64,000 nt of DNA. It comes from Acidimicrobiales bacterium (lineage in GTDB: Bacteria; Actinomycetota; Acidimicrobiia; Acidimicrobiales; UBA8592). The position numbers and the translations under genes were made by a program. How positions within the stretch are numbered: the first letter of the stretch is position 1; each line of letters starts with the position of its first letter. Positions 1-64,000 of the stretch are shown in pieces. The stretch is taken from contig JACERY010000002.1 in the NCBI GenBank assembly GCA_013912105.1, positions 62,001 to 126,000 on the forward strand, written 5' to 3'. Below the pieces are notes generated by a model. It was not told the DNA's origin. It searched no databases and saw only the letters and a program-made list of their open reading frames with translations.

Positions 1-1343
1 TCAGCCGCTTTCCCCAGACGTTCAAAAATATGGTGGATTGCTCCTGCTGATTGTGTAACTTTCTTTTTTCCTATGAGGTAGTACCAAAGTAAAGTTAGCA
101 CCGTAGCCCCGCAAACCAATAGGAGTGGGAAAGCCCCTAACTTAAAAATCAGATAAATGGATATAGCGATTCCAATAATTTGTGTGAATGGGTAAAGGGG
201 TGTTCGGAAACCAGGGGCATAGGAAGAAATCTTCGCGGACCGAAGAATGATCACGGCTAGATTCACTAACCCAAGTTTCACCAGAACAAAAGCACTCGCT
301 AGTTTCGCTATTGCTCCTGCCCCAAATGCGACAACAATAAATGCCATACCTGCTCCGGTTAGGATTATGCCCCATAACGGAGTACCAAACTTGGTCATTT
401 CCATGAATTTCGGACTCATCAGGCCATCTCTGCTCATAGCCATTGGATAGCGAGCCGCTGCGAGAATTCCTGCGTTAGCAGCCGATGCAAATGCAGCAAG
501 TGCAGCAGCGATAACGAAACCAGCACCAACTGCTGGCATAAACATCTCTGCAGCTGTATGGAGCGGCGCTTCGTCAATAATTAGATCATTTGCAGGGACT
601 GCTGCGACCGCCACTAGAACACCGATGGTATAAACGACTGTGCTAACTACTAATGAGATCATTACGCCAAGAGGAATATTGCGAGAAGGGTCCTCAACTT
701 CTTCAGCGATGCTAGCAACTTTTGTTAAACCACCGTAACTGACGAATACCAGGCCAATAGCAGCTATGAAACCACTTGAACCGCTGGTGAAGAATGGATC
801 GAGTTCTCCCATACCCGATGACGTTTCAGGGAGGCCTGTGATCATAAACCACCCCATAATTGCTAATAGGAAAGCGACCATACCCATTTGAATTGAAGCG
901 CTAGTTTTTGATCCGATAATATTCAGACCCGTGAAGAAGGCGATAAGACAGATAGCCGTTGGCTTTGCAGGCAAGTCAACAATTAGATTGAGGTAGGCAC
1001 TCATTCCAACAAGGGCGAACGCATCCTTCATAACAAGTGAGACCCACGTTGAGACACCGCTTAATGTTCCCCCTGCAGGTCCTAAAGCCCGAGCTAGAAA
1101 GTAGTACAAACCTCCAGCTCGTGGCATGGCGGTTGATAATTCTGAAACGCTGAGCATAGCTGGAACGGCAAGCAAGCCTGCGACTAGGTAAGCAATAACA
1201 GCAGAAGGACCTGCTTTATCTACTGCAAAACTAGGAAGAAAAAATAGGCCGGCGCTTATCGTGCCACCTGTACTCAGCACAAAAACATGTCTGAGGCCAA
1301 GAGACCTTTTCAGATCAGAGGCAGATGAGTCCTTATCGGGCAT
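1..1343 (-). CDS. APC-family amino acid permease (3' end runs off the window)
   Basis: Read by hand from the minus strand: MPDKDSSASDLKRSLGLRHVFVLSTGGTISAGLFFLPSFAVDKAGPSAVIAYLVAGLLAVPAMLSVSELSTAMPRAGGLYYFLARALGP... Repeated hydrophobic helices and a PRAGGxYxF-like APC signature. Absent from the ORF track because it has no stop inside the window. Confidence 0.85.
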   Translation of the reverse strand, partial: MPDKDSSASDLKRSLGLRHVFVLSTGGTISAGLFFLPSFAVDKAGPSAVIAYLVAGLLAVPAMLSVSELSTAMPRAGGLYYFLARALGPAGGTLSGVSTWVSLVMKDAFALVGMSAYLNLIVDLPAKPTAICLIAFFTGLNIIGSKTSASIQMGMVAFLLAIMGWFMITGLPETSSGMGELDPFFTSGSSGFIAAIGLVFVSYGGLTKVASIAEEVEDPSRNIPLGVMISLVVSTVVYTIGVLVAVAAVPANDLIIDEAPLHTAAEMFMPAVGAGFVIAAALAAFASAANAGILAAARYPMAMSRDGLMSPKFMEMTKFGTPLWGIILTGAGMAFIVVAFGAGAIAKLASAFVLVKLGLVNLAVIILRSAKISSYAPGFRTPLYPFTQIIGIAISIYLIFKLGAFPLLLVCGATVLTLLWYYLIGKKKVTQSAGAIHHIFERLGKAA

Positions 1344-1388
1344 GCCAAAGAATAGCAATTTCACAGCTCTAACTAAAGTTATAACGAA

Positions 1389-3125
1389 TTAATCCTCTGA
1401 TAGGAGCTCTAGAATTTGCCCGCCGAATCTGCTAATGATTGAAGGACTCAGACCTGAGATTAAAACAAGTTTTTCCATGGAATCAGGCATTTCTTCAATT
1501 AATTCCTCTAAAACAGCATCCGAAAGAATATTCTCAGGTGAAGTATCATTAACCCTTGCGATACTTGAACGAAGTTCTCTTAAGAGATTGAGCCTTTCCT
1601 CATACGAGAAATCTTCGGGTTCAATGAGATGACCTGCTCGCCATTGTGAGCGAAAATCTCGGATCTTTTTAGCTAATTCTTTCGGTGTTTGCGTAAGTGT
1701 AGGCTTCGGAGATTGGTTTAAGGCTGAGATTAATTCTTTAAGGAAAATAGATGGTTTTCTTTCCCTGTTACTGCCAAAGCGTCGGTTTCTAGACCATGAA
1801 AGATGAATTTCATCTTCAGCTCGGGTTAAAGCAACGTAGAGCAGGCGCCGTTCTTCGTCTCTTTCACTTTGACTAACGGCATGAGCGATTGGTACAAGCC
1901 CGTCTTCTAGACCGCTTATATGAACAACTTTCCACTCAAGACCCTTTGAGGCGTGAAAGGTTAAAATCTTTACAGCCTCGCTACTTCTGTCATTATTCGC
2001 ATCTTTGACTTCTGTTTCAATAGAGTAGGGGATTTCTTTCTCGTCCAAAGCACCAGTAATTACGGCAATCTGACTGTGAGTTCGAACTAGAACAGCCTGG
2101 TCACCCCATCGCATAGATTCTGAATTTTTTTGTAAAATTCTGTCAGCAATGTTTTTGGCTTCTATTAGTTCATTGTCGTGTGACTGAATAGTTGGCAGCG
2201 GGCCATTAGGTTTATTGGCAAATAGAGAAGCATCGCTAGCTAGAAGCAATGATGAGACCGAAAGAATTTCAGGTGTTGATCGAAAGTTTTGTCTAAGCCG
2301 GACTGTTTCGGCTTCAGGAAAGTAACCACTGAAATCATTTAGAAATGATGAGTCAGCTCCATTCCAAGAGTAAATAGCTTGATTGGGGTCGCCGACAACA
2401 CACAAAGAGCTATTAGCTCCAAGCCATGAGCGGAGAAGGGCAAACTGTAAAGGATTTACATCCTGAAACTCATCTACAAATAAATCTTGATATTTCCAAT
2501 GGCGCGCATCGGCATATTGCGTGTCTTCAGTAAGAAACTTTATTGCTTGTTCTAAGATGTCATCAAAATCCAGCAAATTTCTTTGTTTCTTTAATTCAAC
2601 GAATTTTCGATAATGTTCACTGATAGATGAGTGATGTACCAAGCTTCGGCGGCCAGATTTTTCGGCGACCTCCTGATAGTTGTTAGGCGAAACCCTTTGT
2701 GCGGTACACCAGTTAATTTCATTAAAGATAAAAGTGCGTTCAGTAGGGCTCAGACTGTTAGGAATAATTTCAAAAAGAAATTTCTCTCTGTTGGAGAGCA
2801 AGGTCGGTTCAGAATTAATGCGTAAATCCTTCCACCTAGCTTGGAGCTGAGCGAGAGCAATCGCATGGAACGTACCTACAGTCACAAAGTTTCCTAACCC
2901 CAGTTTCATGAGGCGTGATTGAAGTTCCACCGCTGCTCTCTTGTTAAAGGTCAGGCATAAGCTGTGCTGAGGGTCAATTCGAAGCGCTCTTGTTTGATAA
3001 GCAATTCGATTAGTTAGAACTCTAGTTTTTCCTGTGCCTGCTCCAGCTAAAATCCGTAACTCTTTTGCATGCATTCGGACAGCTGTGAATTGGTCTTCAG
3101 TTAATTTTTTTTCAACTTCTTCCAC
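1389..3125 (-). CDS. UvrD/Rep-type (UvrD2-like) superfamily 1 DNA helicase
   Basis: Motifs GAGTGKT, DEFQDVNPLQ, GDPNQAIYSWNGAD, RLRQNFRST, TFHASKGLEW, LLYVALTRAEDEI; short HRDC-like C-terminus. Confidence 0.92.
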   Translation of the reverse strand: MEEVEKKLTEDQFTAVRMHAKELRILAGAGTGKTRVLTNRIAYQTRALRIDPQHSLCLTFNKRAAVELQSRLMKLGLGNFVTVGTFHAIALAQLQARWKDLRINSEPTLLSNREKFLFEIIPNSLSPTERTFIFNEINWCTAQRVSPNNYQEVAEKSGRRSLVHHSSISEHYRKFVELKKQRNLLDFDDILEQAIKFLTEDTQYADARHWKYQDLFVDEFQDVNPLQFALLRSWLGANSSLCVVGDPNQAIYSWNGADSSFLNDFSGYFPEAETVRLRQNFRSTPEILSVSSLLLASDASLFANKPNGPLPTIQSHDNELIEAKNIADRILQKNSESMRWGDQAVLVRTHSQIAVITGALDEKEIPYSIETEVKDANNDRSSEAVKILTFHASKGLEWKVVHISGLEDGLVPIAHAVSQSERDEERRLLYVALTRAEDEIHLSWSRNRRFGSNRERKPSIFLKELISALNQSPKPTLTQTPKELAKKIRDFRSQWRAGHLIEPEDFSYEERLNLLRELRSSIARVNDTSPENILSDAVLEELIEEMPDSMEKLVLISGLSPSIISRFGGQILELLSED

Positions 3126-3217
3126 GGAGTGAGGTTACCCTTAATAGCCACAATCCATCCACAAAACATTCATACTGCTATATCCAGTACCTAAAATAAT
3201 AAGCTAGCTTTAAATTT

Positions 3218-3706
3218 ATGGCCTTCCCAGAGAAACTTCTGAATGGAAATGAAAATGTAATTCTCGACCTCCGCCCACATTGGGGAGGCATCGTGAAACC
3301 TGCTGCGACGTTATTGGGCGTTTGCGCTATTTGGTTGTGGGTAGCACTCACAACTGACGTTAGGGCCTTTGAAATAATAATGGGAGTATTAGTTTGCTAC
3401 GTTTTTATCAAATCTCTAAAGACTTATTTGCATTGGATTAATGAGGCTTTCATATTAACTTCGGAAAGAGTCATCCATAGGAGAGGTGTTTTTCAAAAGA
3501 ATACTTTTGAGATCCCTCTTCAACGTATTAATACGGTCACTGTGCGACAAAGCTGGGTTGAGCGTATTCTAACAACTGGGAAAATTCATATTGAATATTC
3601 AGGCGATCAAGTAAATAGAGAATTCAAGCAATTCCCGCAGCCATTATTGATTCAAAAAGAAATAAACAACGTTATAGATAAAATCAAAAAAAACGGAATG
3701 GATTAA
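3218..3706 (+). CDS. PH-domain (bPH2/YdbT-like) membrane protein
   Basis: Two N-terminal hydrophobic segments followed by WINEAFILTSERVIHRRGVFQKNTFEIPLQRINTVTVRQSWVERILTTGKIHIEYSG, typical of bacterial PH domains. Confidence 0.8.
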   Translation: MAFPEKLLNGNENVILDLRPHWGGIVKPAATLLGVCAIWLWVALTTDVRAFEIIMGVLVCYVFIKSLKTYLHWINEAFILTSERVIHRRGVFQKNTFEIPLQRINTVTVRQSWVERILTTGKIHIEYSGDQVNREFKQFPQPLLIQKEINNVIDKIKKNGMD

Positions 3707-3765
3707 TTCACAGTTGGCTTGAGAAAAGTAGCACAATCAAAAGGGTAACTGAAAAGGAGAAAGCT

Positions 3766-4905
3766 ATGGGTCCATTGGACGGTAAACAGATAATTGAAAT
3801 TGCTGGTATTGGGCCAGGGCCATTTTGCGCCATGGTTTTGGCAGACCTAGGTGCGGAGGTAATTAGGGTTGATAGGGCATCTGCCGTGCCAGATGAGTTT
3901 CCTGATGGGCCTAGCATGGACTTGCTCAATCGTGGGCGTGATTCAATAGCAGTCGACTTAAAGAAAGAAGAGGGGGTTGAAACAGTCTTAAGGCTCGTTG
4001 AGAACGCAGACGCTCTAATTGAGGGTTTCCGGCCCGGCGTCGCTGAACGTTTAGGAATAGGGCCTGAGAAATGCCTTAATAGAAATCCTAAATTAATTTA
4101 TGGGCGAATGACAGGCTGGGGACAATATGGTAGCTATTCCCAGATGGCTGGGCATGATATAAATTACATAGCATTATCAGGAGTTCTAGGGCTTATAGGT
4201 CGTGAGGACGAAAGCCCTGTGCCCCCAGTAAACCTAATTGGTGATTTTGGCGGAGGTGGAATGCTTCTGGCGCTTGGTATCTGTGCTGCGCTGGTTGAAA
4301 CTGCCGAAAGCGGGAAAGGTCAAGTTGTTGATGCTGCTATGACAGATGGGTCAGCTTTATTAGCGACAATGGTTCATTCTTTCGCAGCCATGGGAATATG
4401 GGGGAAACGAGGCACTAATATGCTGGACACAGGTGCCCCGTTCTACGATGTATACGAATGTGCTGATGGGGAATACATATCATTGGGGTCAATTGAACCT
4501 CAATTCTATTCAGAATTAATGCGGATTACCGGACTGGAGAATGAAGATATGCCGAGCCAAATGGATCGTACTAATTGGGGGCAAGCAAAGAAAAGAATAA
4601 AAGAGAAAATCCGTTCAAAGAGCAGAGAAGAATGGGTCCAATTGATGGAAGGTAGTGATGTATGCTTTGCTCCAGTTCTTTCTATCGATGAAGCTATTCA
4701 GCATCCTCATAATAGGGAGCGAGAAACATTTGTAGAAATTTCTGGAGTAATGCAGCCAGCTCCGGCTCCGCGATTCAGTAGAACTCCAAGTGAGATCTCA
4801 TCTCCGCCTCCACATCCTGGTCAACAGACAGATCAAATCTTGTCACAACAAGGGTTTTCTAAAGAAGAAATTGATTCTCTTAAAGAAAACAAAGTTGTTA
4901 AGTGA
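3766..4905 (+). CDS. CaiB/BaiF family CoA-transferase (alpha-methylacyl-CoA racemase-like)
   Basis: MGPLDGKQIIEIAGIGPGPFCAMVLADLGAEVIRVDR..., GRDSIAVDLKKEEG, LIEGFRPGVAERLGIGPE, MTGWGQYG. Confidence 0.92.
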   Translation: MGPLDGKQIIEIAGIGPGPFCAMVLADLGAEVIRVDRASAVPDEFPDGPSMDLLNRGRDSIAVDLKKEEGVETVLRLVENADALIEGFRPGVAERLGIGPEKCLNRNPKLIYGRMTGWGQYGSYSQMAGHDINYIALSGVLGLIGREDESPVPPVNLIGDFGGGGMLLALGICAALVETAESGKGQVVDAAMTDGSALLATMVHSFAAMGIWGKRGTNMLDTGAPFYDVYECADGEYISLGSIEPQFYSELMRITGLENEDMPSQMDRTNWGQAKKRIKEKIRSKSREEWVQLMEGSDVCFAPVLSIDEAIQHPHNRERETFVEISGVMQPAPAPRFSRTPSEISSPPPHPGQQTDQILSQQGFSKEEIDSLKENKVVK

Positions 4906-4989
4906 AGTTTGACACGAAGATCTCACTAATTTATCTATAGGATTTTGCTTGATTCATCATGGAAGCACGTTTCCTGCAATGATGAATAT

Positions 4990-5307
4990 ATGACAGTAAT
5001 TAAGATTAATGCAATAACGGTCCCGCAAGAACTAGGAGAAGAGGTAGCGAAACGTTTTGCTGCAAAGGTCGCATCTGTTGATGATGCGGAAGGTTTTGAA
5101 GGATTTGAGCTTTTGAAACCAGAGGATGGCAGGAAGCAATGGCTCGTAGTTACTAGATGGGCTGATGATGCTTCATTTGAAAAGTGGCGTGAGTCCGGTC
5201 AAGCTGCTCATGCTCATCGCCCAGCAGAAGGGGAAAGCGAAAAGCCTTTGGGTTTATCTGCGGAACTTTGGCATTACAGCATCCCAGTAGTATCGAAAGG
5301 TCAATAA
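4990..5307 (+). CDS. Antibiotic-biosynthesis-monooxygenase fold protein, MhuD/IsdG-like heme-degrading candidate
   Basis: MTVIKINAITVPQELGEEVAKRFAAKVASVDDAEGFEGFELLKPEDGRKQWLVVTRWADDASFEKWRES resembles mycobacterial MhuD. Start moved from 4945 to the internal ATG. Confidence 0.75.
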   Translation: MTVIKINAITVPQELGEEVAKRFAAKVASVDDAEGFEGFELLKPEDGRKQWLVVTRWADDASFEKWRESGQAAHAHRPAEGESEKPLGLSAELWHYSIPVVSKGQ

Positions 5308-5313
5308 AAGGTT

Positions 5314-5685
5314 TTGTTTGGAACGACATTACGAGATGCGCACACAGTATTTGCTTTTGTCTTGATCTCTTCAAATGCTGTGGTAGGGGTTTGGGGGATT
5401 CTCTTAGATAAGCAAATAGTTCGAAACCCAAAACCTTTCTGGTTCGCCGCAATAGTCGCCCAGTCATTTATCTTTGTACAGGCGATTTTGGGTGTAGCTA
5501 TTCAAGCTTCAGATGATTTAGAGCCTAGAGATTTCCATTATCTATACGGATTTTCAATGATCGTCGCTGTTGCTTTGCTTTATGGTTATAGAACACCGAT
5601 AGGTAAACACCAATTTCTCTTGTATGGACTAGGGAGCATCTTTATCATGGGGTTGGGTATTAGGGCACTGTTTCTAGGCAACTGA
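5314..5685 (+). CDS. Small multi-pass membrane protein, function unknown
   Basis: About four hydrophobic segments; TTG start 7 nt after the MhuD-like stop, so co-transcription is likely. Confidence 0.6.
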   Translation: MFGTTLRDAHTVFAFVLISSNAVVGVWGILLDKQIVRNPKPFWFAAIVAQSFIFVQAILGVAIQASDDLEPRDFHYLYGFSMIVAVALLYGYRTPIGKHQFLLYGLGSIFIMGLGIRALFLGN

Positions 5686-5738
5686 GTCAAAAGAACCAAA
5701 ACCACATAATTGGGCAATTCAAATGGCAGAATTAGGTC

Positions 5739-6752
5739 ATGGGTAATCTCATATTAGTTACTGGAGGGGCAGGGTATTTAGGGAGTCATACGGTTCTTTC
5801 TCTTCTCGAGTCCGGTAAAGACGTCGTGGTTATAGATAATTTCTCCAATTCTTCGCCCAAATCTATAGATGGGATTGAACGTATCTGCGGAAGGCGACCC
5901 ATTGTCATAGATGCTGATGTACGTGACTCCTTAACCCTTTCTGAAGTATTTAACCATCATGATATAGAAGCCGTATTTCATTTTGCTGGCCTTAAATCTG
6001 TCGAAGAATCAATGTATGAGCCCGAAGTTTACTACGAGGAAAATATTGGTTCTGTCCTTAATCTTCTTGAAGAGATGAGAAATGCTGAAGTGAGGAAGCT
6101 TATTTTTTCATCTTCAGCGACTGTTTATGATCCTCACGGAAGTAATCCTTATTCAGAAGATTCACCAATTGGACCGACCAACCCATATGGGAAAACAAAG
6201 TTTCTTATTGAACGAACTCTTAAAGAAATAGCAAATATTAGTCCTCAATGGAGTATTGGGTTGCTCAGATACTTCAATCCAGTTGGGGCTCATCCCTCAG
6301 GGCATATAGGAGAATCCCCTTCTGGGGAAGCTAACAACTTAATGCCGCTTCTTATGCAAGTGGGAGTAGGTAAATCGGAAAAACTTTTTATTTTTGGCGA
6401 TGACTACAATACGCCAGATGGGACTTGTGTTAGGGACTTTATCCATGTAGTAGATCTTGCGCGCGGTCATATAGCTGCCTTACGTTTTCTTGAAAATACC
6501 AGTGGAGTTCATACATGGAATTTGGGGACTGGAACTGGAACATCTGTGCTTGAATTAATTCACCATGCAGAACTAGCAACTGGAACTATCCTCCCCACAG
6601 AAATTGTTTCTCGAAGGTCAGGAGATTCACCAATAGCACTAGCCAACCCATCGAAAGCATTTGATGACTTAGGCTGGCGTCCAGAGTACACACTAGAGAA
6701 CATGTGTGTTGATCATTGGAATTGGCAAAGGCTGCATCCCGATGGGTACTAG
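5739..6752 (+). CDS. galE: UDP-glucose 4-epimerase
   Basis: NAD-binding GGAGYLGSHTV, YxxxK (NPYGKTKFLIE), RYFNPVGAHPSGHIGE, VRDFIHVVDLARGH. Confidence 0.95.
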   Translation: MGNLILVTGGAGYLGSHTVLSLLESGKDVVVIDNFSNSSPKSIDGIERICGRRPIVIDADVRDSLTLSEVFNHHDIEAVFHFAGLKSVEESMYEPEVYYEENIGSVLNLLEEMRNAEVRKLIFSSSATVYDPHGSNPYSEDSPIGPTNPYGKTKFLIERTLKEIANISPQWSIGLLRYFNPVGAHPSGHIGESPSGEANNLMPLLMQVGVGKSEKLFIFGDDYNTPDGTCVRDFIHVVDLARGHIAALRFLENTSGVHTWNLGTGTGTSVLELIHHAELATGTILPTEIVSRRSGDSPIALANPSKAFDDLGWRPEYTLENMCVDHWNWQRLHPDGY

Positions 6753-8047
6753 TATCCCAAAACTCTTTCAAGGTAGTCATTTGAGAAATGGCTATCAGGG
6801 TCCAGACGCTTTCGTATTAAAGCAAATTTCTCCCATTCTGGGTAGAGAGTCATCAATTCTCTACTAGACAAAGTATGTAATTTCCCCCAATGAGGTCGTC
6901 CTTCATAGTCGCGCATTAGATTTTCAATCTGTGAAAAAAATGAACTGTGGTCAGCGCCCTTGTAGACGTGTACGGCTATATATCCGGTATTCCTTCCAAA
7001 GGCAGGTGAAAGGGGGATATCATCTGGCCCTAAAGAACGAACCTCAATTGGAAAAGTAATGGGTGTTGAAAGATTCTCTATTATCTTTTGCACCTTCTTA
7101 AAAACTTCAAGCAGGCACTCCCTAGGAATCGCATATTCCATTTCCAGAAATTTTACTCGTCTTTTAGAGCAGAATACCCTGTAGCTTCTGTCAATTTGAA
7201 TACGAGAATCTCCTACTTTCAGAGCCTTATTTAAAATACCAGGAACATGGCTTGGGAAGTATCTCCAGTACTTATTGAGGAAGCCGAAACTGGCATTTCT
7301 AAGGATCTCATCATTAAGGAATCTTTGAATATTTCCATTTCGGGTGGGTAGATCTGTTGTTCTATTGTTAATTTTTAGCTCAGCGATCTCAGTGTGGGGG
7401 TACCAGAAGAACTCAACAAAATCTGATTGACTATCCTCATATTCAAATCTTTCTAAAACAGAACTCAATGAGTCAGTCAACTCTATGCTTTCAAGATTAA
7501 AAGATTCTATACATTGTAAAGTAACAGAGATAATTATTCCGAGAGCCCCAAGGCTAACTCGTGCTGACTCAAGAATCTCAGGGTTATGTGATTTTGAAAC
7601 TTCGATAATTGCTCCATCACCTGTAGCGATACGGATACCTACTACTGCAGCACTAATTGAGGAAAAATTCTTACCAGTGCCGTGAGTTCCTGTAGATATC
7701 GCTCCAGCTAAGGTCTGTGAATCTATGTCACCAAGGTTCGGCAAGGCTAATCCATGCTTATCTAACTCGATATTCAAGGCGCTAAGTGTTATTCCACCTC
7801 CCGCTGTCACCTGAAGTCGGTCAGAATTGACATCGACAACTTTAGAAAAGTGATCCAGTGAGATGAGTAGTCCATCTGTTACGCAGATTGAATTGAAACT
7901 ATGGCTAGAACCCACTGGGCGGATTTTCCATCGGTTTGCAACGCCTTTTCCTATTAACGAGGTGATCTCATCCTCAGATTTTGGGACAAAGATTCCTTCA
8001 GTTGTTGCTGTCTGGTTGCCTGTCCAGTTTTTCCATTTTTTCTTCAA
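6749..8047 (-). CDS. FAD-linked sugar-1,4-lactone oxidase (D-arabinono/L-gulono-lactone oxidase-like)
   Basis: NWTGNQTATTEGIFVPKSEDEI, RPVGSSHSFN, GTHGTGKNFSSISAAVVG, C-terminal RPHWGKLHTL, typical of the ALO/GULO family. Confidence 0.9.
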   Translation of the reverse strand: MKKKWKNWTGNQTATTEGIFVPKSEDEITSLIGKGVANRWKIRPVGSSHSFNSICVTDGLLISLDHFSKVVDVNSDRLQVTAGGGITLSALNIELDKHGLALPNLGDIDSQTLAGAISTGTHGTGKNFSSISAAVVGIRIATGDGAIIEVSKSHNPEILESARVSLGALGIIISVTLQCIESFNLESIELTDSLSSVLERFEYEDSQSDFVEFFWYPHTEIAELKINNRTTDLPTRNGNIQRFLNDEILRNASFGFLNKYWRYFPSHVPGILNKALKVGDSRIQIDRSYRVFCSKRRVKFLEMEYAIPRECLLEVFKKVQKIIENLSTPITFPIEVRSLGPDDIPLSPAFGRNTGYIAVHVYKGADHSSFFSQIENLMRDYEGRPHWGKLHTLSSRELMTLYPEWEKFALIRKRLDPDSHFSNDYLERVLGY

Positions 8048-8084
8048 TTTACCCCTAATTGCTAGAACTGTTAAAAGAAGAGAC

Positions 8085-9101
8085 CTACCAGTCTCGTAGA
8101 TCTATTGGCCATTCATCAATAATGTATTCACCGTCCATGCATAAAATTCGTGGATGTTTCGCAATAGTCGGATCAACATGAGAAGGTTTCATCATAACCA
8201 CGTCGCCAATTTCCAAAGCGGTCTTTTCATTCCCTTCAGGAGGGAAAAGCGTTGAATGCTCATCCGAACAAAGGGCAACAATACTTCCCTCAACTTTTGG
8301 CTTTCCATAGTCCATTCCAATTGCCTTTACACCCGCATTAGTTACAGCCCACTTTCTATCATGTTCTATAGAAATAACATTGGAAACGACTGAAAGGCAT
8401 TCTCTAAAAGGTAACTCAATTTGAGCATATCGAGTATCCATGAACAGGTAAGAACCTGCTTGGATTTCAGTAGCGAATTTATTGATATCAAAGGTGCCAG
8501 TTCCGCCTGCTGAGATGACATCCCCCCCAACTATTGAATGCGCTTGGCTAAGAATTTCCATGGCTTTATTTACTTCCATTGATCGTTCTTGCTTATCAGC
8601 GGTGAACATTAGGTGCCCTTCGTAGCCCATCACTCCGCGAATCCCTAGACGATGTCTTTTGGCCAGCGTAGCTAAATCTTCCACTTCTGAAAGGCTGCAA
8701 CCACAGCGAGGGAGGCCGACATTGACATCTATCAGAACTTCTTTAATTCCTGCTTCCGCAGCTACTTTGACAGTGGCTTCAGAATCCACCGCAACAGTTA
8801 CCCTTGCTCCACTCTCTACTAGTGAACCCAATCTTGAGGCGTCGAGAGTTTCGTTTGCAAGAAGAAGATCGCTTTTGTGTCCAGCCTCTATCATTCCTTC
8901 TATTTCCCGAATAGTTGCACAACAAAAAGACGAATGACCGTTTTCTTCTAGCACGCTTGCAATTGCAGTTGATTTAAAGGCTTTGACATGAGGTCGAAGC
9001 GAAGACCCAGGCCGTTCCGCTGTCATGGTTTCCATATTGTAATGAAAAGATGCAAGGTCAACAGCTAACGCTGGAGTTTCAATATCTTGTAATCGTCGCA
9101 C
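8085..9101 (-). CDS. D-threonine aldolase / D-serine dehydratase-like PLP enzyme (alanine racemase fold)
   Basis: MRRLQDIETPALAVDLASFHYNMETM...LRPHVKAFKSTAIA (PLP Lys), C-terminal metal-site region PSHVDPTIAKHPRILCMDGEYI. Confidence 0.85.
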   Translation of the reverse strand: MRRLQDIETPALAVDLASFHYNMETMTAERPGSSLRPHVKAFKSTAIASVLEENGHSSFCCATIREIEGMIEAGHKSDLLLANETLDASRLGSLVESGARVTVAVDSEATVKVAAEAGIKEVLIDVNVGLPRCGCSLSEVEDLATLAKRHRLGIRGVMGYEGHLMFTADKQERSMEVNKAMEILSQAHSIVGGDVISAGGTGTFDINKFATEIQAGSYLFMDTRYAQIELPFRECLSVVSNVISIEHDRKWAVTNAGVKAIGMDYGKPKVEGSIVALCSDEHSTLFPPEGNEKTALEIGDVVMMKPSHVDPTIAKHPRILCMDGEYIIDEWPIDLRDW

Positions 9102-9120
9102 GAAGAGACATTACATAAGA

Positions 9121-10791
9121 TTACATAGCGGCCGCAATACCAAGATCGGCAAAGCCTTTCTCAGCATAGTTTTCGCGGAACATGTCTCTTAACTTGCTGG
9201 CCTGCGCATCGTAATCTTCTGGGTTGCTCCAGGTGCTTCTAGGGTTAAGTATTTCATTCGGGACATCTGGGCAGCTTGTAGGCATGCGTAGATTCAGGAT
9301 AGGTTCAATTTCAATATCGCTATCGTCAAATTCGCCCGAAAGAGCTGCATTAAGAAGCGCTCGAGTGTGCCTTAGCGACATACGGTTACCGGTCCCGTAA
9401 GGCCCTCCAGTCCAGCCTGTGTTTAGAAGAATGCATCTAGTATCATGCTCATCCATCCTCTTCGCGAGTAGTTCGGCATAGACACTTGGTTTTTGAGACA
9501 TAAACGGATCTCCAAAGCAAGCTGAAAAGGTAGCTTGAGGCTCGGTAATCCCGACCTCTGTTCCTGCTAACTTTGAAGTAAATCCAGTAACAAAATGATA
9601 CATAACCTCGTCAGGGTTAAGAATAGATACTGGAGGTAGAACTCCAAAAGCATCAGCAGTAAGCAAGACTATTGTTTTAGGATGTGGTCCCTTAGCCCCG
9701 TTTGCAACTCCTGGATTGCATGTCAGCGGGTATGCAAAGCGTGTATTTTCCGTTCGTGATCCATCTGTAAGATCAAAATCTTGCGGGTCTGTTTCTGAGA
9801 TAGATTTTTCCGGAAGCGGTGGGACATTCTCAATTAATGTCCCCTTCATGCTTAGAGCAGCTGCGATAACTGGCTCAGCATCTTTGTCAAGGTCAATCAA
9901 CTTTGCGTAACAGCCATCCTCAAAGTTTGAGACTCCTGTATCTGTCCAGACGTGCTCATCATCTCCAATCAATAGACGACCTGGGTCAGCTGAAAGGGTT
10001 GTTTTTCCTGTCCCAGAAAGACCGAAGAGTATCGCACTATCATTCTCTGGCCCAACATTTGCAGAGCAGTGCATAGATAATTGACCCTTGTTAGGTAGGA
10101 CAAAATTCATAACTGTAAACATGGTCTTTTTATTAACTCCGCAGTAATCGGCTGGCCCAACAACTAATGCAATACGGTTAACAATGTCCATGATCACTGC
10201 TCTGTTTGATTTAGTTCCATCTCTTTCAGGGTCTGCAAGAAATGAAGGAACATTTAGAATAGTCCACCCAGCTTCCGTGCGGTCACTGTCATCTCGGACT
10301 GCTTTAGGAAACATAATATTGCAAAAATAAGCATGGGTTGCATACTCGCCTACAAATCGATACGGCTCTGCAAACTCTGGGTCCCAACCACAGAAAACAT
10401 CAGTTACGTACAATGCTCCTTTTTTATTATTCAAGTACTCAACAACTCGTGCCAGTAGCTGGTCAAAAGCGTCAGGGTCAAATCTGTCAAATCCTTTTTT
10501 CCACCAAACAGTTTCTTCTACTTCCGGTCGAGATACTGCAAAAGTATCGTTGACTGGACGACCAGTACAAGAGGGGTCGCTATAGTAAACCAGCGGCCCT
10601 TCCAAGCCAAGGGCAGTTTGGTAGGCTTTCTGTTGATTGTTATCTCCATCAGGGTCGACTTTTCCTCGATCATTATCAATAGCGGCCTTGAAGAGCTCAT
10701 CTTGGGATAAGCCATAATGTAGGGTTACACTATCAATCCCAAACTGGGCCTTGAGGCTTTCTGAGATGTTAGGTGTGGGGGTATCGTTCAT
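9121..10791 (-). CDS. pckA: Phosphoenolpyruvate carboxykinase (ATP)
   Basis: P-loop FGLSGTGKTTLSADP, LIGDDEHVW, NTGWTGGPYGTGNRMSLRHTRALL; ATP-type PEPCK signatures. Confidence 0.95.
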   Translation of the reverse strand: MNDTPTPNISESLKAQFGIDSVTLHYGLSQDELFKAAIDNDRGKVDPDGDNNQQKAYQTALGLEGPLVYYSDPSCTGRPVNDTFAVSRPEVEETVWWKKGFDRFDPDAFDQLLARVVEYLNNKKGALYVTDVFCGWDPEFAEPYRFVGEYATHAYFCNIMFPKAVRDDSDRTEAGWTILNVPSFLADPERDGTKSNRAVIMDIVNRIALVVGPADYCGVNKKTMFTVMNFVLPNKGQLSMHCSANVGPENDSAILFGLSGTGKTTLSADPGRLLIGDDEHVWTDTGVSNFEDGCYAKLIDLDKDAEPVIAAALSMKGTLIENVPPLPEKSISETDPQDFDLTDGSRTENTRFAYPLTCNPGVANGAKGPHPKTIVLLTADAFGVLPPVSILNPDEVMYHFVTGFTSKLAGTEVGITEPQATFSACFGDPFMSQKPSVYAELLAKRMDEHDTRCILLNTGWTGGPYGTGNRMSLRHTRALLNAALSGEFDDSDIEIEPILNLRMPTSCPDVPNEILNPRSTWSNPEDYDAQASKLRDMFRENYAEKGFADLGIAAAM

Positions 10792-10813
10792 GGTTTTGAC
10801 CTCTTTGTCGCAA

Positions 10814-11041
10814 TTATTGAAGGAAATCCGGAGTTCCCATATCTACTTCCGAACCCAAACGAAGATTTGTAGCCATGCCGGATTCGTCGAGTTCAAAGAT
10901 GACTCGTTGGCCCTGCCGGAGCATTCGGAAAATGGATCCTTCAAGAGCATTTGGGGATAATTCGTACTCTGTAAAATTTCTTTCTGACATGACCACGCCA
11001 TCTTTAGTGCCAGGGTCATATGATTTAACTACTCCTTGCAA
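10814..11041 (-). CDS. Small cold-shock-domain-like protein
   Basis: MQGVVKSYDPGTKDGVVMSERNFTEYELSPNALEGSIFRMLRQGQRVIFELDESGMATNLRLGSEVD; CSD-like pattern. GAGGAG SD before a TTG start; 22 nt upstream of pckA. Confidence 0.6.
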   Translation of the reverse strand: MQGVVKSYDPGTKDGVVMSERNFTEYELSPNALEGSIFRMLRQGQRVIFELDESGMATNLRLGSEVDMGTPDFLQ

Positions 11042-11050
11042 GACTTCTCC

Positions 11051-11146
11051 TCAAATCTTCCCATCACAAACAATAACGGACTTCATCCCATAGATGCGAA
11101 CCGTTGTAGCTTTTCGTTTTTTAACTAAATTAGTCAAAATCGGCAT
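11051..11146 (-). CDS. Possible 31-aa basic micropeptide upstream of the CSD-like gene
   Basis: Hand-translated MPILTNLVKKRKATTVRIYGMKSVIVCDGKI*; below the track length cutoff; ends 9 nt before the CSD-like start. Confidence 0.3.
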   Translation of the reverse strand: MPILTNLVKKRKATTVRIYGMKSVIVCDGKI

Positions 11147-11187
11147 GATGTCGTCGTTAAAGCAAAGTAATTAGTAGCATCACAGAC

Positions 11188-12840
11188 GTGACACAACTTA
11201 ACACTCTATCTATCGGTCAGATTAAGGATGTAATTTTTACCTTCAACGAAGCTTTGACGTTACATTGCGAAAGTTTGAATGCTCTTAATGTTTACCCTGT
11301 CCCAGATGGCGACACGGGTACCAATATGTCATTTACGCTAAGGTCAGTTGTCAAAGAAATAGAAGAATCAGACAATAACTCCACAGCGCTGTGGAATGCG
11401 ATAAGACATGGAAGTCTGATGGGGGCTCGAGGAAATTCAGGCGTAATCCTTTCGCAGATCTTACGAGGGTTGGCAGACAGTTTGGAATCTGAAGAAGTAA
11501 TTAATCGAGAGGCATTAACGCGAGCATTCAGTCATGCTTCAACGGCGGCATATGCTTCTGTTCTGAAACCTGTTGAAGGAACTATTCTTACTGTTGCAAG
11601 AGAAATCTCCGAGAAAGCAGAAAAAATTTCAGATTCTAATCTGTCTTTATCAGACTTCCTTTCGGAGCTAGTAGTCGAAGGTGAACGTTCTCTAAATAGT
11701 ACGCCAGATTTATTGGCTGTTCTCCGAGACGCAGGTGTTGTTGACGCTGGAGGTGCAGGTTATCTCCTGTTAATCCAGTCTTTTCTTTTCGTGATTGATG
11801 AGACGCCAATTGAACCACCAATGCAAGCAATAGCAAGAATTGAGAATATAAAGAAATCTTCAGGTGGTAATAAATCAGATATAAATGATGTGAGTGAACT
11901 CCGATACGAAGTCATGTTTTTCCTGAACTCTGATAACGAGAAGATAGAGGAATTTAAATCAGATTGGTCTCAGATAGGGGATTCAATCGTGATCGTTGGT
12001 GGTGACGGACTCTGGAATTGCCATATTCATTCGAATGATATTGGAGCGTCTATTGAGGCTGGAATAAAGGCAGGAAGACCCTATGAAATACGGGTAACCG
12101 ATCTTCTGGACGAACTTGAACATATCGAAGATCATATAGAAATTGGCGGTGGAACAGAGATCACGCTTCCAAATCTTGAAACAGAAAAAACTGCTGTGAT
12201 AGCAGTTGTTGCGGGAGTGGGTATACGTAAAATTTTTGCTTCGATGGGTGTCCATGCCATAGTTCGTGGAGGTCAATCAATGAATCCTTCAGTAAGAGAC
12301 CTTCTCGATGCAGTTGAACAAGTAAATGCTGAAGAGATAATCATTCTCCCTAATAATAAAAATATTATTCCTGTTTCGAAGCAAGTCAATGAGCAAGTGG
12401 ACAAGAATGTTCATGTTGTTCCAACAGAAAGTATCCCTGAGGGGTTTTCTTCTTTGCTTGCTTTTGATCCTAAGGAGAATGCTGAAACGAATGCAAAAAT
12501 GATGGGGTCAATGGCAACTATGGTCGTAACTGGTGAAGTTACTAAAGCCGTTCGGGATAGTGAGACTGATGCGGGGCCTGTAAAGGAAGGGGAGTGGATA
12601 GGGTTAGCCCGATCTGGTGTTCTTGCTTCGACCGAGTCTTTAGTTGAGACAACGCAGAAATTACTTCAGAAACTGATAAACGAAGATCATGAAATTTTGA
12701 CACTTATAGCGGGAGAGGGAAGCTCTCAAGAAACCACAAGCTTGATTGAGAAATGGGTAACGGCTAATTTCTCTCAGGTTGAAGTTGAGATTCATCAAGG
12801 AGACCAACCTCTTTATCCTTATTATCTTGGAATTGAATAA
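11188..12840 (+). CDS. DAK2-domain protein (YloV/FakA-like kinase)
   Basis: NALNVYPVPDGDTGTNMSFTLRS, GSLMGARGNSGVILSQILRG, GVVDAGGAGYLLL; DegV-like C-terminal half; immediately upstream of recG. Confidence 0.92.
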   Translation: MTQLNTLSIGQIKDVIFTFNEALTLHCESLNALNVYPVPDGDTGTNMSFTLRSVVKEIEESDNNSTALWNAIRHGSLMGARGNSGVILSQILRGLADSLESEEVINREALTRAFSHASTAAYASVLKPVEGTILTVAREISEKAEKISDSNLSLSDFLSELVVEGERSLNSTPDLLAVLRDAGVVDAGGAGYLLLIQSFLFVIDETPIEPPMQAIARIENIKKSSGGNKSDINDVSELRYEVMFFLNSDNEKIEEFKSDWSQIGDSIVIVGGDGLWNCHIHSNDIGASIEAGIKAGRPYEIRVTDLLDELEHIEDHIEIGGGTEITLPNLETEKTAVIAVVAGVGIRKIFASMGVHAIVRGGQSMNPSVRDLLDAVEQVNAEEIIILPNNKNIIPVSKQVNEQVDKNVHVVPTESIPEGFSSLLAFDPKENAETNAKMMGSMATMVVTGEVTKAVRDSETDAGPVKEGEWIGLARSGVLASTESLVETTQKLLQKLINEDHEILTLIAGEGSSQETTSLIEKWVTANFSQVEVEIHQGDQPLYPYYLGIE

Positions 12841-12932
12841 GCAATGAGGGCCAAGTCGGAAAAAACGACTGTTCAGTTTAAAAGAAAACGCGTCGCAATA
12901 GAGTTCATCATTGGCCAAACAAACTTTTTTAA

Positions 12933-15062
12933 ATGACTGATAATCAATCGCCACTTACTTTGGAGGACCTATCTAAATTGCCTCTTACGCGGTTGAAAGG
13001 GATAGGCCCCAAAAAAGAAGAATCACTAAAATCAATTGAAATCACATCAGTCCTTGACATGCTTACGCATTACCCAAGACGGTATATCGACCGAACGAAA
13101 GAAGCTAAAATAGGTTCCCTTGAAGTAGGAGAAGAAGGCGTGGTTTTGGTCGAAGTGCTTGATGTGCACAAACGGCAAACAAGGAACAGAAGGCAAATGG
13201 TCACTGCAACTGTTTCAGATGACACAGGAAACTTGTCTTTATCTTTTTTTAATCAACCATGGAGAGAGCGACAATTGAAGGTAGGAACTGAGGTGATTAT
13301 CTTTGGCAAGCTTGAACGATATCGAGGGAAAGAAAGCATGATCAATCCAGTTGTTGATTTCGTAGGAGACAAAACAGGAAGATTTGTACCTGTCTATCCA
13401 CAATCAGGTAAAGCTGGCTTATCTACTTGGGAATTTGCTGGGTGGGCAAGTGACGCATTGAATAAGGCCAAAAATCGGGGTTTCGCGGATCCTCTGCCAA
13501 AAATTATTCAAGAAAAATATCGACTTTTAGATCGAAATATAGCCTTTAACAGGATACATAATCCTGATTCGATCTCAGATGTTCTTCAAGCTAGACGGCG
13601 ACTTGTTTTTGATGAATTTTTTCGAATTCAGTTGTTGCTTGTGGCTAAAAAACTGCAATTAGAGTCATCAACAGAAGGCATTGCTCATCAGTTTGAGAAG
13701 AAGTATTTAACAGCTCTTTTGGATTCTCTACCATTTGAACCAACTAACGCCCAGATACGTGTAATAAATGAAATATTATCTGACCTTCAGGCGAATTATC
13801 CAATGCATAGGTTGCTGCAAGGTGATGTTGGCTCTGGAAAGACACTGGTAGCAGTTGCGGGATTGCTTTCTGTAGTTGAGGGCGGTAAGCAAGGCGCGAT
13901 TATGGCACCTACTGAAGTTTTAGCTGAACAACATTATTTAGGAATCTCTGAGGTGCTTAGCCACTACAGGGTCCCGGACGATACAAGTTTACTAGGCGAA
14001 CGACAATTAACGGTTTCGTTGCTTACAAGTCAAACGACCGGAAAAGAAAGCCAACTTGTTCGTGAACGTCTTTCTTCAGGGGCTGTTGACATAATCGTAG
14101 GAACGCATTCATTGATTCAAGAGTCAGTGGCTTTTGATGATCTTGGCCTAATAGTCATTGACGAACAACATCGATTTGGGGTAGATCAACGAGCAGCACT
14201 TCGAGCGAAAGGAAAAGGAAACGTTATTCCGGATGTGCTTGTAATGACCGCCACTCCAATCCCGCGAACAGCAGCGATGACCATATACGGAGACTTAGAT
14301 GTATCTGTACTTGATGAACTTCCTCAAGGAAGGTCACCAATTGAAACGAAAAGAGCTAAGGATGACACTCCACTATGGGATGAGTTAAGAAAGCAAGTTT
14401 CTCAAATGCATCAAGCATTTATTGTTTGTCCCCTCATTGAAGAGAACGAGAAGATGCAGACTGCCTCTGCAGAAAAGACATACAAACGTTTAAAGGCTAA
14501 CGAGCTGAAAGGATTACGAGTCGGATTGCTGCACGGTAGGTTGTCAGCAGTAGAGAAAAAAAAGGTTATGGAATTATTCCGCAAAGGAGAACTCGATGTT
14601 CTTGTCTCAACCACAGTCATCGAGGTCGGAGTCGATGTTCCGAATGCAACCGTTATGATTGTTCTTGGAGCGGATCGATTTGGGATTGCCCAATTGCACC
14701 AACTTCGCGGACGTGTAGGCCGGGGGAAATCTGAATCAAAATGTTATTTAGTTAGTGACTCCGAGTCTGAAGAATCTATAGAAAGACTTGAAGCGTTAGT
14801 AGATACGACGGATGGTTTTGAATTAGCTGAAATAGATTTAGAAATTCGCGGTGAGGGAACAATCATGGGTATTTCGCAAAAGGGAAAGAGCGATTTAAAG
14901 TTAGCTTCTCTTCGAAGGGATAAAGAATGGGTACAGCATGCCCGTGATGCAGCGTTTGCCTTGTTAGGTTCTCAAACGAACAGTCAAGAAATTTCTCTGC
15001 TTGCCAACGAACTGCGCCTTTTCTTCGATACTGAAGAAGTAGAGTATCTTTTTAAATCATAA
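12933..15062 (+). CDS. recG: ATP-dependent DNA helicase RecG
   Basis: LLQGDVGSGKTLVA, DEQHRFGVDQRAALR, TATPIPRTAAMTIYGDLDVSVLDELPQGR, QLRGRVGRGKSESKCYL. Confidence 0.97.
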   Translation: MTDNQSPLTLEDLSKLPLTRLKGIGPKKEESLKSIEITSVLDMLTHYPRRYIDRTKEAKIGSLEVGEEGVVLVEVLDVHKRQTRNRRQMVTATVSDDTGNLSLSFFNQPWRERQLKVGTEVIIFGKLERYRGKESMINPVVDFVGDKTGRFVPVYPQSGKAGLSTWEFAGWASDALNKAKNRGFADPLPKIIQEKYRLLDRNIAFNRIHNPDSISDVLQARRRLVFDEFFRIQLLLVAKKLQLESSTEGIAHQFEKKYLTALLDSLPFEPTNAQIRVINEILSDLQANYPMHRLLQGDVGSGKTLVAVAGLLSVVEGGKQGAIMAPTEVLAEQHYLGISEVLSHYRVPDDTSLLGERQLTVSLLTSQTTGKESQLVRERLSSGAVDIIVGTHSLIQESVAFDDLGLIVIDEQHRFGVDQRAALRAKGKGNVIPDVLVMTATPIPRTAAMTIYGDLDVSVLDELPQGRSPIETKRAKDDTPLWDELRKQVSQMHQAFIVCPLIEENEKMQTASAEKTYKRLKANELKGLRVGLLHGRLSAVEKKKVMELFRKGELDVLVSTTVIEVGVDVPNATVMIVLGADRFGIAQLHQLRGRVGRGKSESKCYLVSDSESEESIERLEALVDTTDGFELAEIDLEIRGEGTIMGISQKGKSDLKLASLRRDKEWVQHARDAAFALLGSQTNSQEISLLANELRLFFDTEEVEYLFKS

Positions 15063-15080
15063 AAGTGAGTTGATTAGTAA

Positions 15081-15677
15081 ATGCAAAAAGTGCAACGGAT
15101 CCCGAAAATTTTAACAAAAGCTTTTTTAGGTGACCCATTTATGCAATGGCTTTTCCCAGGGTCTGACCATTCTGAAAAGCTTGAAAAGTGGTGGATTTTT
15201 ATTACTGAAGCTAACTCAGCGAATTCTAATTCTCGATTGGACGTAGACGATAAAAATACGACTGCGGCTATTTGGGAAAAGCCCAAATTTGAAATTCCAA
15301 CTGGCAACAAAAAGGAAGAAGAAAATGAATCTGCCTTCGGGCAATTTCTTTTAGGCTTGGTGGGGGACCGGATTAATGATGTCGTGGAAGTGTTACGTGA
15401 AGTCAATGCCGAGCATCCGAAAGAACCTCACTGGTATCTACAGGCGGTTGGGACTGATCCAAGCAAACAAGGACAGGGTAAGGGGGCTGCAATGCTTAAA
15501 CCTGTTTTGGAGATTTGTGATGAACAAGGTTTAGGGGCGTACTTAGAGTCAAGTAACCCTAGAAACCTATCTTTCTATTACCGATTGGGCTTTGAGATAA
15601 CAAAAGACTTGGTTTTGGATGAGGGGAAAGCGCAATTGACATGTATGTGGCGGTCTCCGAGGTCAACACAGGTCTAG
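15081..15677 (+). CDS. GNAT-family N-acetyltransferase
   Basis: WYLQAVGTDPSKQGQGKGAAMLKPVLEICDEQGLGAYLESSNPRNLSFYYRLGFE. Confidence 0.88.
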   Translation: MQKVQRIPKILTKAFLGDPFMQWLFPGSDHSEKLEKWWIFITEANSANSNSRLDVDDKNTTAAIWEKPKFEIPTGNKKEEENESAFGQFLLGLVGDRINDVVEVLREVNAEHPKEPHWYLQAVGTDPSKQGQGKGAAMLKPVLEICDEQGLGAYLESSNPRNLSFYYRLGFEITKDLVLDEGKAQLTCMWRSPRSTQV

Positions 15678-15835
15678 ATGCCATCAGTATCTATGACTAT
15701 GTCCCACCTATCTAGGCAATCTCGGCAACGATAGAAGGCTACCATTCCAGCTTCCCAACCTCTTTGGGGTTTCTTGCTCGCCAAAAAACAATTGCCACCG
15801 CAATCAACGCAAATGATTTCATCTGGTAGATCCAT
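15674..15835 (-). CDS. Small zinc-ribbon protein (53 aa)
   Basis: Hand-translated MDLPDEIICVDCGGNCFLASKKPQRGWEAGMVAFYRCRDCLDRWDIVIDTDGI*; CxxC...CxxC pairs. Not in the ORF track (under 60 aa). Confidence 0.65.
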   Translation of the reverse strand: MDLPDEIICVDCGGNCFLASKKPQRGWEAGMVAFYRCRDCLDRWDIVIDTDGI

Positions 15836-15873
15836 TACTCTAACCGAGAGTCAGGGTGGTACAGTTGCGCATC

Positions 15874-16404
15874 ATGCGTATAGTAGCTGGTTCAGCTCGC
15901 GGGCGAAAGCTTATTCTTCCCACTAATAGTGGAATACGGCCAACAAAGGATCGTGTTCGAGAAGCTATTTTTAATTCTTTACACAGCTATGGTTTAGTCG
16001 AAGACCGTCAGTTTCTGGACTTATTTGCTGGAACGGGTTCACTCGGTTTGGAGGCACTTTCAAGGGGGGCGAGTTCAGTCGTATTTGTTGACAATAACGA
16101 TTTAGCCATTGACGCAATAAAGCAGAATTCTAAAATACTTAATTTCATTCAAGACGTAGAGATAAGAAGGCAGGATGCTATGGCGTATTTGAGCGAAACA
16201 AGGCATTTTGACGTCGCATTATTAGATCCGCCTTACAATTTCGAAATGTGGGATGAATTGACCTCCCAGATTAATTCAAGCGCGGTTGTTGTAGAAAGCT
16301 CACAAAAAGTCTCTCTTGGTAGATCATGGGCGATTATAAAAGAACAGAGTTATGGGCAGACTAATGTTGTTATAGCAGTTAATGAAGGTGTTAAAACCCT
16401 TTAA
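15874..16404 (+). CDS. rsmD: 16S rRNA (guanine966-N2)-methyltransferase
   Basis: MRIVAGSARGRKLILPTNSGIRPTKDRVREAIFNSL, LDLFAGTGSLGLEALSRGA, DVALLDPPYNF. Start moved to the conserved MRIVAG. Confidence 0.93.
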   Translation: MRIVAGSARGRKLILPTNSGIRPTKDRVREAIFNSLHSYGLVEDRQFLDLFAGTGSLGLEALSRGASSVVFVDNNDLAIDAIKQNSKILNFIQDVEIRRQDAMAYLSETRHFDVALLDPPYNFEMWDELTSQINSSAVVVESSQKVSLGRSWAIIKEQSYGQTNVVIAVNEGVKTL

Positions 16405-16415
16405 ATAAAGGGTTT
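16394..16415 (+). terminator. AT-rich hairpin overlapping the rsmD stop codon
   Basis: aaacccttt-aaat-aaagggttt: perfect 9-bp stem with 4-nt loop, followed by a promoter-like motif and coaD. Confidence 0.35.
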
Positions 16416-16426
16416 ATCGAAAATTG

Positions 16427-16455
16427 TTGGGTGCAGGCTATGAATTTCCTACAAT
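16427..16455 (+). promoter_or_regulatory. Putative sigma70-type promoter for coaD
   Basis: TTGGGT (16427-16432), 17-nt spacer, TACAAT (16450-16455). Confidence 0.35.
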
Positions 16456-16520
16456 GGAAATGGAGAAAAGTAAAAATTTGAACTCCTGTTACACAACTCA
16501 AACTGGGATAGGTTAGCTAA

Positions 16521-17000
16521 ATGATAAAAGCAATGTATCCGGGATCATTTGACCCCCTACATCTTGGCCACCTCAACATAGTAGAAATTTCGTCACGCCT
16601 TTTTGAAGAAGTTGTTGTAGTAACAATGCAAAATCCAGAAAAACAAGGATTTCTCTCCCTAGAAGAACGTGAAGATTTACTTCAATCAAGTTTCTCTCAT
16701 TTGCCAAATGTTACAACTATGAACTACTCAGGTTTAGTCGTAGATGCGGCTACTGATCTGGGGGCATCAATTATTGTGAAAGGCTTACGCTCCGCAGGAG
16801 ACTTTGATATCGAGATGCAGATGGCTCAAACAAATAAATCAGTTTCTGGGATTGAAACAATATTTATTCCTTCCGAGCCAGCTTACTCACACATTTCAAG
16901 TCGATTTATTCGTGAAATCTCAACCATGGGTGGCGACATATCGGCCTTAGTGCCTAACAGCGTTGCTAACTTACTCTTAAGGAGATCAGATAATGAGTGA
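16521..17000 (+). CDS. coaD: Phosphopantetheine adenylyltransferase
   Basis: MYPGSFDPLHLGHLNIV, IIVKGLRSAGDFDIEMQMAQTNK, YSHISSRFIREI. Confidence 0.95.
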   Translation: MIKAMYPGSFDPLHLGHLNIVEISSRLFEEVVVVTMQNPEKQGFLSLEEREDLLQSSFSHLPNVTTMNYSGLVVDAATDLGASIIVKGLRSAGDFDIEMQMAQTNKSVSGIETIFIPSEPAYSHISSRFIREISTMGGDISALVPNSVANLLLRRSDNE

Positions 17001-17580
17001 AGCAGAAGGCGCCGAGAATTCCTTTGAGTCAGTAGAACCATATGAAGCTCCCGAGGTAGAGAGGTTGATTCAAGGGCTTATTAACGTCGTAGATGCTGCA
17101 AGGCCAGTGCCTCTCTCTTCGTCTTCGATGATTAACAAAGATGAAGTAGTTTCTGTTTTGAACGATATTTCACTCAGATTACCTGACGAGATTCGCGCAG
17201 CTCGATGGCTACTTAAGCAGCGTGAGGATTTCCTTGCTAGGACTCAGAGAGAAGGAGACGAACTGATTGACTTAGCTCGGGCACGGGCAGGTCAAATGGT
17301 GCAGAAGTCAGAGGTTGTAAAAGCTGCTGAAATTCGAGCAAGACGGATTGTCGAAGAAGCACAATCTGAAGCTCGGAGACTCCAGTTAGAAACAGAGGAT
17401 TATTGTGACCAACGATTAGCAAGTTTTGAATCTATTCTGAAAAAAACTCAAAAAATTGTTGCTGATGGCCGAACAAAATTACAAGGGGACCCTCTTTCAG
17501 AACTGAAAGAGGCGCATGTTCAAGAGCAAGAAGAGATTCAAGGAGGTCCTGAACTTTATGATCAGGACGAACTTGAATAA
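16993..17580 (+). CDS. Coiled-coil protein, conserved neighbourhood, function unknown
   Basis: Long Glu/Arg-rich coiled coil (DLARARAGQMVQKSEVVKAAEIRARRIVEEAQSEARRLQ); overlaps the coaD stop by 8 nt. Confidence 0.7.
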   Translation: MSEAEGAENSFESVEPYEAPEVERLIQGLINVVDAARPVPLSSSSMINKDEVVSVLNDISLRLPDEIRAARWLLKQREDFLARTQREGDELIDLARARAGQMVQKSEVVKAAEIRARRIVEEAQSEARRLQLETEDYCDQRLASFESILKKTQKIVADGRTKLQGDPLSELKEAHVQEQEEIQGGPELYDQDELE

Positions 17581-18118
17581 ATCAAATTCGATGTCCGAAA
17601 GTCTTCTTATCGATCTACCTAACCTTTTCCAAGGTTCGGATTCACCCAAAGAAATAGAATGCGAGTGGGACCCATCTGGAATAGAAACTAGCTACTCAAC
17701 AGCAAAAAAGCTTGTCGGAACAATTCTGGTTGATGCACTAAACGAAAAAATTTCAATAAGTGGGAAGATAAATCTCTATTGGGTTGGACCATGTAGAAGA
17801 TGCTTGGAGGAAGCGAAAGGGGAAACGCAGATTTTTCTTCAAGAAATCTTTGAACGTGATGCTTCGGAAGGCGAGACTTTTGAGTTTCCGAATGGCGAGA
17901 AACTAGACCTTAAGCCGATGCTTTCAGAACAAGCGCTTTTGTATCTGCCCCTAGCGCCTTTGTGTTCAGATACTTGTAAAGGGCCTGCAGGCACTGAATT
18001 CCCATTCGACTTTGATCAAAAGCACAGCAGTCAAAGTGGACCTAGTAATGTTATGGACCCTAGATGGGCAGCTTTAGATCAATTAAAGTTTGATAACTCT
18101 GGTGATCAGATAGCGTAA
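17558..18118 (+). CDS. yceD: YceD/DUF177 family protein
   Basis: GTILVDALNEKISISGKINLYWVGPCRRCLEEAKGETQIFLQEIF..., CSDTCKGP; directly upstream of rpmF as is typical. Start chosen by the AAGGAGG motif upstream of 17558. Confidence 0.85.
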   Translation: MIRTNLNKSNSMSESLLIDLPNLFQGSDSPKEIECEWDPSGIETSYSTAKKLVGTILVDALNEKISISGKINLYWVGPCRRCLEEAKGETQIFLQEIFERDASEGETFEFPNGEKLDLKPMLSEQALLYLPLAPLCSDTCKGPAGTEFPFDFDQKHSSQSGPSNVMDPRWAALDQLKFDNSGDQIA

Positions 18119-18201
18119 GAGGTGCAAGAGCTTATCTATTTCGGTAGGATCTACCCTGCGCAAGTTTCAACTTGCTAAACAACTATTTACTTGGATGTAC
18201 C

Positions 18202-18381
18202 ATGGCAGTACCAAAGAAGAAAACATCAAAATCAAAGAGCAGGAGTCGTCGAAACTCAGCTTGGAAACTTAGCGCACCTAAGTTAAACACTTGCCCGCGC
18301 TGTGGAGCAGCTAAACGTCCTCATCATGTTTGTGGTAACTGTGGTTGGTACAATGGACGCACCGTTGTAGAGGTCGACTGA
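18202..18381 (+). CDS. rpmF: 50S ribosomal protein L32
   Basis: MAVPKKKTSKSKSRSRRNSAWKLSAPKLNTCPRCGAAKRPHHVCGNCGWYNGR. Confidence 0.97.
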   Translation: MAVPKKKTSKSKSRSRRNSAWKLSAPKLNTCPRCGAAKRPHHVCGNCGWYNGRTVVEVD

Positions 18382-18394
18382 GAATTCACTGATC

Positions 18395-19396
18395 ATGTCT
18401 ACAGAAAATCTTCCGGTAGCTATTGATGCTATGGGGGGCGACTATGCACCAGATGAAATAATCAAAGGTGCTCAGATGGCTTTAGATTCAGGTATCCCTG
18501 TCTTGCTAGTCGGGACTCCTGATGCTCTTAAGAGCGTGAAAGATATTCCTACTATTGAAGCAAGTGAAGTAATAGCAATGGACGATGACCCCGGCCAAAG
18601 TGTCCGAAGAAAAAAAGACTCTTCGCTGGTTCGTGCAGCAGAAGCTGTTCGAGATGGTAAAGCTTCAGCAATGATTAGTGCCGGAAATACTGGCGCAACT
18701 ATGGCTTCCGCTCTTTTAAGAATGGGAAGGTTAAAAGGAGTTTCAAGACCCGCTATCGCAACGCCTATTCCTGTGCTTGATGGCGATCATCCCGTTATTC
18801 TGCTTGATTCTGGTGCGAACGCAGAATGTCAACCAGAATGGCTTTTGCAATTCGCTGAAATGGGCGCAGTCTATGCACGAGACCGTTTCAGAATTGAGAA
18901 GCCAAAAGTGGGTCTATTATCAATAGGAGAGGAAGCCGGAAAAGGAAACCCGCTAGTTAAAGAATCGTTTGCTTATCTAGATTCCGAGGATTGGCAAAAA
19001 CGAAGTTCAGCGCGATTCATAGGAAATGTTGAAGGTCGCGACCTTATGAGTGGAGTCGCTGATGTGATAGTAACAGACGGTTTTACAGGCAACGTAGCTT
19101 TGAAAACGCTTGAAGGAACAGCAAAATCTATTGTGACGGCTTTATTGGGAGCTTTTTCCTCATCGCCTGATGCAGAACAGGGGGCTGAACTTCTAGCCCC
19201 AGCATTGCTTCCGCTTTATGCGAAACTTGACCCTGATTCGGTGGGCGGAGCTGTTCTCCTTGGCGTTAAAGGTATAGCGATGGTCAGTCATGGTTCCTCT
19301 TCTGCAAAAGCAATTCTTAATGCAGCTCAAACAGCATATGAGCTTGCAGTAGACAACCATGTTGAGCATTTGCAAGCAATACTTCTCACCAAGTAA
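18395..19396 (+). CDS. plsX: Phosphate acyltransferase PlsX
   Basis: PVAIDAMGGDYAPDEIIKGA, SAGNTGATMASALLRMGRLKGVSRPAIATPIP, DGFTGNVALKTLEG. Confidence 0.96.
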   Translation: MSTENLPVAIDAMGGDYAPDEIIKGAQMALDSGIPVLLVGTPDALKSVKDIPTIEASEVIAMDDDPGQSVRRKKDSSLVRAAEAVRDGKASAMISAGNTGATMASALLRMGRLKGVSRPAIATPIPVLDGDHPVILLDSGANAECQPEWLLQFAEMGAVYARDRFRIEKPKVGLLSIGEEAGKGNPLVKESFAYLDSEDWQKRSSARFIGNVEGRDLMSGVADVIVTDGFTGNVALKTLEGTAKSIVTALLGAFSSSPDAEQGAELLAPALLPLYAKLDPDSVGGAVLLGVKGIAMVSHGSSSAKAILNAAQTAYELAVDNHVEHLQAILLTK

Positions 19397-19471
19397 ATTT
19401 TCTTGAATTCCCTCCAAGCAGAAAGCCTTAGAATCGCTTAAACTCATCGTGCGACAGAAAGACAGGTGCCC

Positions 19472-19762
19472 ATGCCAGCAGAAACCCATATGGAACAAGA
19501 ACCGCTCGGAAGAGAACAGCTACTTCAACTTGTTAAAGATCGATTGGCTGAGATACTAGAAGTAGAGCCTAGCTCTATCAACGAAGGGGATTCCTTTGCA
19601 GATGATCTGGACGCTGATTCGCTGGCATTAATTGAGCTAGTTGAAGCTATCGAAGAAGAATTAGCGGAAAGGTCAATTGATTTTAGAATAGACGACGAGG
19701 ATTTAGAAGATCTAAAGAGCGTACGAGATGCGGTTGACTATGTGCATAGTAGGTTGGGTTAA
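19472..19762 (+). CDS. acpP: Acyl carrier protein
   Basis: DSFADDLDADSLALIELVEAIEEEL with phosphopantetheine DSL; between plsX and rnc. A GTG at 19466 is an alternative start. Confidence 0.95.
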   Translation: MPAETHMEQEPLGREQLLQLVKDRLAEILEVEPSSINEGDSFADDLDADSLALIELVEAIEEELAERSIDFRIDDEDLEDLKSVRDAVDYVHSRLG

Positions 19763-19770
19763 TTAAACCC

Positions 19771-20439
19771 TTGGACAGTGATCGCAGCGGAGATTTCTCC
19801 GCCAGAATTAATTATGAGTTCAAAGATCCAGAGCTTCTGCGTGTTGCTCTAACACATAAATCTTGGTCTGCTGAGAACAAAGGTTCAAAACCAAACGAAA
19901 AGTTAGAGTTTCTCGGAGATTCGGTTCTTGGGCTTATAGTTACAGAATATATTTTTAGAGAATACCCCGATTTAACAGAAGGCCAACTCTCTCTTCTTCG
20001 GTCAGTTGTTGTTGGGCATAACTGTCTTTCTAAGATTGCTGATGATCTTGAGTTGGGCTCATATCTAAAACTTGGGAATGCATCTGTTTCACCAGCCTTA
20101 CTAGAAGATGCCCTAGAAGCTGTAATCGGGGCAATCTATCTTGACGGTGGGTGGTCACAAGCAGAAGATTTTGTTTTAGAGATCCTAGAATCAAAGATCG
20201 ATGAATATTCAACTCAGAATAATGAAGATTATAAGAGCAGGCTAAAGATTATTTTTGAGCAGGAATTATCATCCACGCCTCGTTATAGCATCACAGCTGA
20301 CGGCCCAGATCATGAGAAACATTTCTATGCCACAATAAGTATTAATGGAGAAATTATCGGACAAGGTGAAGGCAGAAGTAAAAAAGAGGCAGAGCAATCA
20401 GCAGCCGGAGAAGCGTTGAAAAGATTTTCTAATGAATAA
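19771..20439 (+). CDS. rnc: Ribonuclease III
   Basis: NEKLEFLGDSVLGLIVTEYIF, EDALEAVIGAIYLDGG, C-terminal dsRBD GRSKKEAEQSAAGEALKRF. Confidence 0.96.
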   Translation: MDSDRSGDFSARINYEFKDPELLRVALTHKSWSAENKGSKPNEKLEFLGDSVLGLIVTEYIFREYPDLTEGQLSLLRSVVVGHNCLSKIADDLELGSYLKLGNASVSPALLEDALEAVIGAIYLDGGWSQAEDFVLEILESKIDEYSTQNNEDYKSRLKIIFEQELSSTPRYSITADGPDHEKHFYATISINGEIIGQGEGRSKKEAEQSAAGEALKRFSNE

Positions 20440-20493
20440 GATGCGAAAGAAACCGGTAAAATGCGGAATCACGATACTGGATTTAAGGAAAGA

Positions 20494-21336
20494 ATGATCG
20501 AACTCCCAGAAATTGAAACTATTCGAAGAGACTTAGAGCGCGATTGCGTTGGGAAAAAAGTTAAGTCGGTTGAAGTTCTAAAGACGAAAACAGTCGGTGG
20601 ACCAAAATCGAAAGCACTAATTGAAGCAGATCTCGATCAAACAAAAGTTGAGTCTGTCGGACGTATCGGAAAATTACTTAGGTTTGATTTCTCCAATGAC
20701 AAAAGTCTATTAGTAGGGCTAGGGACTGGCGGACAAATTCTTCGACTTCCAAATAAAGCAGAAATGCATGCGAAAACACAGTTCCTCATCACATTTACGC
20801 AGACTGGGCAAATGCGACTTTTGGATCATATCGGTGATGCTTCTGTATCTTTTCATGCGACAGAAGAAATAGCAGAGGATCGTCCAGAACTATTTGAATA
20901 TGGAATAGACCCGATAGAACACTCTCAACAGATAACTTGGGGGGATTTTGCCCACTACCTACATGCCAGAAAAGCCAAACTGAAAACACTACTCATAGAT
21001 GAGTCGTTTGTTATCGGGATCGGCCCAATGTATGCAGATGAAATTCTTTTCGAAGCTGGTCTTAAATACGATCGAGTTTCTGATTCGCTAACAACAAACG
21101 AAGTACGCAGACTATGGCAGGCAATTGTTCAAACCCTTTATGATGCTGTTAAATACCGGGGATCAACAATTGAAGGGAGCCTATTCGTTGATCCGAACGG
21201 GGAACCAGGGGTCTACCAAGACCATCATAGGGTGTTTCAGAAACATGGAGAACTGAGTCCAAGGTCGCGAAAACCAATCGTAAGATCTAAATTTGGTGGC
21301 ATCTGGACTTACTACTGCGAGCAAAGCCAAGTATAA
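20494..21336 (+). CDS. MutM/Fpg-like protein, apparently catalytically degenerate
   Basis: MIELPEIETIRRDLERDCVGKKVKSVEV... and GIGPMYADEILFEAGLKYDR align with Fpg, but Pro2, the DPRxFG-type motif, the distal Arg and three zinc-finger Cys are replaced. Start set at 20494 (SD aaggaaag). Confidence 0.82.
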   Translation: MIELPEIETIRRDLERDCVGKKVKSVEVLKTKTVGGPKSKALIEADLDQTKVESVGRIGKLLRFDFSNDKSLLVGLGTGGQILRLPNKAEMHAKTQFLITFTQTGQMRLLDHIGDASVSFHATEEIAEDRPELFEYGIDPIEHSQQITWGDFAHYLHARKAKLKTLLIDESFVIGIGPMYADEILFEAGLKYDRVSDSLTTNEVRRLWQAIVQTLYDAVKYRGSTIEGSLFVDPNGEPGVYQDHHRVFQKHGELSPRSRKPIVRSKFGGIWTYYCEQSQV

Positions 21337-21397
21337 AAAATTGAAAAAAATGAACTACAAACGTGTAATTTGTCTCTAGAGCGACTAGTTTCACGCT

Positions 21398-24300
21398 GTG
21401 TTCTTGAAATCAATGACTCTTAAAGGATTCAAGTCTTTTGCTGAATCTACAACATTAGAATTTGAACCTGGGGTTACGGTTGTCGTGGGCCCCAATGGCA
21501 GCGGAAAATCAAATGTGGTCGATGCAGTCGCTTGGGTTTTGGGTGCGCAAGCACCAGGTGCCGTTCGGTCCCAAAAAATGGATGACGTAATTTTTGCTGG
21601 AACCGCTAAGCGCGCTGCACTGGGCCGCGCTGAAGTTTCATTAACAATTGATAATTCAGCAAAGGTTCTTCCACTTGATTTTAACGAAATCACTATAAGC
21701 CGAACTTTATTTAGAAATGGTGAAAGTGAATACGCTATGAATAGCGTCCCTTGCCGTCTTCTTGATATCCAGGATCTCCTCAGTGACTCAGGAGTTGGGC
21801 GACACCAGCACGTGATTGTTTCACAGGGTCAAATTGATGCCGTATTAAATGCCAAACCTGAAGATAGGCGCTCAATAATCGAAGAGGCTGCTGGAGTTTT
21901 GAAATATAGGAAACGAAGAGAAAAGTCAGAACGTAGGCTAAAGGCAACTGAGGAGAATATTACCAGACTGCAAGATTTGCTAAGGGAGGTTAGAAGGCAA
22001 CTAAAACCACTTGAACGTCAAGCAGATGCAGCTAGACGGCATGGTTCGTTATTTGATGAACTCACTGCATTACGACGGCATCTTGCTGGTAAAGAAATAA
22101 CGTCTTTACGTGAGGGGTTAAAAGCAGTTCAGGGGGCTAAAAAAGAAATTGAAACTACTGAACGAGATACCCGTTCAATGTTGTCCGGATTAGACAGTCA
22201 AATAGAAAAATCAGAAGAACAATTAGCAACGACTGGGGTAGATGCAGCAGCTGACAACCTAGCACAAACTGAAGGGCTTAAAGAACGAGCTAAAGGGCTA
22301 TCAGCACTACTAGCCGAACGAATAGGGAGCATTTATAGGCAAATGGAGATGCAGGTTGACCAGGGAGTTGTCGAGACTTTAGAAGCAGAAACTGCCAGGT
22401 TGCGTAAAGACTTAGAAGATTCGGCTATCTCGCGAGTTGAACTTGAACCGGCAACTAAGGAAGTAGCCGAAGCAGAGAAAGAACTAGAGCTTCAACGCTC
22501 GGATTTTCATGGCGGATTAAAAACAGAAGTAGAAAAACATGGAACAGCAGCTGCAGAGTCGCGTGGACAACTTGCAGTAATAAATGCAACTATTGAGAAT
22601 CTGCAAACGAAGATCGTTGAGTTGAGTACTGAACTCGCACAACAGAAACACGCAGAAAAAAATGGACTCATTAGGTCAGGGGATCTAAATGTCCAATTAG
22701 GCCTGATGGGTGATGCTAGAGACAAAGCAGAAGCTAGCTATAAGCAGATTGCAGAAGAAACTGAAAGACTTATTCAAAGCGTTGGCATTGCCCAGGAAAA
22801 ACGTGCAGAAGCCCAGCTAGAGAGTAAAGCTTGGGTTGCTCGCGCTGATGCGTTATCGCTAGCTCTGGATGAGACGAGAAAATTAAGCGGTATTGAAGAA
22901 GTCTCAGGTATGGACGGTGTTCTCGGTTCACTATTAGAATTAATTAGCATTGATGAGGGGTGGGAAGCAGCAGTTGAATCAGCGGTTGGATATTTTGCTG
23001 CTTCGGTTATCGTAAGTGACGTTGAAACAGCTAAAGAAGCCCTAAGGAAACTTCTGGATTCCGGGCGTTCCGGAGGGGTTATTGTTACTCCTAACACTGT
23101 GCAATCGAAGGCCCCGCAAAGCACACTTAGAGAGCACGTCCATTCCGACTCTTCAGAGATAGAAGCTCTTCTTGATAACTTTATCGGGCAAACACAAGTC
23201 GTTTCAGACTGGGGAATTGGAGTAGAGAAATCACTTCTATCGCCAGAAAGTATCTTTGTAACTATGCAAGGCGATCATTTCAGTCCCCATGGGTGGAGGG
23301 TAGGCGCTGCAGGCACTGGAGCAACCGGAAGTGCTCTTGACGAAGCTATAGAAAAATCCCAAGAAGCATTGGGAACGGTTCGGCTAAGAGAACAAGAATT
23401 TGAAAAATGCCAGCGCGATTTAGCGCAATCGAATAGGAATCTTGTCGCTTCCGAAGAAGCATTGGTTCAAGCAAAACGAGATTTTGATGAAATTAAGGAA
23501 GTGAAATCAAGAACTGAAAGTGATCTTCGTGCCTTACGCGTAGAAATAGATAGTCTGGAGAAACAAGAGGTTTCTCTAAAGGAAAATATTGAAGAACAGA
23601 TTCTTTCCCAAACACGTCTTGTAGGGGAACTGCCAGAATTGGAGACTCACGAGAGAGAAGCTCTGGAAAGAACTAAATCTGCTGAAAAGAGAAGGCAAGA
23701 GTTAGATAGAAAAGCAGCTCAGATAGGGGCTAAGAGAACAGCGGTAGATGTCCAAATTGCCTCGATCCAAGAAAGAGAAAATTTTCTGCAAGGAAGGCTC
23801 CGAGAGATTGAAGATCGTCTTAATGGCTATACAGATCAACGAAGTGAGGCTGAATCTAGAAGGCTCACATTAGAGAAAAGACTTCGTCTCTCCCAATTCC
23901 TGAAGACAATAGTAGAAGAGAAGTCTTCAAAGGTTGAAATAGAACTTCAAGAACTGCGACGACTTCGACAGGAACAATCAAATTCAGCTCAAATAGCTGT
24001 GGAACAACTTGAAAAATTCAGGAATCAACGATCAGAGAACGAAAAAAAATTAAGTCAGTTGCGTGAAGAACTCCATAGATCTGACCTTAAGGAATCTGAG
24101 TACACGTTGAAGTTAGAGGCACTAACAGAGACAGTAAGAAGAGAGTTAGATTGCGAACCAAGAACTGCGGTCATTACAGATTGTCCTCCACTGGAAGGGA
24201 TATCAGCGAAAGCGCGCGTTAGAGAGTTAGAAAGAGAACTCAAAATCATGGGGCCGATCAATCCTCTCGCTCTTGAAGAATATGAAGAGCTAAATGAACG

Positions 24301-24895
24301 CTTTGAGTTTCTGCAGGCTCAGTTAGAAGATGTCCGAGGGTCTAGACGTGAACTAAACAAGGTCATTAAAGCAATTGATCATGAAATCGTTGCGGTTTTC
24401 TCCGCTGCCTATGCAGATATTAGTACGAATTTTGAAAATCTCTTTTCGTCACTTTTTCCTGGTGGAGAAGGGGCCCTCAAGTTAACAGAACCGAACAATT
24501 TGCTACAGACAGGAATTGAGATAGAGGCAAAACCTTCTGGGAAAAACATCAAAAAGTTATCTTTGCTATCCGGCGGTGAGCGTTCGCTTACCTCTCTGGC
24601 ATTTCTTTTCGCAATTTTCCGAAGCAGGCCTTCGCCATTTTATGTAATGGATGAGGTGGAAGCCGCTTTAGATGATGTCAATCTTCAACGATTCCTGCAG
24701 TTGGTGAAGGAATTTAGAGATGAAGCGCAGTTGATTATCGTGAGCCACCAGAAGCGAACCATGGAAACCGCCGATTGCTTATATGGGGTCACTATGAAAC
24801 CGGGCGGATCATCAAAGATTATTAGTGAAAAACCAGAGATTGAAAATAGAAATTCACTTTTCGAGATGGCCGACGCAAAGATAGGTAAAGCCTAA
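21398..24895 (+). CDS. smc: Chromosome segregation protein SMC
   Basis: LKGFKSFAESTTLEFEPGVTVVVGPNGSGKSNVVDAVAWVLG, coiled coils, hinge, KLSLLSGGERSLTSLAFLFAIF, YVMDEVEAALDDVN. Confidence 0.98.
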   Translation: MFLKSMTLKGFKSFAESTTLEFEPGVTVVVGPNGSGKSNVVDAVAWVLGAQAPGAVRSQKMDDVIFAGTAKRAALGRAEVSLTIDNSAKVLPLDFNEITISRTLFRNGESEYAMNSVPCRLLDIQDLLSDSGVGRHQHVIVSQGQIDAVLNAKPEDRRSIIEEAAGVLKYRKRREKSERRLKATEENITRLQDLLREVRRQLKPLERQADAARRHGSLFDELTALRRHLAGKEITSLREGLKAVQGAKKEIETTERDTRSMLSGLDSQIEKSEEQLATTGVDAAADNLAQTEGLKERAKGLSALLAERIGSIYRQMEMQVDQGVVETLEAETARLRKDLEDSAISRVELEPATKEVAEAEKELELQRSDFHGGLKTEVEKHGTAAAESRGQLAVINATIENLQTKIVELSTELAQQKHAEKNGLIRSGDLNVQLGLMGDARDKAEASYKQIAEETERLIQSVGIAQEKRAEAQLESKAWVARADALSLALDETRKLSGIEEVSGMDGVLGSLLELISIDEGWEAAVESAVGYFAASVIVSDVETAKEALRKLLDSGRSGGVIVTPNTVQSKAPQSTLREHVHSDSSEIEALLDNFIGQTQVVSDWGIGVEKSLLSPESIFVTMQGDHFSPHGWRVGAAGTGATGSALDEAIEKSQEALGTVRLREQEFEKCQRDLAQSNRNLVASEEALVQAKRDFDEIKEVKSRTESDLRALRVEIDSLEKQEVSLKENIEEQILSQTRLVGELPELETHEREALERTKSAEKRRQELDRKAAQIGAKRTAVDVQIASIQERENFLQGRLREIEDRLNGYTDQRSEAESRRLTLEKRLRLSQFLKTIVEEKSSKVEIELQELRRLRQEQSNSAQIAVEQLEKFRNQRSENEKKLSQLREELHRSDLKESEYTLKLEALTETVRRELDCEPRTAVITDCPPLEGISAKARVRELERELKIMGPINPLALEEYEELNERFEFLQAQLEDVRGSRRELNKVIKAIDHEIVAVFSAAYADISTNFENLFSSLFPGGEGALKLTEPNNLLQTGIEIEAKPSGKNIKKLSLLSGGERSLTSLAFLFAIFRSRPSPFYVMDEVEAALDDVNLQRFLQLVKEFRDEAQLIIVSHQKRTMETADCLYGVTMKPGGSSKIISEKPEIENRNSLFEMADAKIGKA

Positions 24896-25011
24896 TTCGC
24901 TTAATTCTTTAAACAAGTATTCTTCACTCATGCTCATTTCAGCGAGTAAATATGTATACCTTTTCGCTAGAATGGAACTTGCATCAAACAATAAAAGTGA
25001 GAGATTCGTCA

Positions 25012-26202
25012 ATGAGCGACTGGAATCAGTCAGAACGCAAAAACTCCCGATCTTGGGAGAGCAACGATAACTTTCAATTTTGGCCATCTGATCCAATTCC
25101 GCTAAACCAATCAAGGTTATTAAGAAAAAAGACTTCAGCGAAGAAAAAAAAATATCACATTCTGCGAGTGCTAACTTGGGTGGTGTTCCTTGGTGGAGGA
25201 GTAGTCATAGGTCTTACGCTTGCCGGTAGTGAAGAAGTAGCTGTTTCGAAAACTGATGCTGTCCCAAATATTGAGGTAACCCAATTATCTTCGCCAATAG
25301 TTGGTGATGTCGATGAGCCAGTAGCGGCTGTGGCTGAAGCTGTTGCTCCGTCAGTTGTTCGAATAGATACCCCAACAGGAACTGGTAGCGGAATTATTTA
25401 TGATTCAGCTGGAGCTGTAGTAACCAATGCACATGTGGTTCGGGGCGCTGAATCTGTGGAGATTCAACTTGCAGACGGAACTCGTGCAACAGGTAAAGTT
25501 TTAGGATCAGACCCGAACGTAGATATCGCTATCGTCCAGATCCAGGAAAATTATACATTCAAACAAGCAAGCTTTGCTTCTTTGGAGACAGTGAGAGTTG
25601 GCCAGCTAGCGGTCGCTATTGGGAGCCCGTTTGGGTTAGAACAAAGCGTGACGGCAGGAATCGTTTCAGCTATTAATCGAGCAGTTCCAAGTGCAAATAT
25701 TGAAGATGGGTCGAGAACCATCGTTGAGATGATTCAAACTGATGCCCCAATTAATCCCGGAAATTCAGGTGGCGCATTGGTTGATAGGCAAGGAAGAGTT
25801 GTAGGAATGAACACGCTTATTCGAACAGACGGAACTGTTGAAGGAAATTTGGGAGTTGGTTTTGCTATTCCTACAGACACTATTTTCCTTGTCACTGAAA
25901 GAATCATCAATGGAGAGTCACTAGAAAATGGGTTCTTGGGTATCAGTGGCCAAAATCCTACAATTGGAAGGGCAGGAGCTCTCATTATTGATGTTGTAGA
26001 AGATAGCCCTGCCTCTATTAGCGGCCTAGAATCAGGTGATTTAATAATAGAAATTGATGATTCACCTATACTTGGAATGTCTGAGCTAGCTGCACGTATT
26101 AGGTTAAGTTCTCCTGGAACGACTATAGAGATAAAAATTATAAGAAATGGTGAGCAAGTGAGTCTGCCCGTGACACTGGGAACGTTAGGGAGTTTTGACT
26201 GA
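25012..26202 (+). CDS. HtrA/DegP-like S1C serine protease with PDZ domain, membrane anchored
   Basis: TM segment VLTWVVFLGGGVVIGLTLAG, His in VVTNAHVVRGAE, DPNVDIAIVQI, PINPGNSGGALVDRQGRVVGMNT, PDZ-like C-terminus. Confidence 0.93.
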   Translation: MSDWNQSERKNSRSWESNDNFQFWPSDPIPLNQSRLLRKKTSAKKKKYHILRVLTWVVFLGGGVVIGLTLAGSEEVAVSKTDAVPNIEVTQLSSPIVGDVDEPVAAVAEAVAPSVVRIDTPTGTGSGIIYDSAGAVVTNAHVVRGAESVEIQLADGTRATGKVLGSDPNVDIAIVQIQENYTFKQASFASLETVRVGQLAVAIGSPFGLEQSVTAGIVSAINRAVPSANIEDGSRTIVEMIQTDAPINPGNSGGALVDRQGRVVGMNTLIRTDGTVEGNLGVGFAIPTDTIFLVTERIINGESLENGFLGISGQNPTIGRAGALIIDVVEDSPASISGLESGDLIIEIDDSPILGMSELAARIRLSSPGTTIEIKIIRNGEQVSLPVTLGTLGSFD

Positions 26203-26233
26203 TGGATATAGATTCTTCGAATCTGGTAAATTA

Positions 26234-27130
26234 ATGCCCCGCATATCTAGCGAGATTTCAAAAACAAGAAACAAATTTTCTTTATTCTCAAAGTTTCAAA
26301 AAGATAAGCTTCTAGACCCTAACTTTTGGACCGAAGCCGAAGAGGCGCTCATCCAAGCAGACGTTGGCGTGAGTACATCAATGTCATTGATTTTGGCTGT
26401 TAGGGAAGAGGTGAAGAAAAAGAATTTAACCTCAAAAGAAGCAGTAGTTGAGTGCATTAAGGACAACCTTAAAGGAATTCTCTCAAATTGTGATAGAAGG
26501 TTAAATACTGAAGGAAACCCCACAGTCTGGATTTTTGTTGGTGTCAATGGAGTGGGGAAAACTACTTCAATCGGGAAAATAGCATATTGGAAAAACGTAT
26601 TAGGAACAGAAGTAGTTCTTGCAGCAGGAGACACATTTCGTGCTGCTGCATCAGAACAGTTAGAAAAGTGGGGTCAAGAAATTAACTCACAGGTGATCCG
26701 GGGTGGTGAAGGCGCTGACCCAAGTTCTGTAATTTTTGATGCTATTGAGCATGCTCACGCATCTTCAATCCCCCTCGTACTGGCAGATACAGCAGGAAGA
26801 CTTCATACAAAAACAAATCTCATGGACGAATTATCTAAAATACAACGAGTAGCGAGTAAAGGATCCGGAACAGTATCAGAAATCTTGCTTGTCTTAGATG
26901 CAACTACAGGTCAAAATGGTTTAGAACAAGCAAAAAGCTTTTCTTCAGCAGTTGATATTTCAGGAATAGTATTAACAAAACTTGATGGATCATCTCGTGG
27001 AGGAATTATTTTCGCAATTCAGGAAACAACAGGGATTCCTGTGAAATTCATAGGAGTTGGGGAGAAGCCCCAAGATTTGATTCCATTTGATTCTGACGAC
27101 TTTGTAGAAGCCCTATTTGATTTTCACTAA
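26234..27130 (+). CDS. ftsY: Signal recognition particle receptor FtsY
   Basis: GVNGVGKTTSIGKIAYW, AAGDTFRAAASEQLEKW, LADTAGRLHTKTNLMDEL, LTKLDGSSRGGIIFAI. Confidence 0.95.
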   Translation: MPRISSEISKTRNKFSLFSKFQKDKLLDPNFWTEAEEALIQADVGVSTSMSLILAVREEVKKKNLTSKEAVVECIKDNLKGILSNCDRRLNTEGNPTVWIFVGVNGVGKTTSIGKIAYWKNVLGTEVVLAAGDTFRAAASEQLEKWGQEINSQVIRGGEGADPSSVIFDAIEHAHASSIPLVLADTAGRLHTKTNLMDELSKIQRVASKGSGTVSEILLVLDATTGQNGLEQAKSFSSAVDISGIVLTKLDGSSRGGIIFAIQETTGIPVKFIGVGEKPQDLIPFDSDDFVEALFDFH

Positions 27131-27189
27131 GAGATTCTAATCCATAGTATTAAGCACGATGCAACAACTAATTACGATAAGAGAAATCA

Positions 27190-28617
27190 ATGTTTGAAAA
27201 TCTTACCGACCGTATCGGGGATATATTTGGGCGACTCAGAAGCAAAGGACGTTTATCTGAAGCTCAAATAGACGACGTGATCGAAGAAGTGCGGATAGCT
27301 TTACTTGAAGCAGACGTCAATCTCCAAGTAGCAAAAGATTTCCAAAAAAGCGTTCGTGAGCGATGCTTGGAAACTGAAATTCACAAAGCATTAAATCCAG
27401 CGCAACAGGTTATTAAAGCAGTTAATGAAGAACTTGTAAGTATTCTTGGCGGCGAAACCCTGACGATTAGTTACGCAGATAAACCTCCGACAGTGGTTCT
27501 TCTTGCAGGGTTACAAGGAGTTGGAAAGACTACGAATGCTGTAAAGTTGGCAAAATGGTTTAAATCGCAGGGAAGAAATCCACTTCTTATTGGAGCAGAC
27601 CTCCAAAGACCAGCAGCTGTCGAACAACTAAGAACATTAGCATCTTCGATACAAGTCCCAGTATTTTCTCAAGAATCGGACCCTGTAAGTGTCGTAAAAC
27701 AAGGAATCCAAGAAGCAAAAAATACCGGAAGAGATGTTGTTATCTGTGACACTGCCGGCCGTTTGACAATTGATGAAGAGATGATGCAGCAGATTCGCCA
27801 GATCTCTGACCAGATAGAACCGCATTACACTCTTCTAGTTATCGATGCAATGACCGGTCAAGAGGCTGTAAACGTTGCTGAGTCTTTCGATAATAAGCTT
27901 TCAATTGATGCGATGATCCTAACAAAACTAGATGGAGACGCAAGAGGTGGTGCTGCGCTATCAGCTAAGTCCGTTGTCGGAAAACCAATCGCTTTTGCTT
28001 CCATTGGAGAGAAGATTGAAGATTTTGAATTATTCCATCCTGACCGGCTAGCAAGCAGGATTCTTGGTATGGGAGATGTTTTGACTCTCATTGAAAAAGC
28101 TGAGGACGCTTTTGATGAGAAGGAAGCGGAATTAGCAACACAAAAACTAATCAGTGGCCAATTTACCCTTGAAGATTTCCTCGACCAAATGCGACAACTT
28201 AAGAAAATGGGACCTTTGGAAAATATTGTAGGTATGATGCCGGACTTGCCTCCTGGAGCTGACCCTTCCGATGTAGATGAAAGTCGTCTCGTAAGAATGG
28301 AAGCAATCATTACCTCGATGACACTTGAAGAGCGTCAATCTCCAGTCATGATCGATGGTTCACGTCGAAGTAGAATAGCTAAGGGGTCTGGAACTAGCGT
28401 TCAGGAAGTCAGTCTTTTATTAAAGCAATTTAAAGAAATAAAACGTATGATGAAGGGGGCTGTGAAGCCACGAAAAAATAATAAAAGAAAGGGACCAAAT
28501 AAGCGCAAAAAGGTTAAACCAAGCTCACGAGTTAAACAGAAAAAAACTTTAAATCAGGCGTTATCTGATACCTCAAAGCAGTTTGATCTAGGTGAATTCG
28601 GGACATTTCAAAATTAA
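27190..28617 (+). CDS. ffh: Signal recognition particle protein Ffh
   Basis: LLAGLQGVGKTTNAVKLAKWFK, GADLQRPAAVEQL, CDTAGRLTIDEEMM, TKLDGDARGGAALS, M domain FTLEDFLDQMRQLKKMGPLENIVGMMP. Confidence 0.97.
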   Translation: MFENLTDRIGDIFGRLRSKGRLSEAQIDDVIEEVRIALLEADVNLQVAKDFQKSVRERCLETEIHKALNPAQQVIKAVNEELVSILGGETLTISYADKPPTVVLLAGLQGVGKTTNAVKLAKWFKSQGRNPLLIGADLQRPAAVEQLRTLASSIQVPVFSQESDPVSVVKQGIQEAKNTGRDVVICDTAGRLTIDEEMMQQIRQISDQIEPHYTLLVIDAMTGQEAVNVAESFDNKLSIDAMILTKLDGDARGGAALSAKSVVGKPIAFASIGEKIEDFELFHPDRLASRILGMGDVLTLIEKAEDAFDEKEAELATQKLISGQFTLEDFLDQMRQLKKMGPLENIVGMMPDLPPGADPSDVDESRLVRMEAIITSMTLEERQSPVMIDGSRRSRIAKGSGTSVQEVSLLLKQFKEIKRMMKGAVKPRKNNKRKGPNKRKKVKPSSRVKQKKTLNQALSDTSKQFDLGEFGTFQN

Positions 28618-28652
28618 AAAGAAATCTGAAAAAAGAAATATCTCAAAGATCA

Positions 28653-28682
28653 TTGAACCCGCGTTTTTTTTCGGCACAATAT
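28653..28682 (+). promoter_or_regulatory. Weak promoter-like motif upstream of rpsP
   Basis: TTGAAC, 18-nt spacer, CAATAT. Confidence 0.2.
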
Positions 28683-28792
28683 GTGACGACTGAAAAGTAA
28701 ACTTATGTGTGTGTATCTGAAGGAAACCAAATAGGATACGAACTTACCTAGAAGAGATAGCGCAAGTGGCCATATCTCAGAAAGAAGAAAAC

Positions 28793-29284
28793 GTGGCAGT
28801 TAAATTACGCCTAGTACGAATGGGAAAACGGAAACAACCAACCTACAGAGTTGTCGCAGCGGATAGCCGATCACCGCGCAATGGTCGTTTTATCGAAATA
28901 TTAGGAACTTATGAACCAAGGCAAGAACCTTCCGTAATCAATATTGATAATGAGAGAGCTTTGCATTGGTTAAGAAATGGAGCCAAGCCGACAGAACGAG
29001 TTGAAAAATTACTTCGAATTGTGGGGACATGGGAGCAGTTCACTGGTGAACCCCTTAAGCCGGTCGTTTATGCCGCAAAGCAAAACGAAGCTGCAGCAGA
29101 TGAAGAAACAGTAGTAGATGCAAAAGAAGCTGAAGAATCAGATGCAACCGAAGTAGCTGAGATTGTCAATGAGGAAGACGAAGAGCAGAAAGAAGCGACT
29201 GCAGCAGGTGACGATGAGTCAGCCGAAGTAAGCGCTGATGAAAAAACTTCTGAAGACTTAACTGAAGAACAGGAAAAAAACTAG
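28793..29284 (+). CDS. rpsP: 30S ribosomal protein S16 with long acidic C-terminal tail
   Basis: VAVKLRLVRMGKRKQPTYRVVAADSRSPRNGRFIEILGTYEP; probable GTG start at 28793, with an in-frame upstream GTG at 28766. Confidence 0.95.
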   Translation: MAVKLRLVRMGKRKQPTYRVVAADSRSPRNGRFIEILGTYEPRQEPSVINIDNERALHWLRNGAKPTERVEKLLRIVGTWEQFTGEPLKPVVYAAKQNEAAADEETVVDAKEAEESDATEVAEIVNEEDEEQKEATAAGDDESAEVSADEKTSEDLTEEQEKN

Positions 29285-29544
29285 TGAGTGAAGACAATAA
29301 TACTACGAATCATGCTTACAACGTTCTTGAGCACATAGTTAAATCTGTTGTTGAAAAACCTGATGAGGTTAAAATAGACATCCAAAATAGTGATGATCAA
29401 ACAACACTTGCAGTCAAGGTTGGTGACGGAGATATGGGTCGTGTGATCGGTCGTCGAGGGCGAATCGCAAATGCGATACGCACTGTCACCAGAGCTGCAG
29501 CAGTTCGTGATGGCGTTACAATATCCGTTGAATTCATAGATTAG
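29284..29544 (+). CDS. khpA: KH-domain RNA-binding protein KhpA
   Basis: VGDGDMGRVIGRRGRIANAIRTVTRAAAVRDGVTISVEFID; between rpsP and rimM. Confidence 0.93.
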   Translation: MSEDNNTTNHAYNVLEHIVKSVVEKPDEVKIDIQNSDDQTTLAVKVGDGDMGRVIGRRGRIANAIRTVTRAAAVRDGVTISVEFID

Positions 29545-29602
29545 TAAATAAGAACATTGTAGAAAATCCTTCAACGAGCATTCCGGATGTAGGATCCAAT
29601 CT

Positions 29603-30103
29603 ATGGACGTATCTGAAAATGTCAGATTAAATGAGAATATGCAACTCCTTGAAATAGGTAGAATAGGTAAACCTCACGGTTTACGCGGGGAAGTTAGTGT
29701 GAGCCTAACCACTGACCGAGAAGAGAGAGTCGCACCAGGGACAACACTTTTTCTGGCATCTCAGAGTGAGTTGATTGTGCTTAGCTCTAAGAGTCACCAA
29801 AAGAGATATCTCGTTTCATTTGAAGGAATAGATACCCGTGAATCCGCTGATGCTATTTCTGGTGAAAAGCTATTTGCTAGGCCACTTGAAGATAAGGAGA
29901 CAATTTGGGCACATGAACTGATCGGGAAAAGTGTAAAAGGTTTGGATGGATTTGATCGCGGTAAAGTTGTCGAAATCCACGCAAACCCTGCCAGTGATTT
30001 GCTTGTCTTAGATGATGAAACTTTAGTGCCGGTAAATTTTGTGATAAGCGTTCAAGAAGATGCTATAACAGTCGAGACTCCTAAGGGAATTTTCCCGGAT
30101 TGA
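29603..30103 (+). CDS. rimM: Ribosome maturation factor RimM
   Basis: LLEIGRIGKPHGLRGEVSVSLTTDREERVAPGTTL, ending VPVNFVISVQEDAITVETPKGIF; followed by trmD. Confidence 0.93.
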   Translation: MDVSENVRLNENMQLLEIGRIGKPHGLRGEVSVSLTTDREERVAPGTTLFLASQSELIVLSSKSHQKRYLVSFEGIDTRESADAISGEKLFARPLEDKETIWAHELIGKSVKGLDGFDRGKVVEIHANPASDLLVLDDETLVPVNFVISVQEDAITVETPKGIFPD

Positions 30104-30107
30104 TGTC

Positions 30108-30827
30108 GTGCAAATAGACGTATTCACCATTTTCCCTGCTCTTATAGAGAACTTTGCTAAAGAAAGTGTTCTCGGGCGTGCTGAAAAGCGCGGTTTATTG
30201 CATATCAATTGTCATGATCTGCGGGATGGTGCTTCCGGTAATCATCTAAGCGTAGATGACTCTCCTTTTGGAGGTGGAGCAGGGATGGTGCTAAAACCTG
30301 AACCGATATTCAAGGTTGTCGAGCGAGTTAACCCATCAAGGCCTTTGTTTCTCCTTAGCCCAACCGGTTCAGTTTTCAATCAGGCGAAAGCCGTTGAGTT
30401 TTCAAAACTTAAAGGATTCTCCTTGATTTGCGGCCGCTATGAGGGAGTAGATCAAAGGGTAAAAGATCATCTAATAGATGGTGAAATCTCTGTAGGTGAT
30501 TTTATTTTGTCTGGAGGTGAAGTAGCTGCCTTGCTTATCATCGAAAGCGTTACCCGGCTTATTCCAGGTGTAATGGGTAACAACGAGTCCTCAGAAGAAG
30601 AGTCATTTTCTGACGGCCTGCTTGAATATCCTCAATATACGCGTCCATGGGATTTTCGTGAACTTACTCCTCCGGATATCCTGAGAAGTGGCGATCACGA
30701 AAAAATAAAACAATGGCGTAAAGCGATGTCACTTAAACTCACCATAGAGAAACGTCCAGATTTGATAGAAGCTCGAGGTGGCTTGACCGCAGAAGAAAAA
30801 AAATTAGTCGAAAGAAGTAAGAAGTGA
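30108..30827 (+). CDS. trmD: tRNA (guanine37-N1)-methyltransferase
   Basis: MQIDVFTIFPALIENF, DDSPFGGGAGMVLKPEPIF, CGRYEGVDQRVKDHLIDGEISVGDFILSGGEVAAL. Confidence 0.97.
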   Translation: MQIDVFTIFPALIENFAKESVLGRAEKRGLLHINCHDLRDGASGNHLSVDDSPFGGGAGMVLKPEPIFKVVERVNPSRPLFLLSPTGSVFNQAKAVEFSKLKGFSLICGRYEGVDQRVKDHLIDGEISVGDFILSGGEVAALLIIESVTRLIPGVMGNNESSEEESFSDGLLEYPQYTRPWDFRELTPPDILRSGDHEKIKQWRKAMSLKLTIEKRPDLIEARGGLTAEEKKLVERSKK

Positions 30828-30933
30828 TCAAAATTCCCTCAAATTACTACATCATGATTGGAGTCCGGCAAAATAGTCCGTATCCTTACATGGTTCGCTT
30901 GGGTTACGAAACTCAAAAAAATAAGGGCTAACC

Positions 30934-31278
30934 ATGAAACTGACAGATCATATTGACAAAGAAAGCTTGAAAACTGATGTTCCAGAATTCTCACCTGGAG
31001 ATAGCGTCAAAGTGCATGTTCGGGTTGTTGAGGGAAATCGAGAACGAGTTCAAATATTTGAAGGAGCAGTCATTGCAAGACAAGGTGGCGGAATCAGCGA
31101 AACGTTCAAGGTTCGAAAAGTCTCGTTTGGTGTTGGGGTAGAGAGAACTTTCCCTGTCCACTCACCGATTATTGAAAAAATTGAAGTCGTGTCACAAGGG
31201 GACGTTCGCCGTGCAAAACTTTACTACCAACGTGAACGTATCGGCAAGAGGGCAAAAATTAAAGAGAAGCGGTACTAG
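30934..31278 (+). CDS. rplS: 50S ribosomal protein L19
   Basis: [68 protein letters not shown]. Confidence 0.97.
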
Positions 31279-31284
31279 CCCGCG

Positions 31285-31497
31285 CTAATTTACTGGCGGT
31301 CGGTTCGTTCGGTTCCTCCAGCATCCTTTGTGCCAATGACGCCGAAGGTCAGGCGCATTATTCGGGACGACAACAAGGTGACCAACCCCAGAAGGTATTG
31401 TCCTTCCACATCCTGGACATAGGTAGTTTTTCTTAGCTTGGTATGGCTGTATAGCCCTAACATCAACATCTTCTTCTAACCAATGCATATCAACCAA
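31285..31497 (-). CDS. Small zinc-binding protein (actinobacterial 'ATP/GTP-binding protein'-type)
   Basis: DVRAIQPYQAKKNYLCPGCGRTIPSGVGHLVVVPNNAPDLRRHWHKGCW; CxxC plus HxxxC. Confidence 0.75.
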   Translation of the reverse strand: MVDMHWLEEDVDVRAIQPYQAKKNYLCPGCGRTIPSGVGHLVVVPNNAPDLRRHWHKGCWRNRTNRPPVN

Positions 31498-31600
31498 GCA
31501 TTGCCCAAGCTACAAGCCCAAGTAAGGAAAGTAGGCCTAGAGCAACGAACCAGTAATCAAATCTAGATTTACGACGGTGTCTTGTCGGATTAAAGCCCAT
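31490..31600 (-). CDS. 36-aa single-pass membrane micropeptide
   Basis: Hand-translated MGFNPTRHRRKSRFDYWFVALGLLSLLGLVAWAMLG*; basic N-terminus and one TM helix; stop overlaps the start of the 31285-31497 gene. Confidence 0.5.
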   Translation of the reverse strand: MGFNPTRHRRKSRFDYWFVALGLLSLLGLVAWAMLG

Positions 31601-31621
31601 GTGTTCTAGTATTGTTGTTAT

Positions 31622-32401
31622 ATGGACGAAATACTTGTAAATCAAACTGAAAATATTGCAACAGTTACTATTAATAGGCCAGACGTGAAAAATGCTATTA
31701 CATCACAAATGTGGGATGAACTTACAGATATCTTTACTGAATTAGGGTCTGACGATAGCGTGAGAGCAGTCGTTGTTACAGGAGCCGGAGATGATTTCTG
31801 TTCAGGTGCTGACGTAAGCGGAATGGGAAGCGCGAAAGGCGAACGCATTCATCAATTGGAATCAATGAGAAAAGTTGGTGATTGCTGTCTTGCTTTATTC
31901 AACATGCCTAAAATAACAATCGCCAGAATTTCCGGCGTAGCTGTTGGCGCCGGGATGAACCTCGCACTTTGTTGCGATATCGTAATCGCTTCTGAAAAAG
32001 CACGGTTCAGTGAAATCTTTGCAAAACGAGGGTTATCTGTAGATTTTGGCGGATCTTTCTTACTCCCGAGAATAGTCGGTTTGCAAAAAGCTAAAGAACT
32101 TGTTCTTTTGGCCGACGTGATATCTGCTGAAGACGCCAATCGTATGGGACTTGTTAATTATGTAGTCCCAGTAGATGAATTAGATGGCAAAATAAATGAA
32201 ATTACTGCCAAAGCAGTTTCAGGTCCACCTCGTGCCATAGCGTTGAGTAAAGCTATGCTGAATCGCTCATTCTCTAACTCACTAGCTGAAGCATTAGACC
32301 AAGAAGGAACTTCGCAAACATTTAACTTCACAACAAGTGACGTTATAGAAGCTATGAAAGCCTTTAAAGAAAAGAGATCACCTGAATTTAAAGGTTGGTA
32401 A
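31622..32401 (+). CDS. Enoyl-CoA hydratase/isomerase family protein
   Basis: ITINRPDVKNAIT, VVVTGAGDDFCSGADVSGM, RISGVAVGAGMNLALCCDIVIASEKARFSEIFAKRGL. Confidence 0.94.
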   Translation: MDEILVNQTENIATVTINRPDVKNAITSQMWDELTDIFTELGSDDSVRAVVVTGAGDDFCSGADVSGMGSAKGERIHQLESMRKVGDCCLALFNMPKITIARISGVAVGAGMNLALCCDIVIASEKARFSEIFAKRGLSVDFGGSFLLPRIVGLQKAKELVLLADVISAEDANRMGLVNYVVPVDELDGKINEITAKAVSGPPRAIALSKAMLNRSFSNSLAEALDQEGTSQTFNFTTSDVIEAMKAFKEKRSPEFKGW

Positions 32402-32769
32402 TGTCTAGTTTCGAACTAAGAAAATTGGGAAAGTTTTTAGTGTTGGCTCTGGTGCCTCTTATATTCTCGTGCGGGAATAATGGTGCCCCAGAAGTACAGG
32501 CTGAGCCAGACGGTACTTTTGATGAGGTGTTACTTGATGGAAGGCAGATCTGGGGCGTGCAATGCGCGTCCTGCCATGGACCTAAAGGGCAGGGAGGAAG
32601 GGGAGCAAAGCTCAATGATGGAAAGATATTTTCTGCATACCCTGAGCCCGAAATGATGATCGCTGTAATAGCTAATGGGAAAGGACAAGGGATGCCAGCC
32701 TTTGAAACCAAAATTAGTTATCAAGAAACAGAAGCCGTAATCCGTTATATCAGAGAGGTCCTGAATTAA
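32401..32769 (+). CDS. Small c-type cytochrome lipoprotein
   Basis: Signal with lipobox-like LIFSC, heme motif CASCH, distal Met in GQGMPAF; TAATG overlap with the preceding gene. Confidence 0.88.
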   Translation: MSSFELRKLGKFLVLALVPLIFSCGNNGAPEVQAEPDGTFDEVLLDGRQIWGVQCASCHGPKGQGGRGAKLNDGKIFSAYPEPEMMIAVIANGKGQGMPAFETKISYQETEAVIRYIREVLN

Positions 32770-32806
32770 ACCGAAACGAATAGTATGACGCTTCCAATGC
32801 CTAGAA

Positions 32807-33706
32807 ATGGATACCCTTATTACTATGTTATGGAAACTAGATGCCTACTTAGAAGCCCTTACTTCTGTTTCCAAATCTACCATCGCTGTCTATAAGAGGG
32901 ATATAAGCTCATTTATCGATTGGGTCAGCAAAAATCAGATAAACCGACCAGATGATTTAAACCGCAGGCACCTTCGGCTTTATCTTGCTTGGTTGCAGGA
33001 AGAAAAATACGCAAGAAAAACCATTGCTCGTAAAGCCTCTTCTTTGCGACGATATTTCAAATGGGCACAAAAGCAAGGAATTGTTAAATTGGACCCGGCA
33101 ATTGACTTGCAGACACGTTTGGGCAAAGGCCGACTGCCTAGGGTTTTAAAGAATGAAGAACTATTAGTTTTGTTAGATGAGCCGAGGGCAATCATCAAAG
33201 ATGATGATGGCCCACGGAAACTACGTGACGATGCTGTTTTGGAACTTCTTTACGGGAGCGGTTTGCGTGTTAGCGAACTATGTAATTTGCAATTCAGCTC
33301 TTTCGATTTTATTCAAAAATTAGTTCGTGTCGTCGGGAAAGGAAACAAAGAGCGTCTTATCCCTTTGTCAGAAAAATCAGTTATCGCAATTAACTCATGG
33401 ATTTCTCATGGGCGAACTGAAATGTTGGGAGCGGCTGACGATAATGATTTTGTTTTTCTGAACTTACGAGGTAAACCTATATCGCCAAGAGATATCCGGA
33501 GATTGATAGACCGAAGATCACTCACCCCAGTTAACCCTCATGCATTACGGCATACCTTTGCTACTCATCTTCTTGATGGTGGAGCAGACCTAAGAGAAGT
33601 GCAGGAACTTCTCGGTCACGCCGACCTAAGTTCAACTCAGATTTACACTCACGTGAGTAAAGACCGATTGAGATCAGTGCATAAAAAAACACACCCACGC
33701 GGCTAA
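32807..33706 (+). CDS. Tyrosine recombinase XerC/XerD
   Basis: LLYGSGLRVSELCNL, HALRHTFATHLLDGGADLREVQELLGHADLSSTQIYTHVS (R-H-x-x-R-H-Y set). Confidence 0.93.
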   Translation: MDTLITMLWKLDAYLEALTSVSKSTIAVYKRDISSFIDWVSKNQINRPDDLNRRHLRLYLAWLQEEKYARKTIARKASSLRRYFKWAQKQGIVKLDPAIDLQTRLGKGRLPRVLKNEELLVLLDEPRAIIKDDDGPRKLRDDAVLELLYGSGLRVSELCNLQFSSFDFIQKLVRVVGKGNKERLIPLSEKSVIAINSWISHGRTEMLGAADDNDFVFLNLRGKPISPRDIRRLIDRRSLTPVNPHALRHTFATHLLDGGADLREVQELLGHADLSSTQIYTHVSKDRLRSVHKKTHPRG

Positions 33707-33768
33707 AAGTATAAAGATTTAAAGTTCTATAGTGCGAGAACTTCCAGTGCTGGTTAGAATCATCCTTG

Positions 33769-33859
33769 CTTGAAATTCAAGTAAAAATTCACCCGAGGTC
33801 ATCCACGGTCGCTTAGGCGCCGACCTCGGGGTTCGCTGAACCGTGGAAGGAGAAATAAA
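33769..33859 (+). promoter_or_regulatory. Structured rpsB leader with potential H-type pseudoknot
   Basis: A cccgaggtc (33792-33800) pairs A' gacctcggg (33822-33830), 9 bp. B tccacggt (33802-33809) pairs B' accgtgga (33840-33847), 8 bp. Order A-B-A'-B'. B' abuts SD aaggag (33847-33852); ATG at 33860. An extra hairpin cttga-aat-tcaag lies at 33769-33781. Confidence 0.75.
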
Positions 33860-34729
33860 ATGTCACCTGTCGTAACTATGAGCCAATTGCTCAAAGCCGG
33901 AGTGCACTTCGGACATCAGACAAGACGATGGAATCCCAAAATGCAACGGTTCATCCATGGTGAGCGAAATGGGATTTACCTTATCGACTTAAACCAAACC
34001 CTAGAAAGAATTTCTGACGCCTATACTTTCGTGCGCGACACCGTTTCTCGTGGTGGGATGGTTCTATTTGTCGGGACGAAAAAACAAACCCAAGATGCAG
34101 TTCAATCATTTGCTCAGGGTTGCGGGCAGCCATATGTAAATCAGCGTTGGTTAGGTGGAATGCTTACAAACTTTGAAACTATGGCCAAACGTGTAGCAAA
34201 AATGAAGGATTATCAGCGTATGCGAGATTCTGGCGAGTTCGATGAGATGCCTAAAAAAGAAGCTCTAATGTTGTCTAGAGAACTAACGAAACTTGAACGT
34301 AACCTAAGTGGAATTAGTATGCTCCGGGAAAGGCCACAAGTAGTTTTCGTCCTAGATACTAAAAAGGAACATATAGCAGTTACTGAAGCCAACAAACTTG
34401 GTATTCCTGTTATAGCGGTTGTTGATACTAACTGTGACCCTGACGTTATCGATTTCGTCATACCTGGAAATGATGACGCAATCCGTTCCGGGGAACTGAT
34501 GTGTCGAGTAATATCTGAAGCTGTTCAAGAGGGGCAACTTATGCGCTCAAAGAAAGCAGACCCTGTGCAAGCCCCTAAAGTACTTGAAGAGGAAAAAGAA
34601 GTGGATCAAGAGGAAGCTAAGAAGGCAGCAGCAGCTGACTTTCAAGAAAGAGAACGTAAGATAGCGTCTGAAATTACTGCTTCTACTGAGACCTCGGAAG
34701 AACAAGTAGAGAAGGAAGAGGAAGCGTAA
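33860..34729 (+). CDS. rpsB: 30S ribosomal protein S2
   Basis: [80 protein letters not shown]. Confidence 0.98.
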
Positions 34730-35523
34730 TGGCGGAATTTACGGCGAAAGATGTCCAAAAGTTAAGACAGGCATCTGGAGCAGGGATGATGGATGCAAAG
34801 AAGGCGTTAGACGAAGCAACTGGAGATTTTGATGCCGCCCTTCAAGCCTTAAGAGAAAAAGGATTAGCAAAAGCCGATAGTAGAAGTGATAGAGAAAGTT
34901 CTAATGGGGCAATTGCAATAGCACAGAATGAAAATGCCGTCGCGTTAGTTGAACTGAAATCAGAAACTGACTTTTCAGCTAAGGCAGAAGACTTTTTAAC
35001 ACTTACCCAAGAGATAGCAGAGCTTGTTTTGGCCGGCGGTGAAGATTCAGTTGCGGAGAAATCAGCGGAAATAGATGATCTTCGAATTGCGAAAAAAGAA
35101 AATATCCAACTTGGGACTGTAAGACGGATTGATATCGAAGGTGGGTCAATAGTTGATGCATATTTACACACAGACCAAGAAGGAAGAGGAATCAATGGCG
35201 TTGTAGTGCAGGGTAAAGATGTTTCATCCGAAGTCTTGCATGAAGTTGCCTTACACATTGCCTTCGCAAAACCTTCAGCACTGTCACGTGATGAAGTTCC
35301 AAGTGAAGAGATAGAGAAAGAACGCGAAAGTGCGTTGGGTGTAACGAAGGCAGAAGGAAAACCTGAAGCTGCATGGGAAAAAATTGTAGATGGGAGAGTC
35401 TCTAAGTGGTTAAGTGAAAGAGTTCTGCTGGAACAAGGTATGTTCGGAGAGAAAGAGACTGTTTCGCAGAAGCTTGGAAGCGGATCAATAATTAATTTCG
35501 TGCAAGCGTACATTGGTGATTAA
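34729..35523 (+). CDS. tsf: Elongation factor Ts
   Basis: FTAKDVQKLRQASGAGMMDAKKALDEATGDFDAALQALREKGLAKA; TAATG junction with rpsB. Confidence 0.97.
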   Translation: MAEFTAKDVQKLRQASGAGMMDAKKALDEATGDFDAALQALREKGLAKADSRSDRESSNGAIAIAQNENAVALVELKSETDFSAKAEDFLTLTQEIAELVLAGGEDSVAEKSAEIDDLRIAKKENIQLGTVRRIDIEGGSIVDAYLHTDQEGRGINGVVVQGKDVSSEVLHEVALHIAFAKPSALSRDEVPSEEIEKERESALGVTKAEGKPEAAWEKIVDGRVSKWLSERVLLEQGMFGEKETVSQKLGSGSIINFVQAYIGD

Positions 35524-35600
35524 AGCAAAAATAAACCTTCAAAGAATTGGAATCTTGCGAATGACATGCGCAGGGAGTCTAAACAGGGCATTATACAGAA

Positions 35601-36344
35601 GTGGATGATTCAGAGAAAAACCTCTCAAAAGGCCGATGGGACCGAATAGTTCTTAAAGTCTCTGGAGAAGCTTTTGCAGGCGATGCCGGATATGGGATAG
35701 ATGGCCATGTAGTGCAGGAAATTGCGCGACAAATTGTAAAAGTCCGATCAGAATTTGAAGTCCAATTAGCCATTGTTGTCGGTGGAGGAAATATATGGCG
35801 TGGAATGGCAGGCTCTGGAGCAGGGATGGATCGTGCTCAAGCAGATTACATGGGAATGTTAGCAACTGTTATCAATGGGCTTGCTCTTCAAGACACACTT
35901 GAACAACTTGGTCAACCTACACGAGTCCAAACAGCAATTCATATGAGCCAAGTGGCTGAACCCTATATACGCCGCCGAGCGCTTCGGCATTTAGAAAAAG
36001 GCAGAGTTGTTATCTTCGCAGGAGGAACTGGAAATCCATTCTTCACGACAGATACAACTGCAGCTCTTCGAGCTGTAGAAATTGAAGCCGGGGCTATTCT
36101 TAAAGGTACGCATTCTGGTATCCAAGGGGTTTATGATGCAGATCCAAGAACTAACAAAAACGCTAATCTCCTGAAAGAAATTGACTATTTAGAAGTTCTT
36201 AGCAAAGGTTTAAAAGTCATGGATTCCACCGCAATCTCTCTATGCATGGATAACAGTCTTCCGATTGTCGTTTTTGATCTCATGGGTGACGGGAATGTAG
36301 GTCAAATTCTAGCCGGTAAGCCAATAGGAACTGTCGTAAGTTAG
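35601..36344 (+). CDS. pyrH: UMP kinase
   Basis: [56 protein letters not shown]. Confidence 0.97.
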
Positions 36345-36351
36345 GTGATAG

Positions 36352-36921
36352 ATGAGCGGTGAACTCGTAGATCTAGTTCTGTCTGAAACAGAAGAGAAGA
36401 TGGAAAAGGCTGTCTCGCGAGCGAGGAGTGAATTCTCAGCAATTCGAACAGGGCGGCCAAGTCCGGCATTAGTGGAACGTATTATTGTCGATTATTATGG
36501 AAGCGAAGTTCCCCTTCAGCAACTTGCAAGTTTCTCTGTTCCTGAAGCTCAGCTATTAGTCATCTCGCCGTTTGATAAAGGGGCTATTGAAGCTATAGAG
36601 AAAGCAATCCTATTAGCTGACCTTGGTCTAAGCCCATCAAACGATGGATCTGTGCTTCGTCTAAATTTCCCGCCGCTGACGGAAGAGAGAAGAAAGCAGC
36701 TGGTTAAAGTCGTGAAGACGCTTGCTGAAGAAGGAAGAATAGCAATTCGCGGGGTAAGACGATCTGCTCGACAGGATCTCGATTCGCTAGAGAAGGACGG
36801 CGATGTTTCCTCAGATGAGACAAAAAGAGCATCTGAAAAGGTTGATACACTAACACGTCAATACGAAGATCAAATTAATTCAGCGCTATCGCAGAAAGAA
36901 ACCGAGCTGCTAGAGGTCTAA
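36352..36921 (+). CDS. frr: Ribosome recycling factor
   Basis: MEKAVSRARSEFSAIRTGRPSPALVERIIVDYYGSEVPLQQLASFSVPEAQLLVISPFDK. Confidence 0.97.
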   Translation: MSGELVDLVLSETEEKMEKAVSRARSEFSAIRTGRPSPALVERIIVDYYGSEVPLQQLASFSVPEAQLLVISPFDKGAIEAIEKAILLADLGLSPSNDGSVLRLNFPPLTEERRKQLVKVVKTLAEEGRIAIRGVRRSARQDLDSLEKDGDVSSDETKRASEKVDTLTRQYEDQINSALSQKETELLEV

Positions 36922-36952
36922 GCTAAGCTAGTTCATAGATTGTGGAGGCACC

Positions 36953-38110
36953 ATGGACAAATCAGAAGAAGATTCTGAAAGACAGAAAGAAGAGCAAACT
37001 GGAAGCCATGGCTTACCTCATTGGACTGAGTCGGGGACTGGGCAAATACCTGCTGTTTCTAACAATGATCCTGAACCATCAGATACATGGTCTTCGCTAA
37101 GCGATGGACCCCAATGGGCTGATGATCCCGTGGCAATAGAGAAAAATCCAGTCATTCAGGAATCTCCCCGCGTTGATTTAACCATTGGTGATGATTCAAA
37201 GTCAGAAGACTTCTTTTCTTATGAGCGAACTCCGGATTTGGCAGAAACCACTGAATCAATTATTTCTGAAGGGAAAAAATCACGGAGATCAGGAATGGGA
37301 TCAAGAGAAACAATCACACGAATTTTTACTGGAGTCGTGCTGGCTGGAATAGTCATACTCTGCCTTGCTATAAGCAAGCTTGTAACCGTGATTCTCATTT
37401 CCGTGATGCTTGGAATAGCTGTCACTGAATTATTCCAAAGTCTTTTTAAAGTTGGCTGGCAACCTCCTACCCTTGTTGGCCTCATAGCATCTGTTTCTAT
37501 GCCTTTGGCAACCTATTGGCGAGGTGAAGGAGCTATAACGTTAGTCCTTTTCCTCACTATGTTGACCGGATCGCTTTGGTATCTTCTAGGGATAGGCGGA
37601 ACCCGACCAGTGCCGAACTTGGCAGCAATGATGCTCGGAGTTGTTTACATTGGAGTTCTAGGATCGCATGCAGTGCTTCTTCTCGATGACCCCAAAGGAA
37701 AAGGTCTATTTCTAGCTGCAATCTTTCTCGCTGCAGGTTATGACATAGGAGGTTACTTTATTGGGCAAGCTCTGGGTCGATCTCCGTTAACGGAAGTTAG
37801 TCCAAACAAAACCATTGAAGGTTTACTAGGAGGAACTGTCGCAACAATTGGAGTAGGAATACTCTTATCAATTTTCAATGTAGGGCCATTTGATGGCGAC
37901 CCTTTTGGATTCTCTAATGCTTTGCTCCTCGGAATTGTTGTAGCAGCTATCGCTCCTATCGGTGATTTAGCTGAGTCTCTCATTAAGAGAGATCTGAAAA
38001 TAAAAGATATGGGGAATGTGTTGCCGGGTCATGGTGGAGTTCTAGACAGATGCGACACTTTGTTATTTGTTCTTCCGACAGTATTTTATATGGTCAAGAT
38101 AATGGCCTGA
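36953..38110 (+). CDS. cdsA: Phosphatidate cytidylyltransferase with acidic N-terminal extension
   Basis: C-terminal signature GDLAESLIKRDLKIKDMGNVLPGHGGVLDRCDTLLFVLP; multi-TM; between frr and dxr. Confidence 0.94.
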   Translation: MDKSEEDSERQKEEQTGSHGLPHWTESGTGQIPAVSNNDPEPSDTWSSLSDGPQWADDPVAIEKNPVIQESPRVDLTIGDDSKSEDFFSYERTPDLAETTESIISEGKKSRRSGMGSRETITRIFTGVVLAGIVILCLAISKLVTVILISVMLGIAVTELFQSLFKVGWQPPTLVGLIASVSMPLATYWRGEGAITLVLFLTMLTGSLWYLLGIGGTRPVPNLAAMMLGVVYIGVLGSHAVLLLDDPKGKGLFLAAIFLAAGYDIGGYFIGQALGRSPLTEVSPNKTIEGLLGGTVATIGVGILLSIFNVGPFDGDPFGFSNALLLGIVVAAIAPIGDLAESLIKRDLKIKDMGNVLPGHGGVLDRCDTLLFVLPTVFYMVKIMA

Positions 38111-38175
38111 GTGGTTTGCACTTAACTGCGGTAAATAATGCTTGAGTATTAACATATCCCCCTAGACTGTTAGGG

Positions 38176-39348
38176 ATGACTAGTGTCGCAGTACTCGGGT
38201 CAACAGGTTCAATAGGAACTCAAACCCTTGATGTTATAAGAAACAGCCCAGAAGATTTTTCAGTTGACGTGTTAGCGGCTGGTTCTTCTGCTGACCAAGT
38301 GATGAAACAAATAGTAGAATTTAAGCCGCAAGTAGTTGTTATGGCTCAGCCAAAAGCTGCTGATAAAATCCGATCAGAGTTTCATGATCTTCAGGTTTAT
38401 TCTGGGCAGGAAGCTCTTGAGAAAGCTGCGACGCAAAGCGATGTAGTTGTTAATGCCATAGTCGGGTTTGCTGGCCTTCCGGTTACTCTTTCCGCATTGA
38501 AAGCCGGAAAACGTCTTGCCTTAGCAAATAAAGAATCTTTAATTGCTGGGGGCCCTGTGGTTCGAAAAGTGCGAAAGACTCTTAACGCTGAAATCATCCC
38601 TGTGGATAGTGAGCATTGCGCTTTGCATCAATGCTTAAAAGATAATTCAGTTAACTTAGAAAATCCGAATGACTTCGTTAAAAAACTTTTGATAACAGCT
38701 AGCGGTGGCCCATTTCGGGAATGGCATGAAGCCCAATTGCAGGAAATAACAGTCGATGATGCTCTCAAACACCCAACTTGGAATATGGGTCCAAAAATAA
38801 CTATCGATTCATCAACGTTGATGAATAAAGGACTTGAAGTCATTGAAGCTCATGAGTTATTTGCAATCCCGTACGACCAAATTCAAGTCGTTGTTCATCC
38901 TCAATCTATTGTTCACTCAATGGTTGAGTTCGTTGACAGCTCTGTTATCGCCCAAATGTCAATGCCCGACATGAGGTTGCCTATTACATACGCACTTCAA
39001 TATCCAAAACGGGGAAGAGCTTCATGGGGGGCAATTGATTGGAGCAACCTTAAAAGACTTGATTTTGATGAACCTAACAAGAAGGCATTTCCTTGTTTAG
39101 AGTTAGCATTTCAGGCTGGCAAGATAGGGGAAACGGCTCCTGCGTGGCTTAACGCTGCAAACGAGATTGCTGTTGAAGCATTCCTTAACGGGAAAATCCC
39201 GTGGATCAGAATCTCAACGATTATTGAAGAAACACTAAATCAATACGATAGTGGACTAGCAGAAACGGAAAATGATATTTATACAGCAGATGCGAAAGCT
39301 CGATTAACAGCTCAAACAATCCTTGAAAATTTCGATCATGGGCAGTAA
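38176..39348 (+). CDS. dxr: 1-deoxy-D-xylulose 5-phosphate reductoisomerase
   Basis: VAVLGSTGSIGTQTLDVI, LANKESLIAGGPVV, PVDSEHCALHQCL, ITASGGPFREW, STLMNKGLEVIEAHELF. Confidence 0.97.
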   Translation: MTSVAVLGSTGSIGTQTLDVIRNSPEDFSVDVLAAGSSADQVMKQIVEFKPQVVVMAQPKAADKIRSEFHDLQVYSGQEALEKAATQSDVVVNAIVGFAGLPVTLSALKAGKRLALANKESLIAGGPVVRKVRKTLNAEIIPVDSEHCALHQCLKDNSVNLENPNDFVKKLLITASGGPFREWHEAQLQEITVDDALKHPTWNMGPKITIDSSTLMNKGLEVIEAHELFAIPYDQIQVVVHPQSIVHSMVEFVDSSVIAQMSMPDMRLPITYALQYPKRGRASWGAIDWSNLKRLDFDEPNKKAFPCLELAFQAGKIGETAPAWLNAANEIAVEAFLNGKIPWIRISTIIEETLNQYDSGLAETENDIYTADAKARLTAQTILENFDHGQ

Positions 39349-40624
39349 AAAAGAATCTCGACTAGGTGCATCAGCAACTCATGGTGATCTAAGCAACGAA
39401 GGAAATGGGTCAATCATTGGAATGGTCACGATCCTTGCTTTATTAATTCTCCTAGGAGTAAGTGCCGGCAAGGCAGGAGTAATTGTTGTTCTTTCCCTCG
39501 TAGCTATGCTATTCCTTCATGAACTCGCTCACTATCTCGTCGCCAAAAAGGCTGGGATGAAAGTTACAGAGTTTTTTATAGGCTTTGGGCCCAAAATTTG
39601 GTCATTTCGAAAAGGCGAAACTGAGTACGGTTTGAAGGGAATTCCTGCGGGTGCATATGTTCGAGTTATAGGAATGAATAACCTTGACCCTGTAAATCCC
39701 GAAGACGAGAACAGGACCTATCGAAATTCAAAATTCCATCAACGTTTACTCCTAGCAAGCGCCGGTTCGCTAATGCATTTCCTGCTTGCTCTTATCTTGC
39801 TTTATGCCGTCTTAGTAGGTAATGGAATTAAAGTAGACGAATCCGAATGGACAGTAAGGGAAATATTGCAAAATGGACCAGCTGAGCAAATAGGAATTGA
39901 AGCAGGAGATCAGATTATTTCTTTTAATGCGCAGCCGGTAAATAATTGGCAAAATTTTGCTTCTTCAATTGCTGAAATGCCCAATGAAATGGTTACTTTG
40001 GAAATTCTTCGAGATGGCGAAACGTTTTCTTTACAAGGCCAATTAGGGCAACGTGATGCCGGCTCAATAGGCCAAACAGAAGGAAGCGGCTTTTTAGGTA
40101 TAGCAAGAAGTGACTTTTCGAATGAAAAAGTAAATCCCGCAAAAGCTGTAATAGAGACAGGAAAAGAGTTCGGATTTCTTGCGAAAGAAACAATTGTTGG
40201 GCTTGGTAATTTCTTTAGCCCTAATGGTTTAGGCAGTTTCTTCTCGGACGTTTTTGAAGTAGATTCAACAGATTCTGAAGAGGAAGTCTTAAGTTCTTCA
40301 AGAAGCGAAGAAGGCAGAGTTGTTTCTGTTGTGGGAGCTACAAGAATTGGTGCACAACTGACCGAAACAGGGTGGCCAGGTCTACTTCTTTTCCTCGCAA
40401 CTATTAACGTCTTCGTAGGTTTATTTAATTTAATTCCGTTACTTCCTCTAGATGGTGGACATATCGCGGTTGCGGTATATGAACGAATCAGAAGTCGAAA
40501 GGGCATTAGATATCATGCTGACGCATCCAAACTTCTTCCATTAACTTACGCTGTAGTTTTTGCCTTGATATTTATAGGAATTGCTGCCGTATACCTAGAC
40601 ATCGCAGACCCAATATCCCTCTAG
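39338..40624 (+). CDS. rseP: RseP-like site-2 protease (M50) with PDZ domain
   Basis: Active-site FLHELAHYLVAKKAGMKVTEFFIGFGPKIWSF, PDZ GPAEQIGIEAGDQIISFN, NLIPLLPLDGGHI. Confidence 0.95.
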   Translation: MGSKKESRLGASATHGDLSNEGNGSIIGMVTILALLILLGVSAGKAGVIVVLSLVAMLFLHELAHYLVAKKAGMKVTEFFIGFGPKIWSFRKGETEYGLKGIPAGAYVRVIGMNNLDPVNPEDENRTYRNSKFHQRLLLASAGSLMHFLLALILLYAVLVGNGIKVDESEWTVREILQNGPAEQIGIEAGDQIISFNAQPVNNWQNFASSIAEMPNEMVTLEILRDGETFSLQGQLGQRDAGSIGQTEGSGFLGIARSDFSNEKVNPAKAVIETGKEFGFLAKETIVGLGNFFSPNGLGSFFSDVFEVDSTDSEEEVLSSSRSEEGRVVSVVGATRIGAQLTETGWPGLLLFLATINVFVGLFNLIPLLPLDGGHIAVAVYERIRSRKGIRYHADASKLLPLTYAVVFALIFIGIAAVYLDIADPISL

Positions 40625-40635
40625 AATGAAAAATA

Positions 40636-41856
40636 ATGCAAAACACATCACAAATACCTAGAAAACAAACGAAACAGATTGCTGTAGGTTCTGTCCTCGT
40701 AGGCGGCGGTGCTCCAATTACTGTTCAGTCAATGACCACTACCAAGACATCAGATGTTGAAGGGACGTTGCAACAGATCTACGCCTTGGCAGCAGCTGGA
40801 GCTGACATAGTGAGATGTACCTGTAATGACACCGCTGCAGCTGAGGGTCTAGCAAGTATTGTTCCTCGCTCACCGATACCAGTTGTTGCTGACGTGCACA
40901 ATCAATATAAAATGGCGCTTGCTGCTATCGCTTCGGGTGTTGATTGTCTTCGGTTAAATCCAGGAAACATACGAAGACCAGAACATATCAGAGCCGTTGC
41001 CGAGTCTGCAGGTGAGAATGAAGTTCCAATTCGGATCGGGGTTAATGGCGGATCCTTACATCCTGATCTTTATGAAAAATATGGTGGCAAAGTAACTCCT
41101 GAAGCGATGGTTGAATCAGCAATGGCTGAGCTTTCGTATTTCGATGAAGTCGGGTTTGATGCTGTCAAAATTTCAGTGAAAGCTTCAGATGTAACTTTAA
41201 TGGTTGAAGCCTACAGGCAGCTAAGTGAAATAACGGATCATCCCCTCCATTTGGGTGTTACCGAAGCCGGACCGCCACCGTCTGGGCTTATTAAGTCAAC
41301 TGCTGGAATAGCGACATTACTTCTTGAGGGTATTGGGGACACTATCCGTTATTCATTAACAACGGACCCGGTTCAGGAAGTTAAAGCCGGGCGCCAATTG
41401 TTAGAAGCACTCGGGTTGCGTAAAAGAAAGAATGTTGACCTCATCGCATGTCCAAGTTGTGGACGAGCGGAAGTAGATGTCTATGACGTTGCTGCAAGAG
41501 CCCAATCCGCCTTTGAAGACAAAGAGATACCTCTTCAAATAGCAATTATGGGGTGTGTAGTTAACGGTCCAGGTGAAGCGCGAGATGCAGACCTGGGAAT
41601 AGCAGCTGGAAATAAACGAGGTCATTTGTTTGTGAAAGGCCAAAATGTTGCTGTTGTAAAAGAAGATGAAATGGTTGAGACTTTAGTTGAGTGGGCAGAA
41701 TTTATAACAGAAAATGGAACTGAGGCAGCGCTTGCCAGAGTAGACCTAGAAAAGGCGAAAAAAGAAGCAGAAAAAGATAGAAAGAATTTATTGCTCGAAC
41801 AAGGGCATGACGTTAACGAAGACGAAAAAAGAGTTGAGCTCATTAGAAAGATCTAG
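40636..41856 (+). CDS. ispG: 4-hydroxy-3-methylbut-2-en-1-yl diphosphate synthase
   Basis: ITVQSMTTTKTSDVEGTLQQI, RLNPGNI, LIACPSCGRAEVDVY, IMGCVVNGPGEARDADLGIA. Confidence 0.97.
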   Translation: MQNTSQIPRKQTKQIAVGSVLVGGGAPITVQSMTTTKTSDVEGTLQQIYALAAAGADIVRCTCNDTAAAEGLASIVPRSPIPVVADVHNQYKMALAAIASGVDCLRLNPGNIRRPEHIRAVAESAGENEVPIRIGVNGGSLHPDLYEKYGGKVTPEAMVESAMAELSYFDEVGFDAVKISVKASDVTLMVEAYRQLSEITDHPLHLGVTEAGPPPSGLIKSTAGIATLLLEGIGDTIRYSLTTDPVQEVKAGRQLLEALGLRKRKNVDLIACPSCGRAEVDVYDVAARAQSAFEDKEIPLQIAIMGCVVNGPGEARDADLGIAAGNKRGHLFVKGQNVAVVKEDEMVETLVEWAEFITENGTEAALARVDLEKAKKEAEKDRKNLLLEQGHDVNEDEKRVELIRKI

Positions 41857-41910
41857 CTTCCATTATTGTTTTATGGAATCAAGTGCTGATGCAACGCCGG
41901 GAATCAAGGA

Positions 41911-41916
41911 TATAAT
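41911..41916 (+). promoter_or_regulatory. Consensus -10 box (TATAAT) upstream of rimP
   Basis: aaggaTATAATgatt; no convincing -35. Confidence 0.35.
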
Positions 41917-41942
41917 GATTAGGTCTTGAATTCCTAAGGAAA

Positions 41943-41970
41943 AAAAGGCGTGGGAAATCCCACGCCTTTT
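41943..41970 (+). terminator. Strong hairpin with flanking A and T tracts between ispG and rimP (terminator or attenuator)
   Basis: aaaaggcgtggg-aaat-cccacgcctttt: perfect 12-bp stem, 4-nt loop. Confidence 0.8.
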
Positions 41971-42012
41971 GTGGATATGGGGCTATTTATATTGAAAAAG
42001 AAAGGAGAAGAA

Positions 42013-42519
42013 ATGAGCATTGTGAAAAAAGTAACATCGCTGGTAGAAGATCTTCTCCAAACAACTAAATACCGACTATACGACGTCGAACAGAATGCTG
42101 GTATTTTGAAAATCACAGTTAATTCCCCAAGCGGGGTAACTCTAGACGAACTTGCTGAGATTAATCGCAAAATTTCACACGACCTAGATGAGAAAGATCC
42201 GATCCCCAGTAAATACACATTGGAAGTTTCTAGTCCTGGCCTTGAACGGAAATTGAGAACAAATAACCATTTCCTAGGGGCAGTGAATGAAAAAATTACC
42301 GTAAAACTGGGTCCACATATCGAGGGAGACCGTCGACTTGAGGGGATCCTTAGACAAGTAACTGATGAACTCTTGACTCTTGAAACAGTCACTAAGGAAG
42401 TGCGTGAAATTAAATTTCAAGATGTGACGCAAGCAAAAACGGTTTTTGAGTGGGAGAAGAACCCAAAGCCAGGAAAACAAAATGGGAAACACCAAGTTTC
42501 ATCCATCCAGAATAGATAA
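42013..42519 (+). CDS. rimP: Ribosome maturation factor RimP
   Basis: YRLYDVEQNAGILKITVNSPSGVTLDELAEINRKISHDLDEKDPIPSKYTLEVSSPGLERKL; SD aaaggag before the ATG at 42013. The track start 41950 lies within the hairpin. Confidence 0.93.
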   Translation: MSIVKKVTSLVEDLLQTTKYRLYDVEQNAGILKITVNSPSGVTLDELAEINRKISHDLDEKDPIPSKYTLEVSSPGLERKLRTNNHFLGAVNEKITVKLGPHIEGDRRLEGILRQVTDELLTLETVTKEVREIKFQDVTQAKTVFEWEKNPKPGKQNGKHQVSSIQNR

Positions 42520-42530
42520 AGGAAAAAAAC

Positions 42531-43889
42531 ATGAACGCTGAAATGAAGGAAGCAATAAACGCAATTGCAGCAGATAAAGGAATGAAACCAGATGTCCTCT
42601 ATGCGGTTTTAGCAGACGCTCTTGAGTCAGCTTATAAGAAAATGCCAGAGGCTTATGAATACGCATGGGTCACAATCGATCCCGAAACGATGGAATATAG
42701 GGTAATAGCCCAAGAGCTTGATGATGAAGGCGAACCTTACGGTGAGGAATTTGAGGTAACTCCAGATAATTTTGGCCGGATTGCCGCATTAGCTTTTAAG
42801 CAAGTTCTTGTCCAAGGAATACGCGAAGAAGAACGAGAACAGAAATATGAAGAATACGCAGGAAGAGAAGGGGATATAGTAACCGGCATCATTCAGCAAA
42901 GCGATAGTCGATATACGTTGCTGGATCTCGGCCGCGTAGAAGCTCTTTTGCCTAGAGCAGAACAGGTTCCCAATGAGCGTCCAGACAGTAACACTAGGAT
43001 CAAGGCATATATCGTCGAAGTGAGAAAAACTGCTAAAGGTCCGCAAATTGTTGTTAGTCGAACTCACCCTGGTTTGATCAAACGCTTGTTTGAACTAGAG
43101 GTGCCGGAAATTGCCGATGGCATTGTAGAAATCAGGTCATGTGCACGTGAACCGGGCCACAGGACAAAAATAGCTGTTTGGTCTAACGACCCTAATGTGG
43201 ATCCAGTTGGGGCCTGTGTCGGAGCTAGCGGGGCAAGAGTCAGAATGATAGTCAACGAACTTCGTGGAGAGAAAATAGACATAGTTCCATTTTCTGAAGA
43301 GCCAGAGGAATTTGTTTCAAAAGCTCTCTCACCTGCCAAAGTCAAAGAAGTTCGTATAGATATGGAAACCGGAACCGCAGATGTTATTGTCCCCGACTAT
43401 CAGTTGTCGCTTGCTATCGGGAAAGAAGGACAGAATGCAAGATTATCCGCACGGCTTACAGGCTGGCGCATTGATATAAAGTCTGAAACTCAACAAGCTG
43501 AAGAAGACGAATATGAAAAAGTTGATTGGGCCGAGGGAGAATGGGTCGTTGATTCAGAAACAGGAGAACAGGTATGGCAGCCTGCCGAAGGGGGCCCAGC
43601 CCTTTCAGCTGAAGAATGGGAAGCGAACACTGAAGATGAGCCCGAGAATGCTGATGATAGTCAAAGCGATGAAAATGAAAATAGTTCTTTGCCTGACTCT
43701 GAAAATATCGAGCCTGAACTTAATTCAGAAGAAGCGCCAAACGAAAATCCTGATGATGTATCTGATCAAGGAGAAGAAGATTCTGGCCCTGTTGTAGAGG
43801 AATCTCTGGAAGAAGATGGACTCAAAGATTCTGCCCCTGTTGCAGAAGATTCTCTGGAAGAAGATGGACTCGAAGATACAAACGGCTAG
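42531..43889 (+). CDS. nusA: Transcription termination/antitermination factor NusA
   Basis: KEAINAIAADKGM, RVEALLPRAEQVPNER, GACVGASGARVRMIVNELRGEKIDIVPFSEEPEEFVSKALSPAKV, LAIGKEGQNARLSARLTGWRIDIKSE. Confidence 0.97.
   Translation: MNAEMKEAINAIAADKGMKPDVLYAVLADALESAYKKMPEAYEYAWVTIDPETMEYRVIAQELDDEGEPYGEEFEVTPDNFGRIAALAFKQVLVQGIREEEREQKYEEYAGREGDIVTGIIQQSDSRYTLLDLGRVEALLPRAEQVPNERPDSNTRIKAYIVEVRKTAKGPQIVVSRTHPGLIKRLFELEVPEIADGIVEIRSCAREPGHRTKIAVWSNDPNVDPVGACVGASGARVRMIVNELRGEKIDIVPFSEEPEEFVSKALSPAKVKEVRIDMETGTADVIVPDYQLSLAIGKEGQNARLSARLTGWRIDIKSETQQAEEDEYEKVDWAEGEWVVDSETGEQVWQPAEGGPALSAEEWEANTEDEPENADDSQSDENENSSLPDSENIEPELNSEEAPNENPDDVSDQGEEDSGPVVEESLEEDGLKDSAPVAEDSLEEDGLEDTNG
43779..43874 (+). 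repeat. 48-bp in-frame tandem duplication at the nusA 3' end
   Basis: Two 16-codon units: DSGPVVEESLEEDGLK and DSAPVAEDSLEEDGLE; the DNA is also nearly identical. Confidence 0.85.
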
Positions 43890-43979
43890 TCTATTAAATC
43901 GTAAAGAATGATATTGGGAAGCTAATGAGAAGATAGGGAAAACGAGCCAATAGGCTCTACAAGAAGAGAAGAAACTAAA

Positions 43980-46694
43980 TTGCCAGCAAAAGTACGTGTC
44001 TATGAACTTGCGAGAGAACTAGATATAACAAACAAACAAATAATCTCCTTGTGTGGGTCCTTAGGGATTGATGCTAAGAGTCATTCATCAAGTCTTGTAG
44101 AAGCGCAAGCTGATCGGGTCCGTAGAAAAGCCGAAAGCGAAGGTTTACTAAAGGAACAGGCAGTCGTAGAGCAAGTTCAGGATAAGTCGTCATCAGAAAA
44201 TGAATGGAACGGAAAAGAAAATTCTGGAGAAAGTAAAGTTCCTAAGCCTGTAAGTTCGAAAAAGCCACCGCCCAAGAAGACAAAACCTACTCCCTCTCAA
44301 ACCAAAGCAGAGACTTCGAAACCTGTTGTGAGTTCACGAAAAGTCAAAGCAGCCTCTAAAGATCACGAAACTAAAGCGCAAACGGCTGCGCTGGGTAGCT
44401 TAAAGGATGTGGATAAGGGAGAAGAACAAACCCCTCCTCCTAATGCAAATACGCCTCCAAATCGACCGCCATTGAATGCTCCTCCTCGATCAGCAACTGG
44501 GAAACCTATCCCACCTCCTCCTAGCCCTAGGTCAAAATCAGGAAGGCCAATACCACCTCCTCCCGGCAAAGGCGGTAGGGGACCTGTTAGGGCAGATGAC
44601 AGCAGTAGATCTAATTACCGAGCAAGGCCAGGCGGGCAGTCAACAGGAGGTCCTCGAGGTCAAAGACCTGGAGGGGATAGACCTCGTGGCCCTAGGCCCA
44701 CCGGTGGTCCCAGTACGCCGTTTTTCCCTAAACCCGGTGTGGACGGCAAACCTTCAGGTGGTAAACCAGGAGGCGGCAAACCAGGAGGTGGTCGACCGGG
44801 AGGACCAAACCAGAGGCCTCAGAGAAAAAAGAAAAGTAGAAGAAGGAGAAGACAGGAAGAACTCCAGCCTATGGACTCACCTGCCTATACTCCAGAAGAC
44901 GCTCCAGTGCCCGAAGGAGAGGTTGTTATTGAACGCTCCTCATCGTCAATAGACGTTGCACCTAAATTAAACAGGACAACTGCTGATGTAGTGAGGTTCC
45001 TGATGGAACAAGGTGAGATGGTTACAGCTACCCAGTCTTTGACAGATGATATGATCGAACTTTTTGCTGCAGAAATTGGAGCAGAAGTTCGACTAGTTGA
45101 CCCAGGTGAAGAGCAAGAAATCGAGCTACAGAAGAAACTACAAATTGATGATTCAACATCGGCCGATAAGTTGCCAGAAAGGCCACCGGTCATAACTGTG
45201 ATGGGACATGTTGACCATGGGAAAACAAAGCTATTGGATCAAATCCGAAAAGCAAATATTGTTGCAGGTGAAGCTGGGGGGATAACACAGCATATTGGGG
45301 CTTATCAGGTAGAAGTCAATGGACAAGTATTGACATTTATAGATACCCCAGGCCACGCTGCTTTTACTGCGATGCGAGCAAGGGGAGCCGAAGCAACAGA
45401 TATCGTTATCCTTGTAGTGGCTGCTGACGATGGTGTAATGCCGCAAACTATTGAAGCATTAAACCATGCAAAAGCGGCTGGAGTCCCAATAATTGTTGCA
45501 GTTAACAAGATTGATCTTGAAAGCGCTGACCCTCAGCGAGTTCTAAGTGGTTTGGCGGAGCACGAACTTGTTCCGGAGGCATGGGGTGGTGAAACTATAG
45601 TTGTAGAAATTTCTGCATTAGAGAACATTGGCATTCCAGACCTTTTAGAAAATTTAAACGTGGTTGCCGAAGTTGAAGATCTCAGAGCAACACCTGAGGG
45701 AAGAGCTACTGGGGTCGTCCTTGAATCACATCTAGACATCGGTCGCGGACCTGTAGCGACTGTTCTTGTGCAAAGAGGAACTTTATCAGTAGGAGACCCT
45801 ATTGTTGCAGGGCCTTCGTGGGGAAGGGTACGCGCTCTTGTTGCTGACACTGGGGAACAAGTCGATTCTGCTGGACCTTCATGCCCAGTGCAGGTTTTAG
45901 GTATGTCGGACGTTGCAATAGCTGGTGATGAGTTTGTTGTAGCACCTGATGAACGCACGGCTCGAGATGTAGCGGATACTAGAGAGCATTACTACAGAGT
46001 CGCTTCAATTGGACGTGATTCTTCAGCAGGTTCAGGCGGAGGAAGGCTTGAAGACCTCTTTAGCCAAATCAGCACTGGTGAACAAGCTACTCTAAATCTG
46101 ATTCTTAAAGCCGACGTAAACGGTTCACTTGAAGCTGTCAGAGAAAGCATCAAAAAACTCGAAAGAGAAGAAGTTAAAGTCTCATTTGTTCATGTAGGAG
46201 TTGGGGCTATAACTGAAAATGATATTCAACTAGCAGCAACTTCAAACTCGACGGTACTAGGTTTTAACGTCCGCCCAGATCGTAAGGCTCGAGAAATAGC
46301 AGACCATGAGCAAGTGGAAATAAGAAACTATGAAATAATCTACAAACTTCTCGAAGATATCGAAGCAGCCATGGTCGGGATGCTCGTTCCTGAATTTGAA
46401 GAAATTGTTACTGGGGAAGCTGAAGTTCGAGAGATCTATAGAATTCCTCGAATTGGAGCTATTGCTGGTTGCTATGTGCTTGACGGAAAAATTTCCAGAG
46501 GATCAAAGGTACGTTTCCTAAGAGAAGGAACAATTATCTGGAAAGGGGATGTTTCTTCGCTTCGAAGATTTAAAGATGATGTTCCCGAAGTTGCATCTGG
46601 CTATGAGTGCGGAATTGGTCTCTCAGACTTCCAAGACTTAAAGAGCGGCGACATTATTGAGACATACGAAGAGCGGCAAATAGAAATATCCTAA
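43980..46694 (+). CDS. infB: Translation initiation factor IF-2
   Basis: [73 protein letters not shown] start. Confidence 0.98.
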
Positions 46695-46729
46695 CTATTT
46701 AGATCTAAACACAATTTCAGGTACTTGCA

Positions 46730-47125
46730 ATGGCTAGACGACGCACAAATAGAACGAAAGATTACCAAAGAAGTGCTCGACTCAACGAGTTGCTTCGAGA
46801 GGTGATTGCTGAAGAACTAGAACGAATTGATGACAGTGATTTAGGTTTAATTAGCATTTCTGCAGTGCAAGTAGACAATGAACTCACAAAGGCCAAAATA
46901 TTTCTCTCCGTTCTCAATGAAGATACAGATTTAGTATTGACTCGGATGAATTTCCATAAAGGGAAATTCCGAAAGGCGATAGGCAGTCAAGCAAGAATCA
47001 GAAGAGTTCCCGAGCTAGTCTTCGCAATTGATCCAGCGATTGCTACTGGCGGACGCATAGACGAGATTCTTTCGGAAATTGAAACAAATAGAAGTAGAAA
47101 TCTAGATGACGAAAATCAGTACTAA
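46730..47125 (+). CDS. rbfA: Ribosome-binding factor A
   Basis: RSARLNELLREVIAEELERIDDSDLGLISISAVQVDNELTKAKIFLSVL. Confidence 0.93.
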   Translation: MARRRTNRTKDYQRSARLNELLREVIAEELERIDDSDLGLISISAVQVDNELTKAKIFLSVLNEDTDLVLTRMNFHKGKFRKAIGSQARIRRVPELVFAIDPAIATGGRIDEILSEIETNRSRNLDDENQY

Positions 47126-47984
47126 AAACGGATTTGCCATCATAGATAAAGAAGCGGGATGGACTAGCCATGACGTAGTTGCGCGGGCTAGAAAAATACT
47201 CGATACAAGGAAGGTGGGTCATTCAGGAACTTTAGACCCCCCAGCAACCGGCGTCCTGATCTTGGGTGTTGGTAAGGCGACTAGACTTCTTAGATTCATT
47301 ACAGATTTGCAGAAAGAATATGTTGCTACGATGATCATGGGTTCTGAGACTGATACTTTAGATGCCGAAGGGGAAATAACAAAAACCACTACCACTTACC
47401 CTTCGTTGTCAGACCTACAGGAAAGCGCAAGATCTTTTATAGGTGATATTCAACAAATTCCGCCTATGGTTTCTGCAATCAAAGTTGAGGGAAAGCGACT
47501 CTATGAATTGGCGCGCGAAGGAAAACAAATAGATCGTGAACCTAGAAATATAAAAATAGACAAAATTGAAGTTGCTACCACTCTCGAAGAAAATGTATTT
47601 AAACTAAAGGTTTCTTGTGGGTCAGGAACTTATATTCGCTCCCTAGTTGCTGATATAGCGAAGGAAACTGGATCTTTAGCTCATGTAGGTAAACTTCGGC
47701 GGACAGCTATTGGTTCATTTGAAGAGTCGCTTGCTGAATCTATTGAGAGTGCACAATTGATAACCATGACTGAAGGACTGCGAGACTATCAAAAAATAGA
47801 AGTGGACCTGAAACTAAGTGAACGGGTCAAAGTAGGGGCTGTTCTAAAGGACAATGAATTAGGTGTCGAATATGGGACAGGACCGTGGGTAGTAGTCAAT
47901 TCACAAGATGAACTTCTGGCAGTATATGAAGAATATGGAAACGAAAACGTAAAACCTTCTGTTGTGATCCCGAGTGAGCTGTGA
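47106..47984 (+). CDS. truB: tRNA pseudouridine55 synthase
   Basis: NGFAIIDKEAGWTSHDVVARARKILDTRKVGHSGTLDPPATGVLILGVGKATRLL. Confidence 0.97.
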   Translation: MTKISTKNGFAIIDKEAGWTSHDVVARARKILDTRKVGHSGTLDPPATGVLILGVGKATRLLRFITDLQKEYVATMIMGSETDTLDAEGEITKTTTTYPSLSDLQESARSFIGDIQQIPPMVSAIKVEGKRLYELAREGKQIDREPRNIKIDKIEVATTLEENVFKLKVSCGSGTYIRSLVADIAKETGSLAHVGKLRRTAIGSFEESLAESIESAQLITMTEGLRDYQKIEVDLKLSERVKVGAVLKDNELGVEYGTGPWVVVNSQDELLAVYEEYGNENVKPSVVIPSEL

Positions 47985-48025
47985 CTATGTTCAAATTATG
48001 GGCTGACTTGAAAGTGAATTGGTAA

Positions 48026-48982
48026 ATGACTGAAATTCGTATAATCAATGACGGTGAAAGCCTGGCAGAGAAATTGGTTGGGACAGTAGCGACCATCGGA
48101 GTTTTTGATGGTGTGCATTTAGGCCACCAAGCTCTTTGCAAATTAGTAGTAAATAAAGCTAAGGAATTAGACCTAACCCCAGCCGTGATTACCTTCGACC
48201 AACACCCAACAAAGGTAACAAGTCCTGATAATGCTCCAAAGACATTAACAAAAATCAAAAGAAAATTGGAGCTTTTTCAAGAAAACGGAATTGAGTACGT
48301 ATACCTAATTAAATTCAACCAGAAACGATCAGAAACCTCTGCAAAAGAATTCTTTAGAGAGGTTTTCGTTGCTGGTATTAACGCTAAATATGTATATGTC
48401 GGTGAGGATTTCCAATTTGGATATAGGAAAGAAGGCGATGTAAATCTTCTTCGCAGTGAGGGGGGAAAAGCAGGAATCGAAGTTTCTGGCATCCCTTTGA
48501 TCAAGGATCAAACTATTAAAGAAAGTGCTATCTCTTCCACAGCCATAAGAATGCACTTACAAAATGGGGAAATGGCCCTTGCAAATAAAAAACTTGGTCG
48601 GATGTACGAGTACGAAGGTAAAGTCATAGAAGGCGATGGGAGAGGGAGTTCTATCGGTTTTCCTACAGCTAATTTAGGTATAGATCAGGAATTAGCTATA
48701 CCCGCAGAAGGAGTGTACGCAGCTTGGTTTCAATGTCAGAGTGGGGCTGTAAAAAAGGCTGCAGTGAATATTGGCCGTAGGCCAACATTTAAAGATGATG
48801 ACCCAATACTCCAGATTGAAGCTCATTTACTTAATTTTGACGGAGACCTTTATGGGCAATTAGGAAGATTGTCTTTCGTGCAAAAAATCCGAGAAGAAAA
48901 GAAATTCAAAAGTCTTGAAGAATTTCAAGGTCAACTTAGAGCAGACCTAACGAATATAAGAAGCTTGTTAGAGAACAGTTAG
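48026..48982 (+). CDS. ribF: Bifunctional riboflavin kinase / FAD synthetase
   Basis: VATIGVFDGVHLGHQALC, FDQHPTKVTSPDNAPKTLT, GDGRGSSIGFPTANLGI, AAVNIGRRPTF. Confidence 0.96.
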   Translation: MTEIRIINDGESLAEKLVGTVATIGVFDGVHLGHQALCKLVVNKAKELDLTPAVITFDQHPTKVTSPDNAPKTLTKIKRKLELFQENGIEYVYLIKFNQKRSETSAKEFFREVFVAGINAKYVYVGEDFQFGYRKEGDVNLLRSEGGKAGIEVSGIPLIKDQTIKESAISSTAIRMHLQNGEMALANKKLGRMYEYEGKVIEGDGRGSSIGFPTANLGIDQELAIPAEGVYAAWFQCQSGAVKKAAVNIGRRPTFKDDDPILQIEAHLLNFDGDLYGQLGRLSFVQKIREEKKFKSLEEFQGQLRADLTNIRSLLENS

Positions 48983-49111
48983 CAGGAGTTAGTGTCGTTT
49001 CGCTTCTACGCTGGTAGTCTTCCCTTGGCCGTTAATATGGCTAAAATGCGATAATGCTCAACTGTTCGACAATCGGCAAGAGGGCAGGGTCAGATACCCG
49101 AAGGAAAATTT

Positions 49112-49381
49112 ATGGCTGCAAACCTAAAACCTAAAGATACAACAATTCAGGAACATAGACTTCATGACTCAGATACAGGGTCACCTGAGGTTCAGATAGC
49201 ATTGCTTACAGATAGAATTAATCACCTTACCGATCACCTTCAAGTTCATAAGAAAGATCATCACAGCCGTAGGGGACTTCTAATGCTTGTTGGACGCAGA
49301 AGAAGAATGCTTGATTACGTCAAGAAGAATGATGTTGAAAGGTATAGAAATCTAATCGCTAAACTTGGATTACGACGATAA
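49112..49381 (+). CDS. rpsO: 30S ribosomal protein S15
   Basis: [52 protein letters not shown]. Confidence 0.98.
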
Positions 49382-49436
49382 AGAAATCTTTAAGGTAAGA
49401 TTAAATAAGCTCATACCTGAGCAAAACTCAAACAAG

Positions 49437-49519
49437 ATCAATACCGAATGGTCAGCTGCCAGTTGAAAGAGCCTAAAAACTAGACTTTTTCAACTGGGAA
49501 GCTGGACTCCGATATTGAT
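49437..49519 (+). promoter_or_regulatory. Large structured pnp leader (candidate RNase III / PNPase autoregulatory hairpin)
   Basis: Outer atcaata (49437-49443)/tattgat (49513-49519), middle gtc-agct/agct-g-gac, inner ccagttgaaa (49459-49468)/tttcaactgg (49488-49497). A further gaggc-aaa-gcctc hairpin lies just before SD aaggag. Confidence 0.7.
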
Positions 49520-49576
49520 GTCCGGAGGATCGTCCACGGGCAAATAATAGAGGCAAAGCCTCAAAAGGAGTACAAA

Positions 49577-51967
49577 ATGGCGGAAGCCATAACAGTCAAC
49601 GGTGCGTTAGGTGCCGAAGATAAGATAATGACATTAGAAACAGGTGTTTTGGCAAGCCTTGCCAACGCCGCAGTCGTAGTTAAAATAGGAAAAACTACGG
49701 TCCTTGTCACTGCAACAGCAAATAAAAATGTCCGCCCAGGAACAGATTTTTTCCCGTTAACTGTGGACTTTGAAGAACGCAGTTACGCTGCAGGGAAAAT
49801 ACCAGGATCATTCTTTAGGCGAGAAGGAAGGGCTAGTGAAACAGCAATTTTGGCTTGTCGGCTTACTGATAGGCCACTGAGACCACTATTCCCAGAAGGT
49901 TTTAGAAATGATGTTCACATTGTTGCAACAGTTTTAGGGGCTGATCAAGAAAACCCCTATGACGTGCCGGCGATAAATGCAGCTTCGGCCGCATTGTGTA
50001 TCTCAGACATACCATTTCAAGGCCCGTTAGGATGTGTTCGGATTGCGTATGACCAAGATGGAGAGTGGATTTCTCACCCAACTTATGAAGAGGGTGAGCA
50101 AGCAACATTTGAAATGGTCGTAGCTGGACGTCTCTTGGAAGACGGGGATGTCGCAGTAATGATGGTAGAAGCTGGCGGTACCGAGAATTCATGGAAATAT
50201 TTTGAGGCAGGAGCTCCAAAGGTCGATGAAAAGGTACTAGCTGAAGGTCTGGAATTTTCAAAAGGGCCTATTAAAGATGCCATAGCTCTTCAACAAGAAT
50301 TAGTTAAAAGCGTAGGTGAATCAGAAACAATGGAATTTACCGTTGCTGTTGATTATTCATCAGAAATTATGGATGCCGTTGAAGAAGTCGGCTCAGAGAA
50401 AATTGCTGATAGTCAGAAAATTGCTGATAAAGCTGCACGTGGTGAAGCAGAATCTCAAGCAAGCGCAGAAATCCTTGAAACACTTGAAGCTAGATTTAGC
50501 GAAGTTGAAAATGCAACAACACAAATTAAATCAGCTATTCGTTCCCTAACTAAATCACTTGTTCGTAAACGAATAGTAGAGGAAGGGCTACGCATAGACG
50601 GGAGAACACCTACAGATCTTCGGAGTCTTTCATCCGAAGTTGGTATTCTGCCTACTGCTCATGGCTCAGGCTTATTTCAACGAGGTGAAACTCAAGTATT
50701 GAATATCACCACCTTGGGAACTAAGAGAATGGATCAGATGATTGATGGGATAGACCCAATCACGCGAAAACGGTATATGCACCATTACAATTTCCCGCCA
50801 TTCTCAACCGGAGAAGCAGGATTTATGAGAGGTCCTAAGCGTCGCGAGATCGGACATGGAGCTTTAGCAGAAAGAGCCTTGATGCCAGTTGTTCCAAGTG
50901 AAGATGAGTGGCCTTACACACTAAGACTAGTCTCCGATGTAATGTCATCCAACGGATCAACGTCAATGGCTTCAGTCTGCTCATCAACCCTTTCGCTTAT
51001 GGATGCTGGTGTCCCTATAAAGTCCCCAGTAGCAGGAATAGCGATGGGATTGGTATATGCAGAAGGTAAATACACTACCCTCACTGATATTTTGGGGGCA
51101 GAAGATGCTTTCGGTGACATGGATTTCAAAGTAGCTGGAACATCAGAATTTATAACAGCTTTGCAGCTCGACACTAAAATTGAAGGAATACCAGCGGATG
51201 TATTAGCTGCTGCACTGGACCAAGCTAAGGATGCCAGAATGCAAATTCTCGCTGTCATGACCGAAGCTATTCCAGAACCTCGAGATGATGTTCGTGATGT
51301 AGCACCAAAAATCATTAGCTTCGAAATACCTCTTGATAAAATTGGCGAGGTTATTGGTCCTAAAGGGAAAGTCATTAATGCTATTCAGCAAGAAACTGGA
51401 GCAGAAGTAATCGTTGATGATGATGGCGTGATGGGAACCGTTTCTGTAGCGGGTACAGATCGAGATGCAGTTTATGAAGCTGAGCGTCAGATCAATTTGA
51501 TTCTTGATCCACCTACAGCAGATGTAGGAGGGGTTTACAACGGTAAGGTAGTGAATATCACTAACTTCGGAGCCTTTGTCAACATCCTTCCAGGACGTGA
51601 TGGTCTACTCCATATCTCAAAAATTGGTAGAGGTAAAAGAATTAAACGAGTAGAGGATGTCTTAGAACTTGGACAAGAAATTGAAGTTCGTGTCGAAGAT
51701 ATTGATCCCAATGGGAAAGTCAGTCTTGTTCTAACCGATGAAGCTGAACCGAATAATGCACCTTCTGAACGAGAAGAAGAGAAACCTTCCAATAAAGAGA
51801 AAAATGAACCTACTGATGCTACTAATGATCGTCAAGCAAGCTTCGAAGAAGAATTCGAAGAGAGTTTGGCCGAGGAACTTGGCGAACTAGGTCCAGAAGC
51901 TATTGGTGGAAATCGTCAGAATAACAGAAATAGGCGAAATAAAGGTCGTGGAGGCCGAGGTAAGTAG
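49577..51967 (+). CDS. pnp: Polyribonucleotide nucleotidyltransferase
   Basis: PGTDFFPLTVDFEERSYAAGKIPGSFFRREGR, FPPFSTGEAGFMRGPKRREIGHGALAERAL, KH and S1 domains. Confidence 0.98.
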   Translation: MAEAITVNGALGAEDKIMTLETGVLASLANAAVVVKIGKTTVLVTATANKNVRPGTDFFPLTVDFEERSYAAGKIPGSFFRREGRASETAILACRLTDRPLRPLFPEGFRNDVHIVATVLGADQENPYDVPAINAASAALCISDIPFQGPLGCVRIAYDQDGEWISHPTYEEGEQATFEMVVAGRLLEDGDVAVMMVEAGGTENSWKYFEAGAPKVDEKVLAEGLEFSKGPIKDAIALQQELVKSVGESETMEFTVAVDYSSEIMDAVEEVGSEKIADSQKIADKAARGEAESQASAEILETLEARFSEVENATTQIKSAIRSLTKSLVRKRIVEEGLRIDGRTPTDLRSLSSEVGILPTAHGSGLFQRGETQVLNITTLGTKRMDQMIDGIDPITRKRYMHHYNFPPFSTGEAGFMRGPKRREIGHGALAERALMPVVPSEDEWPYTLRLVSDVMSSNGSTSMASVCSSTLSLMDAGVPIKSPVAGIAMGLVYAEGKYTTLTDILGAEDAFGDMDFKVAGTSEFITALQLDTKIEGIPADVLAAALDQAKDARMQILAVMTEAIPEPRDDVRDVAPKIISFEIPLDKIGEVIGPKGKVINAIQQETGAEVIVDDDGVMGTVSVAGTDRDAVYEAERQINLILDPPTADVGGVYNGKVVNITNFGAFVNILPGRDGLLHISKIGRGKRIKRVEDVLELGQEIEVRVEDIDPNGKVSLVLTDEAEPNNAPSEREEEKPSNKEKNEPTDATNDRQASFEEEFEESLAEELGELGPEAIGGNRQNNRNRRNKGRGGRGK

Positions 51968-52041
51968 TTAATCTTTGCTTAAGAGAAAACCTTTTAATTT
52001 AATATGCCCCAGTATTGCCAGACTCATGGCAGTATTGACAT

Positions 52042-52812
52042 ATGGCTAATATCAAAGTTGGTGTGCTTGGAGCAGGTGGACGGATGGGTTCAACTGTATG
52101 TCAAGCAGTTATTAACGACCCGATGACTTCTTTAGATTGTGCTGTTGACCAAGATGCACCTGGAAATACAATAGACAACTGTAGTTTGGAAATAGTTAGT
52201 GACCTGTCAACTATCGTGGACGTGGACGTCGTAGTCGATTTCACTATTGTTGATGCATCAAGAAACCATCTTCCTATTCTTGCTGAAAGAGGCATGAATG
52301 TTGTAGTGGGAACTAGCGGTTTAGAAGAAAGCGATATTGATAATCTAAAAGCATGTTTTACTTCAAGTAGTTGTCTCATAGTCCCAAACTTTTCTATCAG
52401 CGCAGTTCTAATGATGAGAGCCGCGCAAATGGCAGCGCCCTATTTCGACACTATAGAGATACTTGAGTATCACCATAATAAAAAAATTGATGCTCCTTCC
52501 GGCACAGCAATTGCCACAGCAGAGAAATTGCAAGCAGCGGTACAAAATCTTCATCTTGACCCAACAGAAAAAGTAGTTCTTGATGGGGCTCGTGGAGCGA
52601 AAGGAAAAACGCAAATACCTATACACAGCATTCGAATGGAAGGAATGCTTGCACATCAGGAAATTCTCATGGGTACTTCAGGGCAGACTTTAACTATAAG
52701 GCAGGACAGCTATGACAGATCTTCTTTTATGCCAGGGGTCCTATTAGCAATAAAGAAAATTTCAGGCACCTCTGGAGTTACGGTAGGGCTTGAATCGATT
52801 CTGGATGTCTAA
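52042..52812 (+). CDS. dapB: 4-hydroxy-tetrahydrodipicolinate reductase
   Basis: VGVLGAGGRMGSTVCQAV, EYHHNKKIDAPSGTAIATAE, IPIHSIRMEGMLAHQEILMGTSGQTLTIRQDS. Confidence 0.96.
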   Translation: MANIKVGVLGAGGRMGSTVCQAVINDPMTSLDCAVDQDAPGNTIDNCSLEIVSDLSTIVDVDVVVDFTIVDASRNHLPILAERGMNVVVGTSGLEESDIDNLKACFTSSSCLIVPNFSISAVLMMRAAQMAAPYFDTIEILEYHHNKKIDAPSGTAIATAEKLQAAVQNLHLDPTEKVVLDGARGAKGKTQIPIHSIRMEGMLAHQEILMGTSGQTLTIRQDSYDRSSFMPGVLLAIKKISGTSGVTVGLESILDV

Positions 52813-53560
52813 AAAGTTTTTCGTTAACGTACTTATTTTTATTGCGGCTCTGACAATGGTGACGTTAGGGTTTTGGCAACTCAGTCGACATTCCGATAAA
52901 AAAGAAATCAACAATACAATAAATGATCGTATTCTTGAAAATCCGGTCAATCTTGCAGATCTTAGGATCGATCAACAAACTGAAAGTAGCCTCACCAATA
53001 TCGAATATCGTTCAGTTCAAGCCACAGGTTTGTTTAAACATTCAGACAGTATTCTTGTTCGTAATCGCCCACTTAATGGAAGCCCAGGTTATTGGCTCCT
53101 TACTCCTTTTGATTTAGGAAATGGAAGAGTCGTAATCGTCAATAGGGGGTGGCTTCCTATTGCCGCCGAAGATTTCAGGCAAACTAATTCAGATCAAATC
53201 ACGATAGAAGGAATTATCCGAAAAACACAGGTAGCTTCGGGTCTCCAAAGGGAAGATTCTAAAGAAGGGAAGTTGGCTAGTTTGGGAAGGGTTGACCTGA
53301 GCCGATATCAACAACAACTTGAATACGAAATTCTTCCGGTGTTCATACAGGTAATCAATCAGGATCCACCGCAATCCAGCAATTTCCCCAAAATGCTGTC
53401 AATCCCTGAATTTAAAGAAGGGCAGCACCTGAATTATGCAGTCCAGTGGTTTATCTTTGCGACTATAACAATCATCGGTTATCCATTAGTGTTTTTTAGA
53501 AATAGAAGAAAGAAAGATAAAGGTTTTGGCCAATCAGATATTCCAATTGATTACCTCTAA
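52805..53560 (+). CDS. SURF1-family cytochrome oxidase assembly protein
   Basis: TLGFWQLSRHSDKKEIN, VRNRPLNGSPGYWLLTPFDLGNGRVVIVNRGWLP, LNYAVQWFIFATITIIGYPLVFFRNRRK. Confidence 0.88.
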   Translation: MSKKFFVNVLIFIAALTMVTLGFWQLSRHSDKKEINNTINDRILENPVNLADLRIDQQTESSLTNIEYRSVQATGLFKHSDSILVRNRPLNGSPGYWLLTPFDLGNGRVVIVNRGWLPIAAEDFRQTNSDQITIEGIIRKTQVASGLQREDSKEGKLASLGRVDLSRYQQQLEYEILPVFIQVINQDPPQSSNFPKMLSIPEFKEGQHLNYAVQWFIFATITIIGYPLVFFRNRRKKDKGFGQSDIPIDYL

Positions 53561-53625
53561 CTGGAAAATTGCGAAGAAATACACTCATGACTGCTAGTCT
53601 CCATAAGAGAGTGAAAGGAAATGCT

Positions 53626-54528
53626 ATGCCCCAGTTTGGAAGAGTTCTTACGGCTATGGTTACCCCCTTTACTCAATCAGGTGATTTGGATTTGGAAGAA
53701 GCATCAAGACTTGCTCGTTGGCTGGTAGAGAACGGAAACGACGGTCTTGTTGTAGCTGGAACCACAGGTGAGTCACCTACGCTGACACATGACGAACAAG
53801 TTGCTTTAATAGAGGCAGTAGTTAGTGCTGTTGATGTTCCAGTTGTTGCCGGGACTGGAAGTAATGACACTTCAGCCGCAATTGAATTAACTAAACGAGC
53901 GGAAGAAGTAGGTGCTGCCGGGATTCTAAGTGTGACCCCGTACTACAATCGCCCTTCGCAAAATGGGTTAATAAATCATTTCACTCGCATCGCAACTGCC
54001 ACAGAACTACCCGTAATGCTTTATGACATTCCTGTGCGGAGTGGAAGAAAAATAGAAACGAAAACCTTACTTGAGTTAGCACACGGTGTTGAAAACATTG
54101 TTGCATTGAAAGATGCGGCAGGGAACCCTAGTGAAACCGCTTCGTTTCTTGCATCTGCTCCCAATAACTTTGAAATTTACTCTGGCGATGATTCTCTCAA
54201 TCTTGCACTTCTTGCAATTGGTGCTGTCGGCGTAATCGGTGTAGCAACACATTGGACAGGGCTTGAACACCAAAATTTAATAGAAGCTCTTCTTAACGGC
54301 GACATAAAACTAGCCCAAACAATAAATGGCGCATTGCAGGATTCGTTTGATTATGAATCATCACTAGATGCTCCGAACCCTGTTCCAACAAAAGTGATGA
54401 TGAACTTATTGGGTTTCAATGTCGGTGTAGGCCGCCCTCCGATGGATGTTGTTCCTGACGGGCTTCATGAACTAGCAAAAAGCGTTATTTCTCAGACATT
54501 AATTGGGAAATTAATGCAAATCGCATAA
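53626..54528 (+). CDS. dapA: 4-hydroxy-tetrahydrodipicolinate synthase
   Basis: RVLTAMVTPFTQSGDLDLEEASRLARWLVENGNDGLVVAGTTGESPTLTHDEQ, VTPYYNRPSQNGL, IVALKDAAGNP. Start set at MPQFGRV. Confidence 0.96.
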   Translation: MPQFGRVLTAMVTPFTQSGDLDLEEASRLARWLVENGNDGLVVAGTTGESPTLTHDEQVALIEAVVSAVDVPVVAGTGSNDTSAAIELTKRAEEVGAAGILSVTPYYNRPSQNGLINHFTRIATATELPVMLYDIPVRSGRKIETKTLLELAHGVENIVALKDAAGNPSETASFLASAPNNFEIYSGDDSLNLALLAIGAVGVIGVATHWTGLEHQNLIEALLNGDIKLAQTINGALQDSFDYESSLDAPNPVPTKVMMNLLGFNVGVGRPPMDVVPDGLHELAKSVISQTLIGKLMQIA

Positions 54529-54537
54529 GCATAATCT

Positions 54538-56214
54538 ATGGCTATGGATGACAATATCGCTGTAACTTTTTTAGGTGGTCTTGGAGATATAGGTCGCAAT
54601 TGCGCCGTTATTGAATCAAAGGATCAAATTCTGCTTCTAGACTGTGGACAACTTTTTCCTGATGAGGCTATGCCTGGGGCCCATTCAGTACTTCCTGATT
54701 TTAGTTATTTGAATGACAGGTTTGAAAAAATAGTCGGCTGTATAGTAACTCACGGACATGAGGACCATATTGGCGCCTTATCGCATGCGCTTCGGTTAGC
54801 GGAGTTTCCTATCTATGGGTCAGCTTTTACGTTAGGGATGGTTAGGCATCGACTGGATGAAGTAAGTTTGATGGGTAGAACAGAGTTGATTCCCATTCAG
54901 GACGGGGAAACACTTTCTATCGGAGATTTTGAATGCGAGTTTCTTCCTGTCACACATTCAATACCCAGAGGTCTTATCTCGGCAATTAGAACCTCTCAAG
55001 GACTTATTCTTCATTCTAGCGATTTCAAACTAGATCTAAATCCCATTGATGGAAGACTCACAAACCTTAAAAGAATAAATGAGTTATCTAAGGAGCCGGG
55101 AATCCGATTACTGCTATGTGACTCAACCAATGCAGAAATACCTGGGGAAAGTATCTCCGAATCTGCCGTAGGCGTTGAACTCAAGAAAGTTTTTCACGAT
55201 AATGAAGGCAAACGTATCATCACAGCGTGTTTTTCAAGTCATATTCATCGAGTCCAACAGATAGTTGATATTGCAGTCAGTCAAGGAAGAAAGGTTGCCA
55301 CATTAGGGTTCTCCATGAGAAGGAATGTGGGTCTAGCTAGAGACCTAGGGATTCTTGCGTTAGCCGAAGATGACCTTATTGATATTTCAGAAGTCAATTC
55401 ATACCCACCTGAAAAAATCTGTGTTATCAGCACGGGTTCTCAAGCAGAATCTAGATCCTCATTGTTCTTAGCTGCCAATGGGAAGGGCCGATGGTTGGAA
55501 ATTGGAACTGAGGACGTGATTATTCTTTCCTCTAGAACAATACCTGGAAATGAAAAACGCATAGGAAGAATGATCAACTACTTAAATCGGCGTGGAGCAA
55601 ACGTCATAAGTGCTGATTTCCTTAATATACATACAAGCGGACACGGTCATCAGGATGAACTCACGTCCCTTCATCAAGCAGCCAAAGCAGACTGGTTGGT
55701 TCCCGTTCACGGTGAATACCGGCATTTAATCGCCCACAAAAATCTGGCTGTGGGAAATGGTATGTCAGCCGAGAGGGTTCTTGTTCCTGTGGATGGGGAC
55801 CAAGTGATTTTAGGAAAAGACGGCTTAACTCTTAAAAGGAAAGTTTGTGAAGGCAGTTACGTATTTGCGCAAGGGGCATTAACAGAGAGAGAACATGGTG
55901 TTTTTGCCGAAAGAATAACTTTAGGAGAAGAAGGTTGTGTCGTAATTAGCCTTACAGTTGATTTGCATGATTGCACAATAGTTGCCGGACCAACTGTAAT
56001 AAGTAAAGGTTGGGCCAATAATGGCATTGCAAGCGATTACGAAAGAGAAATCATGGGGTTAGTAACTGAGGGAATCAGTAAAATGTTAAACGGTGGGGGG
56101 CAGATTAACCCTGAGGGAATAAGTCAAAAGGTAAGAAGGATTGCTGGTGGATTTGTTAATGAAGAAACGAAACGACGTCCTATGATTATTCCGATAGTTA
56201 GTCTCGCTAAGTAA
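54538..56214 (+). CDS. rnj: Ribonuclease J (beta-CASP metallo-beta-lactamase)
   Basis: FLGGLGDIGRNCAVIE, VTHGHEDHIGALSHAL, HSSDFKLD, STGSQAESRSSLFLAANGK, HTSGHGHQDEL, VPVHGEYRHL. Confidence 0.96.
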   Translation: MAMDDNIAVTFLGGLGDIGRNCAVIESKDQILLLDCGQLFPDEAMPGAHSVLPDFSYLNDRFEKIVGCIVTHGHEDHIGALSHALRLAEFPIYGSAFTLGMVRHRLDEVSLMGRTELIPIQDGETLSIGDFECEFLPVTHSIPRGLISAIRTSQGLILHSSDFKLDLNPIDGRLTNLKRINELSKEPGIRLLLCDSTNAEIPGESISESAVGVELKKVFHDNEGKRIITACFSSHIHRVQQIVDIAVSQGRKVATLGFSMRRNVGLARDLGILALAEDDLIDISEVNSYPPEKICVISTGSQAESRSSLFLAANGKGRWLEIGTEDVIILSSRTIPGNEKRIGRMINYLNRRGANVISADFLNIHTSGHGHQDELTSLHQAAKADWLVPVHGEYRHLIAHKNLAVGNGMSAERVLVPVDGDQVILGKDGLTLKRKVCEGSYVFAQGALTEREHGVFAERITLGEEGCVVISLTVDLHDCTIVAGPTVISKGWANNGIASDYEREIMGLVTEGISKMLNGGGQINPEGISQKVRRIAGGFVNEETKRRPMIIPIVSLAK

Positions 56215-56269
56215 GAAATTCACGTCGCGTTATAAGCCTAACTGTCGCCTGCTATACCCAAAAAACCAT

Positions 56270-58834
56270 GTGGATAGTGTTACCGTTGAGCTTATTGTGG
56301 CTAAATCTAAAGTAAAAGTTAATCGTGCTTCTAAGAAAGAAAAAGAAGTAGATGCTCTAAACAAAAAAGAAAAAATTTCAAAAAAGGACAAGCAAGAATT
56401 ACGCGAAAATTCTAGTAAGTCTCTGATAGGCATCGCAGGCCGAACTTTTAGGTCTGCTTTTTCGGGTCACAAAGCAGACCTCATTAGTCTTGGGCTCATA
56501 GTCATAGGGCTAGTCGCAGCACTAGGCCTTTATTTTGGTACTGCTGGAATCGTGGGTAAGGCAATAGGACCGTGGGTCTTCCGGTCAATCTTTGGATTTG
56601 TGGGTTACTTAGCTCCAGCAGCACTCATTGCGGCTGGAATTTACTTAACCTTTGAAGTGCCTGAAGAGGAAGAATCATCGAGCCCAAAAGGCAACTCCTC
56701 ACGTTTTGCGCCACTTTCTATAGGAAGTCTGTTTATCTTTTCTGCTATTTGCGGTCTTTCTCACTTAAATACCGATGCAGGTAGTTATGGGCTTTCTAGT
56801 ATCGGAGAACTTAAAAAAGGTGGTGGTGCTTTAGGCTATCTAGTTGGTTCGCCGTTACGAGCAGCATTTGAGCAAATTGGTGCGACATTTGTATTAATAG
56901 CTATAGGTCTTGTCGGCGTTATAGTCATAACTGGAATGACGTTTAGAGAGTCATTATCAAAGACTTGGCTACTTCTGAGGGGTATTTATAGAGCTATTGC
57001 CAATACTATCTTTCTTGCTATGGGAGAAACTAAAGAAGAAATTGCCCAACGGAAAGGAAGTTCAGAAGCGCCTCTTATTCAAATCGATGGAGAATCGCGA
57101 CCCGTAGGTAAAGGCAAGAAAGAGTCGAAGAAGCTAAAAAGTGAAGCCTCTTCTGATTCAAGCGATAAAAACATGTCCCAAGAGAATAAGGATGATGCTA
57201 CTGAATCCGATAACAAATCTAAAAGCCTCATTTCGTCCAAAGCAGAAGACCCGGTTATATCCGGTGAACAACTCGAAATTGAATTAGGTCCTGCAGCTAA
57301 GGGCTCTGTGTGGAAACTACCCTCAGATAAGATTCTAGTGCGTTCCGCATCGCAGGATATCAATGAGAAACTTGTTGAAGAAAGAGGTCGCGTTCTCGAA
57401 AGAGCATTGGCAGCACATGGAGTTGAGACACGTCTGGTTGGGATGGTCGTAGGCCCTACCGTCACAAGATACGAACTGGAATTAGGCGCTGGAGTAAAAG
57501 TTTCAAGGGTGACAACGCTTAACAAAGATATTGCCTACGCAATGGCATCTGCTGATGTCAGAATACTCGCACCTATTCCCGGCAGGCAGGCCATTGGTGT
57601 TGAGGTTCCTAACAACGAACGACAAGTCGTCGCTCTAGGGGACGTGCTCAGCTCTGTCGAAGCCCAAAGGGCAACTCATCCACTTGAAGTTGCAATTGGA
57701 AGAGATATTAATGGGAAATCTATAGTCATGAATTTATCTGAAATGCCTCATATTCTCATAGCCGGAGCGACTGGGGCAGGAAAAAGTTCGTGTATCAACA
57801 GTATTGTTACTTCTGCCTTAATGAGATCAACTCCTGAAACTTTAAGAATGATACTTATTGATCCAAAACGTGTTGAGATGTCGCAATACGAACGTGTGCC
57901 ACATTTACTTACCCAACCAGTTGTTGATCCTAAAAAAGCTGCTAACGCTCTGCAATGGGCTTGTCGAGAAATGGACCGACGGTATGAACTCCTTGCAGAA
58001 GTTCGATTTAGGGATATAGCCGGATACAACGCAGCATATGATAAAGGCTCAATTGAAGCCCCCCCTAGCGCTATAAATCCAGATGGGTCTCCCAAGACCT
58101 ATTCTCGACTCCCGTTTATTTTAGTTGTCGTCGACGAACTTTCAGATCTAATGATGGTTGCTCCTCGAGATGTTGAGGACTCAATTTGTAGGATTGCCCA
58201 AAAAGCACGTGCAGTTGGTATTCATCTTGTTGTTGCTACACAACGACCTTCTACAAATGTAATTACTGGAGTAATCAAAGCGAATATACCCGCGCGAATT
58301 GCTTTTGCTGTTTCTAGCTTGACGGATAGTCGTGTGATTCTTGATCAAGGCGGAGCAGAAAGACTCGTCGGACAGGGCGATATGTTACTCTTGGACCCCA
58401 AGTCTTCAAGCCCTCACCGTATCCAAGGGGCTTGGGTAAGCGAAGATGAGGTTAAGCGCGTTGTTGGGGCATGGAGAAAACAAGCAGATCAATTGAAGGG
58501 AAAAGGGAAGGTTGATGAAATATCAACTCAACAATCCATAACGGAACAACCTACGTCCGCATCGGCAGAAGGACTTCCTGGAGGGACAACGGGCGATGCT
58601 GGAGATGACGAATTGCTTCTCAAGGCTATTGAGCTAGTTGTTGATTCTCAACTCGGGTCGACTTCGATGCTTCAACGCAAACTTCGTGTGGGATTTGCAA
58701 GAGCAGGAAGAATCATGGATTTACTAGAGGATCGCGGAATCGTTGGCCCTAGTGAGGGGTCTAAGCCTAGAGAAGTTTTGATGACTGCTGAGCAAATAAG
58801 CGACCAGAAGAGTGCCGGTGAAGGGCCAGTGTAG
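56270..58834 (+). CDS. ftsK: FtsK/SpoIIIE DNA translocase
   Basis: N-terminal TM helices, PHILIAGATGAGKSSCINSIVTSAL, ILIDPKRVEMSQYERVPHLLTQPVVDPKKAANAL, VVATQRPSTNVITGVIKANIPARIAF, C-terminal winged-helix gamma domain. Confidence 0.97.
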   Translation: MDSVTVELIVAKSKVKVNRASKKEKEVDALNKKEKISKKDKQELRENSSKSLIGIAGRTFRSAFSGHKADLISLGLIVIGLVAALGLYFGTAGIVGKAIGPWVFRSIFGFVGYLAPAALIAAGIYLTFEVPEEEESSSPKGNSSRFAPLSIGSLFIFSAICGLSHLNTDAGSYGLSSIGELKKGGGALGYLVGSPLRAAFEQIGATFVLIAIGLVGVIVITGMTFRESLSKTWLLLRGIYRAIANTIFLAMGETKEEIAQRKGSSEAPLIQIDGESRPVGKGKKESKKLKSEASSDSSDKNMSQENKDDATESDNKSKSLISSKAEDPVISGEQLEIELGPAAKGSVWKLPSDKILVRSASQDINEKLVEERGRVLERALAAHGVETRLVGMVVGPTVTRYELELGAGVKVSRVTTLNKDIAYAMASADVRILAPIPGRQAIGVEVPNNERQVVALGDVLSSVEAQRATHPLEVAIGRDINGKSIVMNLSEMPHILIAGATGAGKSSCINSIVTSALMRSTPETLRMILIDPKRVEMSQYERVPHLLTQPVVDPKKAANALQWACREMDRRYELLAEVRFRDIAGYNAAYDKGSIEAPPSAINPDGSPKTYSRLPFILVVVDELSDLMMVAPRDVEDSICRIAQKARAVGIHLVVATQRPSTNVITGVIKANIPARIAFAVSSLTDSRVILDQGGAERLVGQGDMLLLDPKSSSPHRIQGAWVSEDEVKRVVGAWRKQADQLKGKGKVDEISTQQSITEQPTSASAEGLPGGTTGDAGDDELLLKAIELVVDSQLGSTSMLQRKLRVGFARAGRIMDLLEDRGIVGPSEGSKPREVLMTAEQISDQKSAGEGPV

Positions 58835-58847
58835 GCGCCTTTAAATC

Positions 58848-59822
58848 ATGCTACTTAATATTGTTTTTCTGATCGCCGGTATTGCTGTTCTTGGCTACAG
58901 CGCTGATTTACTTGTGGAGGCTTCAAGTAGGCTAGCAAGACAACTAGGGGTCTCTATTGTCGTCGTAGGAGCTGTAATTGTTGGTTTCGGCACAAGCATG
59001 CCAGAGATGGCTGTCTCAACAGTAGCTGCTGCGAGGGACGACCTTAACCTAGCGACAGGGAATGTCATAGGATCAATAATTGCGAATCTGTCGTTAGTTC
59101 TAGGCGGTGCGGCTTTAATAGGGAAAATCCATATTCCAAAGACAATTCTTTCGTTGCATGTCCCTTTATCAATGTTCTCCGTATTCTGTTTCTGTCTTTT
59201 CATACAAGGGGATCTTCATAGGTATGAGGGTTTTATTCTACTTTTTATACTGGTCCTTTCACTTACAGTTATGGTCAGAAGTGGCGATAAGAATCCAGTT
59301 TTCTTTTCAGAAGAAAGCAGCGATTTAGCTTCTGGACAATCGCAAATTCCGACTGAGAGTAATAAGCAGGATTTCCTTAAACGGGACTTGTTGGCAACTA
59401 TCGTATCTCTTGTAGGAGTAATAGTTTCCTCGTATTTTATCACCGAAGGTTCAATAGGTCTTGCGGAGGAATGGGGTATTGGAAGTGGCTTCGTAGGGGC
59501 AAGCCTAGTGGCAGTAGGTACTTCTTTGCCTGAGTTAGTAGCATCTATCGCAGCCGTTCGGAAGGGAAAACCTGAAATGATTCTAGGAACAATTCTGGGG
59601 TCAAATATTTTCAACGGTGCCGCTATCGGCGCTTCAATGGGTATTTTTGGCCCAGGAAAGATTAACGAGTCTGCTCTAACTGGCTCAATAACCATTGGAA
59701 CGCTCGTTCTAGTAGCTGCAGTTTGGATTTGGAAAGGCTTTTCGCAGAAGCCATTGGGACGGTTAGGGGCTCTAGGCCTTTTATTGATTTATGGCTCTTG
59801 GATGTTCTTTGTAGGGACATGA
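58848..59822 (+). CDS. Calcium/sodium antiporter (YrbG-like CaCA family)
   Basis: Two alpha-repeats, VVGAVIVGFGTSMPEMAVSTVAA...GNVIGSIIANLS and FVGASLVAVGTSLPELVASIAAVRKGKPEMILGTILGSNIFN. Confidence 0.93.
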   Translation: MLLNIVFLIAGIAVLGYSADLLVEASSRLARQLGVSIVVVGAVIVGFGTSMPEMAVSTVAAARDDLNLATGNVIGSIIANLSLVLGGAALIGKIHIPKTILSLHVPLSMFSVFCFCLFIQGDLHRYEGFILLFILVLSLTVMVRSGDKNPVFFSEESSDLASGQSQIPTESNKQDFLKRDLLATIVSLVGVIVSSYFITEGSIGLAEEWGIGSGFVGASLVAVGTSLPELVASIAAVRKGKPEMILGTILGSNIFNGAAIGASMGIFGPGKINESALTGSITIGTLVLVAAVWIWKGFSQKPLGRLGALGLLLIYGSWMFFVGT

Positions 59823-59886
59823 GTAAGCTATACAAAAAATTAGAGAAACGGTATTCCTATATAAGTTGTGTCGGTACGATCAAAGG

Positions 59887-61128
59887 ATGACAGAAACCTA
59901 CTGGATCGAGACTCTTGGATGTCCTAAGAATGAGGTCGATAGTGAGAAGCTTGCTGGGACATTGCATCAAGAAGGAATGATCCTCGCTGATTCGGTTAAC
60001 GAAGCGGATTTAGTCGTCGTAAATACCTGCGCTTTTATAGAGGATGCTCAGAAGGAGAGCATCGAAACAGTTCTAGCTATAAATGATATACGCCACTCGA
60101 AATCAGAGTTAGTTGTTACTGGGTGCATGGCAGAACGATACGGGGATGACCTGCACGAAGCACTTGACGAGGATGTTGACGCTGTTGTTGGGTTTGGTGT
60201 TCCTGTGACTCTCAAAAAGAAACCTGTTGTCCCTGAATTTGATCTATTGAATTTACCACGACCTAAATCTGATCGACCTTGGGGTTACGTTAAAGTTGCG
60301 GAAGGTTGTGACCGTATTTGCGGTTTTTGCTCGATCCCATCATTTCGTGGAGCTCAAAGATCTAGAACATTACATTCAATTCTTCAAGAGATTGAATTAA
60401 TGGATCTTCAAGAAGTAGTTCTGGTCGCTCAAGATTTAGCTTCATATGGGAGGGATGTCGCTGAAGATATCTCGATTTCTGATCTCTATAACCAAGTTCT
60501 TGATCTTGTTCCCTGGGTTCGGCTTCTCTACTTATACCCTTCTAGCCTGACAGAATCTCTAACAGGGCAAATTGCTAACAGTGCCGTTCCATATTTTGAT
60601 CTGAGCTTACAGCATGTTTCTAGCCCGTTATTAAGGCGAATGCGCCGCTGGGGTAATAGCCAAAAATTTACTGATCTAATTGCAAGAATCAGAAGTCAGA
60701 ATAGTGAGGCGGTTTTTCGAACGAACTTTATCATTGGATACCCTGGGGAAACTGAAGATGATCATGATAAGTTGTTGTATTTTGTTGAGGAAAACCAAAT
60801 TGATTGGTGTGGGTTTTTCTCCTACTCCCGAGAGGAAAATACTTATGCCGCTGCGTTGGACGGGCAACTTAGCGCAAGTCTTGTCCGAGAAAGGTTGCAA
60901 GAGCTAAATGAATTGCAAGATTCTATTACTGCTAGTCGAAGAGATGCCCTTATAGGTAAAGAAATAGATGTTCTCGTCGATGCAGATGGGGTTGGTAGAA
61001 GTTTTCGGGAGGCTCCAGAGATTGATGGCATAGTTCATGTCCCAAAAAATCTTGAGGTTGGAATGTTTTCAACGGTTAAAGTGACTGAAGCAACCGGAAT
61101 AGATCTCGTAGCAAGCAACAATTTTTAA
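59887..61128 (+). CDS. rimO: Ribosomal protein S12 methylthiotransferase RimO
   Basis: YWIETLGCPKNEVDSEKLAGTL, NTCAFIEDAQKESIE, KVAEGCDRICGFCSIPSFRGAQRSR, TRAM-like C-terminus. Confidence 0.96.
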   Translation: MTETYWIETLGCPKNEVDSEKLAGTLHQEGMILADSVNEADLVVVNTCAFIEDAQKESIETVLAINDIRHSKSELVVTGCMAERYGDDLHEALDEDVDAVVGFGVPVTLKKKPVVPEFDLLNLPRPKSDRPWGYVKVAEGCDRICGFCSIPSFRGAQRSRTLHSILQEIELMDLQEVVLVAQDLASYGRDVAEDISISDLYNQVLDLVPWVRLLYLYPSSLTESLTGQIANSAVPYFDLSLQHVSSPLLRRMRRWGNSQKFTDLIARIRSQNSEAVFRTNFIIGYPGETEDDHDKLLYFVEENQIDWCGFFSYSREENTYAAALDGQLSASLVRERLQELNELQDSITASRRDALIGKEIDVLVDADGVGRSFREAPEIDGIVHVPKNLEVGMFSTVKVTEATGIDLVASNNF

Positions 61129-61130
61129 TA

Positions 61131-61724
61131 ATGGAACCAATAAACAGAAAGTCAACATCTAATCTCGCAAAAGATATTTTGACCCCTGCTAATCTAATCA
61201 CGATCACGAGAATTCTTGCTTCACCAATTCTTTTTATTCTCATTCTCTCGGCAGATAGTGACGGTGGAGCATCATGGGGCGCTTTTGTGCTTGGTCTAAT
61301 CTTCGGGATCAGCGATGCTTTTGATGGGTTGATAGCGAGAGCAACTGGAAGCGTCACTAAACTAGGAGCTTTTCTAGATCCTCTAGCTGACAAGGTAGTC
61401 GTATTGGGGTGCATGCTTTCTCTTCTTTCAATCGGTAAGTTCAATTGGATTCCAGTAGTTCTTATTTTCGTGAGGGAATTTGGCATTTCTACATACCGAT
61501 TTTGGGTCGTGCGTAAAGGGGTAGTCATTCCTGCAACAAACTTGGCTAAATGGAAAACTTTTGCACAAGGTACGACACTTTTGGTTGCAGTTTTGCCCCC
61601 AGTTGCTGATATCAACTGGTTAGTCAATACTATGCTCTGGTTTGCAGTTGCTATGACCTTAATATCAGGTTGGCAATATATCCGAACAGGTAACGAGGTT
61701 TCTCAAGTCGGGAAGGATAAGTGA
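61131..61724 (+). CDS. pgsA: CDP-diacylglycerol-glycerol-3-phosphate 3-phosphatidyltransferase
   Basis: ISDAFDGLIARATGSVTKLGAFLDPLADKVVVLG, the CDP-alcohol phosphotransferase motif. Confidence 0.95.
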   Translation: MEPINRKSTSNLAKDILTPANLITITRILASPILFILILSADSDGGASWGAFVLGLIFGISDAFDGLIARATGSVTKLGAFLDPLADKVVVLGCMLSLLSIGKFNWIPVVLIFVREFGISTYRFWVVRKGVVIPATNLAKWKTFAQGTTLLVAVLPPVADINWLVNTMLWFAVAMTLISGWQYIRTGNEVSQVGKDK

Positions 61725-62974
61725 TGAAAAGAATAAGTTGCGAAGTAGTTGCTGTAGGAACAGAACTTCTACTCGGTCAGATAGTTGATACCAATTCATC
61801 ATGGATAGGTGAGCAGCTAGCACTTTCAGGTATTGATAGTTATTTCCAGACCAAAGTTGGAGACAACCCAGACAGAATTAAGGCGGTGTTGCGGCAAGCT
61901 CTTGATAGGTCTGATGTTGTTATAGTTTGTGGGGGTTTAGGGCCCACGCAAGATGACCTGACAAGGGACATGATTGCCGAGGTGATGGGTGTCGAATTGA
62001 TTTTAAACGAAAGCATAGCTGGACGGATAGAAGCAATGTTTGCTGGGAGAAACCGCCCAATGCCCGAGAATAACCTTAGGCAGGCTATGGTTCCTGATGG
62101 CGCAGAAGCTCTTCCAATAATGCCCGGGACAGCACCGGGTTTGAAAGCGCAATTAGGAGATAAAACTATTTATGCGGTTCCTGGCGTTCCCTGGGAAATG
62201 AAACAAATGGTTGAAGAAGCAATTCTTCCAGATATAAGAATGCAGGCTGGATCAACTTCTGTAATACGATCCAAGACATTAAGAACTTGGGGCGATTCGG
62301 AGTCCGGATTGGCTGAGAAACTATCAGATGAGATAGTGCGGCTTGATCATGCTGGAGAGGTGACTATTGCATTCTTAGCAAGCGGCATAGAAGGTCTTAA
62401 GGTAAGACTCACAGCTAAAGGTGAAGATGAGGCATCTGTATTTTCTATTCTAGAAGACGAAGCTCAGAGGGTTTCATCGATTCTGGGTGAAGAAGTAATT
62501 TTCAGTTATGACGATGAGCCCATGGAAGCTGCATTACTTAATATTTGCCGTAGCCAGGGTCTTACCCTAGGACTGGCTGAGTCAATGACGGGTGGACTTA
62601 TTTCTAGCCGCATAACGGATATTCCGGGGGCAAGTGATGTCTATAAGGGTTCGATCGTTGCTTATTCCAATAGTGCGAAAAACCAAATATTAAATGTTTT
62701 AGAATCAGAAGTGATCTCTGAGAAAGCAGTAGAAGCCATGGCGGTAGGGGCTATTCAATCGTTACAGTGTGATGTTGCAATAGCTGTTTCTGGTAATGCT
62801 GGCCCAACTGCTACAGAAGGCGAAGTAGGCCGGGTATGGATGGCGACAACGGTTGATGGGATCACTGAAGCCTTTACAGTCAAGTGGCCATTTGACCGAA
62901 GCAGAATTCGTCAATTTACAACAATCACTGTTCTGAATGCTTTACGACTCCGTCTTCTCGCTCGCAACAAGTGA
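61724..62974 (+). CDS. cinA: CinA-like competence/damage-inducible protein (nucleotide-binding plus amidohydrolase domains)
   Basis: VGTELLLGQIVDTNSSWIGEQLALSGID, VCGGLGPTQDDLTRDMIAE, GLAESMTGGLISSRITDIPGASDVYKGSIVAYSN; TGATG coupling with pgsA. Confidence 0.95.
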   Translation: MKRISCEVVAVGTELLLGQIVDTNSSWIGEQLALSGIDSYFQTKVGDNPDRIKAVLRQALDRSDVVIVCGGLGPTQDDLTRDMIAEVMGVELILNESIAGRIEAMFAGRNRPMPENNLRQAMVPDGAEALPIMPGTAPGLKAQLGDKTIYAVPGVPWEMKQMVEEAILPDIRMQAGSTSVIRSKTLRTWGDSESGLAEKLSDEIVRLDHAGEVTIAFLASGIEGLKVRLTAKGEDEASVFSILEDEAQRVSSILGEEVIFSYDDEPMEAALLNICRSQGLTLGLAESMTGGLISSRITDIPGASDVYKGSIVAYSNSAKNQILNVLESEVISEKAVEAMAVGAIQSLQCDVAIAVSGNAGPTATEGEVGRVWMATTVDGITEAFTVKWPFDRSRIRQFTTITVLNALRLRLLARNK

Positions 62975-63727
62975 GTCATCTGTCCACCTATCTATGAAGG
63001 TAAGTAAAATCCCCGAGACCTGATCAATGTGCGCTGAGTAGAGATTTGTTCCGTGTTCTTGGCCAGGTAGCTCTAAAAATTGCGTTGCTGCAGCGGCAGT
63101 CTCAATTTCCCTAGCACTGGATGTAAATGGTGGATCATTTTCAGCCACAATTAATAGGAGCGGAATTAGCATCGAGCTAACAGCACCAAGTGCATTGATC
63201 CGGCCAAATGATGTAGGCGGGGATAGTGCTGCAACCCCTTGAACATCAATTTCGGCAGCTATTTCTATTGCGGCCGTTCCTCCCATGGAGGCTCCAATCA
63301 GGATTACCTGTTTGGCCCCCTTCGCTCGAACATATGCAACTGCGGCTTCTAGGTCCCTATCCATTCTTGTATCTCTTGTCCCAGTTGATTTTCCATAACC
63401 GCGAAAATCAAATGTCATAACTTTATAGCCTGAGGTACTAGCTAGTCGTGCGAATGGAAACCATGAAGTTTGGTTTCGTCCTCTCATGTGGGAAAGAATT
63501 ACAGCTATCTCACCATCACCAAAGATGGACCCCCAAAGGTCCTCAGAGTCTTCGGTGCGGAACCGAACCGTTTCCGTTGCGCCAGACTCTCCAATATCGT
63601 CAGCTAGTTGAACGAATTGATTAGAGTTAATGGGACTCTCGATGCTTGATGAACATGCCGGAAGTGCAGAAAGTATTAAGACGATTGAAAGTGCTATTGG
63701 TAAATGAGTTTTAAACCAGCGACACAA
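62942..63727 (-). CDS. Alpha/beta hydrolase lipoprotein
   Basis: Lipobox LSALPACSSS, RGYGKSTGTRDTRMDRDLEAAVAYVRAKG, nucleophile elbow GASMGG, late His in GQEHGTNLY. Confidence 0.85.
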   Translation of the reverse strand: MCRWFKTHLPIALSIVLILSALPACSSSIESPINSNQFVQLADDIGESGATETVRFRTEDSEDLWGSIFGDGEIAVILSHMRGRNQTSWFPFARLASTSGYKVMTFDFRGYGKSTGTRDTRMDRDLEAAVAYVRAKGAKQVILIGASMGGTAAIEIAAEIDVQGVAALSPPTSFGRINALGAVSSMLIPLLLIVAENDPPFTSSAREIETAAAATQFLELPGQEHGTNLYSAHIDQVSGILLTFIDRWTDDSLVASEKTES

Positions 63728-63729
63728 AA

Positions 63730-64000
63730 CTATATCTCATCAACTTCAGGCCGCAATTGAAGTGAAGCGGAATTCATGCAAAACCGCTCTCCGGTCGGAG
63801 GGGGGCCATCATTGAAAACATGGCCCAGGTGGGCACCACAAGCTGCACAGACAGCTTCAGTGCGAATCATGCCATAGGAATGGTCTGATATTCTTTTAAC
63901 TGATTCTGTTTGTAAAGCTTCGGAGAAACTTGGCCAGCCCGTGCCGGAGTCAAATTTTGTCTCACTTGAGAAAAGGAGTGCGTCACAGACAATGCAATGG
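63730..64000 (-). CDS. msrB: Peptide-methionine (R)-S-oxide reductase MsrB (5' end beyond window)
   Basis: Hand-translated ...[29 protein letters not shown]...[47 protein letters not shown]; zinc CxxC pairs and catalytic RFCMNS. Confidence 0.93.

Follow-up and report, generated by a model that had tools for sequence, protein, structure and literature searches.

A Non-Catalytic-Looking MutM Under Purifying Selection at the rnc-smc Locus of Acidimicrobiales and Other Actinomycetota

Introduction

The closest described relatives of the protein reported here are the canonical bacterial Fpg/MutM enzymes (TIGR00577; E. coli, L. lactis, G. stearothermophilus), to which it is homologous over its full length, with a predicted fold that agrees at a TM of about 0.9, and with which it shares the rnc-mutM-smc position and the H2TH core. 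Unlike them, it has no Pro2, R259, zinc site or probing triad, has lost most of the phosphate clamp, and scores below the cut-off of the family model. In the zincless-finger Fpg/Nei proteins (NEIL1, plant and fungal Nei, mimivirus) the C-terminal finger likewise has no set of four zinc cysteines, and this finger has been described as filling the role of the zinc finger (PMC3188539). Those proteins keep catalysis, however, whereas in the present protein the active site is gone too, and several of the lineages described below lost the active site while the zinc cysteines stayed.

Non-catalytic glycosylase paralogs are known as AlkF/AlkG, AlkD2 and the fission yeast protein Mag2 (PMC4433238). In these a glycosylase fold without excision activity occurs beside an active paralog; here, judged from sequence, the paralog looks active and the protein of interest appears not to excise. 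The superfamilies are unrelated, though, and in our case it is the ancestral locus copy itself that repeatedly lost its catalytic residues alongside a second Fpg. Fpg2 of M. tuberculosis (Rv0944) is, to our knowledge, not the copy at the rnc-smc locus. It is likewise an Fpg-family protein without N-terminal catalytic residues, but is N-terminally truncated in that species and complete in relatives (PMC2734929). A literature search found no paper describing stripped Fpg proteins of the present kind.

In this paper we describe a mutM ortholog in a 64,000-nucleotide stretch of an Acidimicrobiales genome (contig JACERY010000002.1, forward strand; hereafter the window), compare it with its orthologs in Actinomycetota, and relate its state to the other Fpg proteins of the same genomes.

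Methods

Residues were numbered as in E. coli (Met = 1) and 13 defining residues were scored in each locus copy; a copy in which many of these are lost is called stripped. The roles given to DNA-contact residues follow established Fpg biochemistry. A second Fpg was assigned in the first set of genomes to the type found in the window's genome (L001 type) at an identity of at least 49%. Because of their shared losses, stripped proteins are drawn together in ordinary trees; the trait columns were masked for the trees testing origins.

Results

The gene stands between rnc and smc, as originally predicted (Table 1), and the order acpP-rnc-mutM-smc was retained almost everywhere when the locus was fetched from about 60 further genomes. 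The first position of the open reading frame is favoured as the start over the in-frame ATG at 20461 because of the AAGGAA that precedes it.

Table 1. Features of the mutM locus, in positions of the window
Feature	Position	Strand	Remark
acpP-like acyl carrier protein gene, upstream	19466..19762	+	
rnc (RNase III), upstream neighbour	19771..20439	+	the same neighbour in relatives of either state, canonical or stripped
AAGGAA, likely ribosome-binding site for the ATG at 20494	20485..20490	+	judged from sequence
Stripped MutM/Fpg ortholog, 280 aa	20494..21336	+	intact open ORF; alternative start 20461
Ile2 replacing the Pro2 nucleophile	20497..20499	+	
Lys60 (= E. coli K57)	20671..20673	+	the window's subgroup keeps it; the sister subgroup of the genus has Met
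DHIGDA replacing DPR(T/R)FG; R109 and F111 of the DNA-probing triad gone	20824..20841	+	
Pro178 replacing the phosphate-binding Asn (E. coli 169 with Met) in GIGPMYADE	21025..21027	+	
C-terminal hairpin ELSPRSRKPIVRSKFGGIWTYYCEQSQV, remodelled zinc finger, one Cys left	21250..21333	+	conserved throughout the order's stripped clade
smc, downstream neighbour	21398..24895	+	

The claim that nearly all catalytic and zinc-binding residues are gone held up in the alignment, where 10 of the 13 defining residues are absent and only E3, K57 and C264 are kept. Each of the motif changes that had been read from the sequence was seen: Ile for the N-terminal Pro (P2 to I), an altered DPRxFG segment (R109 to I, F111 to D), Pro at the N169 position of GIGNIYxDE, and the loss of three of the four zinc cysteines (C244S, C247S, C267S) together with the distal Arg (R259I). 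The phosphate-binding residues H71, N169 and R259 are thus G, P and I, and the probing residues M74, R109 and F111 are T, I and D. Three residues that the earlier reading did not mention, E3, K57 and D107, are still present, and some residual chemistry is possible since E3 and K57 are kept.

The fold, by contrast with these residues, is predicted to be intact. The protein matches the Pfam families Fapy_DNA_glyco (E 1.3e-19) and H2TH (2.6e-18), and it matches the TIGR00577 Fpg equivalog model over its full length but at 165.8 bits against a cut-off of 203.3, where a canonical locus copy scores 283.8 and the L001 type 248.7 bits. An AlphaFold2 model from an alignment with 74 orthologs has a mean pLDDT of 94.7 and a pTM of 0.90; the protein's nearest solved relatives are MutM/Fpg, and Foldseek gives the model TM values of 0.88-0.91 against solved MutM entries. 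From profile matches and model, the protein belongs to the Fpg/Nei superfamily, with an N-terminal Fapy_DNA_glyco domain, an H2TH domain and a predicted Fpg fold.

A full-length ortholog was matched in 16 of the 17 genomes of the window's genus, and all are stripped; the same lesions recur in two further genera of its family. Across the order, 61 copies are stripped and keep 1-3 of the 13 residues, 11 are intermediate (5-9 residues, with the four cysteines in all 11), and 35 are canonical, 33 of them with 13/13; of the other two, L046 is truncated at the 5' end and L083 is without N169 only. Relatives with Pro2 and all four cysteines at this locus, which the original prediction took as a sign of assembly error or recent decay, were found among distant relatives only, the close relatives being stripped. 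These canonical copies are the ancestral state, and shared states in independent genomes together with low dN/dS rule out both assembly error and recent decay.

Pairwise dN/dS within the window's genus is 0.017-0.06, with a summary range of 0.02-0.075 for the gene, close to that of smc and mostly below that of rnc, and this marks the gene as encoding a selected protein. Over all stripped lineages tested the range is 0.017-0.087, one pair with saturated dS having been set aside, so that evolution is not neutral but under strong purifying selection in every one. The stripped copies of the order also share conserved features of their own, S255-P256-R-S258, W271, Y273 and H244, of which W271, S255 and Y273 are conserved over about 20 families. 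From these sequence comparisons, stripped MutM is a non-catalytic-looking protein under selection.

The losses follow one pattern. Every stripped group loses the phosphate-clamp positions K57, H71 and N169 (K57 is kept, unusually, by the subgroup of the window), the probing and void-filling residues M74, R109 and F111, a conserved Arg near position 32, and Q161; N169 has become Pro in several separate lineages. Retained are L4-P5-E6, E8, R54, the H2TH GxG, Y171, D173, E174, R185, R196/197 and C264. Pro2 and the zinc cysteines are lost only in some stripped lineages, later or never, and therefore it is DNA-lesion engagement that was released first. Stripped copies have a lower net charge than canonical ones (-2.9 against +6.3 in the order, -7.7 against +8.4 in the other class); the drop is slight in family f72, and f72 and f65 stay near +4 to +5.

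In the unmasked tree the stripped copies form one group nested inside canonical MutM, and a flanking-gene tree, weakly resolved, matches the MutM tree in outline. With trait columns masked, the f72 stripped copies group with the canonical copies of their own class, those of the other class stand apart from the Acidimicrobiia stripped copies, and at least five changes to the stripped state, in two classes, are needed. The single origin suggested by the unmasked trees is rejected with masked columns (p-AU 8.1e-5, L041 left out). From these trees, the stripped state arose several times independently in Actinomycetota.

The window's genome, a 1.9 Mb MAG, holds three more Fpg/Nei-family genes, two Nei-like and one a fully canonical Fpg (P0002, L001) with MPELPEVE, RGKY, HLGMTGQL, DVRRFGR, AGVGNIYADE, four cysteines and the distal Arg; the second canonical mutM sought since the original prediction is therefore present. 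Among the 79 genomes of the first set, this L001 type occurs in 41/45 with a stripped locus (the exceptions are G024 and G077, which are least stripped, G036 and G145) and in 0/34 with a canonical one. The class set gives 39 of 47 stripped loci, leaving eight without it, against 0 of 55 canonical loci. Within family f72, from another order of the class, 7/7 stripped copies (6-7/13) are accompanied by the L001 type, and the 4/4 canonical copies (13/13) lack it; in family f65 the locus is stripped and the second Fpg is of another kind (L242-L245), its active site being otherwise canonical.

A phylum-wide search for L001-type genes gave a match in 49 of 298 genomes, a few of them not of the type by tree; L307/L308, matched by the L001 query, fell outside it in this way. 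In other classes, the L001-positive genomes with an rnc-locus ortholog are stripped in 25/25 and in a further 15/15 cases (0-8/13). Rnc-flanked loci there have the L001 type in 40/43 stripped against 0/33 canonical cases, the latter including 18 without the Pro2 codon and with the rest kept. The three stripped loci without it are in G494, G680 (68% complete) and G563, which has a broken L001-type fragment (L394). L361, another apparent exception, is cut by a contig end.

Combined, 79/79 scored L001-positive genomes are stripped and 88/88 canonical-locus genomes are L001-negative, counts that are not independent, since by tree they come down to few independent pairs, too few for a formal independent-pairs test. 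The association of the stripped locus with the L001 type, read from these sequences, is accordingly strong in pattern and not in a formal phylogenetic test. Eleven stripped-locus genomes are without the L001 type, among them the early or partial L041 and L101; stripping therefore does not strictly depend on the second Fpg. The L001-type tree is one clade with class-level subclades; its history may be one of repeated gain, or of an ancient gene lost where MutM stayed canonical.

Discussion

MutM is a textbook single-purpose repair enzyme, and the stripped copies suggest that it has an additional job. The gene in the window is probably the MutM of the rnc-mutM-smc locus, inherited vertically and turned non-catalytic. 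The reading we prefer, and consider likely though well short of assured, is that this non-catalytic MutM was kept for a separate job after another Fpg took the glycosylase work. A second Fpg of the L001 type would take over 8-oxoG/Fapy excision and so free the locus copy from catalytic constraint; the locus copy would then be kept for a MutM job that needs the fold with its H2TH core and C-terminal hairpin and does not need base flipping. The likeliest such job would be to bind a protein partner, or to hold nucleic acid without recognising lesions, with the conserved H2TH/C-terminal hairpin as the proposed binding face. The original suggestion, that the gene is not decaying but selected for a non-enzymatic role, is in keeping with the purifying selection and the intact predicted fold, and is backed further by the canonical second Fpg and the two Nei-like proteins of the genome.

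A wider proposal, which we make tentatively and would lean slightly against, is that the rnc-smc MutM of Actinomycetota has an ancestral, excision-independent second function, present also in canonical MutM; whenever another Fpg took over excision, the catalytic residues would erode and this function alone would preserve the gene, about five or more independent times. That MutM at this locus had the additional job from the start would be the simplest general form of our reading. Convergent, repeated loss, a gene kept under selection and a replacement enzyme amount to a natural separation-of-function experiment; stripped MutM predicts a hidden role that is testable in laboratory actinobacteria. 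Of the Actinomycetota genes annotated as formamidopyrimidine-DNA glycosylase, many may encode no glycosylase.

Neither of the particular roles first put forward fares well. It is unlikely that the protein senses lesions as known MutM does, since in each lineage the phosphate clamp and the probing residues are the first to go, and adjacency to smc is no evidence for a role in chromosome structure because the neighbourhood predates the change and canonical copies sit there too.

The protein might instead bind DNA or RNA structures with a new specificity (AP-site shielding, branched DNA), using the fold and no catalysis as AlkF/AlkG or Mag2 do. The H2TH core and K155 are kept (60/61 of the order's stripped copies), a different glycosylase superfamily offers precedents (PMC4433238), and the drop in charge is not uniform, as families f72 and f65 show. 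We nevertheless judge this unlikely: no lineage keeps H71 or N169, K57 is gone in nearly all and R259 in many, and strong DNA binding is disfavoured by the shift in net charge (about +6 to -3 for the order, +8 to -8 for the other class). Near one-to-one co-occurrence would suit an inactive regulatory partner of the L001-type Fpg, evolving only where that enzyme occurs, but Fpg proteins generally act as monomers and the locus is stripped without the L001 type in two species of genus g57 (G073, G145) and in G494, which makes such a partner improbable. It is more improbable again that the protein is still an enzyme with altered chemistry, through E3/K57 or the N-terminal Met amine; both residues are present in the window protein, and NEIL3 uses Val2, but most stripped relatives have Met, Leu, Thr or another residue at the K57 position, several have Q, F or A in place of E3, and no common candidate catalytic residue stands in as replacement. 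That the gene is a decaying redundant paralog held only by operon position is scarcely credible, despite the second Fpg and the missing active-site residues, given a dN/dS of 0.02-0.09 in all tested stripped lineages, intact ORFs, conservation of the new residues across about 20 families, and a sole broken locus copy (L070, in G030) that is not a stripped one but a canonical gene split by a frameshift that looks like, and probably is, an assembly error.

Several other features of the Fpg complement were seen. In the window's genus the second Fpg (L001, G000:C1:72949-73737) is usually flanked by PD-(D/E)XK-like nuclease and nucleoside-hydrolase-like genes, and the sole MutY match in the window's genome (L280, G000:C5:5622-6224) is sub-threshold, at 220.9 against 286.5 bits. 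G494 (family f115; 2.1 Mb, 96% complete) is without a recognisable Fpg/Nei enzyme, as its sole H2TH protein is a 0/13 MutM (L362). A third Fpg-like family occurs in several Acidimicrobiia (L246-L253), starting MPE[LM]P[EQ][MVI]xA or xS, most with GVGRGY[AST]DD replacing GNIY, and with the C-terminus ...YCPxCQTGGKVLADRRLSRLVK.

Two further variants were seen. L196 (G402, family f86) has a canonical active site and no zinc cysteine set (C247T, C264S, C267 absent), the reverse order of loss. In another class, the rnc-locus MutM of families f98, f132 and f135 (L314-L318, L320, L322-L324, L326-L328, L330-L335) starts M/V-ELPEVEV, the Pro2 codon being absent and the start codon followed by GAG/GAA, with nearly all other key residues intact; these genomes are without an L001-type Fpg, and their MutM is possibly an active enzyme that uses another N-terminal nucleophile.
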